Shown here: in pieces, positions 1-64,000 of the stretch
Numbering within the stretch: position 1 is the stretch's first letter
How the letters are laid out: every line of letters starts with the position of its first letter
From: Micromonospora sp. NBC_01796
GTDB lineage: Bacteria > Actinomycetota > Actinomycetes > Mycobacteriales > Micromonosporaceae
Assembly: GCF_035917455.1 (NCBI RefSeq)
Contig: NZ_CP109078.1
Location: forward strand, 3,286,001 to 3,350,000
Direction: 5' to 3'
Length of the DNA: 64,000 nt
Translations under genes and position numbers: made by a program
The notes under the pieces: generated by a model
Databases searched by the model: none
What the model was told of the DNA's origin: nothing
What the model saw: only the letters and a program-made list of their open reading frames with translations

Positions 1-213
1 GTCGTTGTCATCGTCGCCTCCGGGGTTGGCCGGGCCGAGGCTCGCGCTGCCGGCTGGGTCGGCTCCATCGTCGGTCCTCGTCTGAGCTGCCGGGCTGATG
101 ATCTGGATCGGCGGAACCTGGTCGGGCGGGAGCAGCGCAGGCAGGCCGACACCGGTGAGCAGGCCCACCAGCGCCGCCAGCCCGATGCCGGTGGCGACCT
201 TCTGTGTGCTCAT
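1..213 (-). CDS. small secreted hydrophilic protein, 3' end outside window
   Basis: The reading frame starts at ATG 213 on the minus strand and stays open to base 1, so 71 residues are visible and the C-terminus is missing. It begins MSTQKVATGIGLAALVGLL, a short N-terminus followed by a hydrophobic segment (about residues 7-28) that can act as signal peptide or anchor. After that it becomes Pro-, Gly- and Asp-rich, ending at the window edge in GGDDDND. Small exported proteins with an acidic tail of this type are common in actinomycetes, often without known function. It is divergent from the giant secreted protein gene, with a gap of under 200 bp. No enzyme motif is visible, and the function is unknown. 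Confidence 0.6.
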   Translation of the reverse strand, partial: MSTQKVATGIGLAALVGLLTGVGLPALLPPDQVPPIQIISPAAQTRTDDGADPAGSASLGPANPGGDDDND

Positions 214-400
214 CGGACCAAGGTTGCCGGTCGGCGATGACCAACCGGTGAGAGCCGGATGAGAAGCCTCTCATCGACGGATCTTCCCAGGTCAGCGACG
301 GGCCGCCAGATAAAGAAGTTTTCACCTTCGGCTGAGCGTCGGCTTACGCGCCCGCTGAACACTGGCGGCCACTGGCAGCAGACCGACCGTGGGGGCGGGC

Positions 401-3400
401 ATGAGCGACAGCAGACCATCGACCACATCGAAAAAACGCAGATCCGGCGGCAGAACCAGACGCCGCCGGATCCTGATTCCGGTCATCGGGGTGGCATCCC
501 TGTTGACCACCATGATCGCCGTCCAGCCGGTCTGGGCGGTCACGTTCACCGTCAACAGCACCGCCGACGCGGTCGACATCAACATCGGCAACGGCATCTG
601 CCGGACCAGCGCCAACACGTGCACGCTGCGGGCCGCGATCCAGGAGGCGAACGCGACGCTGCCCGGTGACACGATCCAGGTGCCGGCCGGGACGTACCAG
701 ATCACCCGGGCGCCGGCCGGTGACAACGGCGACGACACCGGTGACCTCGACATCGTCAGCCCGGTGACCATCATCGGTGCCGGCGCCGCCGGGACCATCG
801 TGGACGGTGGGCAGCCGCCGGCCGGGGCACCGGCCGATCGTCGCGGGCTGGATCGGCTGCTGGAGATCCACGACACCGCCGGCAACGTCACCGTCTCCGG
901 GGTCACCCTCCGCGAGGGGTACGACTCCGAGCAGGGCGGTGCCGTACTGAGTCTCTCCTCCGGGGTGGTACGCCTACAGGGCGTCTCGGTGCTGGACAGC
1001 TACGCCGGGGTCTCCGGCGGCGGCATCGACCTCGACGGTGAGGGCCGGGTCGAGATCAGCGGCTCGACCATCCGGGGGAACGCCACCGGTGGCGACGGGG
1101 GCGGCATCTCCAACCAGCACGAGGTCGAGCTGGCGCTGACCGACACCGCGCTGACCGGGAACACGGCCGGTGCCGACGGCGGTGGGCTCAGCAGCGTCTC
1201 CAAGACCCGGCTGACCGTCACCCGGGGCACCGTCTCCGGCAACGCCGCGCACGGCAGCGGCGGCGGCGTACTCGCCGACTCGGAGCGGGCCAGCACGATC
1301 CGCAACACCGTCTTCACCGGCAACTCCGCCGGTGACCCGGTCTCCGGTGACGGCGGCGGTGCCGGCCTCTACCTCGGCGGCAGCGGCGGGGCGACGGTCA
1401 CCGGGGCGTCGTTCACCGAGAACGAGTCGATCGCCGAGGGCGGCGGGCTCGCGATCCACTCCGGCGGAGCGGTCACGGTCAGCGACAGTACGGTCCGGGA
1501 CAACACCTCCGAGGCCGGCGGCGGTGGGGTGGAGAACGACGGTCAGCGGGTCACCCTGACCCGGCTGACCATCACCGGGAACACCGCGGCGGCCGACGGC
1601 GGCGGCATCGAGAGCCAGGGCAGTGGCGCGTTCTCGGTCGTCGACACCACGGTCAGCCAGAACACCGCCGAGCACGGTGGCGGTTTCGCCAACGTCGCCG
1701 ACGGCACCCTCCAGATCACCGGCTCCACCTTCTGGGACAACCGGGCCAAGCAGTACGGCGGTGGCATCTACAACGCCAGCGACGCCGAGGCGTTGATCGA
1801 GAACACCACCACCTCGGGAAACGTGGCCCAGGTCGCCGGTGGCGGTCTCTACACCGACGCGGACGCCGGCCTGCGGGTGGTCAACGTGACCATCAACCGC
1901 AACGTCGCCCCGCACGGCGCCGGCATCGGTGACGAGCCGGGTGGCTCGGTCAACTTCCCGGTCGAGCCGAGCCAGTCGGTCATCCTGCGCAACACCATCG
2001 TCGCCGGCAACCTCTACAGCCCGGAGTGCAGCTTCGCGGTCGGTTCCGAGGGCGGCAACCTGGACAGCGCCGACTCCTGCTACCTGCGCGGCAGCCGGGA
2101 CCGGTCGAACGCGGGCGACCCGAGGATCGACGCGATCGCCGACAACGGCGGCCCGTCGATGACCCACGCGATCCAGGACGACAGCTTCGCCCTGGACGGC
2201 GGCGTCGCCCCGTGCGCCACCGTCGACCAGCGCGGAGTCACCCGACCGAAGAACACCACCTGCGACATCGGGGCGCTCGAACACGAGGGACCGTTCCCGG
2301 CGGCCGACCTGACCCCGCCGGAGACCTCGGTGGTGTCCGGGCCGACGTTCGCCGCCGAGCGGGCCACGTTCACCTTCGCCGGGACGGACAACACCACCCC
2401 GGTCGGCGAACTGCTCTACGAGTGCCGGGTGCTGGTCAACGACCCGACCGAGCCGCCGGACCCACCGGACCCGACCGAGCCACCGGACCCGGAGTTCATG
2501 TTCGTCGGCTGTCCGAACCCGTACGAGGTGCTCGACATCGAGCTGGGTCAGAACACCCTCGAGGTACGGGCGATCGACCGGGCCGGCAACGTGGACCAGT
2601 CCCCGGCGGTCTGGGAGTTCACCGGTGGCGAGGACATCACGCCCCCCGAGACGACGTTCGCCAGCACCCCGCCGAACCCGAGCGCGGGCCGTACGGCGAC
2701 GTTCTCGTTCCTCGGCACCGACGACCTCACCCCCACCAACCTGCTCGAGTACGAGTGCCGGATCGACAGCACCGACGAGCTGGCCTGGCTGGAGTGCGCC
2801 AGCCCGTGGAGCTTCTCCAACCTGACCACCGGCTCGCACACCGTGCAGGTACGGGCGATCGACGAGGGCGACAACGTCGACCCGACCCCGGCGACGTACA
2901 CCTGGACGGTGGGTTCGCCGGTCGACTGCGACACCTCGAACGTGATCCTCGGGGCGGACGCGGACACCTGGATCGACGAGTCGAACACCCAGGAGAACTT
3001 CGGCATCTCCGAATCGCTCGGTGTCCGCTCGCGGGCTCCCGGCGAGGACGCCCGTACGCTGATCCGGTTTCCGCTGCCGACGGACGTACCGGCGGCCTGT
3101 GAACTGACCGGGGCGACCCTGCGGCTGCACGCGGACGGCGAGGTCGGTCGGACCCTGGAGGCGATCCCGATCGGCTCCGCCTGGGCCGAGATGCAGGTGA
3201 CCTGGGCCAACCAGCCCGGCACCGTCGGGACCGCGGCGACCACCGGCTCCGGTTCCGGGTTCCGGGAGTGGAACGTGACCGGGCAGGTCGCGGCGATGCT
3301 CGGCGGGGCGCCGAACCACGGCTTCCTGATCCGGGACTCCGCCGAGGAGGGCGAGGGCGACGACTCGTCGTTCGCCTCCCGCAACACGGTCGCGGAGCCG

Positions 3401-6400
3401 CCGCTGGTGCCGCAGCTCGTGCTCCGGTTCGACGGCCCGGGGGCCCCGCAGCCGCCCGCGCCGCCGGCACCGGTCGCGACCACGGTCACCTGCGGTCAGG
3501 TGCTGACCCAGAGCACCCGGCTGCTCAACGACCTGACCAACTGCCCGCTGGACGGGCTGGTGATCGGGGCGCCGAACATCGAGGTCGACCTCGACGGGCA
3601 CACCGTCGACGGGCCGGGTTACTTCCCCGGCCAGCCGGGTTCCCCGATCGAGCTGCCCGAACTGGGCGGACCGGCGGGCGTACGCAACGTCGGCTTCGAG
3701 AACGTCGTGATCACCGGCGGAACCGTACGGCAGTTCGTGTACGGGATCTCGGCGATGGCCGGCACCCGGTTCAACCGCTACGAGGACCTGACCGTACGCG
3801 AGAACGCGGTCGCCGGGATCGAGCTGTCGAACGCCGACGACGGCCGCAACGCCAACCAGGTACGCGGCAACACGTTCGACGCCAACGAGATCGGGGTTGC
3901 CCTGGTCAACGGCTCGGAGAACAGCGTCCTGGCGGAGAACACCTTCACCGGCAACCTCGGGGTGGCGCTCTGGATGCAGGACGCCAGCGGCCACCTGATC
4001 GAGGAGAACACGGTCAGCGGGGTGACCGCCGATCCGACGATCGGCAGCGACGGTGGTTTCCTGCTGGAGGACTCCCGCGACAACCGGCTGATCGGCAACA
4101 CCCTCTCCGACAGCGGTGACGGCGGGATCCTGATCACCGAGGGGTCCCACCGGACCCTGGTGCAAGACAACACGATGACCCGCACCGGGGACGCCGGGGT
4201 GACGGTCGAGGACTCCGACGGGATCCAGGTGATCGGGAACGTCTCGCACCTGGCGGCGGACTCCGGCATCGGCCTGTCCGGGTCGAGCGACAGCGTGGTC
4301 CGGGACAACGACGTCCGGTACAACCCGGGCGGCGTGGAACTGGAGGGATCCAGCGACAACCTGGTCGAACGGAACGACGCCAGCTTCTCCGGTGGCGCCG
4401 GCATCTCGGTCGGGCCGGGTTCGCTGCGCAACCGGATCCTCGACAACGTGGTCAACGGCTCGGCCGGTGGCGGGATCGCGGTCGAGGGCGCGGCGGTCGA
4501 CCCGGAGGGTGTGCCGCTCGGCGCGAACGTGGTCGAGCGCAACGAGGTGATCGGTAACCAGGGCGACGGCATCTCGGTCCCGGAGGCCGGGCACCGGTTG
4601 GCCGACAACGTGGCGCACCACAACGCCGCGTTCGGCATCGACGCCGCCGAGGAGGGCACGATCGACGGCGGCGGCAACGTCGCCAGCGGAAACGGTGAGC
4701 CGGAGCAGTGCCGGGGTGTGGTCTGCGGTACGGGAACCCCGGGTCAACCGCCGGCACCGGACCTGACCGGGCCGGACACCGTACTGACGTCGACGCCGCC
4801 GAACCCGAGCAGCAGCCTCGGCAGCATCCACTTCGGGTTCACCGGTACGGACAACGCGGCCCCGCCGACCGCACTGCGTTTCCAGTGCCGGCTGGACCCG
4901 CCACCGGACCCGCCGGCCCCGGAGCCGGATCCGGGTGACCCGCCGCAGCCGCCGGACGTCGACAACTGGGTCGAGTGCGTCAGCCTGACCTCGTACCACT
5001 TCCTGTTCGCCGGGGTGCACCGGTTCGAGGTGCGCGCGATCGACCCGTCGGACAACGTGGACCTGACCCCGGCGACGTACACCTGGACGGTCGCGGCGGT
5101 CCCGCCCGGCCCGGACTCGACCCCGCCGAACACGACCATCTTCTCCACGCCGGACCAGGCGAGCACCACCCCGGTCGCCGTCTTCGGCTTCCGGGGCAGT
5201 GACAACGCCTCGCCCGGCCCGAACCTCAGTTACCAGTGCCGGTTGGACGCCGCGCCGTTCGGGCCGTGTCTGAGCCCGAAGACGTACTCCGGCTTGGCGC
5301 TGGGGGTGCACACCTTCGAGGCGCGTGCGGTGGACCTGGCCGGCAACATCGATCCGACGCCGGCCGCGTACACCTGGACGATCTCCCCGGCCCCGGCGGA
5401 CAGCACCCCGCCGGAGACGACGATCGACTCGGCCCCGGACGCCACCACCGTCGGTACGGACGCGAGCTTCACCTTCTCGGCGAGCGAGGCGGAATCGACG
5501 TTCGAGTGTTCGTTGGACGGTTCGGCGTTCACCGCGTGTACGTCACCCGTGGCCCACGTCGGGCTCTGGGCGACCGACCACGAGTTCCGGGTACGGGCCA
5601 CCGACCCGGCGGGCAACACCGATCCGACCCCGGCGGCACACGCCTGGACGATCCGTCCGGCACCGGTGCCGACGCAGGTGACCTGCGGTCAGACGCTCGC
5701 CCAGAGCGTGCTGCTGACCAACAACCTGACCAACTGCGGTAACGACGGGTTGGTGATCGGGGCGGCCGGCATCACGGTCGACCTGAACGGGTTCGGTGTC
5801 GACGGCATCGGGCAGGGGGTCGGGATCCGGAACAACGGTCACGACCAGGTGACCGTCACCAACGGCACCATCGGGGGCTTCGACCACGGCCTCCAGTTGA
5901 ACGCGGGCACCGCCGGCAACATCATCTCCAACCTGACGTTGACCCAGAACCAGGAGGCGGGCATCCAGCTCGCCGACGCGGACAACGGCACCGCCGGCAA
6001 CCTCGTACGCGGCAACACGCTCACCGGCAACGCGGCCGGCATCGTGCTGACCGGCGGGACCCAGGGCACCCTGCTGCTGGACAACACGATCAGCGGCAGC
6101 GCGCTGGAGGGCATCCACCTGGTCGGCGCGAGCGGAAACCGGATCGAGGAGAACCGGGTCAGCGGGTCCAGCGGAACGGGCCTCTGGCTGGAGGGGTCGA
6201 GCAACAACACGATCGTGGGCAACACGGTCCTCGACAACTCCGACGCGGCGGTGACCCTGGAGGCGGCGTCCAACGGCAACAAGCTGGAGGGCAACGAGCT
6301 GACCGAGAGCGAAGCCGGGATCAACATCGTCGAGTCCAGCGGGAACGACGCCATCGCGAACATCGTCACGAACCACAGCGACGGCGGGATCAGCCTGGAG

Positions 6401-9019
6401 GCGGCGCTGAACAACGTACTGCGCGGCAACGACGTGCGGTTCAACAGCACCGGCATCGATCTGCACCAGTCGTCGGGCAACCGGATCGAGTCCAACGACG
6501 CCAGCGACTCCTCGTCGACCGGCATCGCCCTCGGTTCGGAGTCGCTGAACAACGTGGTCACCCTGAACACGGCCAGCGGCAACTCGGCGGAGGGGATCTC
6601 GGTCGAGGCGGAGGTGTTGCCGGAGAGCACCGAGCCGGGCAACATCATCGACCGGAACACCACCGGGAACAACAGCAGTGACGGCATCTCGGTCAACAAG
6701 GCCGGGCACCGGATCTCGGCCAACACGGCCAACAACAACGGTGGCTGGGGCATCTACGCCGAGACCGGGAACGTCGACGGTGGCGGCAACCGGGCCTCGG
6801 GCAACACCGAACCGATGCAGTGTTACCAGATCTCCTGCGACGGTTCGGCGCCCACACCGCCGGAGGTCGCACCGCCGGACACGTTGATCGTCGACGAGCC
6901 GGCGAACCCGAGCAACAGCACGTCGGCGAGCTTCACCTTCACTGGGATCGACGACAACACCTCGCTGTTCGACCTCGGGTTCGAATGCCGCCTGGACAGC
7001 ACCGACGAGGCCGACTGGGTGGAGTGCGAGAACCCGCAGACGTACGGCAACCTGACCGCGGGTACGCACACCTTCCAGGTACGGGCGGTGGACCTGTCCG
7101 ACAAGGTCGACCCGACGCCGGCCACGTACACCTGGGTGGTGGCGTTGTCGCCGCCCGGCGTACCGCCGGTGAGCACGATCAGTGCCGGGCCGACGGCCCA
7201 GACCGCCGCGCGCACCGCGCTGTTCACCTTCTTCGCCAACGAGGGGGACGCCACGTTCGAGTGCTCGTTGGACGGGGCGGTGTTCGCCGACTGCGTGTCG
7301 CCGGTGTTCTACGAGGATCTGCTGCCGGGCACGCACGAGTTCCAGGTCCGGGCGCGGGACGCGGAGGGCAACGTCGAACCGACGCCGGCCAGCCGGGCGT
7401 GGACGATCACCGGCCCGCCGGTGGTCACCCTGGTCGTCGCCCCACCGGCGGAGGATCCGAGTACGACCGCCACGTTCGCCTTCACCGCGAACGAGCCGGT
7501 GGTCCGGTTCGAGTGCTCGCTCGACCTGGCGGCGTTCACCACCTGTGTCTCCCCGGCGGACTTCGCCAACCTGGCCATCGGCGACCACTACCTGCGGGTA
7601 CGCGCGGTGGACCTGGACGGGGTGACCTCGGGTGAGGAGGAGTGGGCCGAGCACGAGTGGGCGGTGGTCCCCGGTCCGGACGCCACCCCGCCGGAAACGG
7701 TGGTCAACACCGGGCCGGCGAACCCGAGCCCGGTCGGTACGGCGAGCTTCACCTTCGCCGGCACCGACAACGTCACGGCTCCCGCCGGGCTGATCTTCGA
7801 ATGCCGCCTCGACAGCCAGAACGAGGCCGATTTCGTGGAGTGCGTGAGCCCGCACGGCTATCCGAACCTGGAGCTGCCGGGCAACCTGGAGCCCGGTCCG
7901 CACGTGTTCGAGGTGCGGGCGGTCGACCAGGAGGACAACGTCGACCTGACTCCGGCGAGCTACGCGTGGACGGTGGCCGGTACGCCCACCGCCCCGCAGA
8001 CCACCATCGCCACCGCACCGGACCTCGCCACCACCAGCACCACGGCGACGTTCACCTTCACCTCCAGCCAGCCGGGCTCGACCTTCGAGTGCGCGTTGGA
8101 CGGGGCGGCGTTCGCGCCGTGCACCTCGCCCCGTACGGTCTCCAACCTCGCGGTCGGTGACCACAGCTTCGAGGTGCGTGCGGTCAACGGCGGTGGGGCC
8201 GGCGACCAGAGTCCCGCGGTCTTCGAGTGGACGGTGCAGCCACCACCGGACACGACGGCACCGGAGACGTCGATCGGCAGCACCCCGCCGGCGACGACAA
8301 CGAGCCCGACCGCCGCGTTCACCTTCACCGCGAACGAGCCCGGTACGACGTTCGAGTGCTCCCTCGACGCGGGCGCGTTCGGGGTGTGTGTCTCCCCGGT
8401 CAATTACACCGGGTTGACCGCCGGAACCCACCAGTTCCGGGTACGCGGAACCGACCCGGCGGGCAACGTCGACGCCACCCCGGCGACGTACTCGTGGACG
8501 GTTTCGGCGCCGCCGAGCTGTGCGGCACCGGGGTCGGTGACGCTCGGGGCGAACCAGGACAGTTGGGTGTTGCAGTCCTCGTCGTCCAGCAACTACGGCC
8601 AGGATTCGTCGATCAAGGTCGACAGCAAGTCGGGCAACAACGCCCGGGTCCTGGTCCGGTTCAACCTGCCGGCGATCCCGTCGGGTTGCCAGGTCACCGA
8701 CGCGCGGCTGCGTCTCTACTCCGGGTCGTACAAGACGGGGCGGACGTTGCAGGCGATCCCGCTCGCGGCGACCTGGTCGGAGGCGAACGTCCGCTGGAAC
8801 AACCAACCGGCGACCACCGGTACGGCGGCCACCACGGCCTCCGGCAACGGCTACCGCGAGTGGGTGGTCCCCGGTCAGGTGGGCGGCATGTACGCGACCG
8901 GCAACTTCGGTTTCCTGATCCGGGACAGTGCCGAGAACGCGAACGGGATGGAGCAGGCGTTCAACAGCAGGGAGAAGGGAAGTGACAACCCGCCCAGACT
9001 GGTGATCACCTTCGGCTGA
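401..9019 (+). CDS. giant secreted mosaic protein: CSLREA, beta-helix, Ig-like and DNRLRE modules
   Basis: The protein has 2872 residues if ATG 401 is used (GTG 389 is an alternative four codons upstream). Residues 1-46 form a signal peptide: an Arg/Lys-rich n-region, a hydrophobic core and a VWA cleavage motif. Rough order: CSLREA-type segment (47-87, CRTSANTCTLRAAIQEAN); right-handed beta-helix repeats rich in GGGI and N-T-A (127-627); two Ig-like modules (638-840); DNRLRE module (845-1013); NosD-like beta-helix (1027-1445); three Ig-like modules; second NosD-like beta-helix (1757-2146); six Ig-like modules; second DNRLRE module (2705-2872). The Ig-like modules share TPPET...FTF...FECSLD...C..P....L..G.H.F.VRA.D..GN.D.TPA.Y.WTV. 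There is no LPXTG or C-terminal membrane segment, so it is probably released or held non-covalently. A role in polysaccharide or surface binding is inference from module types. The gene stands alone and ends at a strong hairpin. Confidence 0.85.
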   Translation: MSDSRPSTTSKKRRSGGRTRRRRILIPVIGVASLLTTMIAVQPVWAVTFTVNSTADAVDINIGNGICRTSANTCTLRAAIQEANATLPGDTIQVPAGTYQITRAPAGDNGDDTGDLDIVSPVTIIGAGAAGTIVDGGQPPAGAPADRRGLDRLLEIHDTAGNVTVSGVTLREGYDSEQGGAVLSLSSGVVRLQGVSVLDSYAGVSGGGIDLDGEGRVEISGSTIRGNATGGDGGGISNQHEVELALTDTALTGNTAGADGGGLSSVSKTRLTVTRGTVSGNAAHGSGGGVLADSERASTIRNTVFTGNSAGDPVSGDGGGAGLYLGGSGGATVTGASFTENESIAEGGGLAIHSGGAVTVSDSTVRDNTSEAGGGGVENDGQRVTLTRLTITGNTAAADGGGIESQGSGAFSVVDTTVSQNTAEHGGGFANVADGTLQITGSTFWDNRAKQYGGGIYNASDAEALIENTTTSGNVAQVAGGGLYTDADAGLRVVNVTINRNVAPHGAGIGDEPGGSVNFPVEPSQSVILRNTIVAGNLYSPECSFAVGSEGGNLDSADSCYLRGSRDRSNAGDPRIDAIADNGGPSMTHAIQDDSFALDGGVAPCATVDQRGVTRPKNTTCDIGALEHEGPFPAADLTPPETSVVSGPTFAAERATFTFAGTDNTTPVGELLYECRVLVNDPTEPPDPPDPTEPPDPEFMFVGCPNPYEVLDIELGQNTLEVRAIDRAGNVDQSPAVWEFTGGEDITPPETTFASTPPNPSAGRTATFSFLGTDDLTPTNLLEYECRIDSTDELAWLECASPWSFSNLTTGSHTVQVRAIDEGDNVDPTPATYTWTVGSPVDCDTSNVILGADADTWIDESNTQENFGISESLGVRSRAPGEDARTLIRFPLPTDVPAACELTGATLRLHADGEVGRTLEAIPIGSAWAEMQVTWANQPGTVGTAATTGSGSGFREWNVTGQVAAMLGGAPNHGFLIRDSAEEGEGDDSSFASRNTVAEPPLVPQLVLRFDGPGAPQPPAPPAPVATTVTCGQVLTQSTRLLNDLTNCPLDGLVIGAPNIEVDLDGHTVDGPGYFPGQPGSPIELPELGGPAGVRNVGFENVVITGGTVRQFVYGISAMAGTRFNRYEDLTVRENAVAGIELSNADDGRNANQVRGNTFDANEIGVALVNGSENSVLAENTFTGNLGVALWMQDASGHLIEENTVSGVTADPTIGSDGGFLLEDSRDNRLIGNTLSDSGDGGILITEGSHRTLVQDNTMTRTGDAGVTVEDSDGIQVIGNVSHLAADSGIGLSGSSDSVVRDNDVRYNPGGVELEGSSDNLVERNDASFSGGAGISVGPGSLRNRILDNVVNGSAGGGIAVEGAAVDPEGVPLGANVVERNEVIGNQGDGISVPEAGHRLADNVAHHNAAFGIDAAEEGTIDGGGNVASGNGEPEQCRGVVCGTGTPGQPPAPDLTGPDTVLTSTPPNPSSSLGSIHFGFTGTDNAAPPTALRFQCRLDPPPDPPAPEPDPGDPPQPPDVDNWVECVSLTSYHFLFAGVHRFEVRAIDPSDNVDLTPATYTWTVAAVPPGPDSTPPNTTIFSTPDQASTTPVAVFGFRGSDNASPGPNLSYQCRLDAAPFGPCLSPKTYSGLALGVHTFEARAVDLAGNIDPTPAAYTWTISPAPADSTPPETTIDSAPDATTVGTDASFTFSASEAESTFECSLDGSAFTACTSPVAHVGLWATDHEFRVRATDPAGNTDPTPAAHAWTIRPAPVPTQVTCGQTLAQSVLLTNNLTNCGNDGLVIGAAGITVDLNGFGVDGIGQGVGIRNNGHDQVTVTNGTIGGFDHGLQLNAGTAGNIISNLTLTQNQEAGIQLADADNGTAGNLVRGNTLTGNAAGIVLTGGTQGTLLLDNTISGSALEGIHLVGASGNRIEENRVSGSSGTGLWLEGSSNNTIVGNTVLDNSDAAVTLEAASNGNKLEGNELTESEAGINIVESSGNDAIANIVTNHSDGGISLEAALNNVLRGNDVRFNSTGIDLHQSSGNRIESNDASDSSSTGIALGSESLNNVVTLNTASGNSAEGISVEAEVLPESTEPGNIIDRNTTGNNSSDGISVNKAGHRISANTANNNGGWGIYAETGNVDGGGNRASGNTEPMQCYQISCDGSAPTPPEVAPPDTLIVDEPANPSNSTSASFTFTGIDDNTSLFDLGFECRLDSTDEADWVECENPQTYGNLTAGTHTFQVRAVDLSDKVDPTPATYTWVVALSPPGVPPVSTISAGPTAQTAARTALFTFFANEGDATFECSLDGAVFADCVSPVFYEDLLPGTHEFQVRARDAEGNVEPTPASRAWTITGPPVVTLVVAPPAEDPSTTATFAFTANEPVVRFECSLDLAAFTTCVSPADFANLAIGDHYLRVRAVDLDGVTSGEEEWAEHEWAVVPGPDATPPETVVNTGPANPSPVGTASFTFAGTDNVTAPAGLIFECRLDSQNEADFVECVSPHGYPNLELPGNLEPGPHVFEVRAVDQEDNVDLTPASYAWTVAGTPTAPQTTIATAPDLATTSTTATFTFTSSQPGSTFECALDGAAFAPCTSPRTVSNLAVGDHSFEVRAVNGGGAGDQSPAVFEWTVQPPPDTTAPETSIGSTPPATTTSPTAAFTFTANEPGTTFECSLDAGAFGVCVSPVNYTGLTAGTHQFRVRGTDPAGNVDATPATYSWTVSAPPSCAAPGSVTLGANQDSWVLQSSSSSNYGQDSSIKVDSKSGNNARVLVRFNLPAIPSGCQVTDARLRLYSGSYKTGRTLQAIPLAATWSEANVRWNNQPATTGTAATTASGNGYREWVVPGQVGGMYATGNFGFLIRDSAENANGMEQAFNSREKGSDNPPRLVITFG

Positions 9020-9066
9020 TCCCGTCCGGTTACCGGACCGGCCGGGTGACCCCGGCCGGTCGACCA

Positions 9067-9104
9067 GAACCGCCCCCTCCGAAACCCGTCGGAGGGGGCG
9101 GTTC
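9067..9104 (+). terminator. strong hairpin terminator of the giant secreted protein gene
   Basis: A perfect 15-bp inverted repeat (9067-9081 with 9090-9104) encloses an 8-nt loop and begins about 48 bp after the stop codon. There is no U-run, as usual in high-GC actinobacteria. It separates the giant gene from the two-component operon. Confidence 0.8.
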
Positions 9105-9142
9105 GCCATGCGCGCCCGGATGAGCGGGACGCGAGTCTGAGG

Positions 9143-9169
9143 TGAACGTGGACTGAACAACACATTAAC
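9143..9169 (+). promoter_or_regulatory. three 11-bp-spaced direct repeats (PHO-box-like) upstream of the two-component operon
   Basis: TGAAC at 9143, TGAAC at 9154 and TTAAC at 9165 are exactly 11 bp apart. On the other strand they read GTTCA, GTTCA, GTTAA. OmpR/PhoB-family regulators bind tandem half-sites at this one-turn spacing, and the actinobacterial PHO box is built from GTTCA-type 11-bp repeats. The gene 1.6 kb downstream encodes an OmpR-type regulator, so autoregulation is the simplest reading; PhoP control is the alternative. The sequence GGTAAGAG just downstream (about 9184) may be part of the -10 region. Confidence 0.5.
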
Positions 9170-9364
9170 CACGGCCGGACTTTGGGTAAGAGAGGGTAGT
9201 CGGAACGGCCATTCGCGCCCGAGTGCCGGTCGAGCCGGTCGACCCATTCGATGAATCCCGATGCCTCCACTTCGGACGTACGATGCGTGAGGGCGCCGAC
9301 ACGTGGAGGCGGGCCGGCTGTGCCCGTCACAGTCGCCGGATGGCTTCGTGGAGGAGATTGTTCG

Positions 9365-10843
9365 ATGCTGGGTCGCTCCGGCTGGTCCCGTGTCGCCAGG
9401 AGCATCCACACGCGCATTCTGCTGTCGTATATCGCGTTGATCGTCCTCTCCGGCGGACTCTGCACGGTCGCCATTCACGAGGTGCTGATGATCCGTCTGG
9501 AGACCCGGATCAGCGAGGCCGTGCAGCAGGAGTTCCAGGAAATCAACCGGCTGATCGCCGACGGCCGCGATCCGCGTACGGGTGACGCGTTCACCTCCGT
9601 ACAGGGGGTGTTCGACGTCTACTTCCGGCGCAACGTACCGAGTCAGGAGGAGGCCGTACTCGCCTTCGCCGACGGGAGGTTGCACCATGCCGCGCTGAGT
9701 CGGTTCCCGATCGAGCGGTTGCCCGACGACACCATGCACGTCTTCGCCACCTCGGCGCGCTCGCACCCCCGCGCCGACGGCCGCCCCGCGATCGACCGGT
9801 ACGACACCGCCCGAGGTGACGCCTACTACGGAATCCTCCCGGTACGGGTCGGCGCCAGCAGCGGGGCCTTCGTGGTCACGTTGCTGCCGGTGAGCCAGCG
9901 CCGGGAGATCGCCGAACTACAGACGTACGGTGCCGGCGCGGTCCTCGGCGTCCTGGTGCTCGCCTCGGGGTGCGCCTGGCTGGTCACCGGCCGGGTGCTC
10001 GGTCCCGTACGGCAGCTCACCGAGACCGCCCGGCTGATCTCGCAGTCGGACCTGACCCGGCGGATCCCGGTCGGCCGGCAGGGCGAGGCGGCCGAGATGG
10101 CCCTCACCTTCAACGCCATGCTCGACCGACTGGAGGCGGTGTTCCGCCGGGAACGCGAATTCATCCTCGACGCGAGTCACGAACTACGCGGTCCGCTGAC
10201 CATCTCCATGGGCAATCTCAGCATGCTCGATCCCGAGGACACCGACCGTCCGGAATGGCGTTCCACGATCGCCCTGGTCACCGACGAACTGGAACGAATG
10301 GGCCGCATCGTCGGCGACCTCCAGTTACTGGCCGACGTCGCCCACCCGCAATTCCTCCAGCCGGAGCGCATCGACGTCGAACTGTTCGTCGCGGAACTGG
10401 CCGTGAAACTCAGTGCGCTGGCCCCCCGACGCTGGCACGTCGACGACCTCGGTGGCGGCATCGTGGTCGCGGACCGGCACCGGCTCACCGAAGCGGTGAT
10501 CAACCTGGCCGACAACGCCGTCCAGCACACCGCTGACACCGAGACCGTCGCCCTCGGTGCGGCCGTGACCGGGACCGAGTTCCGGCTCTGGGTACGCGAC
10601 ACCGGATGCGGTGTGCCCCCGGACGACCAGCCGCACATCTTCGACCGGTTCCGCCGGGGCACCCACGCGCACCTGCGCTACCCCGGCTCCGGGCTGGGGC
10701 TGTCCATCGTCCGGGCGATCGCCGAGGCACACGGCGGGCGGGCCGAACTCGTCAGCCGGCCCGGTGCCGGCGCCACCTTCACCCTGGTGATACCCCGGCA
10801 GACAAGGGAGGGCTGGCAACATGGCCAGGATTCTGATCGCTGA
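9365..10843 (+). CDS. sensor histidine kinase
   Basis: Membrane-bound sensor kinase of 492 residues. The start is placed at ATG 9365 because GGAGGAG lies 8 nt upstream; the open frame extends 38 codons further but that part has no ribosome site. Two membrane segments (about residues 17-38 and 188-208) bracket an extracytoplasmic sensor region of about 150 residues. A HAMP domain follows, then the HisKA motif FILDASHELRGP with phospho-accepting His272, then the HATPase boxes NLADNAVQHT (Asn384), DTGCGVPP and GSGLGLSIV. The last 23 bp overlap the response regulator gene, so the two are translationally coupled. The signal is unknown. The PHO-box-like repeats upstream suggest autoregulation or phosphate-linked control. 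Confidence 0.93.
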   Translation: MLGRSGWSRVARSIHTRILLSYIALIVLSGGLCTVAIHEVLMIRLETRISEAVQQEFQEINRLIADGRDPRTGDAFTSVQGVFDVYFRRNVPSQEEAVLAFADGRLHHAALSRFPIERLPDDTMHVFATSARSHPRADGRPAIDRYDTARGDAYYGILPVRVGASSGAFVVTLLPVSQRREIAELQTYGAGAVLGVLVLASGCAWLVTGRVLGPVRQLTETARLISQSDLTRRIPVGRQGEAAEMALTFNAMLDRLEAVFRREREFILDASHELRGPLTISMGNLSMLDPEDTDRPEWRSTIALVTDELERMGRIVGDLQLLADVAHPQFLQPERIDVELFVAELAVKLSALAPRRWHVDDLGGGIVVADRHRLTEAVINLADNAVQHTADTETVALGAAVTGTEFRLWVRDTGCGVPPDDQPHIFDRFRRGTHAHLRYPGSGLGLSIVRAIAEAHGGRAELVSRPGAGATFTLVIPRQTREGWQHGQDSDR

Positions 10844-11483
10844 GGACGACCTGCGGATCGCCTCCTTCCTGCGGAAGGGGCTGGCGGCCAACGGCTGGCA
10901 GACCGTGCACGTCACCGACGGGGAGCAGGCCGAGCAGTACGGCTCGACCGACGACTTCAACCTGCTCATCCTCGACATCGGCCTGCCCGTACGCAGCGGC
11001 CTGGAGGTGCTCCGGTCCCTGCGTACCCGAGGGCTGCGGTTGCCGGTGCTGATCCTCACCGGCCGGGCACGGGTCCACGACGTGGTCGACTGCCTCGACG
11101 CGGGTGCCGACGACTACATGACCAAGCCGTTCCGGTTCGAGGAACTGCTGGCCCGGGTACGGGCCCGACTCCGCGACGTCGGGTCGGACGAGCCACGGGT
11201 CCTGACCGCCGGTCCCGTACGCCTGGATCTCTGGACCCGGCGGGTCACCGTCCACGGCCGGGACGTGACCCTGACCGGACGGGAGTACGCGCTGCTGGAG
11301 ACCCTGATCCGGCACGCCGGCCGGGTGCTCAGCCGGGAGCAGTTGCTCTCGCACGCCTGGGGTTACGACTTCGACCCCAGCACCAACCTGGTGAACGTCT
11401 ACGTCTCCACCCTGCGCAAGAAACTGGGCGAGGACGTGATCGAGACCCTGCGCGGCTTCGGCTACCGCCTCCGTACCACCTGA
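10821..11483 (+). CDS. OmpR-family response regulator
   Basis: DNA-binding response regulator of 220 residues, cognate to the kinase whose 3' end it overlaps. Receiver domain residues 1-115: acidic pocket AEDD (7-10), phospho-acceptor Asp52 in LILDIGLP, the conserved Thr in LILTGRA and Lys in MTKPF. The C-terminal winged helix (about 125-220) has the usual signatures LTGREYALLETL and NLVNVYVSTLRKKLG ending in the GFGYRL hairpin. The ribosome site GGGAGG (10806-10811) is about 9 nt before ATG. No partner target operon is adjacent, apart from the direct repeats upstream of its own operon. Confidence 0.95.
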   Translation: MARILIAEDDLRIASFLRKGLAANGWQTVHVTDGEQAEQYGSTDDFNLLILDIGLPVRSGLEVLRSLRTRGLRLPVLILTGRARVHDVVDCLDAGADDYMTKPFRFEELLARVRARLRDVGSDEPRVLTAGPVRLDLWTRRVTVHGRDVTLTGREYALLETLIRHAGRVLSREQLLSHAWGYDFDPSTNLVNVYVSTLRKKLGEDVIETLRGFGYRLRTT

Positions 11484-11546
11484 CCGCCATCTCCTGCGGC
11501 CTCGGGGCACGGATAAAAGCCCGAGCGGGTACGCGGTGCTCCTGGT

Positions 11547-11552
11547 TAGCGT
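11547..11552 (+). promoter_or_regulatory. -10 hexamer TAGCGT, leaderless-type promoter
   Basis: TAGCGT ends 6 nt before ATG 11559 and no ribosome site is present, so transcription should begin at or next to the start codon. Confidence 0.5.
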
Positions 11553-11558
11553 TGCCGG

Positions 11559-12281
11559 ATGGGACCGGACCTGAAACTCGCCGTCGAGGAGCTGTACCGG
11601 GTCTACGGAAGCTTCCCCCTGGCCGAGGGGGTCGACTTCTGTGCGCACTGCGTCGATCCGGAGCGGGTGGAGGCGCTGCGCCGGACGCCGTTGCGCGAGT
11701 TGACGCCCGACCAGCTCGGACCGCTGATGTTCAAGGCCATGTCGACCTGGGGCGACCTGCCGTACTTCAAGCACTTCCTGCCGCGTCTGCTGGAGTTGCT
11801 CGCCGCCGGGCGGATGGAGGACTGGAGCTACAGCGTCTTCCTGCCGGGCAAGCTTGCGTCCTGCTACGACGAAGGTACGGACGACGAACGCGATGCCCTG
11901 ACCACCTTCCTGCATGACTGGTGGATGTCGACCGTCCTGAGCTGGCCCAGCCTTTCTCCGGTGCAGGACGTGCTGGAGACGATCGAGCAGTCCGGACGCC
12001 GGCTGGTGCCGTATCTCGGGGCCTGGCCGGTGGCGACCAGTGAGCCGGCGGCGAGGCACCTCGCCAACTTCGTCCGGGACTGGATGGTGTCCACGGTGAC
12101 CGACACCCAGTACTGGCAGGACGTCGACCGGTGGCTCCGTCATGACGTTCCCGCCGCACTGCTCGAAGCGGCAGTCCGCGACGGCGGTGATCCGGCGGTC
12201 GCGGCCGAACTCGCCGAGGCCGTCGATGTGCTCGCCTCCTACTGCTCCTACCGCAGCGAGGAGGAGGCGTTCCGGCGGTAG
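11559..12281 (+). CDS. conserved hypothetical cytoplasmic protein, 240 aa
   Basis: I do not recognise a family. The protein has no signal peptide or membrane segment and looks largely alpha-helical, with many Trp, Leu and acidic residues (for example LHDWWMSTVLSWPSL and LANFVRDWMVSTV). There is a Cys-rich patch near the N-terminus (FCAHCVDPERV, residues about 28-38), which could bind a metal or be coincidental. ATG 11559 is preceded by TAGCGT and 6 nt, with no ribosome site. The next gene on the same strand follows about 30 bp later but has its own -10-like hexamer, so the two may be transcribed separately. Confidence 0.8.
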   Translation: MGPDLKLAVEELYRVYGSFPLAEGVDFCAHCVDPERVEALRRTPLRELTPDQLGPLMFKAMSTWGDLPYFKHFLPRLLELLAAGRMEDWSYSVFLPGKLASCYDEGTDDERDALTTFLHDWWMSTVLSWPSLSPVQDVLETIEQSGRRLVPYLGAWPVATSEPAARHLANFVRDWMVSTVTDTQYWQDVDRWLRHDVPAALLEAAVRDGGDPAVAAELAEAVDVLASYCSYRSEEEAFRR

Positions 12282-12300
12282 CCGTTGCTCGGCGCGAGGG

Positions 12301-12306
12301 TAGGGT
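12301..12306 (+). promoter_or_regulatory. -10 hexamer TAGGGT, leaderless-type promoter
   Basis: TAGGGT ends 6 nt before GTG 12313; no ribosome site is visible between them. Confidence 0.45.
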
Positions 12307-12312
12307 GCCGGC

Positions 12313-12804
12313 GTGGCGAATCTCTTGAGGGGCGTGGCGGCCAGGGTCAGTCGAATGGCCAGGCGTGGACCCGCCCCGGTTCCCGGCCAACCCACCCCGG
12401 CTCAGGTCGCACGTCGGCGGCAGCTCGCGGCCCTGCAACGGCGGGAGCTGACGTACGCGCCGGAGTTGGACGGGCAGGCCGATCCGGGTGAGATCGTCTG
12501 GACCTGGGTGCCGTACGAGGACGACCCCCGCCAGGGCAAGGACCGTCCCGTACTGGTCGTCGGGCGGCAGAGCCGGACCCTGTACGGCCTGATGCTCTCC
12601 AGCCAGAGCGAGCGTCACGGCCAGCGGAACTGGTTCGCCCTCGGCCCCGGCGAGTGGGACCGCGACAACCGGCCGAGCTTCCTGCGCCTCGACCGTGTGC
12701 TCACCATGCGCGAGGACAGCATCCGGCGCGAGGGCGCGGTGCTCGACCGTGGCCGCTTCGACCGGGTCTGCCAGGCGCTGCGCGCCGGCTACGGCTGGCG
12801 CTGA
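12313..12804 (+). CDS. PemK/MazF-family protein (orphan toxin-like)
   Basis: The protein has 163 residues. After a basic N-terminal extension of about 65 residues comes the MazF/PemK-type core: GEIVWTWVPYEDDPRQGKDRPVLVV (the family signature G.v......p..GhEq..RP.lVv is recognisable), followed by LMLSSQSE and a central FLRLDRVLTM strand typical of the fold. Family members are mRNA interferases; whether this one is active is unknown. No antitoxin-like small gene lies on either side: the upstream neighbour is a 240-residue unknown and the downstream one is a membrane-anchored protein. It may therefore be a domesticated or solitary member. GTG 12313 is supported by the -10 hexamer 6 nt upstream. 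Confidence 0.75.
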   Translation: MANLLRGVAARVSRMARRGPAPVPGQPTPAQVARRRQLAALQRRELTYAPELDGQADPGEIVWTWVPYEDDPRQGKDRPVLVVGRQSRTLYGLMLSSQSERHGQRNWFALGPGEWDRDNRPSFLRLDRVLTMREDSIRREGAVLDRGRFDRVCQALRAGYGWR

Positions 12805-12867
12805 CCGGCAGCACGAAGACCCGGCCTGGTTCCATTGAGGCCGGTGCGTCGGCGAGGGGAGTACGTC

Positions 12868-13332
12868 GTGGCAACCTGGCTCGGTGTGGTGGTCGCGGTG
12901 GCGGCGCTGCTCGTTTCCGCGCTCACCGCGTACGTCGCCCATCGGCATCGGCGGGAGGACGTCCAGACCGCCCGGGTGACCGCGTACTTCCATTGGAACG
13001 CCGCATTCGCAAAGGTGTCATTGGGCGACGGGCAGGAGCCGGTACAGGTCGGTTACAACCTTGTCGTGTGGAACCAGGGACCGGCATCGGCATTGCGCGT
13101 CGGACTGGTCGTCATGGACACCGACGGGCGGGTGGTGGATCTCGCCGGGGTCGACGAGGACGAGTTTCCACTCGACCGGCTCGACGGTGGTGGACGTTAT
13201 CCGGTGCAGTTCGCCGCGCGGGACAAGCGTTATCACGGGGTGCGTCGTTACCAGGCGAAGCTCACCTGGACCGACGGCAACGGTCGCCACGAACATGTCG
13301 TCCCACTGCGCAAGGGCCAGACCAGTCTGTAG
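12868..13332 (+). CDS. membrane-anchored hypothetical protein, 154 aa
   Basis: GTG 12868 is chosen over the open frame beginning at 12835 because GAGGGGA lies 7 nt before it. An N-terminal membrane segment (about residues 2-23, VVVAVAALLVSALTAYVAH) is followed by a HRHRRED basic stretch and a beta-rich domain of about 120 residues with WNQGPASALRVGLVVMD, a pattern often seen in small accessory proteins that carry an immunoglobulin-like fold. No catalytic motif is visible. Orientation rules place the basic stretch, and hence the domain, probably in the cytoplasm. It is convergent with the next gene. Confidence 0.75.
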   Translation: MATWLGVVVAVAALLVSALTAYVAHRHRREDVQTARVTAYFHWNAAFAKVSLGDGQEPVQVGYNLVVWNQGPASALRVGLVVMDTDGRVVDLAGVDEDEFPLDRLDGGGRYPVQFAARDKRYHGVRRYQAKLTWTDGNGRHEHVVPLRKGQTSL

Positions 13333-13362
13333 CCGCGACAGGGCACCGGCCGCCGCCGGACA

Positions 13363-13695
13363 TCAGTCGTCGTCGAACGGTTCGTCGCTCCACCGCCACC
13401 ACGCCTGCTCGTCCTGGATGTGCAGCAGGAACTCCGGCACCCGGAAGCCGTCCGGGTCGACCAGTCCGATCCCCGCCGCCCGCATCCGCTCGTACGAGGC
13501 GACCTGCGCGGGTACGTCCTCGTCGACGCTGTTCAGCAGCCGGATGTCCTCGTCGAAGAGCGCCCGGAACCGCCCGTACGCGGGCACCGGCTCGAACCGG
13601 GCGTGCAGCCAGGGGAAGTCTCCGCCGTCGACGACGAGGTCGCCCAGCAACTCGTTCCCGGCGTACAGTCGCCAGATCCTGCTCGCCCGTGCCAC
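13363..13695 (-). CDS. conserved hypothetical protein, 110 aa
   Basis: GTG 13695 is favoured as start because GGAGGAG lies about 6 nt upstream; the frame is open 13 codons further. The protein begins MARASRIWRLYAGNELLGDL and continues with VDGGDFPWLHARFEP, a pattern I associate with a small actinobacterial family of unknown function. It ends in an acidic, Trp-rich segment (DEQAWWRWSDEPFDDD). There is no signal peptide or membrane segment. Its neighbours give no functional clue; it converges with the membrane-anchored protein gene at 13332. Confidence 0.75.
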   Translation of the reverse strand: MARASRIWRLYAGNELLGDLVVDGGDFPWLHARFEPVPAYGRFRALFDEDIRLLNSVDEDVPAQVASYERMRAAGIGLVDPDGFRVPEFLLHIQDEQAWWRWSDEPFDDD

Positions 13696-14023
13696 AGTCG
13701 TCTCCTCCGCGTCCGACACGACAGCCGTCGGCACGACAGCCCGTCGCTCATGGCCGCCCGGAAGCCTACGGCCCGTGGCCGGTAATGCGTCGAGTGCCGG
13801 TCGGGTAAGAGAGCCGACCTTACTGTGGAGTCGTCGGCCGAGCGCTGATTACGGATTTTAGAAAAAAATCAGGGAAATGAGATTGATACGACAGGTTGGC
13901 GGCTCCGTTAAGCCGATCCGGCAATCGCTAAGCGAGACTTAAGGGAGAAATAATCGTTCCGACTCGAATCGAGCGGGGGTGCACTCGTAGTGTTCGTTCT
14001 CGGAAGAAAGGTGTGCCCCCCAC
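13696..14023. other. divergent intergenic region with an AT-rich block
   Basis: This 328-bp gap separates two divergent genes. Bases 13850-13965 are clearly AT-richer than the surroundings (including a run of seven A at 13862) and contain short inverted repeats (CTGATT near 13844 with AATCAG about 20 bp on; CGGCT with AGCCG near 13903). It plausibly holds the promoter of the DUF1996 lipoprotein gene, but I cannot place -35 and -10 boxes with certainty. No open frame is convincing here. Confidence 0.4.
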
Positions 14024-15157
14024 ATGAATTTGCGACCCACTCCCAGACAACGTCGTTCCGTCACCGCGCTGCTGCTGCTGAGCGTCGCGCTCGCCGGTGG
14101 ATGCAAGGAACTGCCGGGCACCCCCGGTGCGTCCGGTCCGTCCGGCGACACCGGCATGGGCTCGACCGGCCCCTCGGCGCCGACGACCGGTGCCCCCGGC
14201 AGCCCCTCGGCCACGCCGGGCGCTCCGGGTACCTCGGCCACCCCGGGCGCGCCGGGTACGTCGGCCACCCCGCCGACCGGCACCAACCCGCCCACCTCGG
14301 TCGGTGGCTGGATCGCCGTCGACCCGGCCGCGCAGGCCGCCGCGACCGCGGCGTTCTTCGCCCGCAAGCCCAAGCCGGTGACCGGCAACCCGGTCAAGGT
14401 GCCCGAGTTCAACGTCGGCTGTACGACCAGCCACCACAACAGTGACGACCCGATCGTGCTGCCGAACCTGGCCGGTGCCTCGCACAACCACACGTTCTGG
14501 GGCAACAAGTCGACGAACGCGAACTCGACCGCCGAGTCGCTGCGGGCGGCCACCGCCACCACCTGCAACTCGCCCCAGGACCACTCGGCCTACTGGGTGC
14601 CGACGATGTTGCAGAACGGCAAGGTCGTCGACCCCGACGAGATCACCGTCTACTACGGTTCCCGCCTCAAGGACCCGAGCAAGACCCAGCCGTTCCCGTT
14701 CGGCCTGCGCATGATCGTCGGTGACGCGAAGAACCAGGTGGACACCCCGGACAAGCAGGGCAACCACTTCTGGTGCGCCGGCATCGGCGGCGAGGTCGGC
14801 CGGAGCGCGGACGGAACCTTCCCGGTCTGCGCCAAGACCGCGCACATCGTCCGCCAGATCACCTTCCCGGACTGCTGGGACGGCAAGCACCTGGACAGCC
14901 CGGACCACAAGGCGCACATGGCGAACGGCGACCACACCGGGGCCTGCCCGAAGAGCCACCCGGTTCCGGTCCCCTCGGTGTCGTTCGTGATCTCGTACCC
15001 GCTGAGCGCCAACACGGACGGGATCACCCTCGCCTCCGGCACCTCGTTCTCGATGCACGCGGACTTCTTCAACGCGTGGGAGGACGACGCGCTCGCCGCA
15101 CGGGTCCGCAACTGCCTCGACCAGGGCGTGAAGTGCAACTCGGCCGGTAACTTCTAG
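14024..15157 (+). CDS. DUF1996-domain lipoprotein
   Basis: Exported protein of 377 residues. The N-terminus has basic residues, a hydrophobic stretch and a lipobox-like LAGGC, so Cys27 or so would be lipidated. Residues about 30-88 form a low-complexity Gly/Pro/Thr/Ser linker with repeated TPGAPGTSA units. The rest (about 120-377) matches the DUF1996 domain: NVGCTTSHHNSDDPIV, SHNHTFWGN, QDHSAYWVPTM, FPDCWDGKHLDSPDHKAHM and FSMHADFFNAW, with several His, Asp and Cys in conserved places. The domain occurs in secreted proteins of actinomycetes and fungi; its function is not established. The gene is single, with an AT-rich upstream region. Confidence 0.88.
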   Translation: MNLRPTPRQRRSVTALLLLSVALAGGCKELPGTPGASGPSGDTGMGSTGPSAPTTGAPGSPSATPGAPGTSATPGAPGTSATPPTGTNPPTSVGGWIAVDPAAQAAATAAFFARKPKPVTGNPVKVPEFNVGCTTSHHNSDDPIVLPNLAGASHNHTFWGNKSTNANSTAESLRAATATTCNSPQDHSAYWVPTMLQNGKVVDPDEITVYYGSRLKDPSKTQPFPFGLRMIVGDAKNQVDTPDKQGNHFWCAGIGGEVGRSADGTFPVCAKTAHIVRQITFPDCWDGKHLDSPDHKAHMANGDHTGACPKSHPVPVPSVSFVISYPLSANTDGITLASGTSFSMHADFFNAWEDDALAARVRNCLDQGVKCNSAGNF

Positions 15158-15181
15158 TTATCGCGGCACCACGTCGACAGG

Positions 15182-15228
15182 CGGCGGCGGCACGGTTCTC
15201 CCCGATCGGGGCTGACCGGCCGCCGCTG
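15182..15228. terminator. inverted repeat between convergent genes
   Basis: GCGGCGGC near 15182 can pair with GCCGCCGC near 15221 across a roughly 30-nt loop that holds a smaller CCCCGATCGGGG hairpin. Its position between two convergent genes fits a bidirectional terminator. Confidence 0.35.
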
Positions 15229-15235
15229 TCGTCGT

Positions 15236-15997
15236 TCAGGCGTACTCGCCGTGGCGGCCGGCTCCGGCGGCGAATTGGGCGGCACCGGCAGCCGCGTCGG
15301 CGGCCAGCGAGTGCATGCCGTACCCGAGTTCGGTGGCGAGCGCGGCCGGTTCCGGCTGGCCGGCGCCCGCGAGCAGGGCCTGCCGGTCGTTGCGCAGGCA
15401 GGTCTGGGGAAAATCGGCGAGCTGCGCGGCCAGTTCCTCCGCCGCCGCTCGCGCACCGCCCGGCGGGGCCAGCCGATTGACCAACCCCATCTCGTACGCC
15501 TCGACGGCGGGCACCGGGCGCCCGGTCAGGATCAGGTCCATCGCCCGGCTCTCGCCGATCAGCCGGGGCAGCCGGACGGTGCCCCCGTCGATCAGGGGCA
15601 CTCCCCAGCGTCGACAGAAGACACCGAGCACCGCGTCGGACTCGGCGATCCGCAGGTCGCACCAGAGAGCCAGTTCCAGCCCTCCGGCGACCGCGTACCC
15701 GGAGATGGCGGCGATCACGGGCTTGCCGAGGCGCATCCGGGTCGGCCCCATCGGTCCGTCGCCGTCGGGTTCGACCCGGTTGCCGCTCGGCGTACCGATG
15801 GCCTTCAGGTCGGCGCCGGAGCAGAACGTCCCGCCGGCGCCCCAGAGCACGGCGACGGAGGCGGACGGGTCGGCGTCGAAGGCACGGAAGGCGTCGGCGA
15901 GGGCGCGGGCGGTGGGCCCGTCGACCGCGTTGCGACGCTCCGGCCGATCGAGGACCACCGTCGTCACCGGACCGCTGCGTTCCACCCGTACGACCAT
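15236..15997 (-). CDS. enoyl-CoA hydratase/isomerase family protein (crotonase)
   Basis: The protein has 253 residues from ATG 15997, the usual crotonase length; the frame is open 19 codons further. Oxyanion-hole segments are present: GTFCSGADLKAI and GYAVAGGLELALWCDLRIA. The first catalytic acidic position is filled by Glu in IAESDAVLG, but the second (PE.. in true hydratases) is replaced by VFCRRWGVPLIDGG. This variant is common in actinobacterial paralogues and makes classical hydratase chemistry doubtful; isomerase or other CoA-ester chemistry is possible. No beta-oxidation partner lies next to it. Confidence 0.85.
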   Translation of the reverse strand: MVVRVERSGPVTTVVLDRPERRNAVDGPTARALADAFRAFDADPSASVAVLWGAGGTFCSGADLKAIGTPSGNRVEPDGDGPMGPTRMRLGKPVIAAISGYAVAGGLELALWCDLRIAESDAVLGVFCRRWGVPLIDGGTVRLPRLIGESRAMDLILTGRPVPAVEAYEMGLVNRLAPPGGARAAAEELAAQLADFPQTCLRNDRQALLAGAGQPEPAALATELGYGMHSLAADAAAGAAQFAAGAGRHGEYA

Positions 15998-16164
15998 CGG
16001 TCCAGGATGCCCCGGACCCGCCGGCCGCGGAACCGGCCGCGCGGTTTTGCCCACTCGCGCCCGCGTGCTCCGCCGTCCCCCGGTCGGGGAGCAGCGGTGA
16101 GCGCGTCGAGGCAGTAGTGTCGCCGGGGCCGAGCAGTATCGCGGTGATGGCGTAGGAGGGCCGG

Positions 16165-16551
16165 ATGGGTAGCTGGGGCAGGGGCAACTTCGACAGCGAT
16201 ACCGCCGCCGACCATCTCGGCGCCGTCACCGGTCGGCTGCTGGACGAGGTGGCCCGGGCGATGTCCGGGGATCCGGTCGAGATCGAGCCGGACGAGTACT
16301 GGGGCGTCGCCGTACCGTGCAATCTGGAGCTGCTCTGCCTCCTGTCGGAGCAGCGGTACGTGGGCGTCGAGCTGCCGTCGGAGCAGACGATCGCCGATTG
16401 GAAGCAGCGTTACCTGGCCGTCTGGGACGACAGCATCGGTGGGCTGGAGCCGACCGGCGACTACGTGACGCAGCGGCGGGCGACCCTGGTCAGCACCTTC
16501 GACCGGCTCGCCGCCGAGGCCCGCCGGCAGGCCGGGACCGACCGGGACTGA
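16165..16551 (+). CDS. DUF4259-domain protein
   Basis: The protein has 128 residues, beginning MGSWGRGNFDSDTAADHLGAV, the hallmark G.WG.G.F..D.A.D of DUF4259. The rest is helical and acidic with no signal peptide. AGGAGGG lies 5 nt before the start. The family is widespread in bacteria and its role is unknown. The gene is single, divergent from the crotonase gene and convergent with the dehydrogenase gene downstream. Confidence 0.85.
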   Translation: MGSWGRGNFDSDTAADHLGAVTGRLLDEVARAMSGDPVEIEPDEYWGVAVPCNLELLCLLSEQRYVGVELPSEQTIADWKQRYLAVWDDSIGGLEPTGDYVTQRRATLVSTFDRLAAEARRQAGTDRD

Positions 16552-16566
16552 CCTGGCCGGGCGGAC

Positions 16567-17448
16567 TCAGCGGTGGTCGAGGCCGGCGCGGCGGCGGGTG
16601 GTTTCGGTGACCGCGACCCAATCCTGGTCCGACTGACCGTGGGCGACCGCCTCGGTGAAAAGATCGCGGAGCACGCCGCCGAAGGCCAGCGGGACCCGGT
16701 GTGAGCGCGCGGTGTCCAACGCCAGTTCGACATCCTTGCGGCCGAGCGCCAGCTTGAACGCGACCGGTTCGTAGTTCCGGGCGGCGATCATCGCCCCGTA
16801 ACCCTGGTAGACCGGCCCGGTGAACAGCCCCTCGGTGAGGATGTCGACCAGGAGCTTCGGGTCCAGGTCGGCGGCCTCGGCGACCGTGGTCGCCTCGGCC
16901 ATCCCCTCGATCGAACAGGCGATCAGGTAGTTGCCGAGGATCTTGACCAGGTTGGCGTGCGCGGGCTGGTCGCCCACCGTCCAGGTCTTGCGACCGAGTA
17001 CGTCGAACAGCGGTTGCACCTTCGCGATGGCGGCGGTGTCACCGGCGGCGAGAATGGTCAGGTTGCCCGCTCGGGCGACCTCGGTGCGACCCAGTACCGG
17101 TGCGGCGACGTAGTGCAGCCCGTGGGCGCGGTGCTGCCGGTCGGCCCTGCCCGCCAGGTCCGCGCTCACGGTGGCCATGTTGACGTGCACGGCGCCGGTG
17201 GGCGCCGCAGCCAGCAGTCGGTCGTCGAGCAGGTTCTCGATCACCGCGGCGTCGTTGGCCAACATGCTGATCACCACCTCCGACCCGAAGATCTCGGCCA
17301 ACTCGGTGGCGGCGGTGGCGCCGCGCGCGACCAGTTCCCGGACCGGATCGGGGGAGCGGTTCCAGACCTGGACCGGGTAGCCGGCGTCGAGCAGGTTCCC
17401 GGCCATGGCACTGCCCATGGCACCGAGTCCGACAAATCCGATCTTCAT
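16567..17448 (-). CDS. NAD(P)-dependent beta-hydroxyacid dehydrogenase (3-hydroxyisobutyrate dehydrogenase family)
   Basis: Oxidoreductase of 293 residues from ATG 17448. The N-terminal Rossmann fold begins MKIGFVGLGAMGSAMAGNLLDAG, followed by VWNRS (specificity loop with Arg, which suits NADPH as well as NADH). The catalytic Lys lies in VKILGNYLIA. A C-terminal helical domain completes the fold. Family members oxidise 3-hydroxyisobutyrate, tartronate semialdehyde or related acids, or reduce imines; the substrate cannot be read from the sequence. It is divergent from the CGNR regulator, which may control it. Confidence 0.85.
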   Translation of the reverse strand: MKIGFVGLGAMGSAMAGNLLDAGYPVQVWNRSPDPVRELVARGATAATELAEIFGSEVVISMLANDAAVIENLLDDRLLAAAPTGAVHVNMATVSADLAGRADRQHRAHGLHYVAAPVLGRTEVARAGNLTILAAGDTAAIAKVQPLFDVLGRKTWTVGDQPAHANLVKILGNYLIACSIEGMAEATTVAEAADLDPKLLVDILTEGLFTGPVYQGYGAMIAARNYEPVAFKLALGRKDVELALDTARSHRVPLAFGGVLRDLFTEAVAHGQSDQDWVAVTETTRRRAGLDHR

Positions 17449-17561
17449 GGTGGTCACGCTCCTGGTCGCGGCGATCCGATGGTGCCGACGGGCGGCCTGC
17501 CCGCGCCGATCAAGGCGGGGTGCCGGCCATCGGCGGGACGAGACTAGCGCATGGAACCGGC

Positions 17562-17567
17562 TAAGGT
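17562..17567 (+). promoter_or_regulatory. -10 hexamer TAAGGT, leaderless-type promoter
   Basis: TAAGGT ends 6 nt before ATG 17574; the 126-bp divergent gap to the dehydrogenase gene must hold both promoters. Confidence 0.5.
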
Positions 17568-17573
17568 GGTTCC

Positions 17574-18176
17574 ATGGTTGGTGACTGGCGTCGTCCGCAA
17601 CGCTCGGAGAACTTTCGCTGGGGCAACGGTCGGCTCGCGTTCGCGTACTGCGCGACCCTGGGCGACCGGGGTTCGCAGACCCCGATCGAGCGGCTGACCA
17701 GCGTCGAGGCGCTGCTCCTCTGGGCGGTCGAGGCGCAACTCGCCGATCCCGCCGGACCACCCCCGGCCGCCCTCGCGCCGGCCCTGGAGCTGCGCGAGGC
17801 GATCTACGCCACCGGCCGGGCGGTCAGCCTGGCCGAGCAGCCGGACCGGGACGACGTCGCCCTGATCAACGACTGGGCCGGTCGGCCCGGTGCCGTACCG
17901 CAGCTCGTGGTGGAGCCGCCGGGGCAGCCGTACAGCCGGATCCGGGCGACCTCGGTCGACCAGGTCCTGGCCGACGTCGCCCGCGATGCGGTCGACGCGA
18001 TCGGCAACTCACCCCTGCGGGTACGCCGATGCGCCGCACCGACCTGCCTGGGAGTTTTCCTCGACGACTCGCCCGCCGCCACCCGCCGCTGGTGCTCGAT
18101 GTCCACCTGCGGCAACCGGAGCAAAAAGGCCACCTACCGCCAGCAGTACGCAGTGGACACGGGTCAGAGGCCGTAG
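17574..18176 (+). CDS. CGNR zinc-finger transcriptional regulator
   Basis: The protein has 200 residues. The N-terminal two thirds match the ABATE-type domain (stress-related, ligand-binding in inference) found with CGNR fingers. The C-terminal zinc finger has four Cys in RRCAAPTC...RRWCSMSTCGNRSKKATYR, with the name-giving CGNR motif followed by basic residues that should contact DNA. It is divergent from the beta-hydroxyacid dehydrogenase gene, a typical regulator-target layout. The 3' end overlaps the convergent SUKH-like gene by 13 bp. Confidence 0.88.
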   Translation: MVGDWRRPQRSENFRWGNGRLAFAYCATLGDRGSQTPIERLTSVEALLLWAVEAQLADPAGPPPAALAPALELREAIYATGRAVSLAEQPDRDDVALINDWAGRPGAVPQLVVEPPGQPYSRIRATSVDQVLADVARDAVDAIGNSPLRVRRCAAPTCLGVFLDDSPAATRRWCSMSTCGNRSKKATYRQQYAVDTGQRP

Positions 18177-18580
18177 CCGAGTTCCTCGGCGGCAGCCGCC
18201 CAGAGCTGGTTCTCGTCCCGTACGGCGTCGGGGTCGATCCGGCCGATCTGCTCGGCGGTGGCGACGGCCAGTGCCTCCAGCGCCTCGTCGTCCTCCTCGT
18301 CGATCCGCCGGGCCCGGCGCGCCGCTCGGGAGTAGATCCGGGACGACTCGACGAGCTGGTCCAGCGACCGGTTCACCAGCACCGGTGCCTCGTCCCCGGC
18401 GGTGATCAGGACCGTCCCGTCGGTACGGTCGACCACCAGGCAGGCCACGTCCGGGTCCTCGCACAACACCGCGACCACCCGCTCCCCGATCGCGCGTTCG
18501 GGCAACGGCGACGGCAACCAGCGCCCCTCGACGGGCACCTTCGCGTACGTGATCGGCCGGAGCGCGGCAAGGAGGCCCAT
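18164..18580 (-). CDS. SUKH-4-like protein
   Basis: The protein has 138 residues from ATG 18580; an upstream GTG at 18619 (13 more codons) is possible and neither start has a good ribosome site. The order of motifs resembles SUKH-4 proteins: a beta-rich core with VNRSLDQLVESSRIY and a C-terminal helix with IDPDAVRDENQLWAAAAEELGYGL-type sequence, where SUKH members place W...EE. Relatives act as immunity proteins to contact-dependent toxins, but no polymorphic toxin gene is next to it, so that role is not supported here. Confidence 0.6.
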   Translation of the reverse strand: MGLLAALRPITYAKVPVEGRWLPSPLPERAIGERVVAVLCEDPDVACLVVDRTDGTVLITAGDEAPVLVNRSLDQLVESSRIYSRAARRARRIDEEDDEALEALAVATAEQIGRIDPDAVRDENQLWAAAAEELGYGL

Positions 18581-18845
18581 GATCGTCTCGTCGGATACCA
18601 CGGTGCACGAGCATGGCACACCCGTACCGCCGGCCGTGGTCGCCCGGTGTCTACTGTGGATAACCGAACTCTCCGTTTCGAAATCGTCGGGGATCGATCA
18701 GGTTGTGATCATTTCGGCGCGGCTCTAGATCATGCGGATGGGATGGTCGAGCCGTTGATCGGAAAAGCGACACCCGTACGGTGTGAGCTTTCCGACTGTC
18801 GACAATCCGGCCGCCCCGAAAATTGGGCGTTATAACACCGACGGG

Positions 18846-18851
18846 TACGGT
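18846..18851 (+). promoter_or_regulatory. -10 hexamer TACGGT, leaderless-type promoter
   Basis: TACGGT ends 6 nt before GTG 18858 and decides that start over the open frame beginning at 18783. Confidence 0.5.
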
Positions 18852-18857
18852 CCTGTC

Positions 18858-21179
18858 GTGCCCGACACCCCCCAACGGCTGATCGCCGACCGATACCGGC
18901 TTGTTCGGCCGCTCGGGCAGGGCGGTATGGGTCGGGTCTGGCAGGCCCGCGACGAAATGCTCGAACGCGACGTGGCCATCAAGGAACTGGTGCCACCACC
19001 CGGGCTGACCGACGACGAACGCCGGGAGATGCGCGAACGTTCCCTGCGCGAGGCACGTGCCATCGCCCGTCTCGACCAGGTCAACGTCGTACGGATCTTC
19101 GACGTGCTCATTGCCGACGGAGACCCGTGGCTCGTGATGGAACTCGTACCGTCGCGCTCGCTGCACGAGGTCCTCCGGACCGACGGGGCGATGCCACCGG
19201 CTCGGGTGGCCCACATCGGACTGGGCGTCCTGGCGGCGCTACGGGCAGCGCACCGGGCCGGGCTGCTGCACCGGGACGTCAAGCCGGCCAACGTCCTGCT
19301 CGCCGACGACGGACGGGTGGTGCTGACCGACTTCGGCCTCGCCACGGTGCCCGGCGATCCGCACGTGACCCGTACCGGCATGGTGCTCGGCTCACCCGCG
19401 TACCTCGCTCCGGAACGGGCCACCGACGGAATCGTCGGACCGGCCGCCGACCTCTGGTCGCTCGGCGCCACCCTTTACTCCGCCGTCGAGGGACGTACGC
19501 CGTACAACCGGTCGACGGCGATCGCCACCCTGGCCGCGCTCGCGACCGAAATCCCACCCCCGCCCCAGCGCGCGGGATTGCTGACCGCGCTGCTGGAAGG
19601 GCTGCTGCGCCGGGACCCGCAGCAGCGGCTCGGTGCCGAGGAGGCCGACCGCCTCTTTCGCCGGGCCACGGCGTACTACTCCGTCGACCCGGTCGACCCG
19701 ATCGGCCTGCTCGGATCGGTGGACCTGGGCGGTAGCCCACCCGACTCGTTCGGTTCGCTCGGCCCGCCGGGTTCGCTCGGTTCGCTCGGCCCGCCGGGTT
19801 CGCTCGGTTCGCTCGGCCCGCCGGGTTCGCTCGGTTCGCTCGGCCCGCCGGGTTCGCTCGGTTCCGTGGGCGGGCCGTCCCCGTCCCCGTCCGTTTTCGT
19901 GTCCGCGTCTGAGATGCCCTCGGCGGACACGCCGTCCGGTCTTCCGGTGTCGGACGGCAGCGGTCTGTCCGGTGCCGGTGCCGGTGCCGGAGGCGGTGCG
20001 GGGGCGGATCCCGTACCTGGCCGGAGACGGCGCGGCTGGCTGGTCGGAGCGTTGGTGGCGGTGTTGCTGCTCGTACTCGGGGTGACCGTGCCGCTGATGG
20101 ACGGCGGCACGGTTGGTTTCCTCGGCGGCGAGCCGGATCCGAACTCGCCGACCAAGCCGAACACCTCCCCGTCCGGCCTCTCCGAGGCGTCGATGAACAG
20201 GGTGGTCCCGCCACCCGCCGCGGGTTGGCACTACTACCGGGACAGCCCCAATCTGGTCGTACCGGTACCGGACGGCTGGCAGTCGCACCGCGACGGCGAC
20301 CGGATCGAGTTCCGTGAGCCGGAGGGCAGCCGGGTGCTCGCCATCGAGGAGCTCCGGTCGATCATGTCGGACCTGGTCGCCGAGTTGCAGGCGCGGGAGA
20401 AGGCGGAACGGGACGCCGGGCGGTACCCCGACTACCGCCAGCTCCGCCTCGGCACGATCAACTACCACGTACGGGCGGCGGAACGGGAGTGGACGTTCAC
20501 CGCCGAGAACGGCGAGCTGATGCACGCGATCAGCCGTACGTTCGTCAGCTTCAACGGGCAGGCGTACACGATCGGTTGGACCACCGCGGACGCCGAGTGG
20601 GCGACCAGCCGGGGCGCCTTCGCGCTGATCGTGGATGGTTTCCACGAGTTGCCGCCACCGGGCGGTCCACCGCCGGGACGACCGGGTGGTCGACCTCCGG
20701 GCCAGCCCGGTCCGCCGGGGCGACCGCCGCCCGGCCAGGGTGGGCAGCCGGGGGATCCCGGACAGCCACCGCCGTTCAGGCCGACCGACCTGCCGGCGGG
20801 GAACTCGATCGTCAACGTCGGCAGCGGCCGGTGTGTCGACGTCCCGGACAGCGTCGCCGTCGACGGGGTGGGGGTGCAGATGTGGGACTGCCACCAGCCC
20901 CCTGGCCAGCTCTGGACCTTTCCCGCCGACGGTACGGTCCGGTCGCTGGACAAGTGCCTCGACGTGGCGGACGGGTCGACCGCCAACGGGGCGACGGTCC
21001 AACTCGCCGACTGCGACGGCAGCGCCTCCCAGGACTTCACCCTCAACAGCTCCGCCGACCTGGTGAACGTACGGGCCGACAGGTGCGTCGACGTGCTCGA
21101 CGGCAATCCGGAGAACGGGGCCCGGTTGCAGCTCTGGGACTGCACCGGGGAGCCCAACCAGAAGTGGCGGCTGGGCTGA
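18858..21179 (+). CDS. transmembrane Ser/Thr protein kinase with extracellular ricin-type lectin domain
   Basis: The protein has 773 residues from GTG 18858. The kinase domain (about 11-270) carries GQGGMGRVW, Lys42 in VAIKEL, the catalytic loop HRDVKPANV (Asp140), DFGLA and APE. A tandem GSLGSLGPP repeat (about 300-336) and a Pro/Gly/Ser linker lead to one membrane segment (about 393-414). Outside the cell lies a domain of about 180 residues with an SSF-like pattern (YYRDSPNLVVPVPDGW), then a Pro/Gly-rich linker, and finally a ricin B-type beta-trefoil (about 650-773) with three repeats of the C.DV....G..VQ.WDC...P.Q.W kind. The arrangement suggests that binding of a glycan outside is linked to phosphorylation inside. 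It has no operon partner. Confidence 0.92.
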   Translation: MPDTPQRLIADRYRLVRPLGQGGMGRVWQARDEMLERDVAIKELVPPPGLTDDERREMRERSLREARAIARLDQVNVVRIFDVLIADGDPWLVMELVPSRSLHEVLRTDGAMPPARVAHIGLGVLAALRAAHRAGLLHRDVKPANVLLADDGRVVLTDFGLATVPGDPHVTRTGMVLGSPAYLAPERATDGIVGPAADLWSLGATLYSAVEGRTPYNRSTAIATLAALATEIPPPPQRAGLLTALLEGLLRRDPQQRLGAEEADRLFRRATAYYSVDPVDPIGLLGSVDLGGSPPDSFGSLGPPGSLGSLGPPGSLGSLGPPGSLGSLGPPGSLGSVGGPSPSPSVFVSASEMPSADTPSGLPVSDGSGLSGAGAGAGGGAGADPVPGRRRRGWLVGALVAVLLLVLGVTVPLMDGGTVGFLGGEPDPNSPTKPNTSPSGLSEASMNRVVPPPAAGWHYYRDSPNLVVPVPDGWQSHRDGDRIEFREPEGSRVLAIEELRSIMSDLVAELQAREKAERDAGRYPDYRQLRLGTINYHVRAAEREWTFTAENGELMHAISRTFVSFNGQAYTIGWTTADAEWATSRGAFALIVDGFHELPPPGGPPPGRPGGRPPGQPGPPGRPPPGQGGQPGDPGQPPPFRPTDLPAGNSIVNVGSGRCVDVPDSVAVDGVGVQMWDCHQPPGQLWTFPADGTVRSLDKCLDVADGSTANGATVQLADCDGSASQDFTLNSSADLVNVRADRCVDVLDGNPENGARLQLWDCTGEPNQKWRLG
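19748..19868 (+). repeat. 27-bp tandem repeat in the kinase linker
   Basis: About four copies of a 27-bp unit encode GSLGSLGPP; the copies are nearly identical in DNA, so copy number may vary between strains. Confidence 0.8.
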
Positions 21180-21230
21180 CTCGGGTCCGGGTTGTTGCGG
21201 TAAATAGTGGACAGTCGGGCGCGTCAGGGA

Positions 21231-21236
21231 TACCTT
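21231..21236 (+). promoter_or_regulatory. -10 hexamer TACCTT, leaderless-type promoter
   Basis: TACCTT ends 6 nt before GTG 21243, which supports that start over GTG 21207. Confidence 0.45.
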
Positions 21237-21242
21237 GACGTA

Positions 21243-21659
21243 GTGGATCAGTTGATGAGCACCGCGCTGACCGTGGACGTGGCACCGGCCGCCCTGGCCG
21301 CAGAGCACGCGGCGGCCAACGAGGCCAGCCAGCAGGCCGACCTGCTGCTCGGCGGTCGACCCGTACCCGGGTCGGAGCAGTGGCAGGCCGAGCAGGACAG
21401 CCCGGTCGGCGCCCAACGCGAGGTGGCCGCCCAACTCCTCCGGTTCCGGATCGAGCTGAAGACCGGCATCGACCCGATGGGCAGCCTGATCGGGCTCCGC
21501 AGATGGGGCGTGACCTGGGAGTTGATCGCACGGGCGGCCGGAATCAGCCGCCAGGCCGCGCACGAGCGCTGGGGTCGACGCGTACGTCAGGTGCTCGACC
21601 CGTACGGCACCGGCGAACTGCCCGGCCCCATCGCGGACGACGAGGCCGACCTGACCTGA
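21243..21659 (+). CDS. small helix-turn-helix protein, 138 aa
   Basis: GTG 21243 is chosen because a -10 hexamer lies 6 nt upstream; the frame is open from 21207. The N-terminal half is Ala-rich and helical, with an ADLLLGGRPVPGSEQW segment of unknown meaning. The C-terminal half contains a helix-turn-helix pattern, RRWGVTWELIARAAGISRQAAHERWGRRV, which should bind DNA. It ends with an acidic tail. No ligand-binding domain is present. I do not recognise the family. Confidence 0.75.
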   Translation: MDQLMSTALTVDVAPAALAAEHAAANEASQQADLLLGGRPVPGSEQWQAEQDSPVGAQREVAAQLLRFRIELKTGIDPMGSLIGLRRWGVTWELIARAAGISRQAAHERWGRRVRQVLDPYGTGELPGPIADDEADLT

Positions 21660-21778
21660 TCCCCACCCCGGTCACTCCGGCTCCACGCCCGGAGGTCAAC
21701 AAGTGCGTGTCCTCCGGAGTCGGTCGGCTGACCGGTGGCGGGCCTGGCCGGTGGCCGGAGTTGGCGGGTGGCCGAGGG

Positions 21779-22837
21779 CTAGTTGGTCGCCGGGCGGCCC
21801 CGCAGGTCGGAAGCGGCGCGGCGGTCCGGTCGCAGGACCATACTGCCGGTTCCGGCACCGACCGCGATGCCGCCGAGGACGTCGCGTACCGCTTCCCGGG
21901 CATCGTGCCGGGGACGCCATCCCAACTCCTGCTCCGCCCGCGAGCAGTCCATCAGCGGCACCCCGGCGGTGAGATCGATCCAGCCAGGCTCGGTCGGCAG
22001 CAGCCGCAGCCGCCACGCCGCCTTGGCCAGCATTCGGAGCAGGAAGATCGGCACGGGGATGCTCCGGCCGCCCAGCTCCTGAGCCAGCACCGGCCCGTCG
22101 AGCACCGGTTCGCCGGCGATGTTGAACGCGCCGTCCCGGTCACTGCGCAACGCCCGCACGTACGCGTCGGCCAGGTCGTCGGCGTGCACCGCCTGGGCGC
22201 GTAACCGCTTGTTCCGGGGGATGATCGGCAGCCGCCCCGAACCGAGCCAACCGACCGGCACGATCCGTCCGATGAAATGCCTCCTGATCTGGGCACCCGC
22301 GTCGCGTTGGAAGACCAGGGCCTGTCGTATCCGGACGATCCGCAGCTCGGGGTGGTCGTGCTCCACCCCGTCGAGCAACGCCTCGACCGCCGCCTTGTCC
22401 GTGCTGTAGCCCGAACCGCTGATCCCGGTCGCCGGCCAGCTCTCCGTCACCCGCCGATCCTTCGGACCCTGGGCGTACGCCCCGAACGACGAGGCGTACG
22501 CGAGCGTGCCCACCCCGGCCTCGTCGATCGCCCGCAACAGGTGCCGGGTCCCGGTGAGATTGGTACGTCGCAGCAGCACCCGACGGTGGCTGGGTTGGAT
22601 CTGCCAGGCCAGGTGCACCACCGCGTCGATCCCCTGCAGCGCGTCGGTCAACCGGGGGAGGTTGTCCGGTTCGCCGAGGTCCAACGCATGCCACCGCACC
22701 CCGGCGTACGGCGCACCGGCCTCGTCCGGCGGCGGACGCCGGGCGATGCCGACCAGCTCGATGTCCGATTCGCCGGCCAGCCGGCGCAGGAGTGCGGTTC
22801 CGACGTTGCCGGTGGCCCCGGTGATGGCGATCCTCAT
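21779..22837 (-). CDS. NAD-dependent epimerase/dehydratase (extended SDR)
   Basis: The protein has 352 residues. The N-terminal cofactor motif is ITGATGNVGTALLRRLA, followed by DAVVHLAWQ and ASSFGAYA (the Ser of the triad) and the catalytic pair YSTDK. The C-terminal half has the substrate-domain pattern of extended SDRs (FNIAGEPVLDG, ELGWRPRHDAREAV). Typical members act on nucleotide sugars or similar alcohols; this one has no sugar-biosynthesis neighbours, so the substrate is unknown. AGAGG about 7 nt upstream serves as ribosome site. It is divergent from the Rieske protein gene with a 158-bp gap. Confidence 0.85.
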   Translation of the reverse strand: MRIAITGATGNVGTALLRRLAGESDIELVGIARRPPPDEAGAPYAGVRWHALDLGEPDNLPRLTDALQGIDAVVHLAWQIQPSHRRVLLRRTNLTGTRHLLRAIDEAGVGTLAYASSFGAYAQGPKDRRVTESWPATGISGSGYSTDKAAVEALLDGVEHDHPELRIVRIRQALVFQRDAGAQIRRHFIGRIVPVGWLGSGRLPIIPRNKRLRAQAVHADDLADAYVRALRSDRDGAFNIAGEPVLDGPVLAQELGGRSIPVPIFLLRMLAKAAWRLRLLPTEPGWIDLTAGVPLMDCSRAEQELGWRPRHDAREAVRDVLGGIAVGAGTGSMVLRPDRRAASDLRGRPATN

Positions 22838-22995
22838 GTCAACCTCTACCCGACCGCCGCCCGGTCATGCCCTGCGCGGAGCATCGACGCCGGGCAGGTG
22901 GTCGGGGATCCCTGCACGCACCGGCACTGCGTCGAGGGACGGGATCAGACGGACAAGCCCGGTTTGCCGGGTGGACATCGGGGAATCCGGCGCGG

Positions 22996-23847
22996 ATGCG
23001 AGCGGCGTTGACAAAACTCGAGCAGGCGAACCAACTCGACCGGGTGGGCGATCAGATCCAGCGGGGAATCTGGTCCGCGCTGCCCCGGCGGTGGATGCGG
23101 GACCTCCTCCACGGGGTCTGGCTGGGCCACCCCCTCCACCCGGTGCTGGTGCAGGTACCGGTGGGTGCCTGGACCGCCAGCGCGATCCTCGACCTGCTGT
23201 CCAACCAACGCAGGGCCTCGACGGCGCTCGTCGCGATCGGCACCTTCGGCGCCCTGCCGGCGGCCCTCGCCGGCTGGAACGACTGGGCCTCGCTCTCCCA
23301 GTCGCAACGCCGGGTCGGCCTGGTCCACGCCGCCGCCAACGTGGTCGGACTGGCGATCTACGGGAGTTCGCTCGGCGCCCGGCTCAGCGGCCTGCACGGC
23401 ATCGGCCGGATCCTCGGCTGGGCCGGACTGTCGGTGGTAAGCGGGGGTGCGTTCCTCGGAGGGCACCTCGCGTACAAGATGGGCGCCGGGGTCAACCAGG
23501 CAACGCCCGAGCTGCACCGGATGGACGAGGGCTGGCACCCGGTCGCCGACCTGGCCGCCCTGCCCGAGGCGAGCCTCGTCACCCGGAAGATCAACGACAT
23601 TCCGGTGCTGGTCTACCGCGACGGGGACAACGTCACCGCGATGCTCGAACACTGCGCCCACCAGGGCGGACCGCTCGGCGCCGGTGACGTGACCAAGGTC
23701 GACGGACACGTCTGTGTGGTCTGCCCGTGGCACGGCAGCACGTTCCGGCTGGACAACGGCGAGGTCGTGCACGGACCGGCCGCCACCGACCAGCAGACCC
23801 TGCCCACCCGGATCATGAGCGGCGTCCTGGAAATCCGGATGCCCTGA
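22996..23847 (+). CDS. DUF2231-Rieske [2Fe-2S] membrane protein
   Basis: The protein has 283 residues from ATG 22996; the frame is open to 22867 but the extension has no family similarity. Residues about 30-150 form a DUF2231 membrane domain with HPLHPVLVQVPVGAW and several hydrophobic segments. The C-terminal Rieske domain has CAHQGGPLG (Cys220, His222) and CPWHGSTF (Cys243, His246), the full set of cluster ligands, then a GPAATDQQTLPTRI strand. It probably passes electrons at the membrane; the partner oxidase or reductase is not nearby. Confidence 0.88.
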   Translation: MRAALTKLEQANQLDRVGDQIQRGIWSALPRRWMRDLLHGVWLGHPLHPVLVQVPVGAWTASAILDLLSNQRRASTALVAIGTFGALPAALAGWNDWASLSQSQRRVGLVHAAANVVGLAIYGSSLGARLSGLHGIGRILGWAGLSVVSGGAFLGGHLAYKMGAGVNQATPELHRMDEGWHPVADLAALPEASLVTRKINDIPVLVYRDGDNVTAMLEHCAHQGGPLGAGDVTKVDGHVCVVCPWHGSTFRLDNGEVVHGPAATDQQTLPTRIMSGVLEIRMP

Positions 23848-23881
23848 CGGGTGCCCTGAGCGATGCCCTGACGGGGGCTCG

Positions 23882-23917
23882 GCCGGGCCGGCGCTGATTC
23901 GACTGCGCTGGCCCGGC
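23882..23917. terminator. bidirectional hairpin between the Rieske gene and the Tad operon
   Basis: Bases 23882-23894 pair with 23905-23917 (13 bp, one G-U) around a 10-nt loop, midway between two convergent stop codons. Confidence 0.65.
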
Positions 23918-23931
23918 TGCGCCGCTGCCGG

Positions 23932-25068
23932 TCAGCCGCGTCGGTGCCGGCCGCCGTCCGCGGCGTCGTTCAGGGTGCCGGTCGCGGGCCGCCGTCGTAA
24001 CCCGAGCACCGCGCCGATCTGGGCGCCGACGATGCTGGCCACCGCGATCACCGCACTGACCGCGAGCGGGCGGTTCAGGTTGTTCACCTCGCTGGCCCGG
24101 GACGCCCCGACCGCGTACGTGCTGACCTCGCCCGGCTGGCGGGGTTGCTGCGGCGCGGGTGCAGCGGGCGGCGCGGGCGGCTTCTCCGGTGTCGGCCAGC
24201 CGTTCGTGGGCGCGTCGCCGTGCCCACCGGCGGGTGGAGGGATCGCCACCATGCCGGTAGCGTGCTTGCGTATGCCCTGGTCGGCGGCGTCCGCCGGCAG
24301 GTGCAGCAGTTGACCGGGCTTGATCCGGTCCGGGTTGCGGATCTCGTTGAGCCGGGCCAGATCCTGGTAGCGCTCGAAGTCGCCGAGATAACGATCCGCG
24401 ATCGTGCCGAGGTAGTCGCCGTCCTCCACCCGGTAGACCGGGGCGGGTTCGTCGGCGGGGGTGTTCGGCGCGGCCAGGGCACGGGGTGCCGCCGCTGCCG
24501 TGGTCACCGGGGCGGCGACCGGCGCGGCCGTTGTCCGACCGTACGGTGCCGCCGCCCAGGCGGTCGGGGCGTACTCGGTGGTGGTCGCCGTTGTCGGACC
24601 GGCGATGGCCAGGGCCGGCCGGGCGGTCGGTGAGTGGGATGCGGTCGCGACCGTGCCGGATGCCACCGAGGTCGCCGCGGTCGCGGCCGGGCTGGCCACC
24701 AGGATCAGCGCCACCGCCCCGACCAGGGCCGCCGCCGCCCGCTGCTGCCGGCGCATGCCGGGCAGCCGGACCGCGGGCCGGCGCAGGATCCGGGCCGGCA
24801 ACTCCACGAGTACGGAGAGCGCGAACGTCGCCCAGCCGACCCAACCGACGATCGCCAACGCCCGCACGAACAGTTGCCCGTCGTCGCGGCTGGTCAGCGT
24901 GTTGCCGACCTCCGTCAGGGTCGGTACGTGGTCCGGTAGCGGGTTGCCGGCGAAGGCCAACAGCGCGATCGGCGCCCCGGCTATCAGTCCGACCAGAACG
25001 AGGAGCGAGCAGAGACCGGTGAGGAACTGCCCGGTACGCCGGGCCGCCGATACGCGCGCTGCGGGCAT
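23932..25068 (-). CDS. LysM-domain membrane protein of the Tad locus
   Basis: The protein has 378 residues. Two N-terminal membrane segments (about 18-40 and 70-90) and a third near 110-130 precede a Thr/Ala-rich region. A LysM domain (about 212-260) follows: YRVEDGDYLGTIADRYLGD...LARLNEIRNPDRIKPGQLLHLP, which should bind peptidoglycan. A Pro-rich linker and one more membrane segment (about 340-360) come after. GGAGG lies 7 nt before the start. It is the last gene of the Tad operon, and it may anchor the pilus machinery to the wall or open a passage for it; this is inference from context. Confidence 0.85.
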   Translation of the reverse strand: MPAARVSAARRTGQFLTGLCSLLVLVGLIAGAPIALLAFAGNPLPDHVPTLTEVGNTLTSRDDGQLFVRALAIVGWVGWATFALSVLVELPARILRRPAVRLPGMRRQQRAAAALVGAVALILVASPAATAATSVASGTVATASHSPTARPALAIAGPTTATTTEYAPTAWAAAPYGRTTAAPVAAPVTTAAAAPRALAAPNTPADEPAPVYRVEDGDYLGTIADRYLGDFERYQDLARLNEIRNPDRIKPGQLLHLPADAADQGIRKHATGMVAIPPPAGGHGDAPTNGWPTPEKPPAPPAAPAPQQPRQPGEVSTYAVGASRASEVNNLNRPLAVSAVIAVASIVGAQIGAVLGLRRRPATGTLNDAADGGRHRRG

Positions 25069-25084
25069 GACGTCGCCTCCCTAT

Positions 25085-25510
25085 CTACGGTTCGTCGGTG
25101 AGCGGCCGGGCGGTGGCGGTGCCCTCGATCGGCACCGCACCCTGGCCGAACGCGCTGAGCAGGATCGGCTGGTAGTCGAACTCGACCGTCACGGTGATCG
25201 TCTGGTTCGGCGGCTCGCCCTGGATCACCGGCGGCGGACCGCCGACCCCGGCCGCGGCCCGGTACGCGTTGACGGCGGCGATTGCGGCCTCCACGTCGAG
25301 CCGCTTGGGCCCGCCGTCGATCGCCGCGCCCAGGTCGATCGCCTGGCCGCCGGTGCGGGCCGCCTCGGCTGCCAGATTGTGCGCACGCTGCAGCGCCATG
25401 AGCCGCCGGGTGCCGTCGTACGACAGGGCAACGACCATGAAGATCGCCAGCATGGCGACCGCGAGGAAGGCGCTGACCCGACCGGCGTCCCGGTCCCACC
25501 GTCCGCTCAT
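25085..25510 (-). CDS. TadG-like pilus assembly protein
   Basis: The protein has 141 residues. The N-terminus RDAGRVSAFLAVAMLAIFMVVALSYD is the single hydrophobic helix typical of TadE/G-like pseudopilins, with no catalytic domain behind it. A helical segment RAHNLAAEAARTGGQAID and a beta-rich C-terminus follow. Its start overlaps the stop of the upstream TadE gene by 4 bp, so translation is coupled. It probably sits in the membrane as a minor pilin. Confidence 0.85.
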   Translation of the reverse strand: MSGRWDRDAGRVSAFLAVAMLAIFMVVALSYDGTRRLMALQRAHNLAAEAARTGGQAIDLGAAIDGGPKRLDVEAAIAAVNAYRAAAGVGGPPPVIQGEPPNQTITVTVEFDYQPILLSAFGQGAVPIEGTATARPLTDEP

Positions 25511-25989
25511 CCTCGGCTCCGGTAGCGGTCGATCGGCGACACGAAATATGCCTTGACTGGTTCTGGCGCCGGCAGCCCCAACGCGGCCAGGTCCTCGTAC
25601 GACACCACGCAGGTGACCTCGGCGACGATGAAGACGGGATCACCGAGCGGCTGCGCGAACGCCTCTTCCAGGGACCATTTCGTGCCCTTGCTGAGGGCCG
25701 ACCTGCCCGAGAGCGTGACAGCGGCGGCCGGGTCACAGTTCAATCCCTGCTCGGCCAGCCGCTCCGTCACCGCCGTGGCACCGGCCGCCTGCGCCTGATC
25801 CGCCGTGCGCGAGATGCTGCTGGCGCGGGCGGCGTCGTGGGCCGCCGCCGAGACCGCGTTCTCGGCAATGGCCTGTCGACCGGCCACCACCGCCATGCCG
25901 AAGAGAAGCACGAAGACCGGGGCGAGAATCGCGACCTCCACCGAGACCGACCCGCGTTCCGCGCAGCGGCCCCTGATTCGTCCGGCCAT
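25507..25989 (-). CDS. TadE-family pseudopilin (second copy)
   Basis: The protein has 160 residues from ATG 25989; the longer open frame lacks similarity. The motif RCAERGSVSVEVAILAPVFVLL matches TadE proteins, with Gly before the processing site and Glu at the fifth position of the mature helix. The processed helix is followed by HDAARASSI and a Cys-containing beta domain. It overlaps the next gene by 4 bp (ATGA) and begins 2 nt after the preceding TadE gene. Cleavage by the prepilin peptidase at 33.7 kb is expected. Confidence 0.87.
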   Translation of the reverse strand: MAGRIRGRCAERGSVSVEVAILAPVFVLLFGMAVVAGRQAIAENAVSAAAHDAARASSISRTADQAQAAGATAVTERLAEQGLNCDPAAAVTLSGRSALSKGTKWSLEEAFAQPLGDPVFIVAEVTCVVSYEDLAALGLPAPEPVKAYFVSPIDRYRSRG

Positions 25990-25991
25990 TC

Positions 25992-26459
25992 TCAGTCTCC
26001 CGCGGTAAATTGTTCGATCGGGCCCCGCGCGTTCTGCCGGACCGTGAACTTGACCCCGGGCATCACCTGCAACACCGATCCCTGAACGGTCGCCGTCGCG
26101 ACACCCGTCGCCTCGTTCCGTTCGACGTCGACGCTGGTCGCGACGAGCCAGTCGGGGGCGCCGTTGATGTAGGCCCAAACCTTCGCCTCGGCGACCGCCT
26201 CCGAGTCGCCGGAGAGCGTACGGGTCGAATTGACGCCGATCTGCGCGGCGTTGAGCGCCACCGCCCGAGCGAGGAAGTACACGCCGGCCTGGATCGACAT
26301 CATCAGCAGCATGAAGATCACCGGCAGCAGGATTGCCAACTCGACCGGGGTGGCCCCTCGATCGGAGCCGTGCGTACCGTTCCCGGGCGGGCAGCCCGCA
26401 CTGCCGCCCCCCACCGCTGGGACGGTGAGGGGCGGCAGTGCGGGCTGACGTCGACGCAT
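25992..26459 (-). CDS. tadE: TadE-family pseudopilin (first copy)
   Basis: The protein has 155 residues from ATG 26459, where GGAGG lies about 12 nt upstream. The TadE motif SDRGATPVELAILLPVIFMLL is at residues 31-51, with Gly before the processing site and Glu in the mature helix. The first 30 residues (Pro/Gly-rich) are encoded by a perfect hairpin (26393-26446), so the true start could be different or the hairpin could be regulatory. The gene follows the small pilin gene by 7 nt. Confidence 0.85.
   Translation of the reverse strand: MRRRQPALPPLTVPAVGGGSAGCPPGNGTHGSDRGATPVELAILLPVIFMLLMMSIQAGVYFLARAVALNAAQIGVNSTRTLSGDSEAVAEAKVWAYINGAPDWLVATSVDVERNEATGVATATVQGSVLQVMPGVKFTVRQNARGPIEQFTAGD
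26393..26446 (-). terminator. attenuator-like hairpin after the pilin gene
   Basis: An 18-bp perfect inverted repeat (26393-26410 with 26429-26446) is extended by an inner 5-bp stem (26412-26416 with 26423-26427) and a 6-nt loop. It lies inside the first codons of the tadE gene, just downstream of the pilin stop. This position suits partial termination or RNA-end protection that gives more pilin than downstream products. Confidence 0.5.
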
Positions 26460-26466
26460 GGGGTTA

Positions 26467-26673
26467 CTAGTCCTCCGGGAACGGGTCATCAGGGCCGGGA
26501 AGCTTCCCGGTCCAGTCATCCACGAAAGTGGTGGCTATTCCGATGAGGGCGAACGCGATGACGGCCAGGCCGACGATGATGACGGCGGTGGGCACCGGCC
26601 CGTCACCCCGGTCGACCTGCTCGCGTAGCTCCGCGAGCCGGTTTCTGGCGTATACGTGGGCGTAGACGAACAT
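26467..26673 (-). CDS. small Flp-type pilin candidate, 68 aa
   Basis: The protein has 68 residues, beginning MFVYAHVYARNRLAELREQ. The order is a basic N-terminus, then RGDGPVPTAVIIVGLAVIAFALIG as a single hydrophobic helix and a short acidic tail ending in PFPED. Size and layout match Flp pilins, and it lies in the Tad operon between tadC and tadE. The conserved Glu at the fifth mature position seems absent (VPTAV instead of .VEY). GAAAGGAAAG-like sequence precedes the start. It is the best candidate for the main fibre subunit. Confidence 0.75.
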   Translation of the reverse strand: MFVYAHVYARNRLAELREQVDRGDGPVPTAVIIVGLAVIAFALIGIATTFVDDWTGKLPGPDDPFPED

Positions 26674-26702
26674 TGCTCTTTCCTTCCCTGGCAAGTTCGG
26701 AT

Positions 26703-27572
26703 TCAGAGTCGGGCGACGAAGGGATAGAGGATGAAACCGATGAGGACAAAAACGAGCAGCGCACCGGGTACGTCGAGTCGGCTGGTCACCGTCTCGGCTC
26801 GGGCCAGTTCGTCGGTGCGGATCTGATCCCGCAGCGAGTCGGCCCGTTGGCGGAGTGTTTCGTGTACCTGCGCCCCGTCGGATCCGGAGGACTGCATGAT
26901 GGCCCCGACATCGCCGAGTTCCGGCACCCCGATCTCGTCGGCGAGGTCCCGGATTTCGTCCCACGGCGAATGCATCTGCAACTGGGCCAACCGCAGCGCT
27001 TCCCTGATCCGTTCGAAGACCCAGCCGTCGCAGACCGCGGCGGCCTGTTCCAGCGCCTGCACCGGCCCGTGCGCCGCGGAGAGCTGCAACGCGACGAGAT
27101 CCAGGTACGTGCAGACGGCCCGGCTGAACTCCCGCCGGGCATTCTTCGCCTTGGCGAGCACATCGCGGTGTGCGATGAACGCCGCCAATGCCGCCAGTCC
27201 CACCGCAGCCAGTACCGGCACCACCACCGGCGGGGTGATGCCCAGCGTGGTGAGCAGCACCGCAACCGCCGCCGGGGCCACCAGTCCAATCAGTACGGAG
27301 AGCACGATCGACAGGGCGTACTGCTCCGGCGTTCGACCCAGCAGGGCGAGGTCGCGGGTTGGTGGCCTCAGCCATCGGGCGACGCCGGTGAGCCACTCCG
27401 ACTCGCTCCTGCTCAACTGCCCGACGGCCGGGGCCGCGGGTTGGTGCAGCCGCTGTAGCGCCGGCCCCAACGCCGGTGTGGCCGGCAGCGACTCCCGGAC
27501 GATCAGAAACAGGCCCAGGCCGACGGCCGAGCCACCGGTCACGGCGATCGTGAGCTGCCAGTTGAGGGTCAT
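26703..27572 (-). CDS. tadC: TadC, inner-membrane platform protein
   Basis: The protein has 289 residues with the type II secretion system F (GspF) domain in its C-terminal half. Membrane segments lie near residues 7-25, 85-105, 110-135 and 265-285. The helical cytoplasmic part has YLDLVALQLSAAHGPVQALEQAA and MQSSGSDGAQVHETLRQRA, the features shared with TadC/TadB. Its start overlaps the stop of tadB by 4 bp. It should form the membrane platform with TadB under the ATPase. Confidence 0.88.
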   Translation of the reverse strand: MTLNWQLTIAVTGGSAVGLGLFLIVRESLPATPALGPALQRLHQPAAPAVGQLSRSESEWLTGVARWLRPPTRDLALLGRTPEQYALSIVLSVLIGLVAPAAVAVLLTTLGITPPVVVPVLAAVGLAALAAFIAHRDVLAKAKNARREFSRAVCTYLDLVALQLSAAHGPVQALEQAAAVCDGWVFERIREALRLAQLQMHSPWDEIRDLADEIGVPELGDVGAIMQSSGSDGAQVHETLRQRADSLRDQIRTDELARAETVTSRLDVPGALLVFVLIGFILYPFVARL

Positions 27573-28477
27573 GCGAGCACCTCTTCCGGCTTCGGCGTGG
27601 CAAGGAAGCGCGCCGGGCGGGGCGGCTGGCTCATCGACCGGACCCAGGCCAGGAGTGCGATGAACGAGGCGCTGAGGACGATCATCACGATCTGTCCGAG
27701 CGGAGAGTCGTACGGGCGCATGTAGGCCGGGTTCACCAGCCCGTACACCAGAACCGCCAGGGTCATCCCGCTCAGGAACCGGACCGCGAACCGGGGTTGG
27801 GAGCGTTTCGCCTCGACCTCCCGCCGGGTGGCGACCTCGGCGGCCGCCGCCGCCGCGATCGAGCCGAGCACGTCGCCCAGCCGTTCGCCGCGATCGGAGA
27901 GGTGCAGGATCAACGCCGCCACCACCTGGTCACCCACCGGGTCGCCGATCTCCTCGGCGAAGGCGAGCAGCGCGGGGCGGCCCAGCCAGCCGGCCTGCAA
28001 CCGGGCGGCGAGCAGCCGCACCTCCTCCTCGATCTCCGGTGGCGCGGTGGCGACGGTGGCGGTGATCGCCTGTTGCAGCCCCTGCCCGGTGCTCGACATG
28101 TCCTTGAGTCGGCGGGTCCACTCGCCGACCGCCTCGATCCGGGCGATCACCCGTTGCTCGGCCCTACCGGCGTTGAACAGCCACGGAACGCCCAGCACCG
28201 CGATCGCGAACAGCAGACCGATCACCGGCAGCCCGGTGAGCAGGAACGCCAGTACGCCCACCAGCGCCGCCGCGCCGAGCAGTGCCTGGTGCCGGCGGTG
28301 TTCCGCGCGGCTGGTGCCGGAGCCCTGCCAGAGGCGACGCAGCCACTGGTCCGAACCGCCGGGCGGCGGGGTCGGCTTGGTGGTGCCGACCAGTGCGACG
28401 ACCAGTAGGACCAGCCCGCCCATGCAGGCCGCTCCGGCGAGCACCGCGATCAGTTCGACGTTGCCGAGGGGTATCAC
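27569..28477 (-). CDS. tadB: TadB, inner-membrane platform protein
   Basis: The protein has 302 residues from GTG 28477, which lies 31 nt after the cpaF stop; the longer open frame reads into Arg/Gly-rich sequence. GspF-type helices (RRLKDMSSTGQGLQQAITATVATAPPEI-like region and LSDRGERLGDVLGSIAAAA) are flanked by membrane segments at about 12-32, 85-120 and 240-285. It pairs with TadC. Weak ribosome site. Confidence 0.87.
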   Translation of the reverse strand: MIPLGNVELIAVLAGAACMGGLVLLVVALVGTTKPTPPPGGSDQWLRRLWQGSGTSRAEHRRHQALLGAAALVGVLAFLLTGLPVIGLLFAIAVLGVPWLFNAGRAEQRVIARIEAVGEWTRRLKDMSSTGQGLQQAITATVATAPPEIEEEVRLLAARLQAGWLGRPALLAFAEEIGDPVGDQVVAALILHLSDRGERLGDVLGSIAAAAAAEVATRREVEAKRSQPRFAVRFLSGMTLAVLVYGLVNPAYMRPYDSPLGQIVMIVLSASFIALLAWVRSMSQPPRPARFLATPKPEEVLA

Positions 28478-28508
28478 CGGCCCGCCCCGATCGTCTGCAC
28501 GGTCCCGC

Positions 28509-30116
28509 TCATCCGCGCCGTCCCAGCCGGGTTCGCCGCGGACGGCGCCAGGCACCCGTACCGGCCTCGATGTAGCGGCTCAGCAGGCGGGCGTCGTACC
28601 CGATCCGGAGGAGCTGGTCACGGATCCGCTCGGGCAGGTGCTTCGGGACCGCGCGGCCGTCCGGGCCGGGCCCGAAGATCGTGGTGGTGGTGATCCGACC
28701 GGTTTCACCGGCGCCGATGACCTCTTCGATGTGCGAGACGAACCGGTGCTTGCGGCCACCGATCGCGGTCTCGTCCTCGACCGTGACGTAGACGATCAGG
28801 TCGAGCGCGTTGCCGGCCATCCGACGGGCCTGGTCGACCGTCATCTCCCGGCCGTGGGCCAGCGCCAGCTCGATGATCCGCTCGCCCACCCCGGCCGGCG
28901 TACGGGCGTGAATCGTGCACATCGAGCCCCGGCTGGTGGTCATCGCCTGGAGCATCGGGACGATCTCCCGGGAGCGGACCTCGCCGACGATGATCCGCAG
29001 TACGCCCATCCGCAGCGACAGCGGGATCAGGTCGGCGATGGTCACCTCACCGGCCGGTCGACCGTCGGCTCCGCGTTCGCCGTGTCCCTCGCGGGACTCG
29101 AAGCTCATCACCGCCCGGTGCTTGATTCCCCGGCGGGTGGGGAGCAGTTCCCGGCTCTCCTCCAGCACCACGTACGGCTCGTCCGCCGGGATCTCGTCCA
29201 TCAGGGCCCGGATCACGGTGGTCTTGCCGGCACCCGCCAGCCCGGCGACCATGATGTTCAGCCCGGCCGCCATCGCCGCCCGGAGGAAGTCACGGATCAG
29301 CAGGTCGATCATCTCGTCCAGGTCGCCCCGCCCACCGGCGATCTCGTCGAGGCTCACGTCGAGGGTGTTGTGCTTCCGGATCACCGCGTACGGCCGGTGG
29401 CTGACCAGGTAGACCGCGGCCAGTCGGCTGCCGTCGGGCAACTGGAGGTCGAGCGTCGGCTTCGAGGTGGACAGTGACCGCTCGGTGGAGCCGGCCCGGC
29501 GGGCGGCGGCCTGGAGGATCTCCACCAGCTCCTCGTCGCTGTCCGCGATCGGGTCGGCCCAGTCGACCCCGCCGCCGTGCCGGGTGATCCGCACCAGGTC
29601 GCAGCCGAGGATGTGCACCTCTTCGATGGTGCTGTCGACCAGCAGGGTCTGCAGCCGTCCCAGCCCGACCAGTTCGGCGCTGACCTGGTCGAGCAGGATC
29701 CGCTCCTCGCTGGCGTGCATGGGAGTGCCGGCGCGGCGGGCCGCGTCGGCGTACTCGCCGACCACCGCGACCGCCAGCCGGGCCCGCTCGGTGTCCTCCT
29801 CGTCGACGCTGAACTCCCGGCCGCGCTGCCAGAGGGTCAGCCGTTCGCTGAGTTCGCGTCGGAGTTCGCGGACCACCGCGAAGTCGATCCGTGGGCGTTG
29901 GGTCGGAGTCCCCGCCACCGTCCCGCCTCCGGTGGGGCCGGGCACCCGGGCACCCTGGATCGGATAGGGAGGGTTGCCGCCGACCGGCGGGGCGGTGCCG
30001 TTGGCCGGGGGAATGGCCGTGCGCTGGTGCCGGCCGTTCGCCGGGATCGGTGGCACCGTCGAGGTGGCACCGTTGTCCCGGCTGCGCGGGTCGTGCGAGA
30101 CCGGCTCAAACCGCAT
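28509..30116 (-). CDS. cpaF: CpaF/TadA-type pilus assembly ATPase
   Basis: The protein has 535 residues from ATG 30116, with AGGAGG 6 nt upstream. A Pro-rich N-terminal region of about 70 residues precedes the N-terminal helical domain. The Walker A is GLAGAGKTT (Lys298); its two small residues differ from the more usual GGTGSGKT. An Asp box (VVLEESRELLP), a Walker B-type segment (RIIVGEVRSREIVPMLQAM) and a His box (STIHARTP-like MCTIHARTPAGV) follow. It is the cytoplasmic motor that powers fibre assembly. Its start overlaps the end of the MinD-like gene by 11 bp. Confidence 0.93.
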   Translation of the reverse strand: MRFEPVSHDPRSRDNGATSTVPPIPANGRHQRTAIPPANGTAPPVGGNPPYPIQGARVPGPTGGGTVAGTPTQRPRIDFAVVRELRRELSERLTLWQRGREFSVDEEDTERARLAVAVVGEYADAARRAGTPMHASEERILLDQVSAELVGLGRLQTLLVDSTIEEVHILGCDLVRITRHGGGVDWADPIADSDEELVEILQAAARRAGSTERSLSTSKPTLDLQLPDGSRLAAVYLVSHRPYAVIRKHNTLDVSLDEIAGGRGDLDEMIDLLIRDFLRAAMAAGLNIMVAGLAGAGKTTVIRALMDEIPADEPYVVLEESRELLPTRRGIKHRAVMSFESREGHGERGADGRPAGEVTIADLIPLSLRMGVLRIIVGEVRSREIVPMLQAMTTSRGSMCTIHARTPAGVGERIIELALAHGREMTVDQARRMAGNALDLIVYVTVEDETAIGGRKHRFVSHIEEVIGAGETGRITTTTIFGPGPDGRAVPKHLPERIRDQLLRIGYDARLLSRYIEAGTGAWRRPRRTRLGRRG

Positions 30117-30909
30117 TCGGCACCTCCTGGACGGGGGCCGGCCAGGAGAGTCGGGCCCGGCGGCGGTCCAGCAGGGTACGGATCGGCACCTCCAGGGCAC
30201 CGGCCGCGCGCATCAGCGGTCGCTTTGCCCGTACGGTGCCGCCGTGGCTGAGCACCTCGGCGGTACGCGGGTCGTGCGGGAGGTGCGCGATCACCGGCAG
30301 GCCGAGCGCCCTGCTCACCTCGCCCCGGCTGTGCCCGTTGCCGACCAGCAACAGTCGCAGCGAGCCGGGCGGGACCCGGTGCTCGGCGAAGTCCCGCTCG
30401 ATCGCCTTGACCGTCGAGCGGGTGCTGGAGATGTCGGAGAGGTGGGCCCCGCTGACGACCAGCACGATGGCGGCCGCCCGTAGCACCGGCCACGGTGGCG
30501 CGATCACCTGCAACCGGCCACAGTCGACCAGCACGTCGTACGCCGGCTGCCCACGGTCGAGATCGGTGAAGAAGTCGGCGAAGCGCTGCCAGAGCGGGGT
30601 GACACTGCCGGCCTGAGCCGGATCGACCACCCCGGGCAGCAGCAGCCGCTCCCGCTTGGGCGCGTCCAGGTCGACCAACTGGGACCAGAACGCGCTGTCG
30701 AGGCTGCCGTCGCGGAGTTCGCCGACGGCAAGTTCTCCGATTCCCCGTGGACCGCTGAGTGCCCCACCCAGGTAGCCGGCGAGCACCGACCCGCCGGACG
30801 GGTCGCACTCGGCGAGGATCACCCGGTGGTGCCAGGAGAGCGTGCAGGCGAGGGCGGCGGTGGTGACCCCGGGCGAGCCCTTGGCGGAGACGAAGGCGAC
30901 GACGGCCAT
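30106..30909 (-). CDS. CpaE/MinD-like ATPase of the Tad locus
   Basis: The protein has 267 residues. It starts MAVVAFVSAKGSPGVTTAAL: the deviant Walker A of the ParA/MinD class is visible with Lys10, but the invariant P-loop Lys (GKT) is Val15. An AECDPSGG loop (Asp36 region) follows. Such KGSPGVTT proteins sit in actinobacterial Tad loci and probably act in polar placement of the pilus machine; whether this one hydrolyses ATP is doubtful. It begins 2 nt after the SAF gene. Confidence 0.82.
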   Translation of the reverse strand: MAVVAFVSAKGSPGVTTAALACTLSWHHRVILAECDPSGGSVLAGYLGGALSGPRGIGELAVGELRDGSLDSAFWSQLVDLDAPKRERLLLPGVVDPAQAGSVTPLWQRFADFFTDLDRGQPAYDVLVDCGRLQVIAPPWPVLRAAAIVLVVSGAHLSDISSTRSTVKAIERDFAEHRVPPGSLRLLLVGNGHSRGEVSRALGLPVIAHLPHDPRTAEVLSHGGTVRAKRPLMRAAGALEVPIRTLLDRRRARLSWPAPVQEVPNAV

Positions 30910-30911
30910 GC

Positions 30912-31574
30912 TCAGGCCGTCGCGGTGAGGACAACCGCGATGCGGTCACTGGCGTTCAGGGCCACCACCGCCGGCACATCCCGGACGGCGAGCGCCAGGT
31001 AGATCACGACCGTGTTGTTGTCCGGGAGCGATGTGTCGATCACGGTGGTCTCGAACCGGGTGCTCGCCGCGTCGGCGCCACCGGTGCTGTTCTTGTCGGG
31101 CAACCCGATCAGCAGGAGCTTGTCGCCGGGGCGGAGTTTCTTCGCCGGCACGGCCTCGACGTCCAGGCTGATGGCGACCTGCTGCTGTCCGGGGCCGAGC
31201 AGCGGCTTGTCGGTCAGTTGAGCCGCGGTCAGCAGGGTGCCCGGGGTCAACGAAGCCGTCGCCCGCTTCCCGACCACCTCGTTGAGCCGGCTCGCGGCCA
31301 CCGGTGCCAGACCCTGGCCGCCGGCCACCTCGACCCGTACGACGTCGTCGGCGGTCAGGATGGCACCGACCGGGACCGGCCGGGCCACCGCGAGGTAGCT
31401 GCCGGTGGCCCGTACCGAGGTGACGGCGAAGGCGGACCCCAGCCCGCCGAGTGCCACCAGCAGGACCGCCAGGCCGAGCAGGCCCGGTCGGATCCGCCGC
31501 TGCCGGACCACCTTGGGCGGTGCCACCGGCGCGTCGACCGGTCCGGACACGTTGCGGGTGGGTGCCACGGTCAC
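30912..31574 (-). CDS. SAF-domain protein (CpaB/RcpC-like)
   Basis: The protein has 220 residues from GTG 31574, which overlaps the previous stop by 4 bp (GTGA). A short cytoplasmic part with RQRRIRPGLL is followed by one membrane segment (about 31-52, LGLAVLLVALGGLGSAFAV) and then a SAF domain (about 60-125) with ARPVPVGAILTADDVVRVEV and LTPGTLLTAAQLTD. In Tad loci this is the CpaB/RcpC position, a periplasmic/exterior assembly factor; the assignment rests on domain and context. Confidence 0.83.
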   Translation of the reverse strand: MTVAPTRNVSGPVDAPVAPPKVVRQRRIRPGLLGLAVLLVALGGLGSAFAVTSVRATGSYLAVARPVPVGAILTADDVVRVEVAGGQGLAPVAASRLNEVVGKRATASLTPGTLLTAAQLTDKPLLGPGQQQVAISLDVEAVPAKKLRPGDKLLLIGLPDKNSTGGADAASTRFETTVIDTSLPDNNTVVIYLALAVRDVPAVVALNASDRIAVVLTATA

Positions 31575-32476
31575 CTCGTCACCACCTGAAGCTCGTCGAT
31601 CTCGATCTCCACCTCGGCGCTGTTCCGCTGGGTGGTCAGGGTTCCGCTCGCGCCGCCGCCGATGACGCGCCACGGCACCACCCAGTACGTGGTCCCGCTG
31701 ACCTTGTATTTGTTGTCGCCACTCGGCTTGCTGTAGCCGTTGGCGTAGCCGCACGGCGGTTTGGTGTCCTTGTCCGTCGCCGGGACGTACGCCCGGCCGT
31801 GGGTCGTGCAGGTCACCTTGTCGCCGTTGCCCATGTTCCAGACCATCCTGTCGACACTGGCCTCGATTCGGACGGTTATGCCGCGGTCCGACTTGCTCTT
31901 TACCTGTGGTCCCCAGGTCTCCGCTCCGGGATCGGTCCAGAGCCACACCGGGAGCCCGACCAGGCCGGCTCCCTTACTCGGGTGCGGGGCGATTCCGACG
32001 CGGGGGTTCTTGAGGGTGAGACTGGCCAGCAGTTCGGCCGCCATCTCTCCGGGGTCCGGTGGAGCGCCGAAGCCGGGGGGAGGTCCGTCCAACAGGCGCG
32101 GGATCAGGCCGCCTTCGGCGCAGCTCGCCTGATACAAGGTCTTGCCTTCCGGCACCTCGTCTGGCTGCGGTTCGGCGACCTTGTAGTAGCAGCCGTCCTG
32201 CGGGTTGAACCAGCCGAGCACGTCGTCGTAGCACGTGACCGCGACGCCGTCGCGTACGCACTTGCGGGCCGGGCCGTCGTTGCCGCCGCCGCCACCGCCC
32301 GGACCACCGCCGCCGGGCCCATCAGGGTTACCGGGGATGTCGTCCCAGACGTCGCAGTTGGTCGACGAGGGCGGGCAATCGGCGCCGGGGTCGCGGGCGG
32401 AAGCGGAGCCGGTGAGTCCGAGGGCGAGCACCAGGGTCGCCATCGCGCCGACCGTGAGCAGGCGCCGGCTCAGCAC
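31571..32476 (-). CDS. secreted protein of the Tad locus, 301 aa
   Basis: The protein has a signal peptide (residues 1-27, MLSRRLLTVGAMATLVLALGL then SASA) and a Gly/Pro-rich segment (about 49-70). Behind it is a Cys-bearing domain: pairs at CPPSSTNC, CVRDGVAVTC, GCYYKV, ASC and PCGYANG suggest disulfides outside the membrane. The C-terminus is beta-rich (YWVVPWRVIGGGASGTLTTQRN). I do not recognise a named domain. It overlaps its neighbours at both ends (7 bp with the lipoprotein gene, 4 bp with the SAF gene), so it is a fixed part of this operon, and may be a surface or fibre-associated protein. Confidence 0.8.
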   Translation of the reverse strand: MLSRRLLTVGAMATLVLALGLTGSASARDPGADCPPSSTNCDVWDDIPGNPDGPGGGGPGGGGGGNDGPARKCVRDGVAVTCYDDVLGWFNPQDGCYYKVAEPQPDEVPEGKTLYQASCAEGGLIPRLLDGPPPGFGAPPDPGEMAAELLASLTLKNPRVGIAPHPSKGAGLVGLPVWLWTDPGAETWGPQVKSKSDRGITVRIEASVDRMVWNMGNGDKVTCTTHGRAYVPATDKDTKPPCGYANGYSKPSGDNKYKVSGTTYWVVPWRVIGGGASGTLTTQRNSAEVEIEIDELQVVTR

Positions 32477-33048
32477 GGCTGGTCCTGGTGGGCGGTGCCG
32501 GTGCTGATCAGCCAGCGGCCGTCGGAGTAGCGGGTGGCGGTCGCGGTGGCCAGGTACCGGCCGCTGGTGGAGCCGGGTACGACGGACTTGTCCTTGGTGT
32601 AGACCAGCCGGTAGCCGGTGCCGTCCAGGCAGTCCTGGATCGAGGCTGTGGCCGGGACGGTGTCCAGCCGTACGTCGGTCACTCGCGGATCGGAGATGAG
32701 CGTGCCGGTACGCATCGCGCCGTGCTCCTTCGCATCACGAATGGCAAGCCGGACCTGGGTCAGCAGGGGGTCGGCCAGATACTTCTTGAGCGCCGGATCG
32801 AGTGGGTTTGCCGATTTCTCCGCTTCCCGAGCGGCGTCCAGATAGCCGGCATAGGCGGCAAGTGCGGCCTTCGAGGCGGCTTCGGTCTCCGGTGCGGCAT
32901 CGGGTGTCGCGGCGGGAGCGCCGTCGAGAGACGCCGGTGCACCGGGCTCCTGGTCCTTGGCGCAGCCGGTGCTCATGGTGACCGACAGGATCACGATGAG
33001 GACGGCGGAGAACCTGCCCAATCGCTGTGCGCGCAACGGTGTGTCCAT
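32470..33048 (-). CDS. lipoprotein, first gene of the Tad operon
   Basis: The protein has 192 residues with a signal peptide ending in the lipobox MSTGC (Cys29), an Ala/Pro-rich linker and a domain of about 130 residues. This has a helical start (AALAAYAGYLDAAREAE) and beta strands (SIQDCLDGTGYRLVYTKD), the pattern of small lipoproteins with an SnoaL/NTF2-like fold; that fold is inference. GGAAAGG precedes ATG 33048. It heads the 12-gene minus-strand transcription unit. Confidence 0.8.
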   Translation of the reverse strand: MDTPLRAQRLGRFSAVLIVILSVTMSTGCAKDQEPGAPASLDGAPAATPDAAPETEAASKAALAAYAGYLDAAREAEKSANPLDPALKKYLADPLLTQVRLAIRDAKEHGAMRTGTLISDPRVTDVRLDTVPATASIQDCLDGTGYRLVYTKDKSVVPGSTSGRYLATATATRYSDGRWLISTGTAHQDQPC

Positions 33049-33703
33049 CCTTTCCGCCGCTCGCCTTTCTCAACACCGGACTGCTGGTCTCACCGGTCGG
33101 TGCTGGTGAGGGGTGTGTGTCCGCTGGGTGCGGGCACGTTACGGCCGCACCGGACGGCTCGTGTCGAGCCCGGCGCCACCGTACGGACATTTACTTGTGT
33201 CAATCTGAACGGGATCTTACCGATGTGCCAATTCTTTGCCGGATGAGCTGGTTGATCTGTTTTACCCTACGGTTGCGCTTCACCCAAGGGGCGAGCATAG
33301 GCTGACCGCCGACGATGCAACAGAGGCAATTGCAGAGAACACGTACGGTCACCATCTTCCATCCTGATATCCATTGAGGTCCTTTGATGATGGTCGATAC
33401 CTATCGACTCGCTCGTGGGCTCCGGTCCGGGTTGGTGGATCACCCTGCGCGTGCTGATGCACGTTCGGATGCACTGCGAAATACAGCGGATGGCGGTGGT
33501 CTGGCCGTTTCCGTACCCCGGTCCGGAAGCGGTACCGGCGGATCCCCGGCTGCCGCGCGTGATCGCCGGGACCGGCGCCGGGCCGGCCGCGCGGCAGCGG
33601 TGAGCGCCGATCGAAGATCGCTCTTGGCTGATCATGAAGTTACGCACCGTGTTGTCGAAGATTCGGCCCGGCCGGGTCGTCCCACCCCACGACGGAGGCC
33701 CTC
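33049..33703. other. intergenic region between the Tad operon and the prepilin peptidase gene
   Basis: This 655-bp gap is lower in GC than the surrounding genes. On the minus strand TTGACA (33198-33203) may be the -35 box of the Tad operon, giving a leader of about 120 nt. The open frame at 33384-33713 is Arg-rich and has no family features, so I do not call it. TGATCATGAAGTTA at 33630 and nearby short inverted repeats are present, without an assigned role. No RNA gene was recognised. Confidence 0.4.
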
Positions 33704-34492
33704 ATGTCGCTGACCGAGCGCCGGCCGGTGCCGGCCACCCCCCTGCGGACCGGTCCCGCCCGGCCGCTGCGGGTGCTCGCCGCCGCCACCGTCGCCCCGC
33801 TGATCCGTTGGATCGTCGCGGCCGACTCGGTGCCGGGCGGCACGGAGCGACGAACCGGATGCGACGAGTGCGGTACGCCGATCGGGCTCGCCGGACCGCT
33901 GCGGGCACTCTCCCCGCTCGCCCGCTGCGGCACCTGCGGCCATCGGATCGGCGCCCCGCCCGCCACTGTGGAACTGGCCCTGCTCGTGTCGATCGGGGTG
34001 CTGGCCCTGGCCGCCCGGCCGGCGTCGGAGACGGTCGCCTTCGCCTGGTGGGTGCTCTGCGTACTGCCGTTGTTCTTCGTCGACCTGGCCGTACACCGGT
34101 TGCCGGACCGACTCACCTACGCGGCCGCGTTCGGGACCTGGGGTCTGCTCGGCCTCGCGGCACTCTCCGGCGGTACGGAAACGGCCGGCGGTACGGCCTG
34201 GGTGCGGTCGGTGCTCGCCGGGCTTGCGGTCGCCTTCGTCTTCGCCGCCTCGACGGTGCTGCTGGGGCGGCGCGGGTTCGGGTTGGGCGACGCCAAGTTG
34301 GCGCTGAGCAGCGCCGCGGTGCTCGGCTGGTTCGGCTGGGAGATGGTGTTCTTCGGGCTGATGGTGGCGTTTGTCGCCGCCGCGCTGACCAGCGTCGTCC
34401 TGCTGGTCGCCGGCCGGGTCCGCTGGTCCGGCCACCTGCCGTTCGGCCCGTTCCTCATCCTGGGCAGCCTGGTCACGCTGACACTGACCTGA
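33704..34492 (+). CDS. prepilin peptidase (A24 family)
   Basis: The protein has 262 residues. GGAGG lies about 8 nt before ATG 33704. It contains about six membrane segments. The two catalytic Asp are in FVDLAVHRLPDR (Asp127) and GFGLGDAKLAL (Asp196, GxGD motif). Two CxxC pairs in the N-terminal cytoplasmic part (CDECG, CGTCG) match the zinc site of full-length prepilin peptidases. It should cleave the leader of the pilin and the two TadE proteins at 25.5-26.7 kb. It is the only Tad gene on the plus strand. Confidence 0.88.
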   Translation: MSLTERRPVPATPLRTGPARPLRVLAAATVAPLIRWIVAADSVPGGTERRTGCDECGTPIGLAGPLRALSPLARCGTCGHRIGAPPATVELALLVSIGVLALAARPASETVAFAWWVLCVLPLFFVDLAVHRLPDRLTYAAAFGTWGLLGLAALSGGTETAGGTAWVRSVLAGLAVAFVFAASTVLLGRRGFGLGDAKLALSSAAVLGWFGWEMVFFGLMVAFVAAALTSVVLLVAGRVRWSGHLPFGPFLILGSLVTLTLT

Positions 34493-34499
34493 CGGAAGG

Positions 34500-34667
34500 T
34501 CAGGTCATCAGGCTGGTGATGAAGTCGCCGAAACCCTGGGCGAGCATCATGCAGCCCGCCCCGAGGGTCTTGAAGGTGTGCGCGGCACTGTCCGGTCGGA
34601 ACGCGATGAAGAAGATCAGGAAGGCCAGGCCTCCCCAGGCAAACACTTTCTTGATGAAAACGGGCAT
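34500..34667 (-). CDS. small membrane protein, 55 aa
   Basis: GGAGGA lies 5 nt before ATG 34667, which decides the start. The protein begins MPVFIKKVFAWGGLAFLIFF, one membrane segment (about 9-24), followed by FRPDSAA and a second amphipathic helix GCMMLAQGFGDFITSLMT. Small proteins of this pattern are conserved in actinobacteria and have no known function. The gene converges on the prepilin peptidase gene. Confidence 0.75.
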   Translation of the reverse strand: MPVFIKKVFAWGGLAFLIFFIAFRPDSAAHTFKTLGAGCMMLAQGFGDFITSLMT

Positions 34668-34803
34668 CTTTCCTCCGCTGGGGCGATCGGCCGTTTCGTC
34701 CGGCCCGTGGAGTTCGGATGACAAAATCTGCTTTTGACGTGTCCGCTGGCTTCCCGCCCGGGAGGGCGGCAAACAGCAGGAGCCCGCTTCACCTGGCCAG
34801 CCC

Positions 34804-35004
34804 TCATCTGGCCAGGAAGTGCCAACCCATCCAGAGCCACGCCCCGAGCACGATCACCCGCCCGGTTCCGCTGCGCATGGCGGCGATGAGCGCGCTGCCC
34901 AGCGGGGCGACCGTACTGTTCGGGCGTCGTCCGGCGAGGTCGACCAGGATCATGGCGCCGATGATCAGGGCGAAACCGACAACGAGTACGGCGCGTGCGG
35001 TCAA
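34804..35004 (-). CDS. DUF6186-like small membrane protein, 66 aa
   Basis: TTG 35004 is proposed because it overlaps the stop of the upstream gene (TTGA) and gives a product of the family's usual length. It consists of two membrane segments (ARAVLVVGFALIIGAMILVD and GRVIVLGAWLWMGWHFLAR) joined by a RRPNSTVAPLGSAL loop; the ending WLW.GWHFLAR matches DUF6186. Function unknown. It is translationally coupled to the membrane protein gene before it. Confidence 0.65.
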   Translation of the reverse strand: MTARAVLVVGFALIIGAMILVDLAGRRPNSTVAPLGSALIAAMRSGTGRVIVLGAWLWMGWHFLAR

Positions 35005-35423
35005 CGGGTCACCAGCCAGGCTCCGGTGCTCAGCCACAGCACGTAGCCGGCGAGCCGGCCGGGATAGGTGTCCAGGAACGGGTCGGCCAGGATGCTGAAC
35101 GTCGGATGTGCCGCGTCGTTGCCGGTGAACAGGGCAACCAGTTCCCAGACGCAGAAGGCGGCGCCGAGCCCCACCCAGGTCACCGCGGTCGCCCGACCGG
35201 CGAAGAGCGTACGGTGCGGCACCCGTCTCGCCCCCCACCAGAGCAGGACCAGTCCGGGTGCCAGTACGGCACAGGCGGCGGGCAGGGTCAGGGGCCGGGC
35301 GACCGCGGCCAGCAGGGCGTACCCGGCGATGGCGGTGGCGAAGGTGGGCGTCGCCCGACCGACGAGTGGGCCGACAGTATCGGCAGCGGGCGGCTCGGCC
35401 GTGTCCAGATCCGTCTGATGCAT
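35001..35423 (-). CDS. membrane protein, 140 aa
   Basis: The protein has four predicted membrane segments (about 30-48, 52-66, 80-100, 122-138) and a conserved-looking W.....H.TFSILADPFLDTYPGRLAGYVLWL stretch. It shares this with other actinobacterial proteins found next to DUF6186, which suggests a two-gene module. No enzyme motif is visible. The start ATG 35423 is uncertain. Confidence 0.7.
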   Translation of the reverse strand: MHQTDLDTAEPPAADTVGPLVGRATPTFATAIAGYALLAAVARPLTLPAACAVLAPGLVLLWWGARRVPHRTLFAGRATAVTWVGLGAAFCVWELVALFTGNDAAHPTFSILADPFLDTYPGRLAGYVLWLSTGAWLVTR

Positions 35424-35684
35424 CCCAATAGGATGCGGTGCTTCTACCGCTTTATCCGCTTACGGCACGCGGGTGATCGGGGTGAACTGGACAAACGACG
35501 GCGCTCGCCGGACAACGGTGGGGGTGGCACCCGTCAGCCGGAGCCGGCGAGCAGCGCACGACGGGATCAGCACCAGGCCACCGGCGTCCGCTGGCCGGGA
35601 GGTTCGAGCTGGGACGTAACCGGGGGTTTTAGCTGGGGCTTAAACAGTACGACGGGGGCCGGCGCCGGCCGGAGACTGGCGGTC

Positions 35685-36527
35685 ATGACTGAGCAGCAGA
35701 ACCTCATGACCGGGCAACAGCATCGAGCGGAGCAGTTCCGTGGCCTGCACAACGCCGGTGAGCCGGTTGTCCTGGTCAACGCGTGGGACGTGGCCAGCGC
35801 CAGGATCGTGGAGGCGGCCGGCGCCCGCGCGATCGCGACCACCAGCGCCGGGGTCGCCTGGAGTCTCGGCGCCCCGGACGGCGACGTGCTCGCCCGTGAC
35901 CTGGCCGTCGACCTGGTCGCCCGGATCGTCGGTGCGGTCTCCGTACCGGTGACCGCGGACATCGAGTCCGGCTTCGGCGCCACCCCGGACCAGGTCGGCG
36001 AGACCGTACGGGCGGTGCTGACCGCAGGGGCGGTCGGTGTCAACATCGAGGACGCGGTGCACGGGGGCGCCCCGGCGCTGCGACCCGTCGACGACCAGTG
36101 TGCCCGGCTGCGGGCCGCCCGGTCCGTCGCGGACGACGCCGGCATCCCGCTGTTCGTCAACGCCCGGGTCGACACCTTCCTGCGCGGGCTGGGCGGGTTG
36201 GCGGAGACGGTGGAGCGGGCGAACGCGTACCTGGCTGCCGGGGCGGACGGGATCTTCGTACCCGGGGTGGTGGATCCGGAACTGGTCGCCGACCTGGTAC
36301 GGGACATCCCCGCCCCGGTGAACATCCTCGCCGGGCCGGGCGCCCCGTCCTTGCCGGAGTTGGCGAAACTCGGGGTGAGCCGGCTGAGCCTCGGCTCCGG
36401 ACCCGCCGAGGCGGCGTACGGAATGGCCCGGCGGGTCGCCGAGGAGGCGTTCGGCACCGGGACGTACAACGCTCTGGTGGGTGCGCTGGACTGGGGCACG
36501 GTCAACGCCTTGATGACCCGCCGCTGA
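35685..36527 (+). CDS. isocitrate lyase/PEP mutase family protein
   Basis: The protein has 280 residues from ATG 35685; GGAG lies about 10 nt before it. The alpha/beta-barrel signatures are VLVNAWDVASARIVEAAGARAIATTSAGVAWSLG, PVTADIESGFG (metal-binding Asp/Glu) and GVNIEDA. The flexible-loop Cys of isocitrate lyase (KKCGH) is not present, so a lyase acting on an oxaloacetate- or methylisocitrate-like acid, or a phosphonopyruvate hydrolase-type reaction, is more likely than isocitrate cleavage. It has no metabolic partner next to it. Confidence 0.85.
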   Translation: MTEQQNLMTGQQHRAEQFRGLHNAGEPVVLVNAWDVASARIVEAAGARAIATTSAGVAWSLGAPDGDVLARDLAVDLVARIVGAVSVPVTADIESGFGATPDQVGETVRAVLTAGAVGVNIEDAVHGGAPALRPVDDQCARLRAARSVADDAGIPLFVNARVDTFLRGLGGLAETVERANAYLAAGADGIFVPGVVDPELVADLVRDIPAPVNILAGPGAPSLPELAKLGVSRLSLGSGPAEAAYGMARRVAEEAFGTGTYNALVGALDWGTVNALMTRR

Positions 36528-36533
36528 GGCCGG

Positions 36534-37592
36534 TCACCTCGTTCCGGCGGCCGTCTGCTCCGGCAGCAGGCCGCCGGGTTCGATCCCCACCGGTTGGAGT
36601 AGCCACCAGTGCCCGCCCAGCCCGGCCGGGTCGGTCAGCTCGGCCACCGTCGAGGCGGCGGCGAGCGCCCGGACGTACCCGGTCGGGTCGGTGCCGGCCA
36701 GGGTGAGCGGTGGTCGGCGGCCGTCTGCCCCGAGCGCCCGCAGCGCCGCCCCCTGACTGACCAGCGTGTACGCCACACCGGCGACCACCTCGCCGGCCGC
36801 CGCCACCGAGTCGACGGCGACGTGTGCGGTCAGGTCGCAGGACCCGTCCGGCACCGGTGGCACCTGCCGGCCGGATCGGAAGCCGGTCAACGTACCGCCG
36901 ATCGGGCGACCGGTGCGGAGGTGGCCGTAGTCGACGGCCAGGGCCAGCCCACGGTCGACCGCGTCGACGGCGGCGGCCCAGGCGGCGTCCCGGCTTCGGC
37001 CGATCTCCACCCGCGCACCCGGCAGCGGCCCCGCCGCACCCTCCTCCGCCAAACCGGGCCCGCCCGGCTGGTCCGGCCACCAGTGCGAGAGCCAGGCGAG
37101 GTCGGTGGCGGCGATCGGCGGACCGGCGGACTCGATGCCCGAGACCGGGTCGACCAGGACCTGGTGCCAGCCCGCCGGCCCGGCCCCGGCCAGGTCGAGC
37201 GGTACGTTGTCCAGCCATTCCGTGCCGATCAGCAGCCCGACGATGCCGGTCGGCACGGTGTCGAGCCACTCGATCTCGGGCGGCAGCGGGTCGGGGCGGG
37301 GGGCGAGTTCGACCCCGGTCAGTCGCAGCCGGCGGCCCAGTTCGGCCGGGGCGAGCGCGGCCACGGTACGGAGCAGTTCGCCCCGGCCGGCCCCGACGTC
37401 GACCACGTCCAGCCGGTCCGGGTGGCCGAGGGCGGTGTCGACCCGGTCGAGCAGGCGCAGCAGCGCGGCGCCGAGCACCGGTGCGGCGTTCGCGCTGGTA
37501 CGGAAGTGCGCCGCCGGGCCGTCGCCGGTGACGAAGAACCCGTCGGCGCCGTACAGGGCGGTGGTCATCGCCGCCCGCCAGGTCATCGGCAT
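36534..37592 (-). CDS. SAM-dependent methyltransferase, MidA/NDUFAF7 family
   Basis: The protein has 352 residues. It begins with the family pattern W..AM..ALYG.DGFF.....PA.HFRTS and has the SAM motif VVDVGAGRGELLRT, then GTEWLDNVPLDL (NEFxD-like) and ALAVDYGHL. In mitochondria NDUFAF7 methylates an Arg of a complex I subunit; the bacterial members are thought to methylate proteins, but the target here is unknown. It converges on the lyase-family gene with a 6-bp gap. Confidence 0.87.
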   Translation of the reverse strand: MPMTWRAAMTTALYGADGFFVTGDGPAAHFRTSANAAPVLGAALLRLLDRVDTALGHPDRLDVVDVGAGRGELLRTVAALAPAELGRRLRLTGVELAPRPDPLPPEIEWLDTVPTGIVGLLIGTEWLDNVPLDLAGAGPAGWHQVLVDPVSGIESAGPPIAATDLAWLSHWWPDQPGGPGLAEEGAAGPLPGARVEIGRSRDAAWAAAVDAVDRGLALAVDYGHLRTGRPIGGTLTGFRSGRQVPPVPDGSCDLTAHVAVDSVAAAGEVVAGVAYTLVSQGAALRALGADGRRPPLTLAGTDPTGYVRALAAASTVAELTDPAGLGGHWWLLQPVGIEPGGLLPEQTAAGTR

Positions 37593-37762
37593 GGGTTCGT
37601 CCGTTCTGCGGTGCAGGTCACGGTGCAGACCCTACGGCGATGGCGAGGTGACCCGCGCCACGGTCGGCGGGGTGGCGGAACGGGTCTGTAGCAGCGGGAA
37701 TGCGTTCGGCTCAGGTCCCGCATTCCTGCCCTTCCGGCGGTGGTGAAGGTTTTCACACATGC

Positions 37763-37793
37763 TTGTCGCAGATCCGTAACAACGGCGCATAAT
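37763..37793 (+). promoter_or_regulatory. candidate promoter of the DUF2520-panC-panD operon
   Basis: TTGTCG (37763) and CATAAT (37788) are 19 bp apart, about 40 bp before ATG 37836, inside a short AT-richer stretch. Confidence 0.4.
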
Positions 37794-37835
37794 TGCGATC
37801 GACCGGTACCACTTATCGAGGACTGGATCGAAGAC

Positions 37836-38801
37836 ATGAGCGCATCGCCGCGCCCGCGTCCGGCCACCCCTGTCGGGGTGACCGCGCCGGCCCACCGCAC
37901 CGCTGCCGCCGTGCCGCCCAGGACGCTGACTGTCGGTGTGATCGGCACCGGCCGGGTGGGTGCCGTACTCGGCGCCGCGCTGGCTGGGTCCGGACACCGG
38001 GTGCGCGCCGCCTCCGGTGTCTCCGCGGCGGCGAAGGCCCGGATCGCCCAACTGCTGCCCGGCGCCGTGAACCTGCCCGCCGCCGAGGTCGCCCGTGCCG
38101 GCGTGGACTTGCTGATCATCGCGGTGCCGGATGACGCGCTCGCCGCCGTGGTGTCCGGTCTGGCGGAGACCCGTGCCCTGCGTCCGGGCCAACTCGTCCT
38201 GCACACCTCCGGCGCGCACGGGCTCGGGGTGCTCGCACCCGCTGCCGCCGTCGGTGCCCGTACGCTCGCGGTCCACCCGGCGATGACCTTCACCGGTACC
38301 GCCGACGACCTGGCCCGACTGCCCGGCATCTCGTACGGCGTGACGGTCCCGGCGGACCTCCGGCCGCTCGCCGCCCGGCTCGTGGCGGACCTGGGCGGGG
38401 TGCCCGAGTGGGTGGCCGAGGGCGACCGTCCGCTCTATCACGCGGCTCTCGCCCACGGCGCGAACCACCTGGTCACCCTCGTCAACGAGGCGATGGACCG
38501 GTTGCGGGACGCGGGTGTGGCGCAGCCGGAGAAGGTGCTCGGGCCGTTGCTGCACGCCTCCCTGGACAACGCGCTGCGGCTCGGCGACGCGGCGCTGACC
38601 GGCCCGGTCGTCCGGGGCGACGCCGGCACCGTGGCCAAGCACCTGGACCGGTTGGCCGCGACCGCACCCGAGTCGGTCGCCGGTTACCTGGCGCTGGCCC
38701 GGCGCACCGCCGACCGGGCGATCGCCGCCGGCCGGCTCCGCCCGGTCGACGCGGTGTCGCTGCTCGGGGTGCTGGCCGACCGGCAGCGGCAGTCGGTCTG
38801 A
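37836..38801 (+). CDS. Rossmann-like and DUF2520 domain protein
   Basis: The protein has 321 residues from ATG 37836. The N-terminal Rossmann fold starts VGVIGTGRVGAVLGAALAGSGHRV and continues with LLIIAVPDDALAAVV and LVLHTSGAHG. The C-terminal helical DUF2520 domain has LYHAALAHGANHLVTLVNEA. This protein sits next to panC in many actinobacteria and has been proposed to act as the ketopantoate reductase of the pathway; the fold and the operon fit, and panE is not seen in the window. It is followed by panC through a small coupling frame. Confidence 0.87.
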   Translation: MSASPRPRPATPVGVTAPAHRTAAAVPPRTLTVGVIGTGRVGAVLGAALAGSGHRVRAASGVSAAAKARIAQLLPGAVNLPAAEVARAGVDLLIIAVPDDALAAVVSGLAETRALRPGQLVLHTSGAHGLGVLAPAAAVGARTLAVHPAMTFTGTADDLARLPGISYGVTVPADLRPLAARLVADLGGVPEWVAEGDRPLYHAALAHGANHLVTLVNEAMDRLRDAGVAQPEKVLGPLLHASLDNALRLGDAALTGPVVRGDAGTVAKHLDRLAATAPESVAGYLALARRTADRAIAAGRLRPVDAVSLLGVLADRQRQSV

Positions 38802-38908
38802 TGACAACCGGCCGGGTTGACCTCGCCGCGCAGGGCAGCGTCGCCGGGCAGGGCAGCGTCGGGAGCCGGGGAAGCGCCGGCGAGCAGGGAAGCGAGGAGC
38901 GGGCATGA
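38801..38908 (+). CDS. 35-codon frame linking DUF2520 and panC
   Basis: ATG 38801 overlaps the stop of the DUF2520 gene (TGATG), and the stop TGA 38906-38908 overlaps the panC start (ATGA). The product would be [20 protein letters not shown] and 15 more residues, Gly/Ser-rich with repeated GQGS. It looks like a coupling frame that keeps ribosomes moving into panC, not like a functional protein. Confidence 0.4.
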
Positions 38909-39801
38909 CCGAGGTGGTACGCACCCGGACCGAGTTGGCGGCGGCGCGCGACGCGCTGCCGGGCACGGTCGCGGTGGTGATGACACTCGGCGCGCTGCAC
39001 GCCGGGCACGAGGCACTGCTGCACGCAGCCCGCGAGCGGGCCGACCACGTGGTGGTGACGATCTTCGTCAACCCGTTGCAGTTCGGGCCGACCGAGGACT
39101 TCGACAAGTATCCGCGTACCTTCGACGCCGACCTGGCGGTCTGCGCGGCGGCCGGGGTGGACCTGGTGTTCGCGCCGTCCCGCGAGGAGATGTACCCGAC
39201 CGGGGCGCCGCTGGTCCGGGTCGACCCCGGACCGCTCGGCGGGGAACTGGAGGGCGCCAGCCGCCCCGGTTTCTTCCACGGGGTCCTCACCGTGGTCCTC
39301 AAGCTGCTCCAGGTGGTCCGGCCGGACTTCGCGTTCTTCGGCGAGAAGGACTACCAGCAGCTCACGCTGGTCCGCCGGATGGCGCTCGACCTGAACGTAC
39401 CGGTGGAGATCGTCGGTGTGCCCACGGTCCGGGAACCGGACGGACTCGCCCTTTCCAGCCGTAACCGCTACCTGTCGGCGGACGAGCGGGTGACCGCGTC
39501 GAGCCTGTCCGCCGCCCTGCGGGCGGGCGCGACCGCCGCGGCGGCCGGGGTCGGCCCCGACGTCGCGCTCGCCGCCGCCCACGAGGCATTCCAAGCCACC
39601 GGTACGCCGGGCGCGAAGCTCGACTACCTGGTTCTGACCGACCCCGACCTGGCTCCGGCCCCGCTCGCCGGCCCGGCCCGGATGGTGGTGGCCGCCTGGG
39701 TCGGCGGCACCCGCCTGATCGACAACCTGGCCGTCCGGCTCGCCGGCCCGGCCACTGATTCGCTCGGCCACCCGGCCGTTGATTCGAAGGAAGAAATCTG
39801 A
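38905..39801 (+). CDS. panC: pantothenate synthetase
   Basis: Joins pantoate and beta-alanine with ATP to give pantothenate. The 298-residue length is normal. Motifs: [14 protein letters not shown] (HIGH-type, ATP), [26 protein letters not shown] and SSRNRYLS (KMSKS-like). The start of panD overlaps its stop by 1 nt (TGATG), and GAGGAGCGGGC precedes ATG 38905. The C-terminal tail (about 280-298) is less conserved. Confidence 0.97.
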
Positions 39802-40229
39802 TGTTCCGCACCATGCTCAAGTCGAAGATCCACCGCGCCACGGTGACCCAGGCCGACCTGCACTACGTCGGTTCGGTGACCATCGACGAGGAGCTGCTCG
39901 AAGCCGCCGACCTGCTGCCCGGGGAGAAGGTGGCCATTGTGGACGTCACGAACGGGGCGCGGCTGGAGACGTACACCATCCCCGGCGCCCGGGGCACGGG
40001 TGTGATCGGTATCAACGGTGCCGCCGCCCATCTGGTGAACCCCGGTGACCTGGTCATCATCATCGGGTACGGGCAGTTCGAGGACGCCGAGGCGCGGTCG
40101 TACCAGCCTCGGGTGGTGCACGTGGACGCGGACAACCGGGTGATCGAACTCGGTGCCGACCCGGCCGGGGTGGCCCCCGGTATGGCCGACGATCTGGTCC
40201 GGGGCGACCTGGTGGCGGACGTCAGGTGA
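39801..40229 (+). CDS. panD: aspartate 1-decarboxylase
   Basis: Makes beta-alanine from aspartate for PanC. It has 142 residues; the proenzyme self-cleaves between Gly24 and Ser25 in [10 protein letters not shown] to form the pyruvoyl cofactor. Other motifs are [12 protein letters not shown] at the N-terminus and [17 protein letters not shown]. The coupling with panC keeps both products in step. Length and all key residues are intact. Confidence 0.97.
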
Positions 40230-40348
40230 GCACACCGAACTGATGGGTCGAGCACGATCGACCACTTCGCCGAGGCGACGCAACGGCACCGGACGGCTAC
40301 GCTGTGACTCAGCCGTCCATACTGGTGCCGCCCTGGGGGAGGGACGCG

Positions 40349-41260
40349 ATGCGTCGTTGGTGGAGCGTCCCCGTCGCGGTGGGAGTGGCGGTCGTGCTGC
40401 TCAGCGGGTGTGGGAATTCGGCCGGGATCGACGGTTCGCTGATGGACGACTGGGCTCCGCTGGCGGAGGCGAAACCGTTCGTCCCGCCGGTCGGCACCTG
40501 CCATCCGGCAGACCCGGTCAAGGTCGCCCCGCTCTCGTCGTACGAGCCGGTCGACTGCACCGCCCCGCACCGGACCGAGACGGTGCACGTCGGCACCTTC
40601 GCCGGTGTTGCCGCCGGCCGGGAGGTGCCGCCGGTGGAGGGTTCGCCGGAGATTCGTACCGCCTTCGGCGAATGCGACGGGAAAGCGCGGGAATACGTCG
40701 GCAACGAATGGCGGGCTGGCCGCCTCCGGCTGGAGGTGGCCCTTCCCTCCCCGGTCGCCTGGACGGGTGGTGCGCGGTGGTTCCGGTGCGACATGGCGGA
40801 GGTGGCCAAGGTCGAGCCCACCAACGGCGTCGTCACCAGCCGTACGGCGAGCGTACGGGGTGCCCTGAAAACTCCGTCCCCGCTGGGTCTGACCTGCTAC
40901 ACGATCAATCGAGCGGCGAACCGGAGCATCACCGGGATGGTGGCCGTCGACTGCGCCAAGGCGCACAACAGCGAGTTCGTCGGGGTGTGGAAGGCGCCCG
41001 AGATGAACTACCCGACCAAGGACCTCGACTGGGTCCCGATCTTCGGCGAGTGCCAGAAGTTGATGGCGACGCACATCGGGACGCCCAATGACGTCAACCT
41101 TGCGTTCCGCGCCGGTGTGGTTCCCCTGCCGCCCACCCGCGACGACTGGCAGGCAGGCAACCGGGGCATCCGCTGCTACCTGGACCTGTACGGCGACGGC
41201 ACGGTCAACCGCCCGCTGCGGGGCGGCGGTCTCGCGGCGCTGCCCATCCCCACCAAATAG
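40349..41260 (+). CDS. septum formation family lipoprotein
   Basis: The protein has 303 residues from ATG 40349, with GGGAGGG 5 nt before; the longer frame from GTG 40304 lacks a ribosome site. A signal peptide ends in the lipobox LLSGC. The exterior part has two related halves, each with VGTCH/TCYT...VDC..PH..E.VGV/FVGV and WFRCDMAEV/IRCYLDLY, the septum formation (PF13845-type) pattern. TACGCT at 40298-40303 is a likely -10 box. The role in septation is known only from family naming. Confidence 0.83.
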   Translation: MRRWWSVPVAVGVAVVLLSGCGNSAGIDGSLMDDWAPLAEAKPFVPPVGTCHPADPVKVAPLSSYEPVDCTAPHRTETVHVGTFAGVAAGREVPPVEGSPEIRTAFGECDGKAREYVGNEWRAGRLRLEVALPSPVAWTGGARWFRCDMAEVAKVEPTNGVVTSRTASVRGALKTPSPLGLTCYTINRAANRSITGMVAVDCAKAHNSEFVGVWKAPEMNYPTKDLDWVPIFGECQKLMATHIGTPNDVNLAFRAGVVPLPPTRDDWQAGNRGIRCYLDLYGDGTVNRPLRGGGLAALPIPTK

Positions 41261-41338
41261 CCGCATCAGCGATCCGATCAGATCCAGATCACCCTCGCCG
41301 CCCCCGGCGGTCGGGCCGTGCGTCGAGCGGGGTTCACT

Positions 41339-43030
41339 GTGCTGATGCATGTGCCGACCCTGGATCTGCCGGTGTTGCCCACGCTGCTCGCCGCACCCGC
41401 ACCGGGCTGGGTGGAGACCACCGACGTGGTGGTGGTCGGGTCGGGTATCGCCGGGCTGACCGCCGCGCTCCAGTTGCGTGAGGCGGGTCTGCACGTCACC
41501 GTCGTGACGAAGGTCAACATCGATGACGGTTCCACCCGCTGGGCCCAGGGCGGCATCGCCGCCGTACTCGACCCGCTGGACACTCCCGCCGCGCACGCGT
41601 ACGACACCGAGGTTGCCGGGGTCGGGCTCTGCGACCCGGAGGCGGTCCGGGTGCTGGTCGAGGAGGGCCCGGCCCGGCTGCGCGAACTGATCCGGATCGG
41701 CGCCGAGTTCGACCGCAACGCGGACGGGTCGCTGATGCTCACCCGCGAGGGCGGGCACCGGACCAACCGGATCGTCCACGCCGGTGGTGACGCCACCGGT
41801 GCTGAGGTGCAGCGCGCCCTGCACGACGCCGTCGGCCGGGACCCGTGGATCCGGCTGGTCGAGCACGCGCTGGTGCTGGATCTGCTGCGCGCACCCGGCT
41901 GGGGGGACGCACCGGGCCAGGCCTGCGGCATCACGCTGCACGTACTCGGTGAGGGCAGCGAGGACGGGGTCGGTGCGATCCTGGCCCGCGCGGTGGTCCT
42001 CGCCACCGGCGGAATGGGGCAGGTCTTCGCCGCCACCACCAATCCGGCGGTCTCCACCGGGGACGGTGTGGCGTTGGCGATCCGGGCCGGTGCAGCCGTC
42101 ACCGACCTCGAGTTCGTCCAGTTCCACCCGACCGCCCTGATCAGCCCGGCCGACGCGACCAGTGTGCTCGGTGCCGCCCAGCAGCCGCTGGTCTCCGAGG
42201 CGTTGCGGGGCGAGGGGGCGTACCTGGTCGACGCGGACGGCAAGCGGTTCATGGTGGGTCAGCACGAACTGGCCGAACTGGCCCCGCGCGACGTGGTGGC
42301 GAAGGGCATCCACCGGGTGCTGGTGGCCTCCGGGGAGGACCACGTCTACCTGGACGCCCGGCACCTCGGCGCGGAGTTCCTCAACCAGCGCTTCCCCACC
42401 ATCGTCGCCTCCTGCCTGGCGATCGGGATCGACCCGGCGGTCGACCTGATCCCGGTCGCGCCGGCCGCGCACTACGCCTCCGGTGGTGTCCGTACGGACC
42501 TGCACGGCCGTACCTCGATCCCGGGCCTGTACGCCTGCGGCGAGGTCGCCTGCACGGGTGTGCACGGGGCGAACCGGTTGGCCAGCAACTCGTTGCTGGA
42601 GGGGCTGGTCTTCGCCCGGCGGATCGCCGACGACATCGCGCACAACCTGCCGCCGCAGGTGCAGCCGGCGCCGGGCGGGGCCTGGCAGGGCGGCACCGGC
42701 TGGGTCGTACAGCCGGAGACCCGGACCACCCTGCAACGGGCGATGAGCCGGGGTGCCGGCGTACTCCGGTCGGCGGAGTCGTTGCGGGCGACCGCCGCCG
42801 AACTGACCGGGGTCGCCCTGAGCCGGGGTGCGCCCCGGACCGCGAGCTGGGAGGCGACGAACCTGGTCACCGTGGCGTCGGCGCTGGTGACGGCGGCGTA
42901 CGCCCGTCAGGAGACGCGGGGCTGCCACTGGCGGGAGGACTTCCCGACGGTGAGCGACGAGTGGCGGGGTCATCTGGTCGGTTCGATCGGACCGGCCGGC
43001 GAACTGGTGGACACCTGGGAGGCGCTGTGA
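41339..43030 (+). CDS. nadB: L-aspartate oxidase
   Basis: FAD enzyme that oxidises L-aspartate to iminoaspartate, first step of NAD synthesis. The protein has 563 residues from GTG 41339, which has GCGGGG 7 nt upstream; GTG 41318 and ATG 41345 are alternatives. Motifs: DVVVVGSGIAGLTAAL (FAD), GSTRWAQGGIAAVL, REGGHRTNRIVHAGGDATG, EFVQFHPTAL, PAAHYASGGVRTD and LASNSLLEGLVFARR. The next gene overlaps it by 4 bp. The companion nadA (quinolinate synthase) is not in the window, although nadA, B and C often lie together. Confidence 0.95.
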   Translation: MLMHVPTLDLPVLPTLLAAPAPGWVETTDVVVVGSGIAGLTAALQLREAGLHVTVVTKVNIDDGSTRWAQGGIAAVLDPLDTPAAHAYDTEVAGVGLCDPEAVRVLVEEGPARLRELIRIGAEFDRNADGSLMLTREGGHRTNRIVHAGGDATGAEVQRALHDAVGRDPWIRLVEHALVLDLLRAPGWGDAPGQACGITLHVLGEGSEDGVGAILARAVVLATGGMGQVFAATTNPAVSTGDGVALAIRAGAAVTDLEFVQFHPTALISPADATSVLGAAQQPLVSEALRGEGAYLVDADGKRFMVGQHELAELAPRDVVAKGIHRVLVASGEDHVYLDARHLGAEFLNQRFPTIVASCLAIGIDPAVDLIPVAPAAHYASGGVRTDLHGRTSIPGLYACGEVACTGVHGANRLASNSLLEGLVFARRIADDIAHNLPPQVQPAPGGAWQGGTGWVVQPETRTTLQRAMSRGAGVLRSAESLRATAAELTGVALSRGAPRTASWEATNLVTVASALVTAAYARQETRGCHWREDFPTVSDEWRGHLVGSIGPAGELVDTWEAL

Positions 43031-43962
43031 GGACCGCTACCGAGGACGCGTTGCGTACGGCCGGACTGGATCCGGTGGTCGTGACCCGGATCGTGCAGAC
43101 CGCGCTGGAGGAGGACCTCGGGCCGGACCGGGTCGACGTGACGAGCGTGGCGACGATTCCGGCCGGGCAGGTCGACACGGTCGACGTGGTGGCCCGCGCC
43201 GACGGGGTGGTGGCCGGGCTGGCCGTCGCGGCGGCGGTGTTCGAGCTGGTCGGTGACGAGGTGTCCGGCCGTACGGTCGAGGTGGTCGTGCACGCCCGCG
43301 ACGGCGACCGGGTGGCCCGCGGCGACGTGCTGGCGACGGTGACCGGGCCGACCCGGGTCCTGCTCACCGCCGAGCGGACCGCGCTGAACCTGCTCACCCG
43401 GATGTCCGGGGTGGCGACCCACACGCGGGCCTGGGCGGACGCCCTGGTCGGGAGCAAGTCGACGGTGCTGGACACCCGCAAGACCACGCCGGGCCTGCGG
43501 GTGCTGGAGAAGTACGCGGTCCGGGCCGGCGGCGGCACGAACAAGCGGATGGGCCTGTACGACGTCGCGATGATCAAGGACAACCACAAGCTCGCGGCGG
43601 GCGGGATCGCCCCGGCGTACCGGCGGGTCCGGGAGGTCTTCCCGGAGGTCCCGATCCAGGTCGAGGTGACTGACGTCGCCGAGGCGGTCGAGGCGGTGGA
43701 GGCGGGGGCGAAGTTCCTGCTCTGCGACAACATGACCACCGGTCTGCTGGCCGAGGTGGTGGCGGTTGTCGGCGACCGGGCGGAACTGGAGGCGACCGGT
43801 GGGCTGACCCTCGACGTGGCGGCCGAGTACGCGGCCACCGGGGTCGACTACCTTTCGGTTGGGGCGCTGACCCACTCGTCGCCTATCTTGGACATCGCAC
43901 TAGACCTCCGGCCGGCAGATCACGGCCGGGACGAGGGTACGGACCTGGAGCACCGGGGCTGA
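43027..43962 (+). CDS. nadC: nicotinate-nucleotide pyrophosphorylase (quinolinate phosphoribosyltransferase)
   Basis: Converts quinolinate and PRPP to nicotinate mononucleotide. It has 311 residues from GTG 43027 (GTGA overlap with nadB). Motifs are ALNLLTRMSGVATHT, DTRKTTPGLRVLEKYAVRAGG, MGLYDVAMIKDNH, VEVTDVAEAVEA, LLCDNMT and the C-terminal TGVDYLSVGALTHS. The C-terminal tail beyond LDIALDL is extra and charged. coaX starts 3 nt after its stop. Confidence 0.96.
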   Translation: MRTATEDALRTAGLDPVVVTRIVQTALEEDLGPDRVDVTSVATIPAGQVDTVDVVARADGVVAGLAVAAAVFELVGDEVSGRTVEVVVHARDGDRVARGDVLATVTGPTRVLLTAERTALNLLTRMSGVATHTRAWADALVGSKSTVLDTRKTTPGLRVLEKYAVRAGGGTNKRMGLYDVAMIKDNHKLAAGGIAPAYRRVREVFPEVPIQVEVTDVAEAVEAVEAGAKFLLCDNMTTGLLAEVVAVVGDRAELEATGGLTLDVAAEYAATGVDYLSVGALTHSSPILDIALDLRPADHGRDEGTDLEHRG

Positions 43963-43965
43963 CGA

Positions 43966-44724
43966 ATGCTGCTCTGCATCGACATCGGTAACACCAACAC
44001 CGTTCTGGCGACGTTCGACGGCGACAAACTGGTCCACTCGTGGCGGATCAAGACCGATGCCCGGTCGACCGCCGACGAGCTGGGCCTGAAGTTCCGTGGG
44101 CTGCTCGCCGGTGACGCGGTGGAGATCACCGGGGTGGCCGCCTGTTCGACCGTACCGGCGGCGCTGCGGTCGCTGCGCAGCATGCTGGGCCGCTACTACG
44201 CCGACGTACCGAGTGTGATCGTGGAGCCGGGGGTGAAGACCGGGGTCCAGTTGGCGATCGACAACCCCAAGGAGGTCGGTGCCGACCGGGTGGTGAACAC
44301 CCTGGCCGCGTACACGATCTACGGGGGGCCGTCGATCGTGGTCGACTTCGGCACCACCACCAACTTCGACGTGATCAGCGGCCGGGGCGAGTTCCTCGGC
44401 GGTGCGTTCGCCCCCGGGATCGAGATCTCGTTCGACGCGCTCGCCGCCCGCGCCGCCCAGTTGCGCAAGGTCGAGCCGACCAAGCCGCGTTCGGTGATCG
44501 GCAAGAACACCGTCGAGTGCCTCCAGGCGGGGCTCTACTTCGGCTTCGCCGGGCAGGTGGACCGGATCGTCGAGCGGATGACCCAGGAGTTGGGCGAGGT
44601 GCGGGCCGTGATCGCCACCGGTGGCCTGGCGCCGCTGGTCATCGGCGAGTGCGCCACCATCACCCACCACGAGCCGATGATCACCCTGATCGGCCTGCGG
44701 ATGGTCTACGAGCGCAATCTCTGA
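43966..44724 (+). CDS. coaX: type III pantothenate kinase
   Basis: Phosphorylates pantothenate in the first step of CoA synthesis. The 252-residue length is normal. Motifs are MLLCIDIGNTNTVLATFDG (phosphate loop), GADRVVNTLAAY, VVDFGTTTNFDVI and GGAFAPGIEIS, ending in ATGGLAPLV. It is in one operon with nadB and nadC, and panC-panD are 4 kb upstream, so CoA and NAD precursors are encoded close together. Confidence 0.96.
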   Translation: MLLCIDIGNTNTVLATFDGDKLVHSWRIKTDARSTADELGLKFRGLLAGDAVEITGVAACSTVPAALRSLRSMLGRYYADVPSVIVEPGVKTGVQLAIDNPKEVGADRVVNTLAAYTIYGGPSIVVDFGTTTNFDVISGRGEFLGGAFAPGIEISFDALAARAAQLRKVEPTKPRSVIGKNTVECLQAGLYFGFAGQVDRIVERMTQELGEVRAVIATGGLAPLVIGECATITHHEPMITLIGLRMVYERNL

Positions 44725-44734
44725 CCCGTCCGGG

Positions 44735-45478
44735 TCAGCGGCGGCGGGCCCGGTAGACGGTGGTCCGGTAGGGCAGGTCGAAGGTGTCCCGTCCGGCCAG
44801 GTCGGGGTGGTGCAGGGCCAGGTCGCGTACGGCCGTTTCCAGGTCGTGTTGCCGCTGCTCGGAGGCGGTCAGATAGTAGGACCGGGTGCCGACCAGCCCG
44901 ACCAGGGTGTCGGCGGTGTGCTCGGTGCCGTGGTGGAACTCGGCCCGTTCCAGCGGCTCGAAGTCGTCGCCGAACGTGGTCAGGTCGGGTGCGGTGTCCA
45001 CGCTCGTCCGGCCGGCGAAGTCGGCCAGCAGCCGGCTGAGCGCGGCCACCCAGGCCACCGACTCGTCCCGGCTGTTCCAGATCGGCGCGAAACGTCCGCC
45101 GGGGCAGAGCACCCGGGCGGCCTCGGCGTGCGCCCGGTCGCGGTCGAACCAGTGGTACGCCTGACCGGTGATGACCACGTCGGCGTCGCCGTCCGGGAGG
45201 GGCATCGACTCGGCGCTGCCGGCCAGCGCCGTCGTGCCCGGGGTGGCGACCGCCAGTTGGGCCCGCATCCCCCCGTCCGGTTCGACGGGTACGACCCGGT
45301 GCCCGAGCCCGAGCAGTTGCCGGGTCAGGATGCCGGTCCCGGCGGCGAGGTCCACCACCCGGACCGGGGCGGGAGCGTCCACCGCCCAGGCGAGTGCGTC
45401 CACCGGGTACGTCGGACGGAAGCGGTCGTAGGTCTCGGCGGCCGCCCCGAACGACAGCGCCTGGTCAAGATCAGCCAT
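44735..45478 (-). CDS. class I SAM-dependent methyltransferase
   Basis: The protein has 247 residues. The pattern FGAAAETYDRFRPTYP at the N-terminus, then VVDLAAGTGILTRQLL (SAM loop), VEPDGGMRAQL and DVVITGQAYHWFD, is that of small-molecule methyltransferases similar to YcgJ/UbiE-like proteins. The substrate is unknown. It is read leaderless: TAGCAT (45485-45490) stands 6 nt before ATG 45478. Confidence 0.85.
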   Translation of the reverse strand: MADLDQALSFGAAAETYDRFRPTYPVDALAWAVDAPAPVRVVDLAAGTGILTRQLLGLGHRVVPVEPDGGMRAQLAVATPGTTALAGSAESMPLPDGDADVVITGQAYHWFDRDRAHAEAARVLCPGGRFAPIWNSRDESVAWVAALSRLLADFAGRTSVDTAPDLTTFGDDFEPLERAEFHHGTEHTADTLVGLVGTRSYYLTASEQRQHDLETAVRDLALHHPDLAGRDTFDLPYRTTVYRARRR

Positions 45479-45484
45479 GGTCCG

Positions 45485-45490
45485 ATGCTA
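45485..45490 (-). promoter_or_regulatory. -10 hexamer TAGCAT, leaderless-type promoter
   Basis: TAGCAT on the minus strand ends 6 nt before ATG 45478; no ribosome site is present. Confidence 0.5.
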
Positions 45491-45576
45491 TCCCCGGGTT
45501 ATCCGCTGCCCGGTCGGAAGGCACTTGAGTAGGCTCGGGGAATTCTGCCGAACTCACTGTCCTGAGGAAGCCTGCC

Positions 45577-47085
45577 GTGACCGAGCACATCCCCGCCCCC
45601 GCCGAACCCGTGGACGACCTTCCGGAGCAGATGCGGGTACGGCGGGAGAAGCGGGACCGCCTGCTCGCCGACGGCGTCGAGCCGTACCCGGTGGGTTATC
45701 CGCGTACCGCGACCCTGGCCGAGGTCCGCGCCAGGTACGTCGACCTGCCCACCGACACCCAGACCGGGGACACGGTCGCGGTGACCGGTCGGGTGATCTT
45801 CATCAGGAACAGCGGCAAGCTCTGCTTCGCCACCCTGCGCGACGGCGACGGGACCGAACTCCAGGCGATGATCTCGCTCGACCGGGTCGGTGCGGAGCGG
45901 CTGGAGGAGTGGAAGCGTCAGGTCGACCTCGGTGACCACGTGGGGGTGACCGGTGAGGTGATCACCAGCCGGCGTGGCGAGTTGTCGGTGCTCGCCGGCT
46001 CGTGGATGATCACCGCCAAGGCCCTGCGACCGCTTCCGGTGGCGCACAAGCCACTCAGCGAGGAGGCGCGGGTCCGGCAGCGTTATGTCGACCTGATCGT
46101 CCGGCCGCAGGCCCGCGACACCGTTCGTACCAGGGCGACCGCCGTACGGAGCCTGCGCGATTCTCTGCATGCCCGGAGTTTCGTCGAGGTCGAAACCCCG
46201 ATGCTCCAGTTGCTGCACGGCGGGGCCACCGCCCGGCCATTCGTGACGCACAGCAATGCACTCAGCACCGACCTGTACCTGCGAATCGCCCCGGAGCTTT
46301 ATCTGAAGCGTGCCGTGGTGGGCGGGATCGACCGGGTCTTCGAGATCAACCGTAACTTCCGTAATGAGGGCATCGACTCCTCGCACTCTCCCGAGTTCGC
46401 GATGCTCGAGATGTACGAGGCTTACGGCGACTACGACACTATGGCCAAGCTCACCCGGGAACTGGTGCAGGAGGCGGCGTACGCGGTGGGCGGCTCGCAC
46501 GTCGTGACGCACGCCGACGGGACCGAGTTGGACCTGAGCGGCCAGTGGCGTACGACGACGCTCTTCGGCTCGCTTTCGGAGGCGCTCGGCGAGGAGGTGA
46601 CGGTCTCCACCGATCGGGCACAGCTCGTGCGGTACGCCGAAAAGGTCGGCCTGGGGGTCGATCCGAAGTGGGTGCCGGGCAAGCTCGCCGAGGAGCTGTT
46701 CGAGGAGCTGGTGGTGCCCGGACTGCGTGAGCCGACGTTCGTACGGGACTACCCCGAGGACACCAGCCCGCTCGTCCGCGCCCACCGTGAGCAGCCAGGA
46801 CTCACCGAAAAATGGGACCTGTACGCGCTCGGATTCGAACTCGGCACCGGCTACTCGGAACTGGTCGACCCCGTGGTGCAGCGGGCCCGGCTGCTCGCCC
46901 AGGCGCAACTCGCGGCGAAGGGCGACGATGAGGCAATGCGCCTGGACGAGGACTTCCTGCGCGCCTTGGAGTACGGAATGCCGCCCTCCGGCGGCGTCGG
47001 AATGGGAATCGACCGGCTGCTGATGACCCTCACCGGGCTCGGAATTCGGGAAACCATCCTCTTCCCCTTGATCCGCGCGGAGTAG
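45577..47085 (+). CDS. lysS: lysyl-tRNA synthetase (class II)
   Basis: Charges tRNA-Lys. It has 502 residues: an OB-fold anticodon domain (about 65-155, with [18 protein letters not shown]) and the class II catalytic core with motif 1 region [26 protein letters not shown], motif 2 [18 protein letters not shown] and motif 3 [16 protein letters not shown] is about 9 nt before the GTG start. No frame damage is seen. It is the last gene before lsr2. Confidence 0.95.
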
Positions 47086-47120
47086 TCACGTAAGTCCTGT
47101 TGAGTAATTTCCGGGTCCTA

Positions 47121-47151
47121 TTGACGCAACGAGCGCGTTGCGGGCTATTGT
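47121..47151 (+). promoter_or_regulatory. lsr2 promoter with internal palindrome
   Basis: TTGACG (47121-47126) and TATTGT (47146-47151) lie 19 bp apart, about 40 bp before the lsr2 start. The spacer carries the palindrome GCAACG-AGCG-CGTTGC (47126-47141), a possible operator. Confidence 0.55.
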
Positions 47152-47193
47152 GCTCTTGTTTGCGGAACACCCTGCTCGAGAGGATTACGGCAC

Positions 47194-47544
47194 GTGGCCA
47201 AGCAGATCATTCACAAGCTTGTCGATGACCTTGACGGCGGCGACGCGGACGAGACTGTCAAGTTCTCGCTCGACGGCGTTCAGTACGAGATCGACCTGTC
47301 GAAGAAGAACGCCGGGAAATTGCGGGACCTATTTGCGCCGTACGTCGCGTCCGGCTCGAAGGTCGGTCGTGGCGGCGTTGTCGTCGGTGGCCGGGCTGCC
47401 CGCGGGCGCGGTGGCGCCACCGCGGACCGGGAGCAGAACAAGGCGATCCGGGCCTGGGCCAAGAAGGAAGGCCGGGACATCTCCGACCGCGGGCGCATCC
47501 CGCAGGAGATCGTCGACGAGTACCACGCCAAGGCCGGCCGCTGA
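47194..47544 (+). CDS. lsr2: Lsr2, nucleoid-associated DNA-bridging protein
   Basis: The protein has 116 residues, beginning MAKQIIHKLVDDLDGGDADETVKFSLDG, the Lsr2 dimerisation domain. A basic Gly/Arg linker (GGRAARGRGG) follows, then the DNA-binding domain AIRAWAKKEGRDISDRGRIP with the AT-hook-like RGR that enters the minor groove. It silences AT-rich and foreign DNA in actinobacteria. AGAGG precedes GTG 47194. It is a single-gene unit with its own promoter. Confidence 0.96.
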   Translation: MAKQIIHKLVDDLDGGDADETVKFSLDGVQYEIDLSKKNAGKLRDLFAPYVASGSKVGRGGVVVGGRAARGRGGATADREQNKAIRAWAKKEGRDISDRGRIPQEIVDEYHAKAGR

Positions 47545-47662
47545 GGCTACGGTCTGACCGGCTCCCCGCGCCGGGTCCGGAGCGAATGCGACGCTTCTGG
47601 CCCGGCGCTGGACTTTTTCCCCCAACATCCCATATGTGCGATTTGCCGTATCACCAGGAACA

Positions 47663-47938
47663 CGCCCCCCTGCGCCCCCCACCATCACCGACCACCCCAC
47701 CCACCCCACGTACCGCACCCCACCCACCCCACCCCACCCCACCCCCACCCCACCCCCGCACGAAGCAGCGCGGCGATCTTGCAGTTGTGGCTGTTCACAA
47801 ATCCCATCAAGGCCACGATTCGGGCGCCACAACTGCAAGATCGTCCACGTCGCGGGTGGGGACGGGGTGGTGGGGGCTTCGGGGTGGGTGGGTGGGTGAG
47901 GGGGTGGGGGGTTGCTTGGTCGGCACGGGGGGGCTTGT
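47663..47938. repeat. hairpin element 1: C-rich flank, 18-bp inverted repeat, G-rich flank
   Basis: The perfect 18-bp arms are 47774-47791 and 47826-47843, with a 34-nt loop. Left of the arms, 47663-47757 is made of CCCCAC repeats; right of them, 47855-47938 is made of GGGGT/GGGT repeats, so the outer parts are also roughly complementary and each can form a G-quadruplex on one strand. No protein is credible here. The design is the same as that of element 2 after clpC, though the arm sequence differs. Confidence 0.75.
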
Positions 47939-48052
47939 CCATGCTGTTGGGGTCCGGGTGCTCGCCGTTTGATGGGCGGAGATCTCCCATCCGGCGCCCG
48001 GAGGGTCCGGAAAGATCTGCGGCCGTCGGGAACGAACCGGGCGGCGCCGACG

Positions 48053-48117
48053 TTGTCCACAGGCAGTGGAAGAGTTATCCACAAGCTGTGGATGGACTCG
48101 GGACTGCCTGTGGACGT
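48053..48117. promoter_or_regulatory. dyad of four DnaA-box-like 9-mers upstream of clpC
   Basis: TTGTCCACA (48053), TTATCCACA (48075), and the reverse forms TGTGGATGG (48087) and TGTGGACGT (48109) are placed symmetrically about base 48085. The outer pair lies in a perfect 12-bp inverted repeat (48055-48066 with 48104-48115), the inner pair in a 7-bp one (48077-48083 with 48087-48093). TTATCCACA is the classical DnaA box. The site is about 230 bp before clpC. Confidence 0.6.
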
Positions 48118-48345
48118 CAGACCGCCCCGCTGGATTTCGCTCTACGCGTAGAGCCGGGGGCCGGGGAACACGCTCTGAGCGCGGGCAGTTGGGAAAAAAC
48201 GTCGCGGACGTGGCGCATTCCAGCAACACACGACCTCAGAAGAGTCGGTTCGCGGCGATAGAGTGATGGCACGGGTGTCACCTGGACGCCCGGGCGCTGG
48301 CCCCGCCAAGATCAATGGCGCACGGCACGTGAGGAGCACGAGGGC

Positions 48346-50877
<2,532 letters not shown>

Positions 50878-50907
50878 GCACCCAGCACCACAGCACCACC
50901 CACCAGC

Positions 50908-50940
50908 GCGGCCCCGGCAGGCAAAAGCCTCCGGGGCCGC
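50908..50940 (+). terminator. intrinsic terminator of clpC
   Basis: GCGGCCCCGG (50908-50917) pairs with CCGGGGCCGC (50931-50940), extended by AGGC/GCCT around an AAAA loop; 14 bp with one bulge, about 30 bp after the stop codon. Confidence 0.8.
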
Positions 50941-50966
50941 TCTGCACCCTCCCCACCCCTCCCTCG

Positions 50967-51106
50967 CCCCACCCCTCGCCCCGTCGATCTAGGGCAAAAG
51001 CGTGTGATTAGAGATCAACAAGCAACCTTTTGCCCTAGATCGACGATGAGAGGGGTGGGGGAAGAGGGCTGGGAGGGGGAGTTATGGAGGGGGAGGTGGG
51101 GAGGGC
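50967..51106. repeat. hairpin element 2: C-rich flank, 19-bp inverted repeat, G-rich flank
   Basis: Perfect 19-bp arms (50982-51000 and 51027-51045) enclose a 26-nt loop. An outer 11-bp perfect inverted repeat (50967-50977 with 51050-51060) continues the stem after four unpaired bases on each side, making a stem of about 34 positions with 30 pairs. G-rich sequence goes on to about 51106 and could form G-quadruplexes. The right arm supplies the stop codon of mutY. Confidence 0.8.
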
Positions 51107-51967
51107 GTAGGTGGCGTGCGGGAGGGCGGCCACCAGGCCGTCTTCGACCAGGGTGCTCAGGGCGCGGACGCGCTGGGCGTCGTCGGCCCAGACGGGGTCG
51201 AGTTGGGCGATCGGGACGGGGGCGGTCGCGTCCCGCAGGACAGCCAGGAGCAGGCCGCGTACCTGGCGGTCGGTGCCGGCGTAGCCCTGTGGGCGACGGG
51301 ACGGGCCGGTCGGCGGCAGGGCGCCCGAGGCCAGCCAGGCGCAGCGGTCCGCGAGCGGGCAGTCCACGCACCGGGGCGCGCGGGCGGTGCAGACCAACGC
51401 CCCCAGCTCCATGAACGCGGCGCTGGCCCGAGCCGCCCTGGCCGGCTCCACCGGAAGCAGTTCCGCGGTGGCGACCAGGTCGGACGGGCGGGTTGCCGGA
51501 CCGGCGTCCGGAGCGCCGGCCACCGCCCGAGCCACCAGCCGCCGTACGTTCGTGTCCACCACCGGGTGCCGCTGCCCGTACGCGAACGCGAGCACCGCCC
51601 GTGCGGTGTAGTCGCCGACACCGGGCAGGGCGAGCAGGGCGGTCAGATCGGTCGGGACCGCGCCACCGTGCCGCTCCACCAGCGCCACCGCGCAGTCCCG
51701 CAGCCGCAGCGCCCGACGGGGGTAGCCGAGCCGCCCCCACATCCTGATCGCCTCGCCGGGTGGATCCGCGGCGAGTTCGGCCGGCCCCGGCCAGCGGGCC
51801 AGCCACGCCCGCCAGGCGGGCAGGACGCGTACCACCGGGGTCTGCTGGAGCATGACCTCGCTGACCAGCACCGCCCAGGCGGTCACGCCGGGCTCCCGCC
51901 ACGGCAGGTCGCGGGCGTTCTCGTCGTACCACCGGATGGCCACGGTGGCGAGCGTTGGTTCGGACAT
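51035..51967 (-). CDS. mutY: A/G-specific adenine glycosylase
   Basis: Removes adenine mispaired with 8-oxoguanine or guanine. It has 310 residues from ATG 51967 (a second ATG six codons upstream is possible). Motifs: SEVMLQQTPVVRV (catalytic Glu), LPGVGDYTARAVLAFAYG (helix-hairpin-helix), VDTNVRRLVAR (catalytic Asp) and the [4Fe-4S] ligands C...C..C.....C in CTARAPRCVDCPLADRC. The last 20 residues, TSPSITPPPSPLPPPLSSSI, are encoded by the G-rich side of hairpin element 2, and the stop codon lies in its right arm. A full C-terminal NUDIX-like domain is not visible. Confidence 0.93.
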   Translation of the reverse strand: MSEPTLATVAIRWYDENARDLPWREPGVTAWAVLVSEVMLQQTPVVRVLPAWRAWLARWPGPAELAADPPGEAIRMWGRLGYPRRALRLRDCAVALVERHGGAVPTDLTALLALPGVGDYTARAVLAFAYGQRHPVVDTNVRRLVARAVAGAPDAGPATRPSDLVATAELLPVEPARAARASAAFMELGALVCTARAPRCVDCPLADRCAWLASGALPPTGPSRRPQGYAGTDRQVRGLLLAVLRDATAPVPIAQLDPVWADDAQRVRALSTLVEDGLVAALPHATYALPTSPSITPPPSPLPPPLSSSI

Positions 51968-52105
51968 CGCGCCCGATCCTGTCATGGCCGTCGGGGGTGC
52001 GACAGCGGGCCGGGACGCGCCCGGGCCGTCGGCCACCGTCCCGCAGCGTGGACGGGCGGGCCGGGCGGGGGCGGGAAGCGGGCGCCGATCGGGCAGAATG
52101 CCCGG

Positions 52106-52618
52106 ATGAGTCAGCTCGCGATCACCGTCATCGGTCATGACCGGCCCGGCATCGTGGCCGACGTGGCGGAGCTGCTCGCCCGGCTCGGCGCCAACCTGAC
52201 CGACTCCACCATGACCCGGTTGCGCGGGCACTTCGCGATGACGCTGATCTGCGTCGGCCCGACCGCCGACGAGGTCGAGGCCGCACTCGTCCCGCTGCGC
52301 GCGGACGGTCAACTGCTCGCCACCGTACGGTCAGTGCAGGCGGACGGGGAGCAGCCGCCGACCGGGGAGCCGTACGTGCTCGCGGTCCACGGCGCCGACC
52401 GCCTCGGCATCGTCGCCACGGTGACCCGGGTGCTGGCCGAGTACGGCGGCAACGTCACCGACCTCACCACCCGGCTCACCGGGCCGCTCTATCTGATCGT
52501 GGCCGAGGTCGACCTGCCGCCCGGCACAGCGGGCCCGCTGGCGGACCGGTTGACCGAGGTGGCCGCCGGCCTGGACGTCGAGGTGACGCTACGGCGAGCC
52601 GACTCGGACCTGCTGTGA
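52106..52618 (+). CDS. tandem ACT-domain protein
   Basis: The protein has 170 residues and consists of two ACT domains: SQLAITVIGHDRPGIVADVAELLARLGANL and YVLAVHGADRLGIVATVTRVLAEYGGNV, each with the Gly-containing ligand loop. Stand-alone double ACT proteins such as the glycine cleavage regulator GcvR sense amino acids; the ligand here is unknown. CAGAAT stands 6 nt before ATG 52106, a weak leaderless-type signal. The def start overlaps its stop by 4 bp (GTGA). Confidence 0.85.
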   Translation: MSQLAITVIGHDRPGIVADVAELLARLGANLTDSTMTRLRGHFAMTLICVGPTADEVEAALVPLRADGQLLATVRSVQADGEQPPTGEPYVLAVHGADRLGIVATVTRVLAEYGGNVTDLTTRLTGPLYLIVAEVDLPPGTAGPLADRLTEVAAGLDVEVTLRRADSDLL

Positions 52619-53274
52619 CCGCCGAGGACACCGGCAAGGTGACCGCAGCGGAGACCGGCCCGGTGCCTGCCGGCGGTACGGCCCCGGCCGAGGGAAGTCC
52701 GGCGGCGGTCGTACAGGACGTCGGGCTGGCGGGCTGGACACCTGCGACGCTGACTGCGCTCGGTGTGGTGGGACGCGTGCTCCCCGTCGTCTGCGCGCCC
52801 GACCCGGTGCTGAGCCGGGCCGGTGCCGACGTCGACCCGACCTCGGACGAGGTGGTGCAGCTCGCCGCCGACCTCATCGCCACCATGCGTGCCTCACCCG
52901 GCTGCGTCGGGCTCGCTGCGCCGCAGGTCGGCGTCGGGGCGCGGGTGTTCGCGGTCGACGTGACCGGCCACCCCAAGGCGGTGACCGTGCACGGCACCTT
53001 CGTGCTCTGCAACGCGACCGTGGCCGAGGCGAGTCGGTGGCGGCCGGGCCGGGAGGGCTGCATGTCGGTGCCGGACCTGACCGGTGACGTCAAACGGGCC
53101 AGCCGGCTCGTGGTGACCGGCGAACTGCCCGGTACGGGCGAGGCGGTCCGGCTGGTGGCGGACGGCTTCGAGGCACGGGCGTTGCAGCACGAAATCGACC
53201 ACTGTGCCGGTTTACTGTTCCTCGACCGGGTGGCCGGTGCGCACGCGGTGTACCAACGTAAGGTCTACCTGTGA
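52615..53274 (+). CDS. def: peptide deformylase
   Basis: Removes the formyl group from new proteins. It has 219 residues from GTG 52615. The three motifs are GCVGLAAPQVG, EGCMSVP (metal-ligand Cys) and QHEIDHCAGLLFLDR (HExxH metal site). An N-terminal extension of about 50 residues is Ala/Pro/Glu-rich and looks disordered. The coupling to the ACT protein is unusual for def, which more often sits with fmt. A shorter start downstream is conceivable but would break the coupling. Confidence 0.94.
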   Translation: MTAEDTGKVTAAETGPVPAGGTAPAEGSPAAVVQDVGLAGWTPATLTALGVVGRVLPVVCAPDPVLSRAGADVDPTSDEVVQLAADLIATMRASPGCVGLAAPQVGVGARVFAVDVTGHPKAVTVHGTFVLCNATVAEASRWRPGREGCMSVPDLTGDVKRASRLVVTGELPGTGEAVRLVADGFEARALQHEIDHCAGLLFLDRVAGAHAVYQRKVYL

Positions 53275-53395
53275 TCATGGGCGGATCGGCTTGGCCCACA
53301 GGGGATTCCGGGCTCTCGAACCGGCGATTCCGGCCCCGCGAACCCCGGCGCGTCGCCCGAGTCCGCCGAGTGCACCCCGATACGGTGAACGCATC

Positions 53396-54145
53396 ATGCG
53401 TTTGACGGTTGGCCCCCTGTCACCCGCCGTCTACTGGCGGCGTCGAGCCGTCGTGCTCGGCGCGGGTTTGCTCTTTCTCATCGTCGTGCTCTGGTCGTGC
53501 ACCCAGCAGCCGGACAAGCCCGGTCCGAACGCGGGCAACACCACGCCGACGACACCGGCCGAGGTGCAGCCCACCTCGTCGATACTCACGCCGGAGAGCG
53601 GTGCGCCCGCTTCGGATCCAGCGGTGGACCCGTCGGCCGGCGTCGACCCGGCAGCGGGGGACCCGCAGCAGCCGGCGGGCGGTGATCCGGCGGGCGGTGA
53701 CCCGGTGGTCCCGCCGGTCGGGACGATTCCGGACGTGCCACCGCCGGCCGCCGGTTCCTGCACCGACGAGGAGATCTCGGTGGTGCCGGTGCCGCTGGCC
53801 AAGTCGATCCGGCAGGGCGGGACGGTCGGCCTGCAGCTAGAGGTCAAGAACACGTCGAACCGCACCTGTAGCCGCGACCTGGGCGCCGACCTCCAGGAGC
53901 TGTTCATCAAGCGCGGTGCGGAGCGGGTCTGGTCCTCCGACACCTGCGGGGCGAAGGGCACCAGCGTGGTGTCGCTCGCGCCGAACGTCAAACACACCTT
54001 CCAGGCCGACTGGAACGGCAACCGGGACACCAAGTGCAGCGGTGCCCTGGCGGCCGGACCGGACGCGGAGGCCGGCGAGTATCAGATCTTCGCTCGGCTC
54101 GGCACCAAGCACAGCGACCCGGTGACGTTCACCATCACGAGCTGA
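53396..54145 (+). CDS. membrane-anchored exported protein, 249 aa
   Basis: ATG 53396 follows TACGGT by 9 nt; the long open frame upstream is not used. The N-terminus is cytoplasmic with WRRR, then one membrane segment (about 20-38, VVLGAGLLFLIVVLWSC). A Pro/Thr/Asp-rich linker (40-115) includes PAVDPSAGVDPAAG repeats. The C-terminal domain (about 120-249) is beta-rich with four Cys (CTDEE, CSRDLG, DTCGAKG, DTKCSG), likely two disulfides outside the cell. I do not recognise a named domain; related proteins are common in actinobacteria. Confidence 0.8.
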   Translation: MRLTVGPLSPAVYWRRRAVVLGAGLLFLIVVLWSCTQQPDKPGPNAGNTTPTTPAEVQPTSSILTPESGAPASDPAVDPSAGVDPAAGDPQQPAGGDPAGGDPVVPPVGTIPDVPPPAAGSCTDEEISVVPVPLAKSIRQGGTVGLQLEVKNTSNRTCSRDLGADLQELFIKRGAERVWSSDTCGAKGTSVVSLAPNVKHTFQADWNGNRDTKCSGALAAGPDAEAGEYQIFARLGTKHSDPVTFTITS

Positions 54146-54169
54146 GCACCGGCCTTCAGGAGGTACCGA

Positions 54170-54205
54170 CCCCGGTCGCCACCCACGCTTGGTGGCTGGC
54201 CGGGG
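54170..54205. terminator. bidirectional hairpin between the exported protein gene and disA
   Basis: CCCCGG..GCCACC (54170-54183) pairs with GGTGGC..CCGGGG (54191-54205) with a small internal mismatch, between convergent stop codons. Confidence 0.55.
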
Positions 54206-54206
54206 A

Positions 54207-55391
54207 TCAGACGTACCGCTCCAGGATGGACGCTTCGGCGAGCCGGGACAGGCCTTCGCGTACGCCACGGGCCCGTGCGTCGCCGACCCCGTCGACCGCC
54301 TGGAGGTCCTCGACGGTGGCGCCGAGCAACTGCTGGAGGCTGCCGAAGTGACCGACCAGCCGGTCGACCACCGCGCCGGGCAGCCGGGGCACCTTGGCGA
54401 GCAGCCGGAAGCCGCGTGGGCTGACCGCCGCGTCCAGCGCGTCGGAGGCACCCGGGTAGCCGATCGCCTTCGCCACCGCGACCAGGTCGATCAGCTCGGT
54501 GGCGGTGAGCAGGTCGAGTTCGACCAGGGCCTCGTCGAGCGTACGGGCCTTGCGTCCGGTGGGCAGGTAGTCGCGGATCACCAGGGTCCGGTCGGCGTCG
54601 ACACCGGCCATCAGCTCGTCCAGTTGCAGGGCGAGCAGGCGGCCGTCGGTGCCTAGTTCCACCACGTAACCGGCGATCTCGTCGGCGATCCGGCGCACCA
54701 TCTCCAGCCGCTGCACCACGGCGACCGCGTCCCGTACGGTGACCAGGTCCTCGATCTCCAGTGCGGAGAGGGTGCCGGAGACCTCGTCGAGCCGCAGCTT
54801 GTAGCGCTCCAGGGTGGCGAGCGCCTGGTTGGCCCGGGACAGGATCGCGGCCGAGTCGTCCAGCACGTGCCGCTGGCCGTTGACGTAGAGGCTGATGATC
54901 CGCATGGACTGGCTGACCGAGATGACCGGGTACCCGGTCTGCCGGGCGACCCGTTCCGCGGTGCGGTGCCGGGTGCCGGACTCCTCGGTCGGGATCGACG
55001 GGTCGGGCATCAGGTGTACGGCCGCCCGGACGATCCGGGTGCCGTCGCTGGAGAGCACCACCGCACCGTCCATCTTGCACAGTTCACGGACGCGGGTCGC
55101 GGAGAACTCGACGTCGAGCGGGAAGCCACCGGTGCAGAGGGTCTCGACGACCTTGTCGTAGCCGAGCACGATCAACGCGCCGGTACGGCCGCGCAGGATG
55201 CGCTCCAGTCCGTCGCGCAGGGCGGTGCCCGGCGCCATCAGCGCGAGATTGGCGCGCAGCGGGTCACCGGTGGTTCCGGGTACGTTCACGGTCACCCCCG
55301 CGCTGATGGTGCGTGCCAGTGAACCCACGGCGCTGCCGTTGGCCGGGGCACTCGCGCCAGCGCTTCTGCTCGCGTCGCGGTCGGTCGGCAC
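54207..55391 (-). CDS. disA: DNA integrity scanning protein DisA, diadenylate cyclase
   Basis: Makes cyclic di-AMP and scans DNA. It has 394 residues from GTG 55391, which has TAGACT 6 nt upstream. The DAC domain (about 40-180) carries the DGA motif (KMDGAVVLS) and RHRTA motif ([10 protein letters not shown]) needed for ATP binding. A helical linker and a C-terminal helix-hairpin-helix region ([20 protein letters not shown] and [15 protein letters not shown]) follow. radA lies just upstream on the same strand, as is common, but each has its own -10 hexamer. Confidence 0.95.
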
Positions 55392-55397
55392 CCGGAC

Positions 55398-55403
55398 AGT
55401 CTA
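55398..55403 (-). promoter_or_regulatory. -10 hexamer TAGACT, leaderless-type promoter of disA
   Basis: TAGACT on the minus strand ends 6 nt before GTG 55391; no ribosome site. Confidence 0.5.
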
Positions 55404-55555
55404 CGGACCGGCATGCACTCGGTGCTGCCGCGGTTACTGTGATGTGCCACTGCGCCCGTTCCCTTCGCCGCGATCGGGGTCCGCGCCACTGCGGCGCCGA
55501 CCATCCGGGGTTTCGTCACATTCGGTCGTACCAGGATTTATCAGGGACTTTCCGG

Positions 55556-56995
55556 TCACTCGGCCGACACCCGCGCGGCCTGCTGCAGGGCCGATCGTAC
55601 GTCGGTGACCTCCAATACCCGCATGTTCTCCTGGCTCACTCCGGTCGATTCGGGTCCGCAGCCCTGCGGTACCAGGGCGAACCGGAATCCCAACCGGGCC
55701 GCTTCGGCCAGCCGCCGGGGCACCGCGCCCACCCGGCGTACCTCGCCGGTGAGGCCGACCTCCCCGATCGCCACCAGGTTCGGGGCGATGGCGAGGTTGA
55801 GCCCACCGGACGCGACGGCGAGCGCCACCGCCAGGTCGGCGGCCGGCTCGACCACCCGGATCCCGCCCACGGTGGCGGCGAAGACCTCCCGGTCGTGCAG
55901 GGTCAGTCGCTCCGTACGGCGTTGCAGCACGGCGAGCACCATGGCCAGCCGGGCCGAGTCGAGGCCGGAGACCGTACGCCGGGGCGAGCCGGCGACGGTG
56001 GCGCCGATCAGGGCCTGCACCTCGGTCAGCAGGGCCCGCCGCCCCTCCATCGCGACCGTCACGCAGGTGCCCGGCACCGGCTCGGTGTAGCGGGTGAGGA
56101 ACAGCCCGGACGGGTCGGCCAGGCTGCTGATCCCGCCCTCGTGCATCTCGAAGCAGCCGACCTCGTCGGCGGCGCCGAACCGGTTCTTCACCCCGCGCAC
56201 CATCCGCAGGGAGGAGTGCTTGTCGCCCTCGAAGTGCAGCACCACGTCGACCAGGTGCTCCAGCACCCGTGGGCCGGCGACCTGGCCGTCCTTGGTGACG
56301 TGTCCCACCAGTACGACGGCGACGCCGCGTTCCTTGGCGACCGACACCAGGGCGGCGGTGACCGCCCTGACCTGGGTCACCCCGCCCGGCACCCCGTCGC
56401 TGGCCTGGGTGGCGATGGTCTGCACCGAGTCGAGCACCAGCAGGCCGGGCTTGACCGCGTCGAGGTGGCCGAGCACCGCCCCGAGGTCGTTCTCGGCGGC
56501 CAGGTAGAGCTGTTCGTGCAGGGTGCCCATCCGCTCGGCCCGCAGCCGGACCTGGCTGACCGACTCCTCGCCGCTGACGACCAGGGACGGGCTGCCTGCC
56601 ACCGTGGCCCACTGCTGCGCCACGTCGAGCAGGAGGGTGGACTTGCCGACACCGGGCTCACCGGCGAGCAGCACCACCGCGCCGGGCACCAGGCCGCCGC
56701 CGAGGACCCGGTCCAGCTCGCCGATGCCGGTCGGTCGGGCCTTGGCCGGGGCGGCGCTGATGGTCGCGATCGGTCGGGCCGGCTCGCCCGGCACGCGGGA
56801 GCTGACCACCCGGCCGGCGACCGTCGGTCCGGTGACGGTCTCGATCACCGCACCCCACTCGCCGCACTCGGGGCACCGGCCGACCCACTTGGGCGGCTGG
56901 TGCCCGCAGGCGTCGCACTGGTAGGCGGGCCGGGGCTCACGGGCCGTGGCTCGGGAGCGCGTGGGGGTCGCGCGGGGAGCGGGGGGCGGGGTCAC
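55556..56995 (-). CDS. radA: DNA repair protein RadA
   Basis: DNA branch-migration ATPase of 479 residues. The N-terminal zinc finger is CDACGHQPPKWVGRCPECG (four Cys). The RecA-like core has Walker A GEPGVGKSTLL, Walker B LLVLDSVQTI and the RadA-specific KNRFG motif. The Lon-like C-terminal domain has GLDSARLAMVLAVLQRR and LTGEVRRVGAVPRRLAEA. GTG 56995 follows TAACGT by 6 nt. The stop is about 165 bp before the disA start. Confidence 0.96.
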   Translation of the reverse strand: MTPPPAPRATPTRSRATAREPRPAYQCDACGHQPPKWVGRCPECGEWGAVIETVTGPTVAGRVVSSRVPGEPARPIATISAAPAKARPTGIGELDRVLGGGLVPGAVVLLAGEPGVGKSTLLLDVAQQWATVAGSPSLVVSGEESVSQVRLRAERMGTLHEQLYLAAENDLGAVLGHLDAVKPGLLVLDSVQTIATQASDGVPGGVTQVRAVTAALVSVAKERGVAVVLVGHVTKDGQVAGPRVLEHLVDVVLHFEGDKHSSLRMVRGVKNRFGAADEVGCFEMHEGGISSLADPSGLFLTRYTEPVPGTCVTVAMEGRRALLTEVQALIGATVAGSPRRTVSGLDSARLAMVLAVLQRRTERLTLHDREVFAATVGGIRVVEPAADLAVALAVASGGLNLAIAPNLVAIGEVGLTGEVRRVGAVPRRLAEAARLGFRFALVPQGCGPESTGVSQENMRVLEVTDVRSALQQAARVSAE

Positions 56996-57001
56996 CCCGC
57001 G

Positions 57002-57007
57002 ACGTTA
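57002..57007 (-). promoter_or_regulatory. -10 hexamer TAACGT, leaderless-type promoter of radA
   Basis: TAACGT on the minus strand ends 6 nt before GTG 56995; no ribosome site. Confidence 0.5.
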
Positions 57008-57026
57008 GCCAATCCGTACGACGAAA

Positions 57027-57059
57027 CGGGCCGGTCGTGGTCACTGCCACGCCGGCCCG
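57027..57059 (-). terminator. hairpin terminator after the LpqE-like gene
   Basis: CGGGCCGG-T-CGTGG (57027-57040) pairs with CCACG-CCGGCCCG (57047-57059): 13 bp with one bulge and a 6-nt loop, downstream of the minus-strand gene at 57113. Confidence 0.65.
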
Positions 57060-57112
57060 GTTCGGAGATCTTGTGGTGCACCGGCGTTCGCCGGCCTCGC
57101 TGTTCGGTGAGA

Positions 57113-57850
57113 TCAGCCCTCGTGGCCGTCGCCACCGACGATCGGGGTGGCCGGCGGGGCGGCCGTCAGCGGGATCGCGACCGGGGCGGGCGTCTGGATC
57201 TGCTGACCGCCGAAGTCGAAGACAAGTTCCACCGACTGTCCCGGCCGCAGCGCCTCGTGGAGCCCGGCGAGCTGCAGGAAGCTGCCGCTGGTGGGGCTCA
57301 GCACGACGTACTCGTGTGCCGGGATCTCGATCTTCGCCGGCTGGTTGATCGGCGCCTGGCTGGTCGCGGCGGCGCTCGGCGAGGGGGAACCGCTGGCGGC
57401 CCCCGACGGGCTGCCGCTGGGCGAACCGGACGGGCTGCCGCTCGGGGACCCGGACGGGCTTCCGCTGGGCGAGGCCGGCGCCGACGGCGAGGCACTCGAC
57501 GCGCTGGGCTGCGGGCTCGGGGCGAGCTTGCCGCCGAGGATCACGCCCTGGGCGCTGGTGGTGGTGACCGACACCGTCACCGGTTTCGCCGAGTCGTTGT
57601 AGATGGTGACCTCGAGCGGCGCGTCCGAACCGGCCGGGTAGCCCTTGGTGTCCTTGTAGACGACCGCGAGGTTGCGCAGCTTGAAGGCATCGTCCGCCGT
57701 CTGGGTGTTCACTCCGGAGACGGTCGGCCGCATGGCCGCGGTCTCGGCGATCTGACCCGTCCCGCACCCGGAGAGCAGCAGAGCGGCAGCGGTCGCCGCA
57801 CCACCCAGCAGCAGTACGGCCCGCCGGGGTCGCCTGATCGAGCGCGTCAC
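57113..57850 (-). CDS. LpqE-like lipoprotein
   Basis: The protein has 245 residues from GTG 57850, with GGAGGA about 6 nt upstream. The signal peptide ends in LLLSGC, a good lipobox. The mature part starts with AFKLRNLAVVYKDTKGYPAGSDAPLEVTIYND, a copper-chaperone/PCu(A)C-like beta sandwich as in LpqE, interrupted by a Ser/Pro/Gly linker of SPSG repeats (about 120-155). The end (PLTAAPPATPIVGG) is flexible. Metal-binding His/Met are not obvious, so copper delivery is uncertain. Confidence 0.78.
   Translation of the reverse strand: MTRSIRRPRRAVLLLGGAATAAALLLSGCGTGQIAETAAMRPTVSGVNTQTADDAFKLRNLAVVYKDTKGYPAGSDAPLEVTIYNDSAKPVTVSVTTTSAQGVILGGKLAPSPQPSASSASPSAPASPSGSPSGSPSGSPSGSPSGSPSGAASGSPSPSAAATSQAPINQPAKIEIPAHEYVVLSPTSGSFLQLAGLHEALRPGQSVELVFDFGGQQIQTPAPVAIPLTAAPPATPIVGGDGHEG
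57406..57477 (-). repeat. 24-bp tandem repeat in the LpqE-like gene
   Basis: Three copies of a 24-bp unit encode the SGSPSGSP linker. Confidence 0.7.
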
Positions 57851-58002
57851 GTCGGTCCTCCTCGTTGCGATCCGCGCCCAGCTGACACCGAGCGCGGTGG
57901 CCATACCCGCGCAGACCGGCCTCCAGGGTAGTGGGGTGTCGTCCCGTCCCGTACGCCGACCCGGTTAACCGGTGCGTACGGCACTGACCAGCCAGAACCC
58001 GT

Positions 58003-58842
58003 CTACACCACCCGTCCGCTGGCAACCAGGAGCACCACGTCGATCACGGCCACCAGCATCACCGCCCGGAACACACCGATCGCTCGTTCGCCCCGGCGGC
58101 CGGCCGAGCGGCTGGCGTACCAGCCGGCCGGAAGGACCACGGCGGCGGCCGCGATCGCCGCGAGCCCCGCCCACGACGGCGGTCCGGACGGGCCGAAGAC
58201 GAGCACCGCGGTCGCGCTCAGCAGGAGTACGGCGGCGGCCACCCGAGAGCCGGCCGGGCCGATCCGGTGCGGCAGCCCGCGCACCCCGGTACGGGCGTCG
58301 TCGTCAAGATCCGGCAGCACGTTCGCGAAGTGCGCACCGGCGCCGAGCAGCGCTCCCGCCCCGACCAGCCAACCGGGCGGGGCGGGCGACCCCGGCAGGG
58401 CGAGTACGACAAACGCCGGCAGGGTGCCGAACGAGACCGCGTACGGCAGCACGGAGACCGGGGTGAACTTGAGCGGCCAGTTGTAGAGCAGGGCGGAGAG
58501 CAGCGCCACGCTGATCGCCACCGCCGCGGTCGGGTTGAGCAGCAGTCCCAGCGCCGGGGTGGCGAGCGCGGCGGCGAGCCCGCACAGCAGCACCAGGTTG
58601 CGGTCGAGCGTCCCGTTGGCCAGGGGCTTGTCGGTCCGGCCGACGGCGGCGTCCCGGTCCGCGTCGAGCCGGTCGTTGAGCCAGCCGACCGCCAGTTGGG
58701 TCGCCAGCACGGTCGCGGCCACCGCCACGATGCCGCCGGGCCGGTGTCCGACCCCCCAGGCGAGCAGCGCCGACACGCCGGTCACGGCGACCGCCGGCTC
58801 GGGGTGACTCGCCCGGACCAGCCCCAACACCATTCGCGACAT
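58003..58842 (-). CDS. UbiA-family prenyltransferase
   Basis: The protein has 279 residues from ATG 58842. It has about eight membrane segments and the two Asp-rich motifs: NDRLDADRDAAVGRTDKP (first, NDxxDxxxD) and DLDDDARTGVRG (second), which bind the prenyl diphosphate through magnesium. It is divergent from the UbiG-like methyltransferase gene with a 46-bp gap. Given the type III PKS two genes on, it may prenylate an alkyl phenol or hydroquinone; menaquinone synthesis is an alternative, but no men gene is near. Confidence 0.88.
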   Translation of the reverse strand: MSRMVLGLVRASHPEPAVAVTGVSALLAWGVGHRPGGIVAVAATVLATQLAVGWLNDRLDADRDAAVGRTDKPLANGTLDRNLVLLCGLAAALATPALGLLLNPTAAVAISVALLSALLYNWPLKFTPVSVLPYAVSFGTLPAFVVLALPGSPAPPGWLVGAGALLGAGAHFANVLPDLDDDARTGVRGLPHRIGPAGSRVAAAVLLLSATAVLVFGPSGPPSWAGLAAIAAAAVVLPAGWYASRSAGRRGERAIGVFRAVMLVAVIDVVLLVASGRVV

Positions 58843-58888
58843 AGAAGAAGTCTGTTCGTTACCGGCGAGTCGTGCCAGGCTCAACGCC

Positions 58889-59755
58889 ATGGCGAGTGAG
58901 GATCCCGAGGTGGGCGACGTCGAGACGGCGCGTGCCGGGATCCCGGTCCGGCCGCGTAATGATCCACGACAGTACGACGATCTGGCCGACGAGTGGTGGC
59001 GGCCGGATGGTGTCTTCGCGATGCTGCACTGGCTGGCGCAGGCACGGGCACAACTGGTTCCGACGGCGACCCGCGCCGGGGCGGTTCTGGTCGACATGGG
59101 CTGCGGTGCAGGTCTGCTCGCCCCGCACGTGGCCGGGCACGGTTACCGGCACGTCGGGGTGGACCTGACTCGTTCGGCGCTCGCCCAGGCGGCCGGGCAC
59201 GGTGTGGTCCCGGTCAACGGCGACGCCACCGCGCTGCCACTGAGGGACCGGTGTGCCGACGTGGTGGCAGCGGGTGAGCTGCTGGAACACGTACCGGACT
59301 GGCGGGCGGCGGTGGCCGAGGCGTGTCGGGTGCTCCGTCCGGGCGGGACGCTGGTGCTGGACACGCTCAACGACACGGCGATCAGCCGGCTGGTGGCGGT
59401 GACGGTCGCGGAGCGGGTGCGCGGGGTGCCCCGGGGGATCCACGACCCCCGGTTGTTCGTCAACGCGCGGGCGTTGGTCGCCGAGTGCGCCCGGCACGGC
59501 GTGGCGCTGCGACTGCGTGGGATCCGTCCCGCGGTGCCGGGCCTGCTGCGCTGGTTGGCCCACCAGTCGGCCAACGGTGCCGGCGCGGCGGTCGGACGCT
59601 CGGCCGAGGCCGGAGGCACGTCGACCGCGCGCTCGGGTGACGACGACGGCGGCGGCGTGATCGGGCGGGTGGGCCGGGGCTGGGGTACGGCCCGGATCGT
59701 GCCGACCCGGTCGACCGCGGTCCTCTACCAGGGCCGCGGGGTGAAGAACGGGTAG
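58889..59755 (+). CDS. UbiG-like O-methyltransferase
   Basis: The protein has 288 residues. It begins with the UbiG pattern NDPRQYDDLADEWWRPDGVFAMLHWL, then VDMGCGAGLLAPHVAGHG (SAM loop), GDATALPL and LEHVPDWRAAVAEACRVLRPGG. UbiG enzymes methylate the hydroxyl of prenylated phenols. Here it precedes a flavoprotein and a type III PKS, so the target is likely a hydroxylated alkylresorcinol or hydroquinone. The part at about 230-255 is a Gly/Asp/Ser insertion. No clear ribosome site is present. Confidence 0.87.
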   Translation: MASEDPEVGDVETARAGIPVRPRNDPRQYDDLADEWWRPDGVFAMLHWLAQARAQLVPTATRAGAVLVDMGCGAGLLAPHVAGHGYRHVGVDLTRSALAQAAGHGVVPVNGDATALPLRDRCADVVAAGELLEHVPDWRAAVAEACRVLRPGGTLVLDTLNDTAISRLVAVTVAERVRGVPRGIHDPRLFVNARALVAECARHGVALRLRGIRPAVPGLLRWLAHQSANGAGAAVGRSAEAGGTSTARSGDDDGGGVIGRVGRGWGTARIVPTRSTAVLYQGRGVKNG

Positions 59756-59820
59756 GGGTTCGGAGCACGGGTGGGCAGGCGGTAGCCGGCGGTACGAGGG
59801 ACGTGCAGGAGGGGGCAGGT

Positions 59821-60990
59821 ATGGCGGTGGACGCGCTCGGAGCCGCGCGCCGGTTGGCGCCACGGTTGGCCGCGCGAGCGGCCGAGCATGACCGCGAGGG
59901 CACGTTTCCCGTTGAGGATTTCGTGGATCTCCGGGATGCGGGCCTGTTCGGGCTGATGGTGCCGGCGACGCTGGGCGGGATGGGTGCCCGCTTCGCCGAG
60001 TACGCCGCGGTCGCCACCGAACTCGGCCGGGGCAACGGTGCGACGGCACTGGTGTTCAACATGCACGCGTCGGTGACCGGTGCGCTCGGCGCGGTGACCG
60101 AGGAACTCGCCGAGGCGCTCGGCGTACCGGACGAGGCGTTGGCGGCGCGGGACCGGCTGCTCGCCGAGGCGGCGGCCGGAGCCTGGTACGGAGTCGCGAT
60201 GAGCGAACGGGGTGCCGGGGCCCGGCTGTCCCAACTCTCCACGGTGTACGAGCCGGTGGACGGCGGTTTCCACATCAAGGGCGCGAAGACGTTCTGCTCC
60301 GGTGCCGGTCACGCGGACGCGTACCTGGTCGCGGCCCGGAGCGTGGCCGACCAGTCGGTGGTGTCGCAGTTCCTGGTGCCGGCGTCGGTGGACGGGCTGC
60401 GGGTCGAGCCGACCTGGGATTCGCTCGGGATGCGGGCGACCGCCTCGCACGACCTGCACCTGGACGTGACGGTGCCGGCGGACCGCCTGCTCGGCGGGGT
60501 CGAGGGCCTGGCCCTGGTGGTGGCCCAGTTGATGCCGCACTGGCTGGTGGCGAGTTACGCCGCGGTCTACGTGGGGGTGGCCCGGGCGGCGGTGGACGCG
60601 GCGGTCGCGCACGTCAACGCCCGCAACCTGGGCGAGCTGCCGGCGATCCGGGCCCGGATCGGTCGGGCGGACGCGGCGGTGGCCGCGGCCGAGCTGGTGG
60701 TGGCGGAGGCGGCCCGCCGGGTGGATTCCGAGCCCGGTGACGCGGACACCAACCGCTGGGTGTGGCGGGCCAAGCTGCTCGCCGGGACCACGGCGGCGGA
60801 GGTGGCCGCGTCGATGCTGGAGGCGGCGGGGACCTCGGCGACCCGGCGGGGTCATCCGCTGGAACGGCTGTACCGGGACGCCCGCTGCGGCTCGCTGCAT
60901 CCGGCGACCTCCGACGTCTGCGCCGACTGGCTCGGTGTGGCGGCGATCGGCGGGGACCCGGACCGGGACGGGTCGGCACCCCGATGGTGA
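59821..60990 (+). CDS. acyl-CoA dehydrogenase-fold flavoprotein
   Basis: The protein has 389 residues from ATG 59821, with AGGAGGGGG upstream. Domain order is the ACAD one: N-terminal helices (FVDLRDAGLFGLMVPATLGGMG), middle beta domain (WYGVAMSERGAGARLS, FHIKGAKTFCSGAGHADAYLV) and C-terminal helices ending in YRDARCGSLHPATSDVCADWLG. The usual catalytic Glu is not evident in its place, so it may be an oxygenase-type member (class D) that hydroxylates the polyketide ring, not a fatty-acyl dehydrogenase. Overlap with the PKS gene is 7 bp. Confidence 0.8.
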   Translation: MAVDALGAARRLAPRLAARAAEHDREGTFPVEDFVDLRDAGLFGLMVPATLGGMGARFAEYAAVATELGRGNGATALVFNMHASVTGALGAVTEELAEALGVPDEALAARDRLLAEAAAGAWYGVAMSERGAGARLSQLSTVYEPVDGGFHIKGAKTFCSGAGHADAYLVAARSVADQSVVSQFLVPASVDGLRVEPTWDSLGMRATASHDLHLDVTVPADRLLGGVEGLALVVAQLMPHWLVASYAAVYVGVARAAVDAAVAHVNARNLGELPAIRARIGRADAAVAAAELVVAEAARRVDSEPGDADTNRWVWRAKLLAGTTAAEVAASMLEAAGTSATRRGHPLERLYRDARCGSLHPATSDVCADWLGVAAIGGDPDRDGSAPRW

Positions 60991-62063
60991 GCGGCGGCGG
61001 TACGAGCGGGTTGCCGGTGATCGCCGGCCTGGGCGTCGCCCTGCCGCCCCGGGCGACGCAGAGCGACCTCTGGACGGGCTTCTTCGCCGAGCACTTCGGC
61101 GGTACGACCCGCGCCCTGGCCGAGCGGATCTTCGCGAACTCGGGGGTGGTGACCCGGCAGGCGGCGGTGAACCCGCTGCTGGAGGACGTCTCGACCTGGC
61201 CGACCGAGCGGCGGATGCGCCGTTACCTGGTGGAGGCGTTGCCGCTGGGCAAGGAGGCGGTCGGCCGGGCGTTGACCGACGCCGGGCTCGCCGCCGGTGA
61301 CGTGGGCCTGTTCGCGGTCTGTTCCTGCACCGGGTACGTCACCCCGGGCCTGGACATCCTGCTGGCCCGGGACATGGGCATGTCCACCGCCACCCAGCGG
61401 CTGTTCATCGGGCACATGGGCTGTTACGCCGCGTTGCCCGGGCTCGGGGCGGTGAGTGACTTCGTGGCCGCCCGTGGGCGGCCGGCGCTGCTGCTCTGCG
61501 CCGAGCTGACCAGCCTGCACATCCAACCGTCGTCGGCCCGGGTGGACACCCAGCAGATCGTCTCGCACGCGCTCTTCTCGGACGCGGCGGTGGCGACGGT
61601 GCTCGTCCCGGCCGGACGCCCCGGGTACGCGGTCCGCGAGGTTGTCGCGGTGACGGACACGTCGACGGCCGACCACATGACCTGGGACGTCACCGACACC
61701 GGATTCCGGATGGGGCTGTCCCCGCGGGTGCCGCAGGTGCTCGCGGTGCACGTCCGTGCCCTGGTGGAGGACCTGCTGGCCCGGCACGGGCTGGCCATCG
61801 CCGACGTGGACGGGTGGGCGGTGCATCCGGGCGGTCCGAGGATCCTGAACGTGGTGGAGCGGGAGCTGGGCCTGGGTCCGGAGGCGCTGGCGGACTCCAG
61901 GGCCACCCTGGCCGAGCACGGGAACTGCTCGTCGCCCACGGTGTTGCTGATCCTCGACCGGCTGCGGTCCATGCCCGTGCCGCCGCGCCTGGTGGTGATG
62001 CTCGCGTTCGGCCCCGGTCTCACCCTGTACGCGACCCTGCTCGAATTCTCCGCGCCGTGCTGA
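60984..62063 (+). CDS. type III polyketide synthase
   Basis: The protein has 359 residues from ATG 60984 (GTG 60987 is also possible, GTGA overlap with the flavoprotein). The ketosynthase triad is complete: Cys147 in FIGHMGCYAALPG, His281 in GWAVHPGGPRIL and Asn314 in HGNCSSPTV. The Gly-rich LAFGPGLTL loop closes the fold. It condenses malonyl-type units on a CoA starter; the alkylresorcinol or alkylpyrone classes fit the operon. The following gene overlaps its end by 7 bp. Confidence 0.95.
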   Translation: MVSGGGTSGLPVIAGLGVALPPRATQSDLWTGFFAEHFGGTTRALAERIFANSGVVTRQAAVNPLLEDVSTWPTERRMRRYLVEALPLGKEAVGRALTDAGLAAGDVGLFAVCSCTGYVTPGLDILLARDMGMSTATQRLFIGHMGCYAALPGLGAVSDFVAARGRPALLLCAELTSLHIQPSSARVDTQQIVSHALFSDAAVATVLVPAGRPGYAVREVVAVTDTSTADHMTWDVTDTGFRMGLSPRVPQVLAVHVRALVEDLLARHGLAIADVDGWAVHPGGPRILNVVERELGLGPEALADSRATLAEHGNCSSPTVLLILDRLRSMPVPPRLVVMLAFGPGLTLYATLLEFSAPC

Positions 62064-62689
62064 CCGGCACAACCGGCGGCACGACCGCCGACCCGACCAG
62101 CGCCGACCCGACCAGCGGTGGCAGGAGCGCCGACCCGACCAGCGGTGGCAGGAGCGCCGACCCGACGAGGGGTACCGGTCTCCTGCTGGCCCTGGGAACG
62201 GCGGCGGTGCTGGCGGTCGGGGGCTGGTGGTGGGTTGCCGCAGCGCCCGCGCCGGCCGTGTCGGTCGCCGAACCGCCGGTCGTACCGCAGGTGGTGCCGT
62301 CGGTGGGGCCGTCCGACCTGTTCTTCCTGATCGATCCGGAGACCGGGGAGGTGGTGGTGCCCGACGCCGGCAACGTGCTGCCGGAGTTCCCCGGGACCGT
62401 GCGCCGGGACCTGTTCTCGGTGCACGAGGGGACCAGCACCGACTGGCCGGTCCCGGTCGAACCGGGTGGGCGCTACCTGTTGCAGTACGTCTGCACCGGT
62501 CCGGGCGAGCTGACCATCCGGGTCGACGGCATCCGTACGGGGAAGACCGAGACGGCGCTTGTCTGCGGGGACGGGTTCACCAGTACCGAGGTGACCGCGG
62601 CCGACGCGCGGATGGTCATCCAGGTGTCCCGATCGCGCCCGCAGCCGGGACGGGCCGAGGTGGCGATCCAGTTGCTCGCCCTGTCCTGA
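62057..62689 (+). CDS. membrane-anchored protein of the PKS cluster, 210 aa
   Basis: GTG 62057 overlaps the PKS stop. The N-terminus is a Thr/Asp/Ser-rich stretch with two ADPTSGGRS repeats (27-bp DNA repeat at about 62099-62160). One membrane segment (about 42-60, LLLALGTAAVLAVGGWWWVAA) follows, then an exported domain of about 140 residues with two Cys (LQYVCTGPGEL, ALVCGDGF) and beta strands. I do not recognise the family; it may be in the operon by position alone. Confidence 0.75.
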   Translation: MLTGTTGGTTADPTSADPTSGGRSADPTSGGRSADPTRGTGLLLALGTAAVLAVGGWWWVAAAPAPAVSVAEPPVVPQVVPSVGPSDLFFLIDPETGEVVVPDAGNVLPEFPGTVRRDLFSVHEGTSTDWPVPVEPGGRYLLQYVCTGPGELTIRVDGIRTGKTETALVCGDGFTSTEVTAADARMVIQVSRSRPQPGRAEVAIQLLALS

Positions 62690-62726
62690 CCCCGCTCCGG
62701 GCAGGGCGAACCCACCGGGGTCGGCC

Positions 62727-63491
62727 TCAGCGTCGGGTGAGTACGGGCAGGTTCGCCTGGTAGTCGGCGGGCGAGGTCAGCGTGGGCAGGACCCGGACGA
62801 TCTCGCCGAAACGGTCGACCAGTACGGCCGTCGCGACGCCGGGTTGTGGTTCCACCTGGATGGCGCCGCGCAGTTCGGCGGCTGGGTCGGCCAGCGCCCG
62901 CAGCGGTGCACCGCCCACCGGTGGCGCGCTCGGCAGCGGGCTGGGTTGGGACCGGCCGCTGGTCACCACGACCACCGTGACCCCGGCTGGTGCCGCCGAG
63001 GCTGCGGCGCGTACCTGGTCGGCGCAGGCGCAACTGTCGGTGAGCAGGATGACCGCGGGCAGGAGCCCGCGCAGGGCGACCGGGGCGGCGTTCGAGTCGA
63101 CCAGGTCGAGCGCGGGCAGGGTGGCGAGGGCGGGCAGCGTACGGCCGGGGCTGCCGCCGGTGCTGGTGCGCGGGGCGGCGGGTTGGCGTTGCTGGCCGGG
63201 CCAGACGACGGCGAAGAGGCTGCCGAGCGCGGCGATCAGCGCCAGCGGCATGATCAGCAGGGTGAGCCGGACCGCGCTGAGGCGGCGGGTGGAGCCGAGT
63301 CCGAGGCGTCGCCGCCAGGTCGACCGCCGGGCCCGCTGGCGCAGCTCACGGCGGACCAGTGCCGCCTCGGCGGCCAGTTCGGCGGGGTCGTCGGGGATGA
63401 CGATCGGACCCCAGTCCGGCGGCAGGTCGGGCAGGCCGTCCGGCGGTCCGCCGTTTTCCGGCCAACCCTCGCTGTTTCCCGGCGTGCCCAT
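62727..63491 (-). CDS. membrane-anchored thioredoxin-like protein
   Basis: The protein has 254 residues. A cytoplasmic N-terminal part of about 70 residues (Pro/acidic, then RRELRQRARRSTWRRR) is followed by one membrane segment (about 77-96) and an exterior domain with ALPALDLVDSNAAPVALRGLLPAVILLTDSCACADQVRA, the thioredoxin-like strand-helix with a C-A-C active-site motif instead of CxxC. VLVDRFGEIVRVLP closes the fold. Ribosome site GGGGGC precedes ATG 63491. It is divergent from carD. Redox activity is doubtful because of the motif. Confidence 0.75.
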   Translation of the reverse strand: MGTPGNSEGWPENGGPPDGLPDLPPDWGPIVIPDDPAELAAEAALVRRELRQRARRSTWRRRLGLGSTRRLSAVRLTLLIMPLALIAALGSLFAVVWPGQQRQPAAPRTSTGGSPGRTLPALATLPALDLVDSNAAPVALRGLLPAVILLTDSCACADQVRAAASAAPAGVTVVVVTSGRSQPSPLPSAPPVGGAPLRALADPAAELRGAIQVEPQPGVATAVLVDRFGEIVRVLPTLTSPADYQANLPVLTRR

Positions 63492-63818
63492 CGTGCCCCC
63501 TGGCCGGTCACGTGATAATGGATCGGGCTCCTCGTCCAGCGTCCCGTACGGGGGCCCTTACCGCTAGTCTCCGGCGCCCCCTAAGGGGGAGAGATATGAT
63601 TGAACCACCGGAACGCCCTACATCCGATTCTTCCGACTAGCCTCGCCGGCCGGTGATCCGGAGGTTACGGAGCGTGGTGGAACTCGTGGTCTGGCGGCCT
63701 GTCAAGCGGAAGAAAGACCTCTCACAGGGCCTCTGAGCTGCGCTAATGGTCAGGACTGAGGTGGGACATCGGTGCCTGAGCGTGTTACCCTAGACACAGC
63801 GAAAGGGGTTTCGAACCT
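63492..63818. other. intergenic region upstream of carD
   Basis: This 327-bp gap has CCCCCTAAGGGGG (about 63578), then a 14-codon frame at 63596-63640 with a good ribosome site (GGGGGAGAG), and TACCCT (63786-63791) as likely -10 box of carD. No tRNA-like fold was recognised. Confidence 0.45.
63596..63640 (+). CDS. possible 14-residue leader peptide
   Basis: ATG 63596 has GGGGGAGAG about 3 nt before it and ends at TAG 63638. The product is MIEPPERPTSDSSD. Nothing shows that it is translated; attenuation of carD is only a possibility. Confidence 0.2.
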   Translation: MIEPPERPTSDSSD

Positions 63819-64000
63819 ATGGTTTTCAGTGTCGGCGAGACCGTTGTTTACCCCCACCACGGGGCCGCACTCATCGAGGCAATCGAGACTCGGGTCATCA
63901 AGGGCGAGCCAAAGCAGTACCTCGTCCTCAGGGTCGCTCAGGGTGACCTGACGGTCCGGGTGCCCGCTGAGAATGCCGAGATCGTCGGCGTCCGCGAAGT
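63819..64000 (+). CDS. carD: CarD-like transcription regulator, 3' end outside window
   Basis: The first 60 residues are visible: [20 protein letters not shown] and then [27 protein letters not shown], the RNA polymerase beta-interacting Tudor-like domain of CarD. CarD stabilises open promoter complexes in actinobacteria. AAAGGGG lies about 10 nt before ATG 63819. The DNA-binding helical domain lies beyond the window edge. IspD and IspF often follow carD, but this cannot be checked here. Confidence 0.95.

Follow-up and report, generated by a model that had tools for sequence, protein, structure and literature searches.

Diversity-generating retroelements tie base-specific hypermutation, at A, to a genetic element, and we know of no bacterial precedent for a centre of strand-asymmetric hypermutation. 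Among bacterial repeats, REP sequences are described, in the excerpted account used here (PMC3733652), as lying mostly between convergent and unidirectional genes and as forming GTAG and CGTC superfamilies with RAYT transposases. Excerpts of two further papers report near-equal C>T and C>G changes in yeast from APOBEC3G deamination when Ung1 is present (PMC3799438) and, for bidirectional 5'->3' resection, mutated C on the left and mutated G on the right of the top strand, the reverse order being absent or very rare (PMC6786661). Here we describe family E, a new REP-like repeat family whose hairpins may be small centres of local mutation.

The window, a 64-kb stretch of DNA (positions 3286001-3350000), comes from a genome that forms a single 8.56-Mb contig (G000). 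It holds a hairpin, element 2, between clpC, a name backed by the Pfam domains Clp_N, AAA_2 and ClpB_D2-small, and mutY, for whose product Pfam supports an HhH-GPD glycosylase. A first-pass annotation of the sequence had described here a 19-bp perfect stem, continued by 11 bp after four unpaired positions and lying between C-rich and G-rich tracts, and this description was borne out. The left arm (CGTCGATCTAGGGCAAAAG, 50982-51000, plus strand) is the perfect complement of the right arm (CTTTTGCCCTAGATCGACG, 51027-51045, plus strand) across a loop of 26 nt; extended outward, the arms reach 53 nt with 77% complementarity (50948-51000 and 51027-51079), consistent with the 11 additional bp. By chance, one would expect about 1e-5 perfect inverted repeats of 19 bp with a loop shorter than 60 nt per 64 kb, a value calculated as 64000 x 60 / 4^19 and uncorrected for base composition. 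The hairpin contains the 56-bp core of family E, GATC...GATC (50986-51041, plus strand), with its asymmetric centre in the + orientation; by the consensus of 78 copies, an off-centre GATC (51013-51016, plus strand) sits within the conserved asymmetric AGATCAAC centre. The left tract, C-rich and G-poor (50945-50981, plus strand), varies in length among species, and the right tract is G-rich and C-poor (51046-51110, plus strand). GC skew in the 100 bp beside the core is -0.51 on the left and +0.67 on the right.

Other parts of the first-pass reading needed revision. It had seen a first element of the same design on the far side of clpC. Element 1 (47772-47845, plus strand) is a hairpin with GATCTTGCAGTTGTGG arms; both elements are dispersed and alike in general design, flank skew included, but they belong to different sequence families, A for element 1 and E for element 2. 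The proposed distances of about 680 bp before and 90 bp after clpC become about 500 bp between element 1 and the called clpC start, and about 105 bp between the clpC stop and element 2. That the pair brackets clpC looks like coincidence, element 1 being missing from the orthologous gap in both sister species, G001 and G002 (L013). The proposed test for a structural RNA found no support in Rfam, a search of the window at the gathering threshold giving 0 matches. As for a genome-wide search of the arm, only two matches to the 14-mer GATCTAGGGCAAAA exist in the 8.56-Mb genome, and both are arms of element 2, but the shorter 11-mer core GATCTAGGGCA has 14 matches on the plus and 13 on the minus strand. 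Element 2 therefore belongs to something larger than a single hairpin beside mutY.

The unit of family E is a 56-bp palindrome, GATCTAGGGCA-N34-TGCCCTAGATC, with a conserved off-centre AGATCAAC. Its 11-mer core matches 15/16 times (+/-) in G001 and 81/77 times in G002, and the reversed control pattern matched 0/0 times in each of the three genomes. Exact arm pairs all lie 45 bp apart, start to start (12 in G000, 9 in G001 and, in G002, those among the matches listed); the arm-pair search imposed no spacing, and hence provides independent support for constant spacing. Together with one copy carrying a single mismatch, the 12 exact pairs make 13 family E copies in G000. The alignment comprises 78 copies, 61 from the genus and 17 from elsewhere, the loci from G002 coming from the first 1.72 Mb of its sites among the matches listed (27 copies). 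These copies are 56 bp long by construction, as the extraction pattern had a fixed length and allowed up to 4 substitutions; three loci with a single arm and no 56-bp copy (L119, L130 and L133) stand outside the 78. Outside the genus, G004 has one arm pair only 13 bp apart. Many E copies carry an outer CGTC, CGCC or CGTT at both ends, which is not an unpaired single-end tag. The orientation of the centre is near even, 35 copies + and 39 -, and an RNA function with a fixed direction is not favoured by this split. At one site common to the three species (L120 in G000, L146 in G001, L164 in G002), the G001 centre points the opposite way from those of the other two.

Family E favours gaps between convergent genes (34 of 78), often shortly past stop codons, and by the heuristic caller used here convergent pairs make up 123 of the 677 neighbouring gene pairs in the sample. 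Orientation counts are approximate, since this codon log-odds caller still calls an antisense ORF over mutY; Pfam was used to check orientation at 4 neighbouring gene pairs. Family E is multi-copy, extragenic and biased to convergent or tandem gene ends, as is typical of REP sequences. One explanation would therefore be a REP sequence moved by a RAYT (a Y1 HUH transposase), for which the short palindromes, the many copies, their place at gene ends and their unequal number among relatives would speak, along with the similar gene setting of REPs in the excerpted source (PMC3733652). However, Y1_Tnp (PF01797) had no match in any of six E-rich genomes (G000, G001, G002, G164, G232 and G039); in six other genomes searched only G030 had it, and 5 of 14 search controls were positive, E. 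coli among them. Nor was a GTAG or CGTC tag on a 20-40 bp palindrome found: at 56 bp the core is longer, and its two ends are near-palindromic and carry no GTAG tag. We regard movement by a RAYT as highly improbable.

Family E is narrowly distributed. Among 300 genomes of the taxonomic family, high copy number is confined to G164 (22/28 arm matches), G232 (20/19), G039 (9/10) and the three species of the genus; the remaining genomes have 0-7 arm matches, both strands together, against 0-3 for the reversed control. A scan of 84,980 species genomes, which may leave out near relatives of the window, found 16 stretches with the exact E frame, all of them from three Micromonospora strains and one Micromonosporaceae MAG, and on this basis the taxonomic family is called Micromonosporaceae. 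Viral contigs gave 0 matches to the E frame and 0 to an A frame of one fixed length. None of six arm sequences was found in the PMC library, and among the papers listed on palindromic repeats of Micromonospora and actinobacteria no title or abstract opening described such elements.

A hairpin census of 864 kb (40 x 20 kb of G000 plus the window) revealed further families beside E, namely A (GATCTTGCAGTTGTGG), B (GATCATGAAGTTAGCG), C (GAGAAAGAGTGGCTATCC) and D. Family A is mostly 68-70 bp long; searched as a frame with a free 26-46-nt loop, it has 54 copies in G000, 56 in G002 and 0 in G001. The frame occurs in 13 of 91 genomes of the taxonomic family and in 8 of 44 genera (control matches 0), and a class-wide scan of 296 genomes found the A-type arm in multiple copies (16-32 matches, both strands) only in the three sampled Micromonosporaceae, with 1-3 matches in 8 other genomes. 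One genome, G064, holds 145 family A copies and two other sampled genomes of its numbered genus hold none, a strong species-level expansion. At L017 in G000 two family A copies stand in tandem, 128 bp apart, and the DNA after each (TCTAGYGGGTGCTCCTCG) is also repeated, which suggests duplication together with the flank. Family D hairpins (GGGTTGGGCCCGCCGTGCCC, with a CTTGATC loop) recur in G000 at L033 (16791-16892), L047 (1814-1887), L048 (13991-14087) and elsewhere.

At mutY, the first-pass annotation had correctly seen that the gene runs into the element. Its stop codon, a minus-strand TAG at 51035-51037 (element positions 5-7), comes from the right arm, and the minus strand of the G-rich tract encodes a Pro/Ser tail (SPSITPPPSPLPPPLSSSI, 51038-51094, minus strand). 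MutY ends in ...YALPTSPSITPPPSPLPPPLSSSI in G000 and in ...YTLPLSSPLPLPSPLPPPLSSSI in G002, both tails being Pro/Ser-rich and both stopping at the arm's TAG. The tail is lineage-specific: it is missing from G001 and from all 12 genomes examined in other genera (5 of them from genus g4, including the E-rich G164 and G232), where the tails are unrelated. In 7 others of the 78 aligned copies, by the heuristic gene caller, the arm TAG gives a neighbour its stop at the same arm position. Stop capture is thus recurrent and follows from the arm's TAG.

The further proposal of an insertion into the 3' end of mutY did not hold as far as a fresh event is concerned. Family E is present between clpC and mutY in all three species, where the copies differ in C/G tract length and inner arms, and in G001 the element is present yet MutY stops ahead of it. 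Judged by this comparison, family E at clpC-mutY is ancestral in the genus and not a recent insertion. In the roughly 1.4 kb past mutY, paired E arms were found in 0 of the 12 other-genus genomes (clpC was located there in 9 of 12), and 3 of the 12 have a single near-arm 480-650 bp beyond the mutY stop. The clpC-mutY gap of G164 (L262) contains another hairpin type, CCTGGATGTAGTGG...CCACTACATCC or similar, possibly a further family; a hairpin like it also occurs in G005 (L197, at 17556).

Elsewhere, presence of the repeat varies among the three species. At six E sites of G002 (L161, L162, L173, L174, L175 and L177), G000 and G001 are without A, B, C or E hairpins, and a motif recheck of these empty sites found only two stray short matches; the C-rich and G-rich tracts are missing there too. 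Family E is present in G001 and not in G000 at L168 and L170 (11520), and is degenerate in G000 at L167. At 12 further G001 E sites with both orthologs available, E is also present at 8 in G002 and at 0 in G000, which has A at 1. A gap can also hold a different family in each species: at L176 it contains E in G002, A in G000 (L198) and B in G001 (L199), and at L171 E, C and a C-like hairpin. G002 likewise has A at five of the G000 family A sites (L003, L004, L006, L008 and L024); L005 corresponds to B in G001, and L020 to E in G002. At L161 in G002, a degenerate family A copy (2410-2479) lies 37 bp from the E copy (2517-2572), and both are missing in G000 and G001. Compared across these orthologous gaps, E copies have come and gone, and the family found in a given gap can differ between species.

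Empty sites in relatives, and the terminal inverted repeats that family E possesses, would also be expected of a MITE of a DDE transposase that had inserted into the 3' end of mutY. However, no target-site duplication was readable in the empty-site alignments, where the flanks are too altered, the arm pairs listed include no length variants, and the element at mutY is ancestral to the genus. We give this explanation little credence.

The feature that sets these repeats apart is the composition of their flanks. On the top strand of family E, DNA to the left is C-rich and G-poor and DNA to the right G-rich and C-poor, with skews over the first 100 bp of -0.34 to -0.55 and +0.27 to +0.70, respectively, in all 4 genome groups; the skew is near baseline by about 300 bp. 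Pooled over 20 distinct family A copies (an earlier set of 26 had counted 6 twice), it is -0.45 and +0.40, with both signs right in 19. A two-sided skew beyond 0.25 was seen in the G000 sample at 6/7 A, 5/6 B, 5/8 C and 1/1 E hairpins, and at 0/10 of family D and 0/223 other hairpins. At least four families, A, B, C and E, therefore have flanks of the same kind. Random positions pass this cut at 10/4000, and midpoints of convergent gaps, which may include such elements, at 5/115. Among E copies, 8/13 pass in G000, 20/21 in G001, 24/27 in G002 and 6/13 in other contigs. In G005, which lacks family E, A-type hairpins top the list of skewed flanks, and 9/176 hairpins outside the named families pass.

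These flanks bear on a further explanation, a bidirectional terminator in which a hairpin, with C-rich, G-poor RNA resembling Rho-loading sites on each side, is selected at gene ends. The preference for convergent gaps, often close behind stop codons (34/78 vs 123/677, by heuristic calls), agrees with this, and C-rich sense RNA upstream of the hairpin would suit convergent pairs. Gene direction could be assigned for 59 of the 61 genus copies and 10 of the 17 others, the rest lying inside a called ORF or having no neighbour. Both skew signs are right in the genus at 17/17 leftward tandem pairs (<<), 9/9 rightward tandem pairs (>>), 5/5 divergent pairs (<>) and 26/28 convergent pairs (><). The same signs thus hold at 26/26 tandem sites and at the 5 divergent promoters, where the RNA would be G-rich. 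Other contigs give a smaller and less clean picture (<< 1/2, >> 1/2, that is 2/4 at tandem genes, and >< 6/6, with no <> site). Pfam domains support divergence at two sites, L175 (SAM_HAT on the minus and Bac_luciferase on the plus strand) and L163 (ThuA/lectin and AMP-binding), and tandem pairs at L174 and L161. Skew is alike for both centre orientations (35 and 39 copies). Within the genus, the flank bias is independent of gene direction.

Other evidence also argues against termination. Beside element 2, clpC has a separate GC-rich terminator-like hairpin of its own (50904-50944, plus strand), kept in all three species of the genus; other strong hairpins are without such flanks (0/223); and neither the conserved centre nor the constant arm spacing is needed for termination. 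A U tract was not found; the sequence beyond the E arms is rich in C or G. Ordinary termination fails to account for the pattern, and the bidirectional terminator is unlikely.

To see how the flanks came about, substitutions were assigned base by base at sites where both orthologs could be located: six G002 E sites, six family A sites, and 4 and 7 of 16 G001 sites queried. Changes were read on the outward strand, defined on either flank as the one whose 5'->3' direction leads away from the element. At the six G002 gains, 92 of 338 C and 12 of 345 G were changed within 200 bp (Fisher p 2.6e-19), with C>T (47) and C>G (43) in similar number. The difference declines with distance, to C 53/579 vs G 24/594 at 200-400 bp and C 97/1514 vs G 63/1473 at 400-900 bp. 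L161, whose left flank is not a clean E flank because of the degenerate A copy 37 bp to its left, contributes one change. At L175 the two sides agree (left C>T 9 and C>G 6, right C>T 8 and C>G 5, within 200 bp). In G000, which has no element at the same six sites, the counts within 200 bp were C 7/253 and G 33/366, including an excess of G>C (27) that is probably homoplasy. The C and G tracts thus do not have the look of a fixed module that came in with the element; they are the most extreme part, the core, of a strand-asymmetric substitution halo that reaches into the neighbouring genes.

The kind of change was similar over 10 sites: within 350 bp on the outward strand there were 82 C>T, 69 C>G and 9 C>A, and 34 changes of G in all. 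This is the form of a cytosine-deamination cluster, with C>T and C>G on one strand and few C>A. Of the C at third codon positions 102/398 were mutated, against 26/461 at first and 15/294 at second positions and 17/158 in non-coding DNA, as expected of mutation filtered by selection. Deaminases have sequence contexts such as TC and WRC. Rates by 5' neighbour, at 0.113 for A, 0.116 for C, 0.123 for G and 0.141 for T, revealed no strong context and neither of these two.

Other sets of sites gave weaker or less direct signals. At the six family A sites in G000, C changed at 29/215 and G at 16/320 (p 7e-4), a signal carried mainly by two sites, L011 and L044; the lineage without the element had C 13/199 and G 33/337. 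Ancestral bases at these sites were already skewed (C 215, G 320), so that they may be losses in relatives instead of gains. Four G001-only sites, where polarity is ambiguous, had C 44/163 vs G 27/254 within 200 bp (p 2.7e-5), the reverse at 200-400 bp (C 24/295 vs G 46/324, p 0.02) and level values at 400-900 bp (65/761 vs 79/875).

Seven sites at which G001 and G002 have E and G000 does not are of a different kind. Here G000 lacks about 93-155 nt and has 6-41 nt in the gap, yet its flanks have a skew of 0.186 near the site and 0.014 far from it, as in G001 (0.187 and 0.005); that of G002 is 0.342. We read the G000 skew as a probable scar, left by an element lost after a period of mutation. 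Changes found only in G002 at these sites, within 200 bp, were 49 C>T, 38 C>G and 6 C>A vs 28 at G. Differences found only in G001 run the opposite way (G>C 48, G>A 24 and T>C 21 vs C>G 15 and C>T 7). Supposing that the G001 state is the older one, these differences are read as C losses on a common stem of G000 and G002, which are taken as sisters from their somewhat higher identity and not from a tree; if it is not older, they count against the model for G001. No such scar was present at the six G002 gains, with ancestral C 338 and G 345. Taken together, gains at unskewed ancestral sites, continued change where the element is kept and a scar where it is gone suggest that the process runs while the element is present.

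Apart from the flanks, the inner arms differ between species. Their consensus is ATGGTGG..CACGTAT in G002, with G000 similar, ATCG.CG..CGCGGAT in G001, and ATCGTCG..CGACGAT over the pooled Micromonospora contigs and MAG, and at shared sites (clpC-mutY; L120/L146/L164) the inner arms follow the type of their host genome, in what looks like concerted change. Over the 78 copies pairing exceeds independence (0.73 vs 0.44 at position 12, 0.63 vs 0.30 at 15, 0.49 vs 0.30 at 18), an excess that we read as likely species-level co-change of both arms. Within G002, pairing of inner half-arms at positions 15-18 was 0.33-0.37 vs 0.37-0.38 expected if independent; paired inner arms as a selected structure were rejected on this equality.

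If a chromosome-organising or regulatory protein bound these repeats, and selection for its binding set the composition of the flanks, constant arm spacing, species-typical inner arm changes and sites common to species would be accounted for. This too seems very unlikely, because the inner half-arms of G002 pair no more than chance, because the halo runs as far as 200-300 bp into coding sequence, where it affects mostly third codon positions, and because copies come and go. Selection for a long palindrome or for G-poor flanks could conceivably lie behind the pattern.

In summary, as far as genome comparison reaches, constant spacing, dispersed copies, species-typical inner arms, presence and absence among species, different families at one gap and an outward halo of C>T and C>G are established features of these repeats, and the steps beyond the substitution pattern, namely nicking, strand displacement and damage, are what we infer from it. 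The reading we favour, and hold to be rather probable, is that family E is a REP-like non-coding hairpin acting as a centre of outward-strand C mutation by way of a nicked or opened hairpin. A broader claim might equally well prove right or wrong: that such hairpin repeats are fixed origins of local, bidirectional, strand-asymmetric cytosine hypermutation which extends 200-300 bp outward, is independent of transcription, recodes gene ends and ends with loss of the element.

In the mechanism we propose, a sequence-specific factor of the host or of a mobile element would repeatedly nick or open the hairpin, and outward synthesis or unwinding would displace one strand on each side, the bottom strand on the left and the top strand on the right. 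In these displaced strands cytosines would suffer deamination or damage, and when the resulting uracils or abasic sites are bypassed, C>T and C>G could arise in about equal number. With time, the flanks would become C-only and G-only tracts, and where a nearby stop codon lost its G (TGA becoming TCA, for instance), a gene such as mutY would run on to the arm's TAG. If copies were repaired ectopically from one another via the C/G tracts that they share, this could account for the species-typical inner sequence and also for families replacing one another at a gap. The observed order would also be compatible with error-prone filling in which template G lies on a 3' overhang. Breakage and resection with damage to the 3' overhang was considered and rejected: the top strand here is G-mutated on the left and C-mutated on the right, an order opposite to that of resection, so this simple scheme does not fit. 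Among the papers listed on strand-specific mutation involving R-loops or hairpins, or on hypermutation together with palindromes and GC skew, no title or abstract opening described such elements.

If the favoured reading is true, a bacterial repeat family creates the sequence around it through local mutation. This would account for the origin of the C-rich and G-rich tracts and of the altered gene ends, and scars would form a fossil record of where elements once stood. The polarity says much about the likely DNA intermediate: it would mark a targeted-mutagenesis system opposite in polarity to double-strand-break resection and suggest that the process starts at the hairpin by nick-and-displace. 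Phylogeny and tests of selection would then be misled by codon usage and substitution rates in the neighbourhood of such repeats. The effect could be tested in cultured soil actinomycetes.

Looking to known systems, family E resembles REP sequences and REPINs, as presented in the excerpts of PMC3733652, in being a short extragenic palindrome with many copies and several families per genome. It differs in size (56 bp, and mostly 68-70 bp for family A), long stem, asymmetric centre and lack of a GTAG tag, and in its strand-asymmetric flanks, of which those excerpts contain no account for REPs. Intrinsic terminators between convergent genes likewise place a hairpin shortly past stop codons; unlike them, family E has no U tract, is conserved in sequence and has flanks biased regardless of transcription. 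The nearest likeness in substitution pattern is to kataegis and to APOBEC clusters in yeast, where the excerpted reports (PMC6786661, PMC3799438) describe C>T and C>G on one strand per flank with a strand switch at a point. The order is opposite here, with the top strand changed at G to the left and at C to the right, and, unlike APOBEC clusters, the changes have no strong 5' context and accumulate at fixed sites, in bacteria and over evolutionary time. The base-specific hypermutation that diversity-generating retroelements direct at A differs again from what we describe, in which the target is C, both flanks of a non-coding hairpin are affected and the changes in coding DNA fall mostly at third positions.
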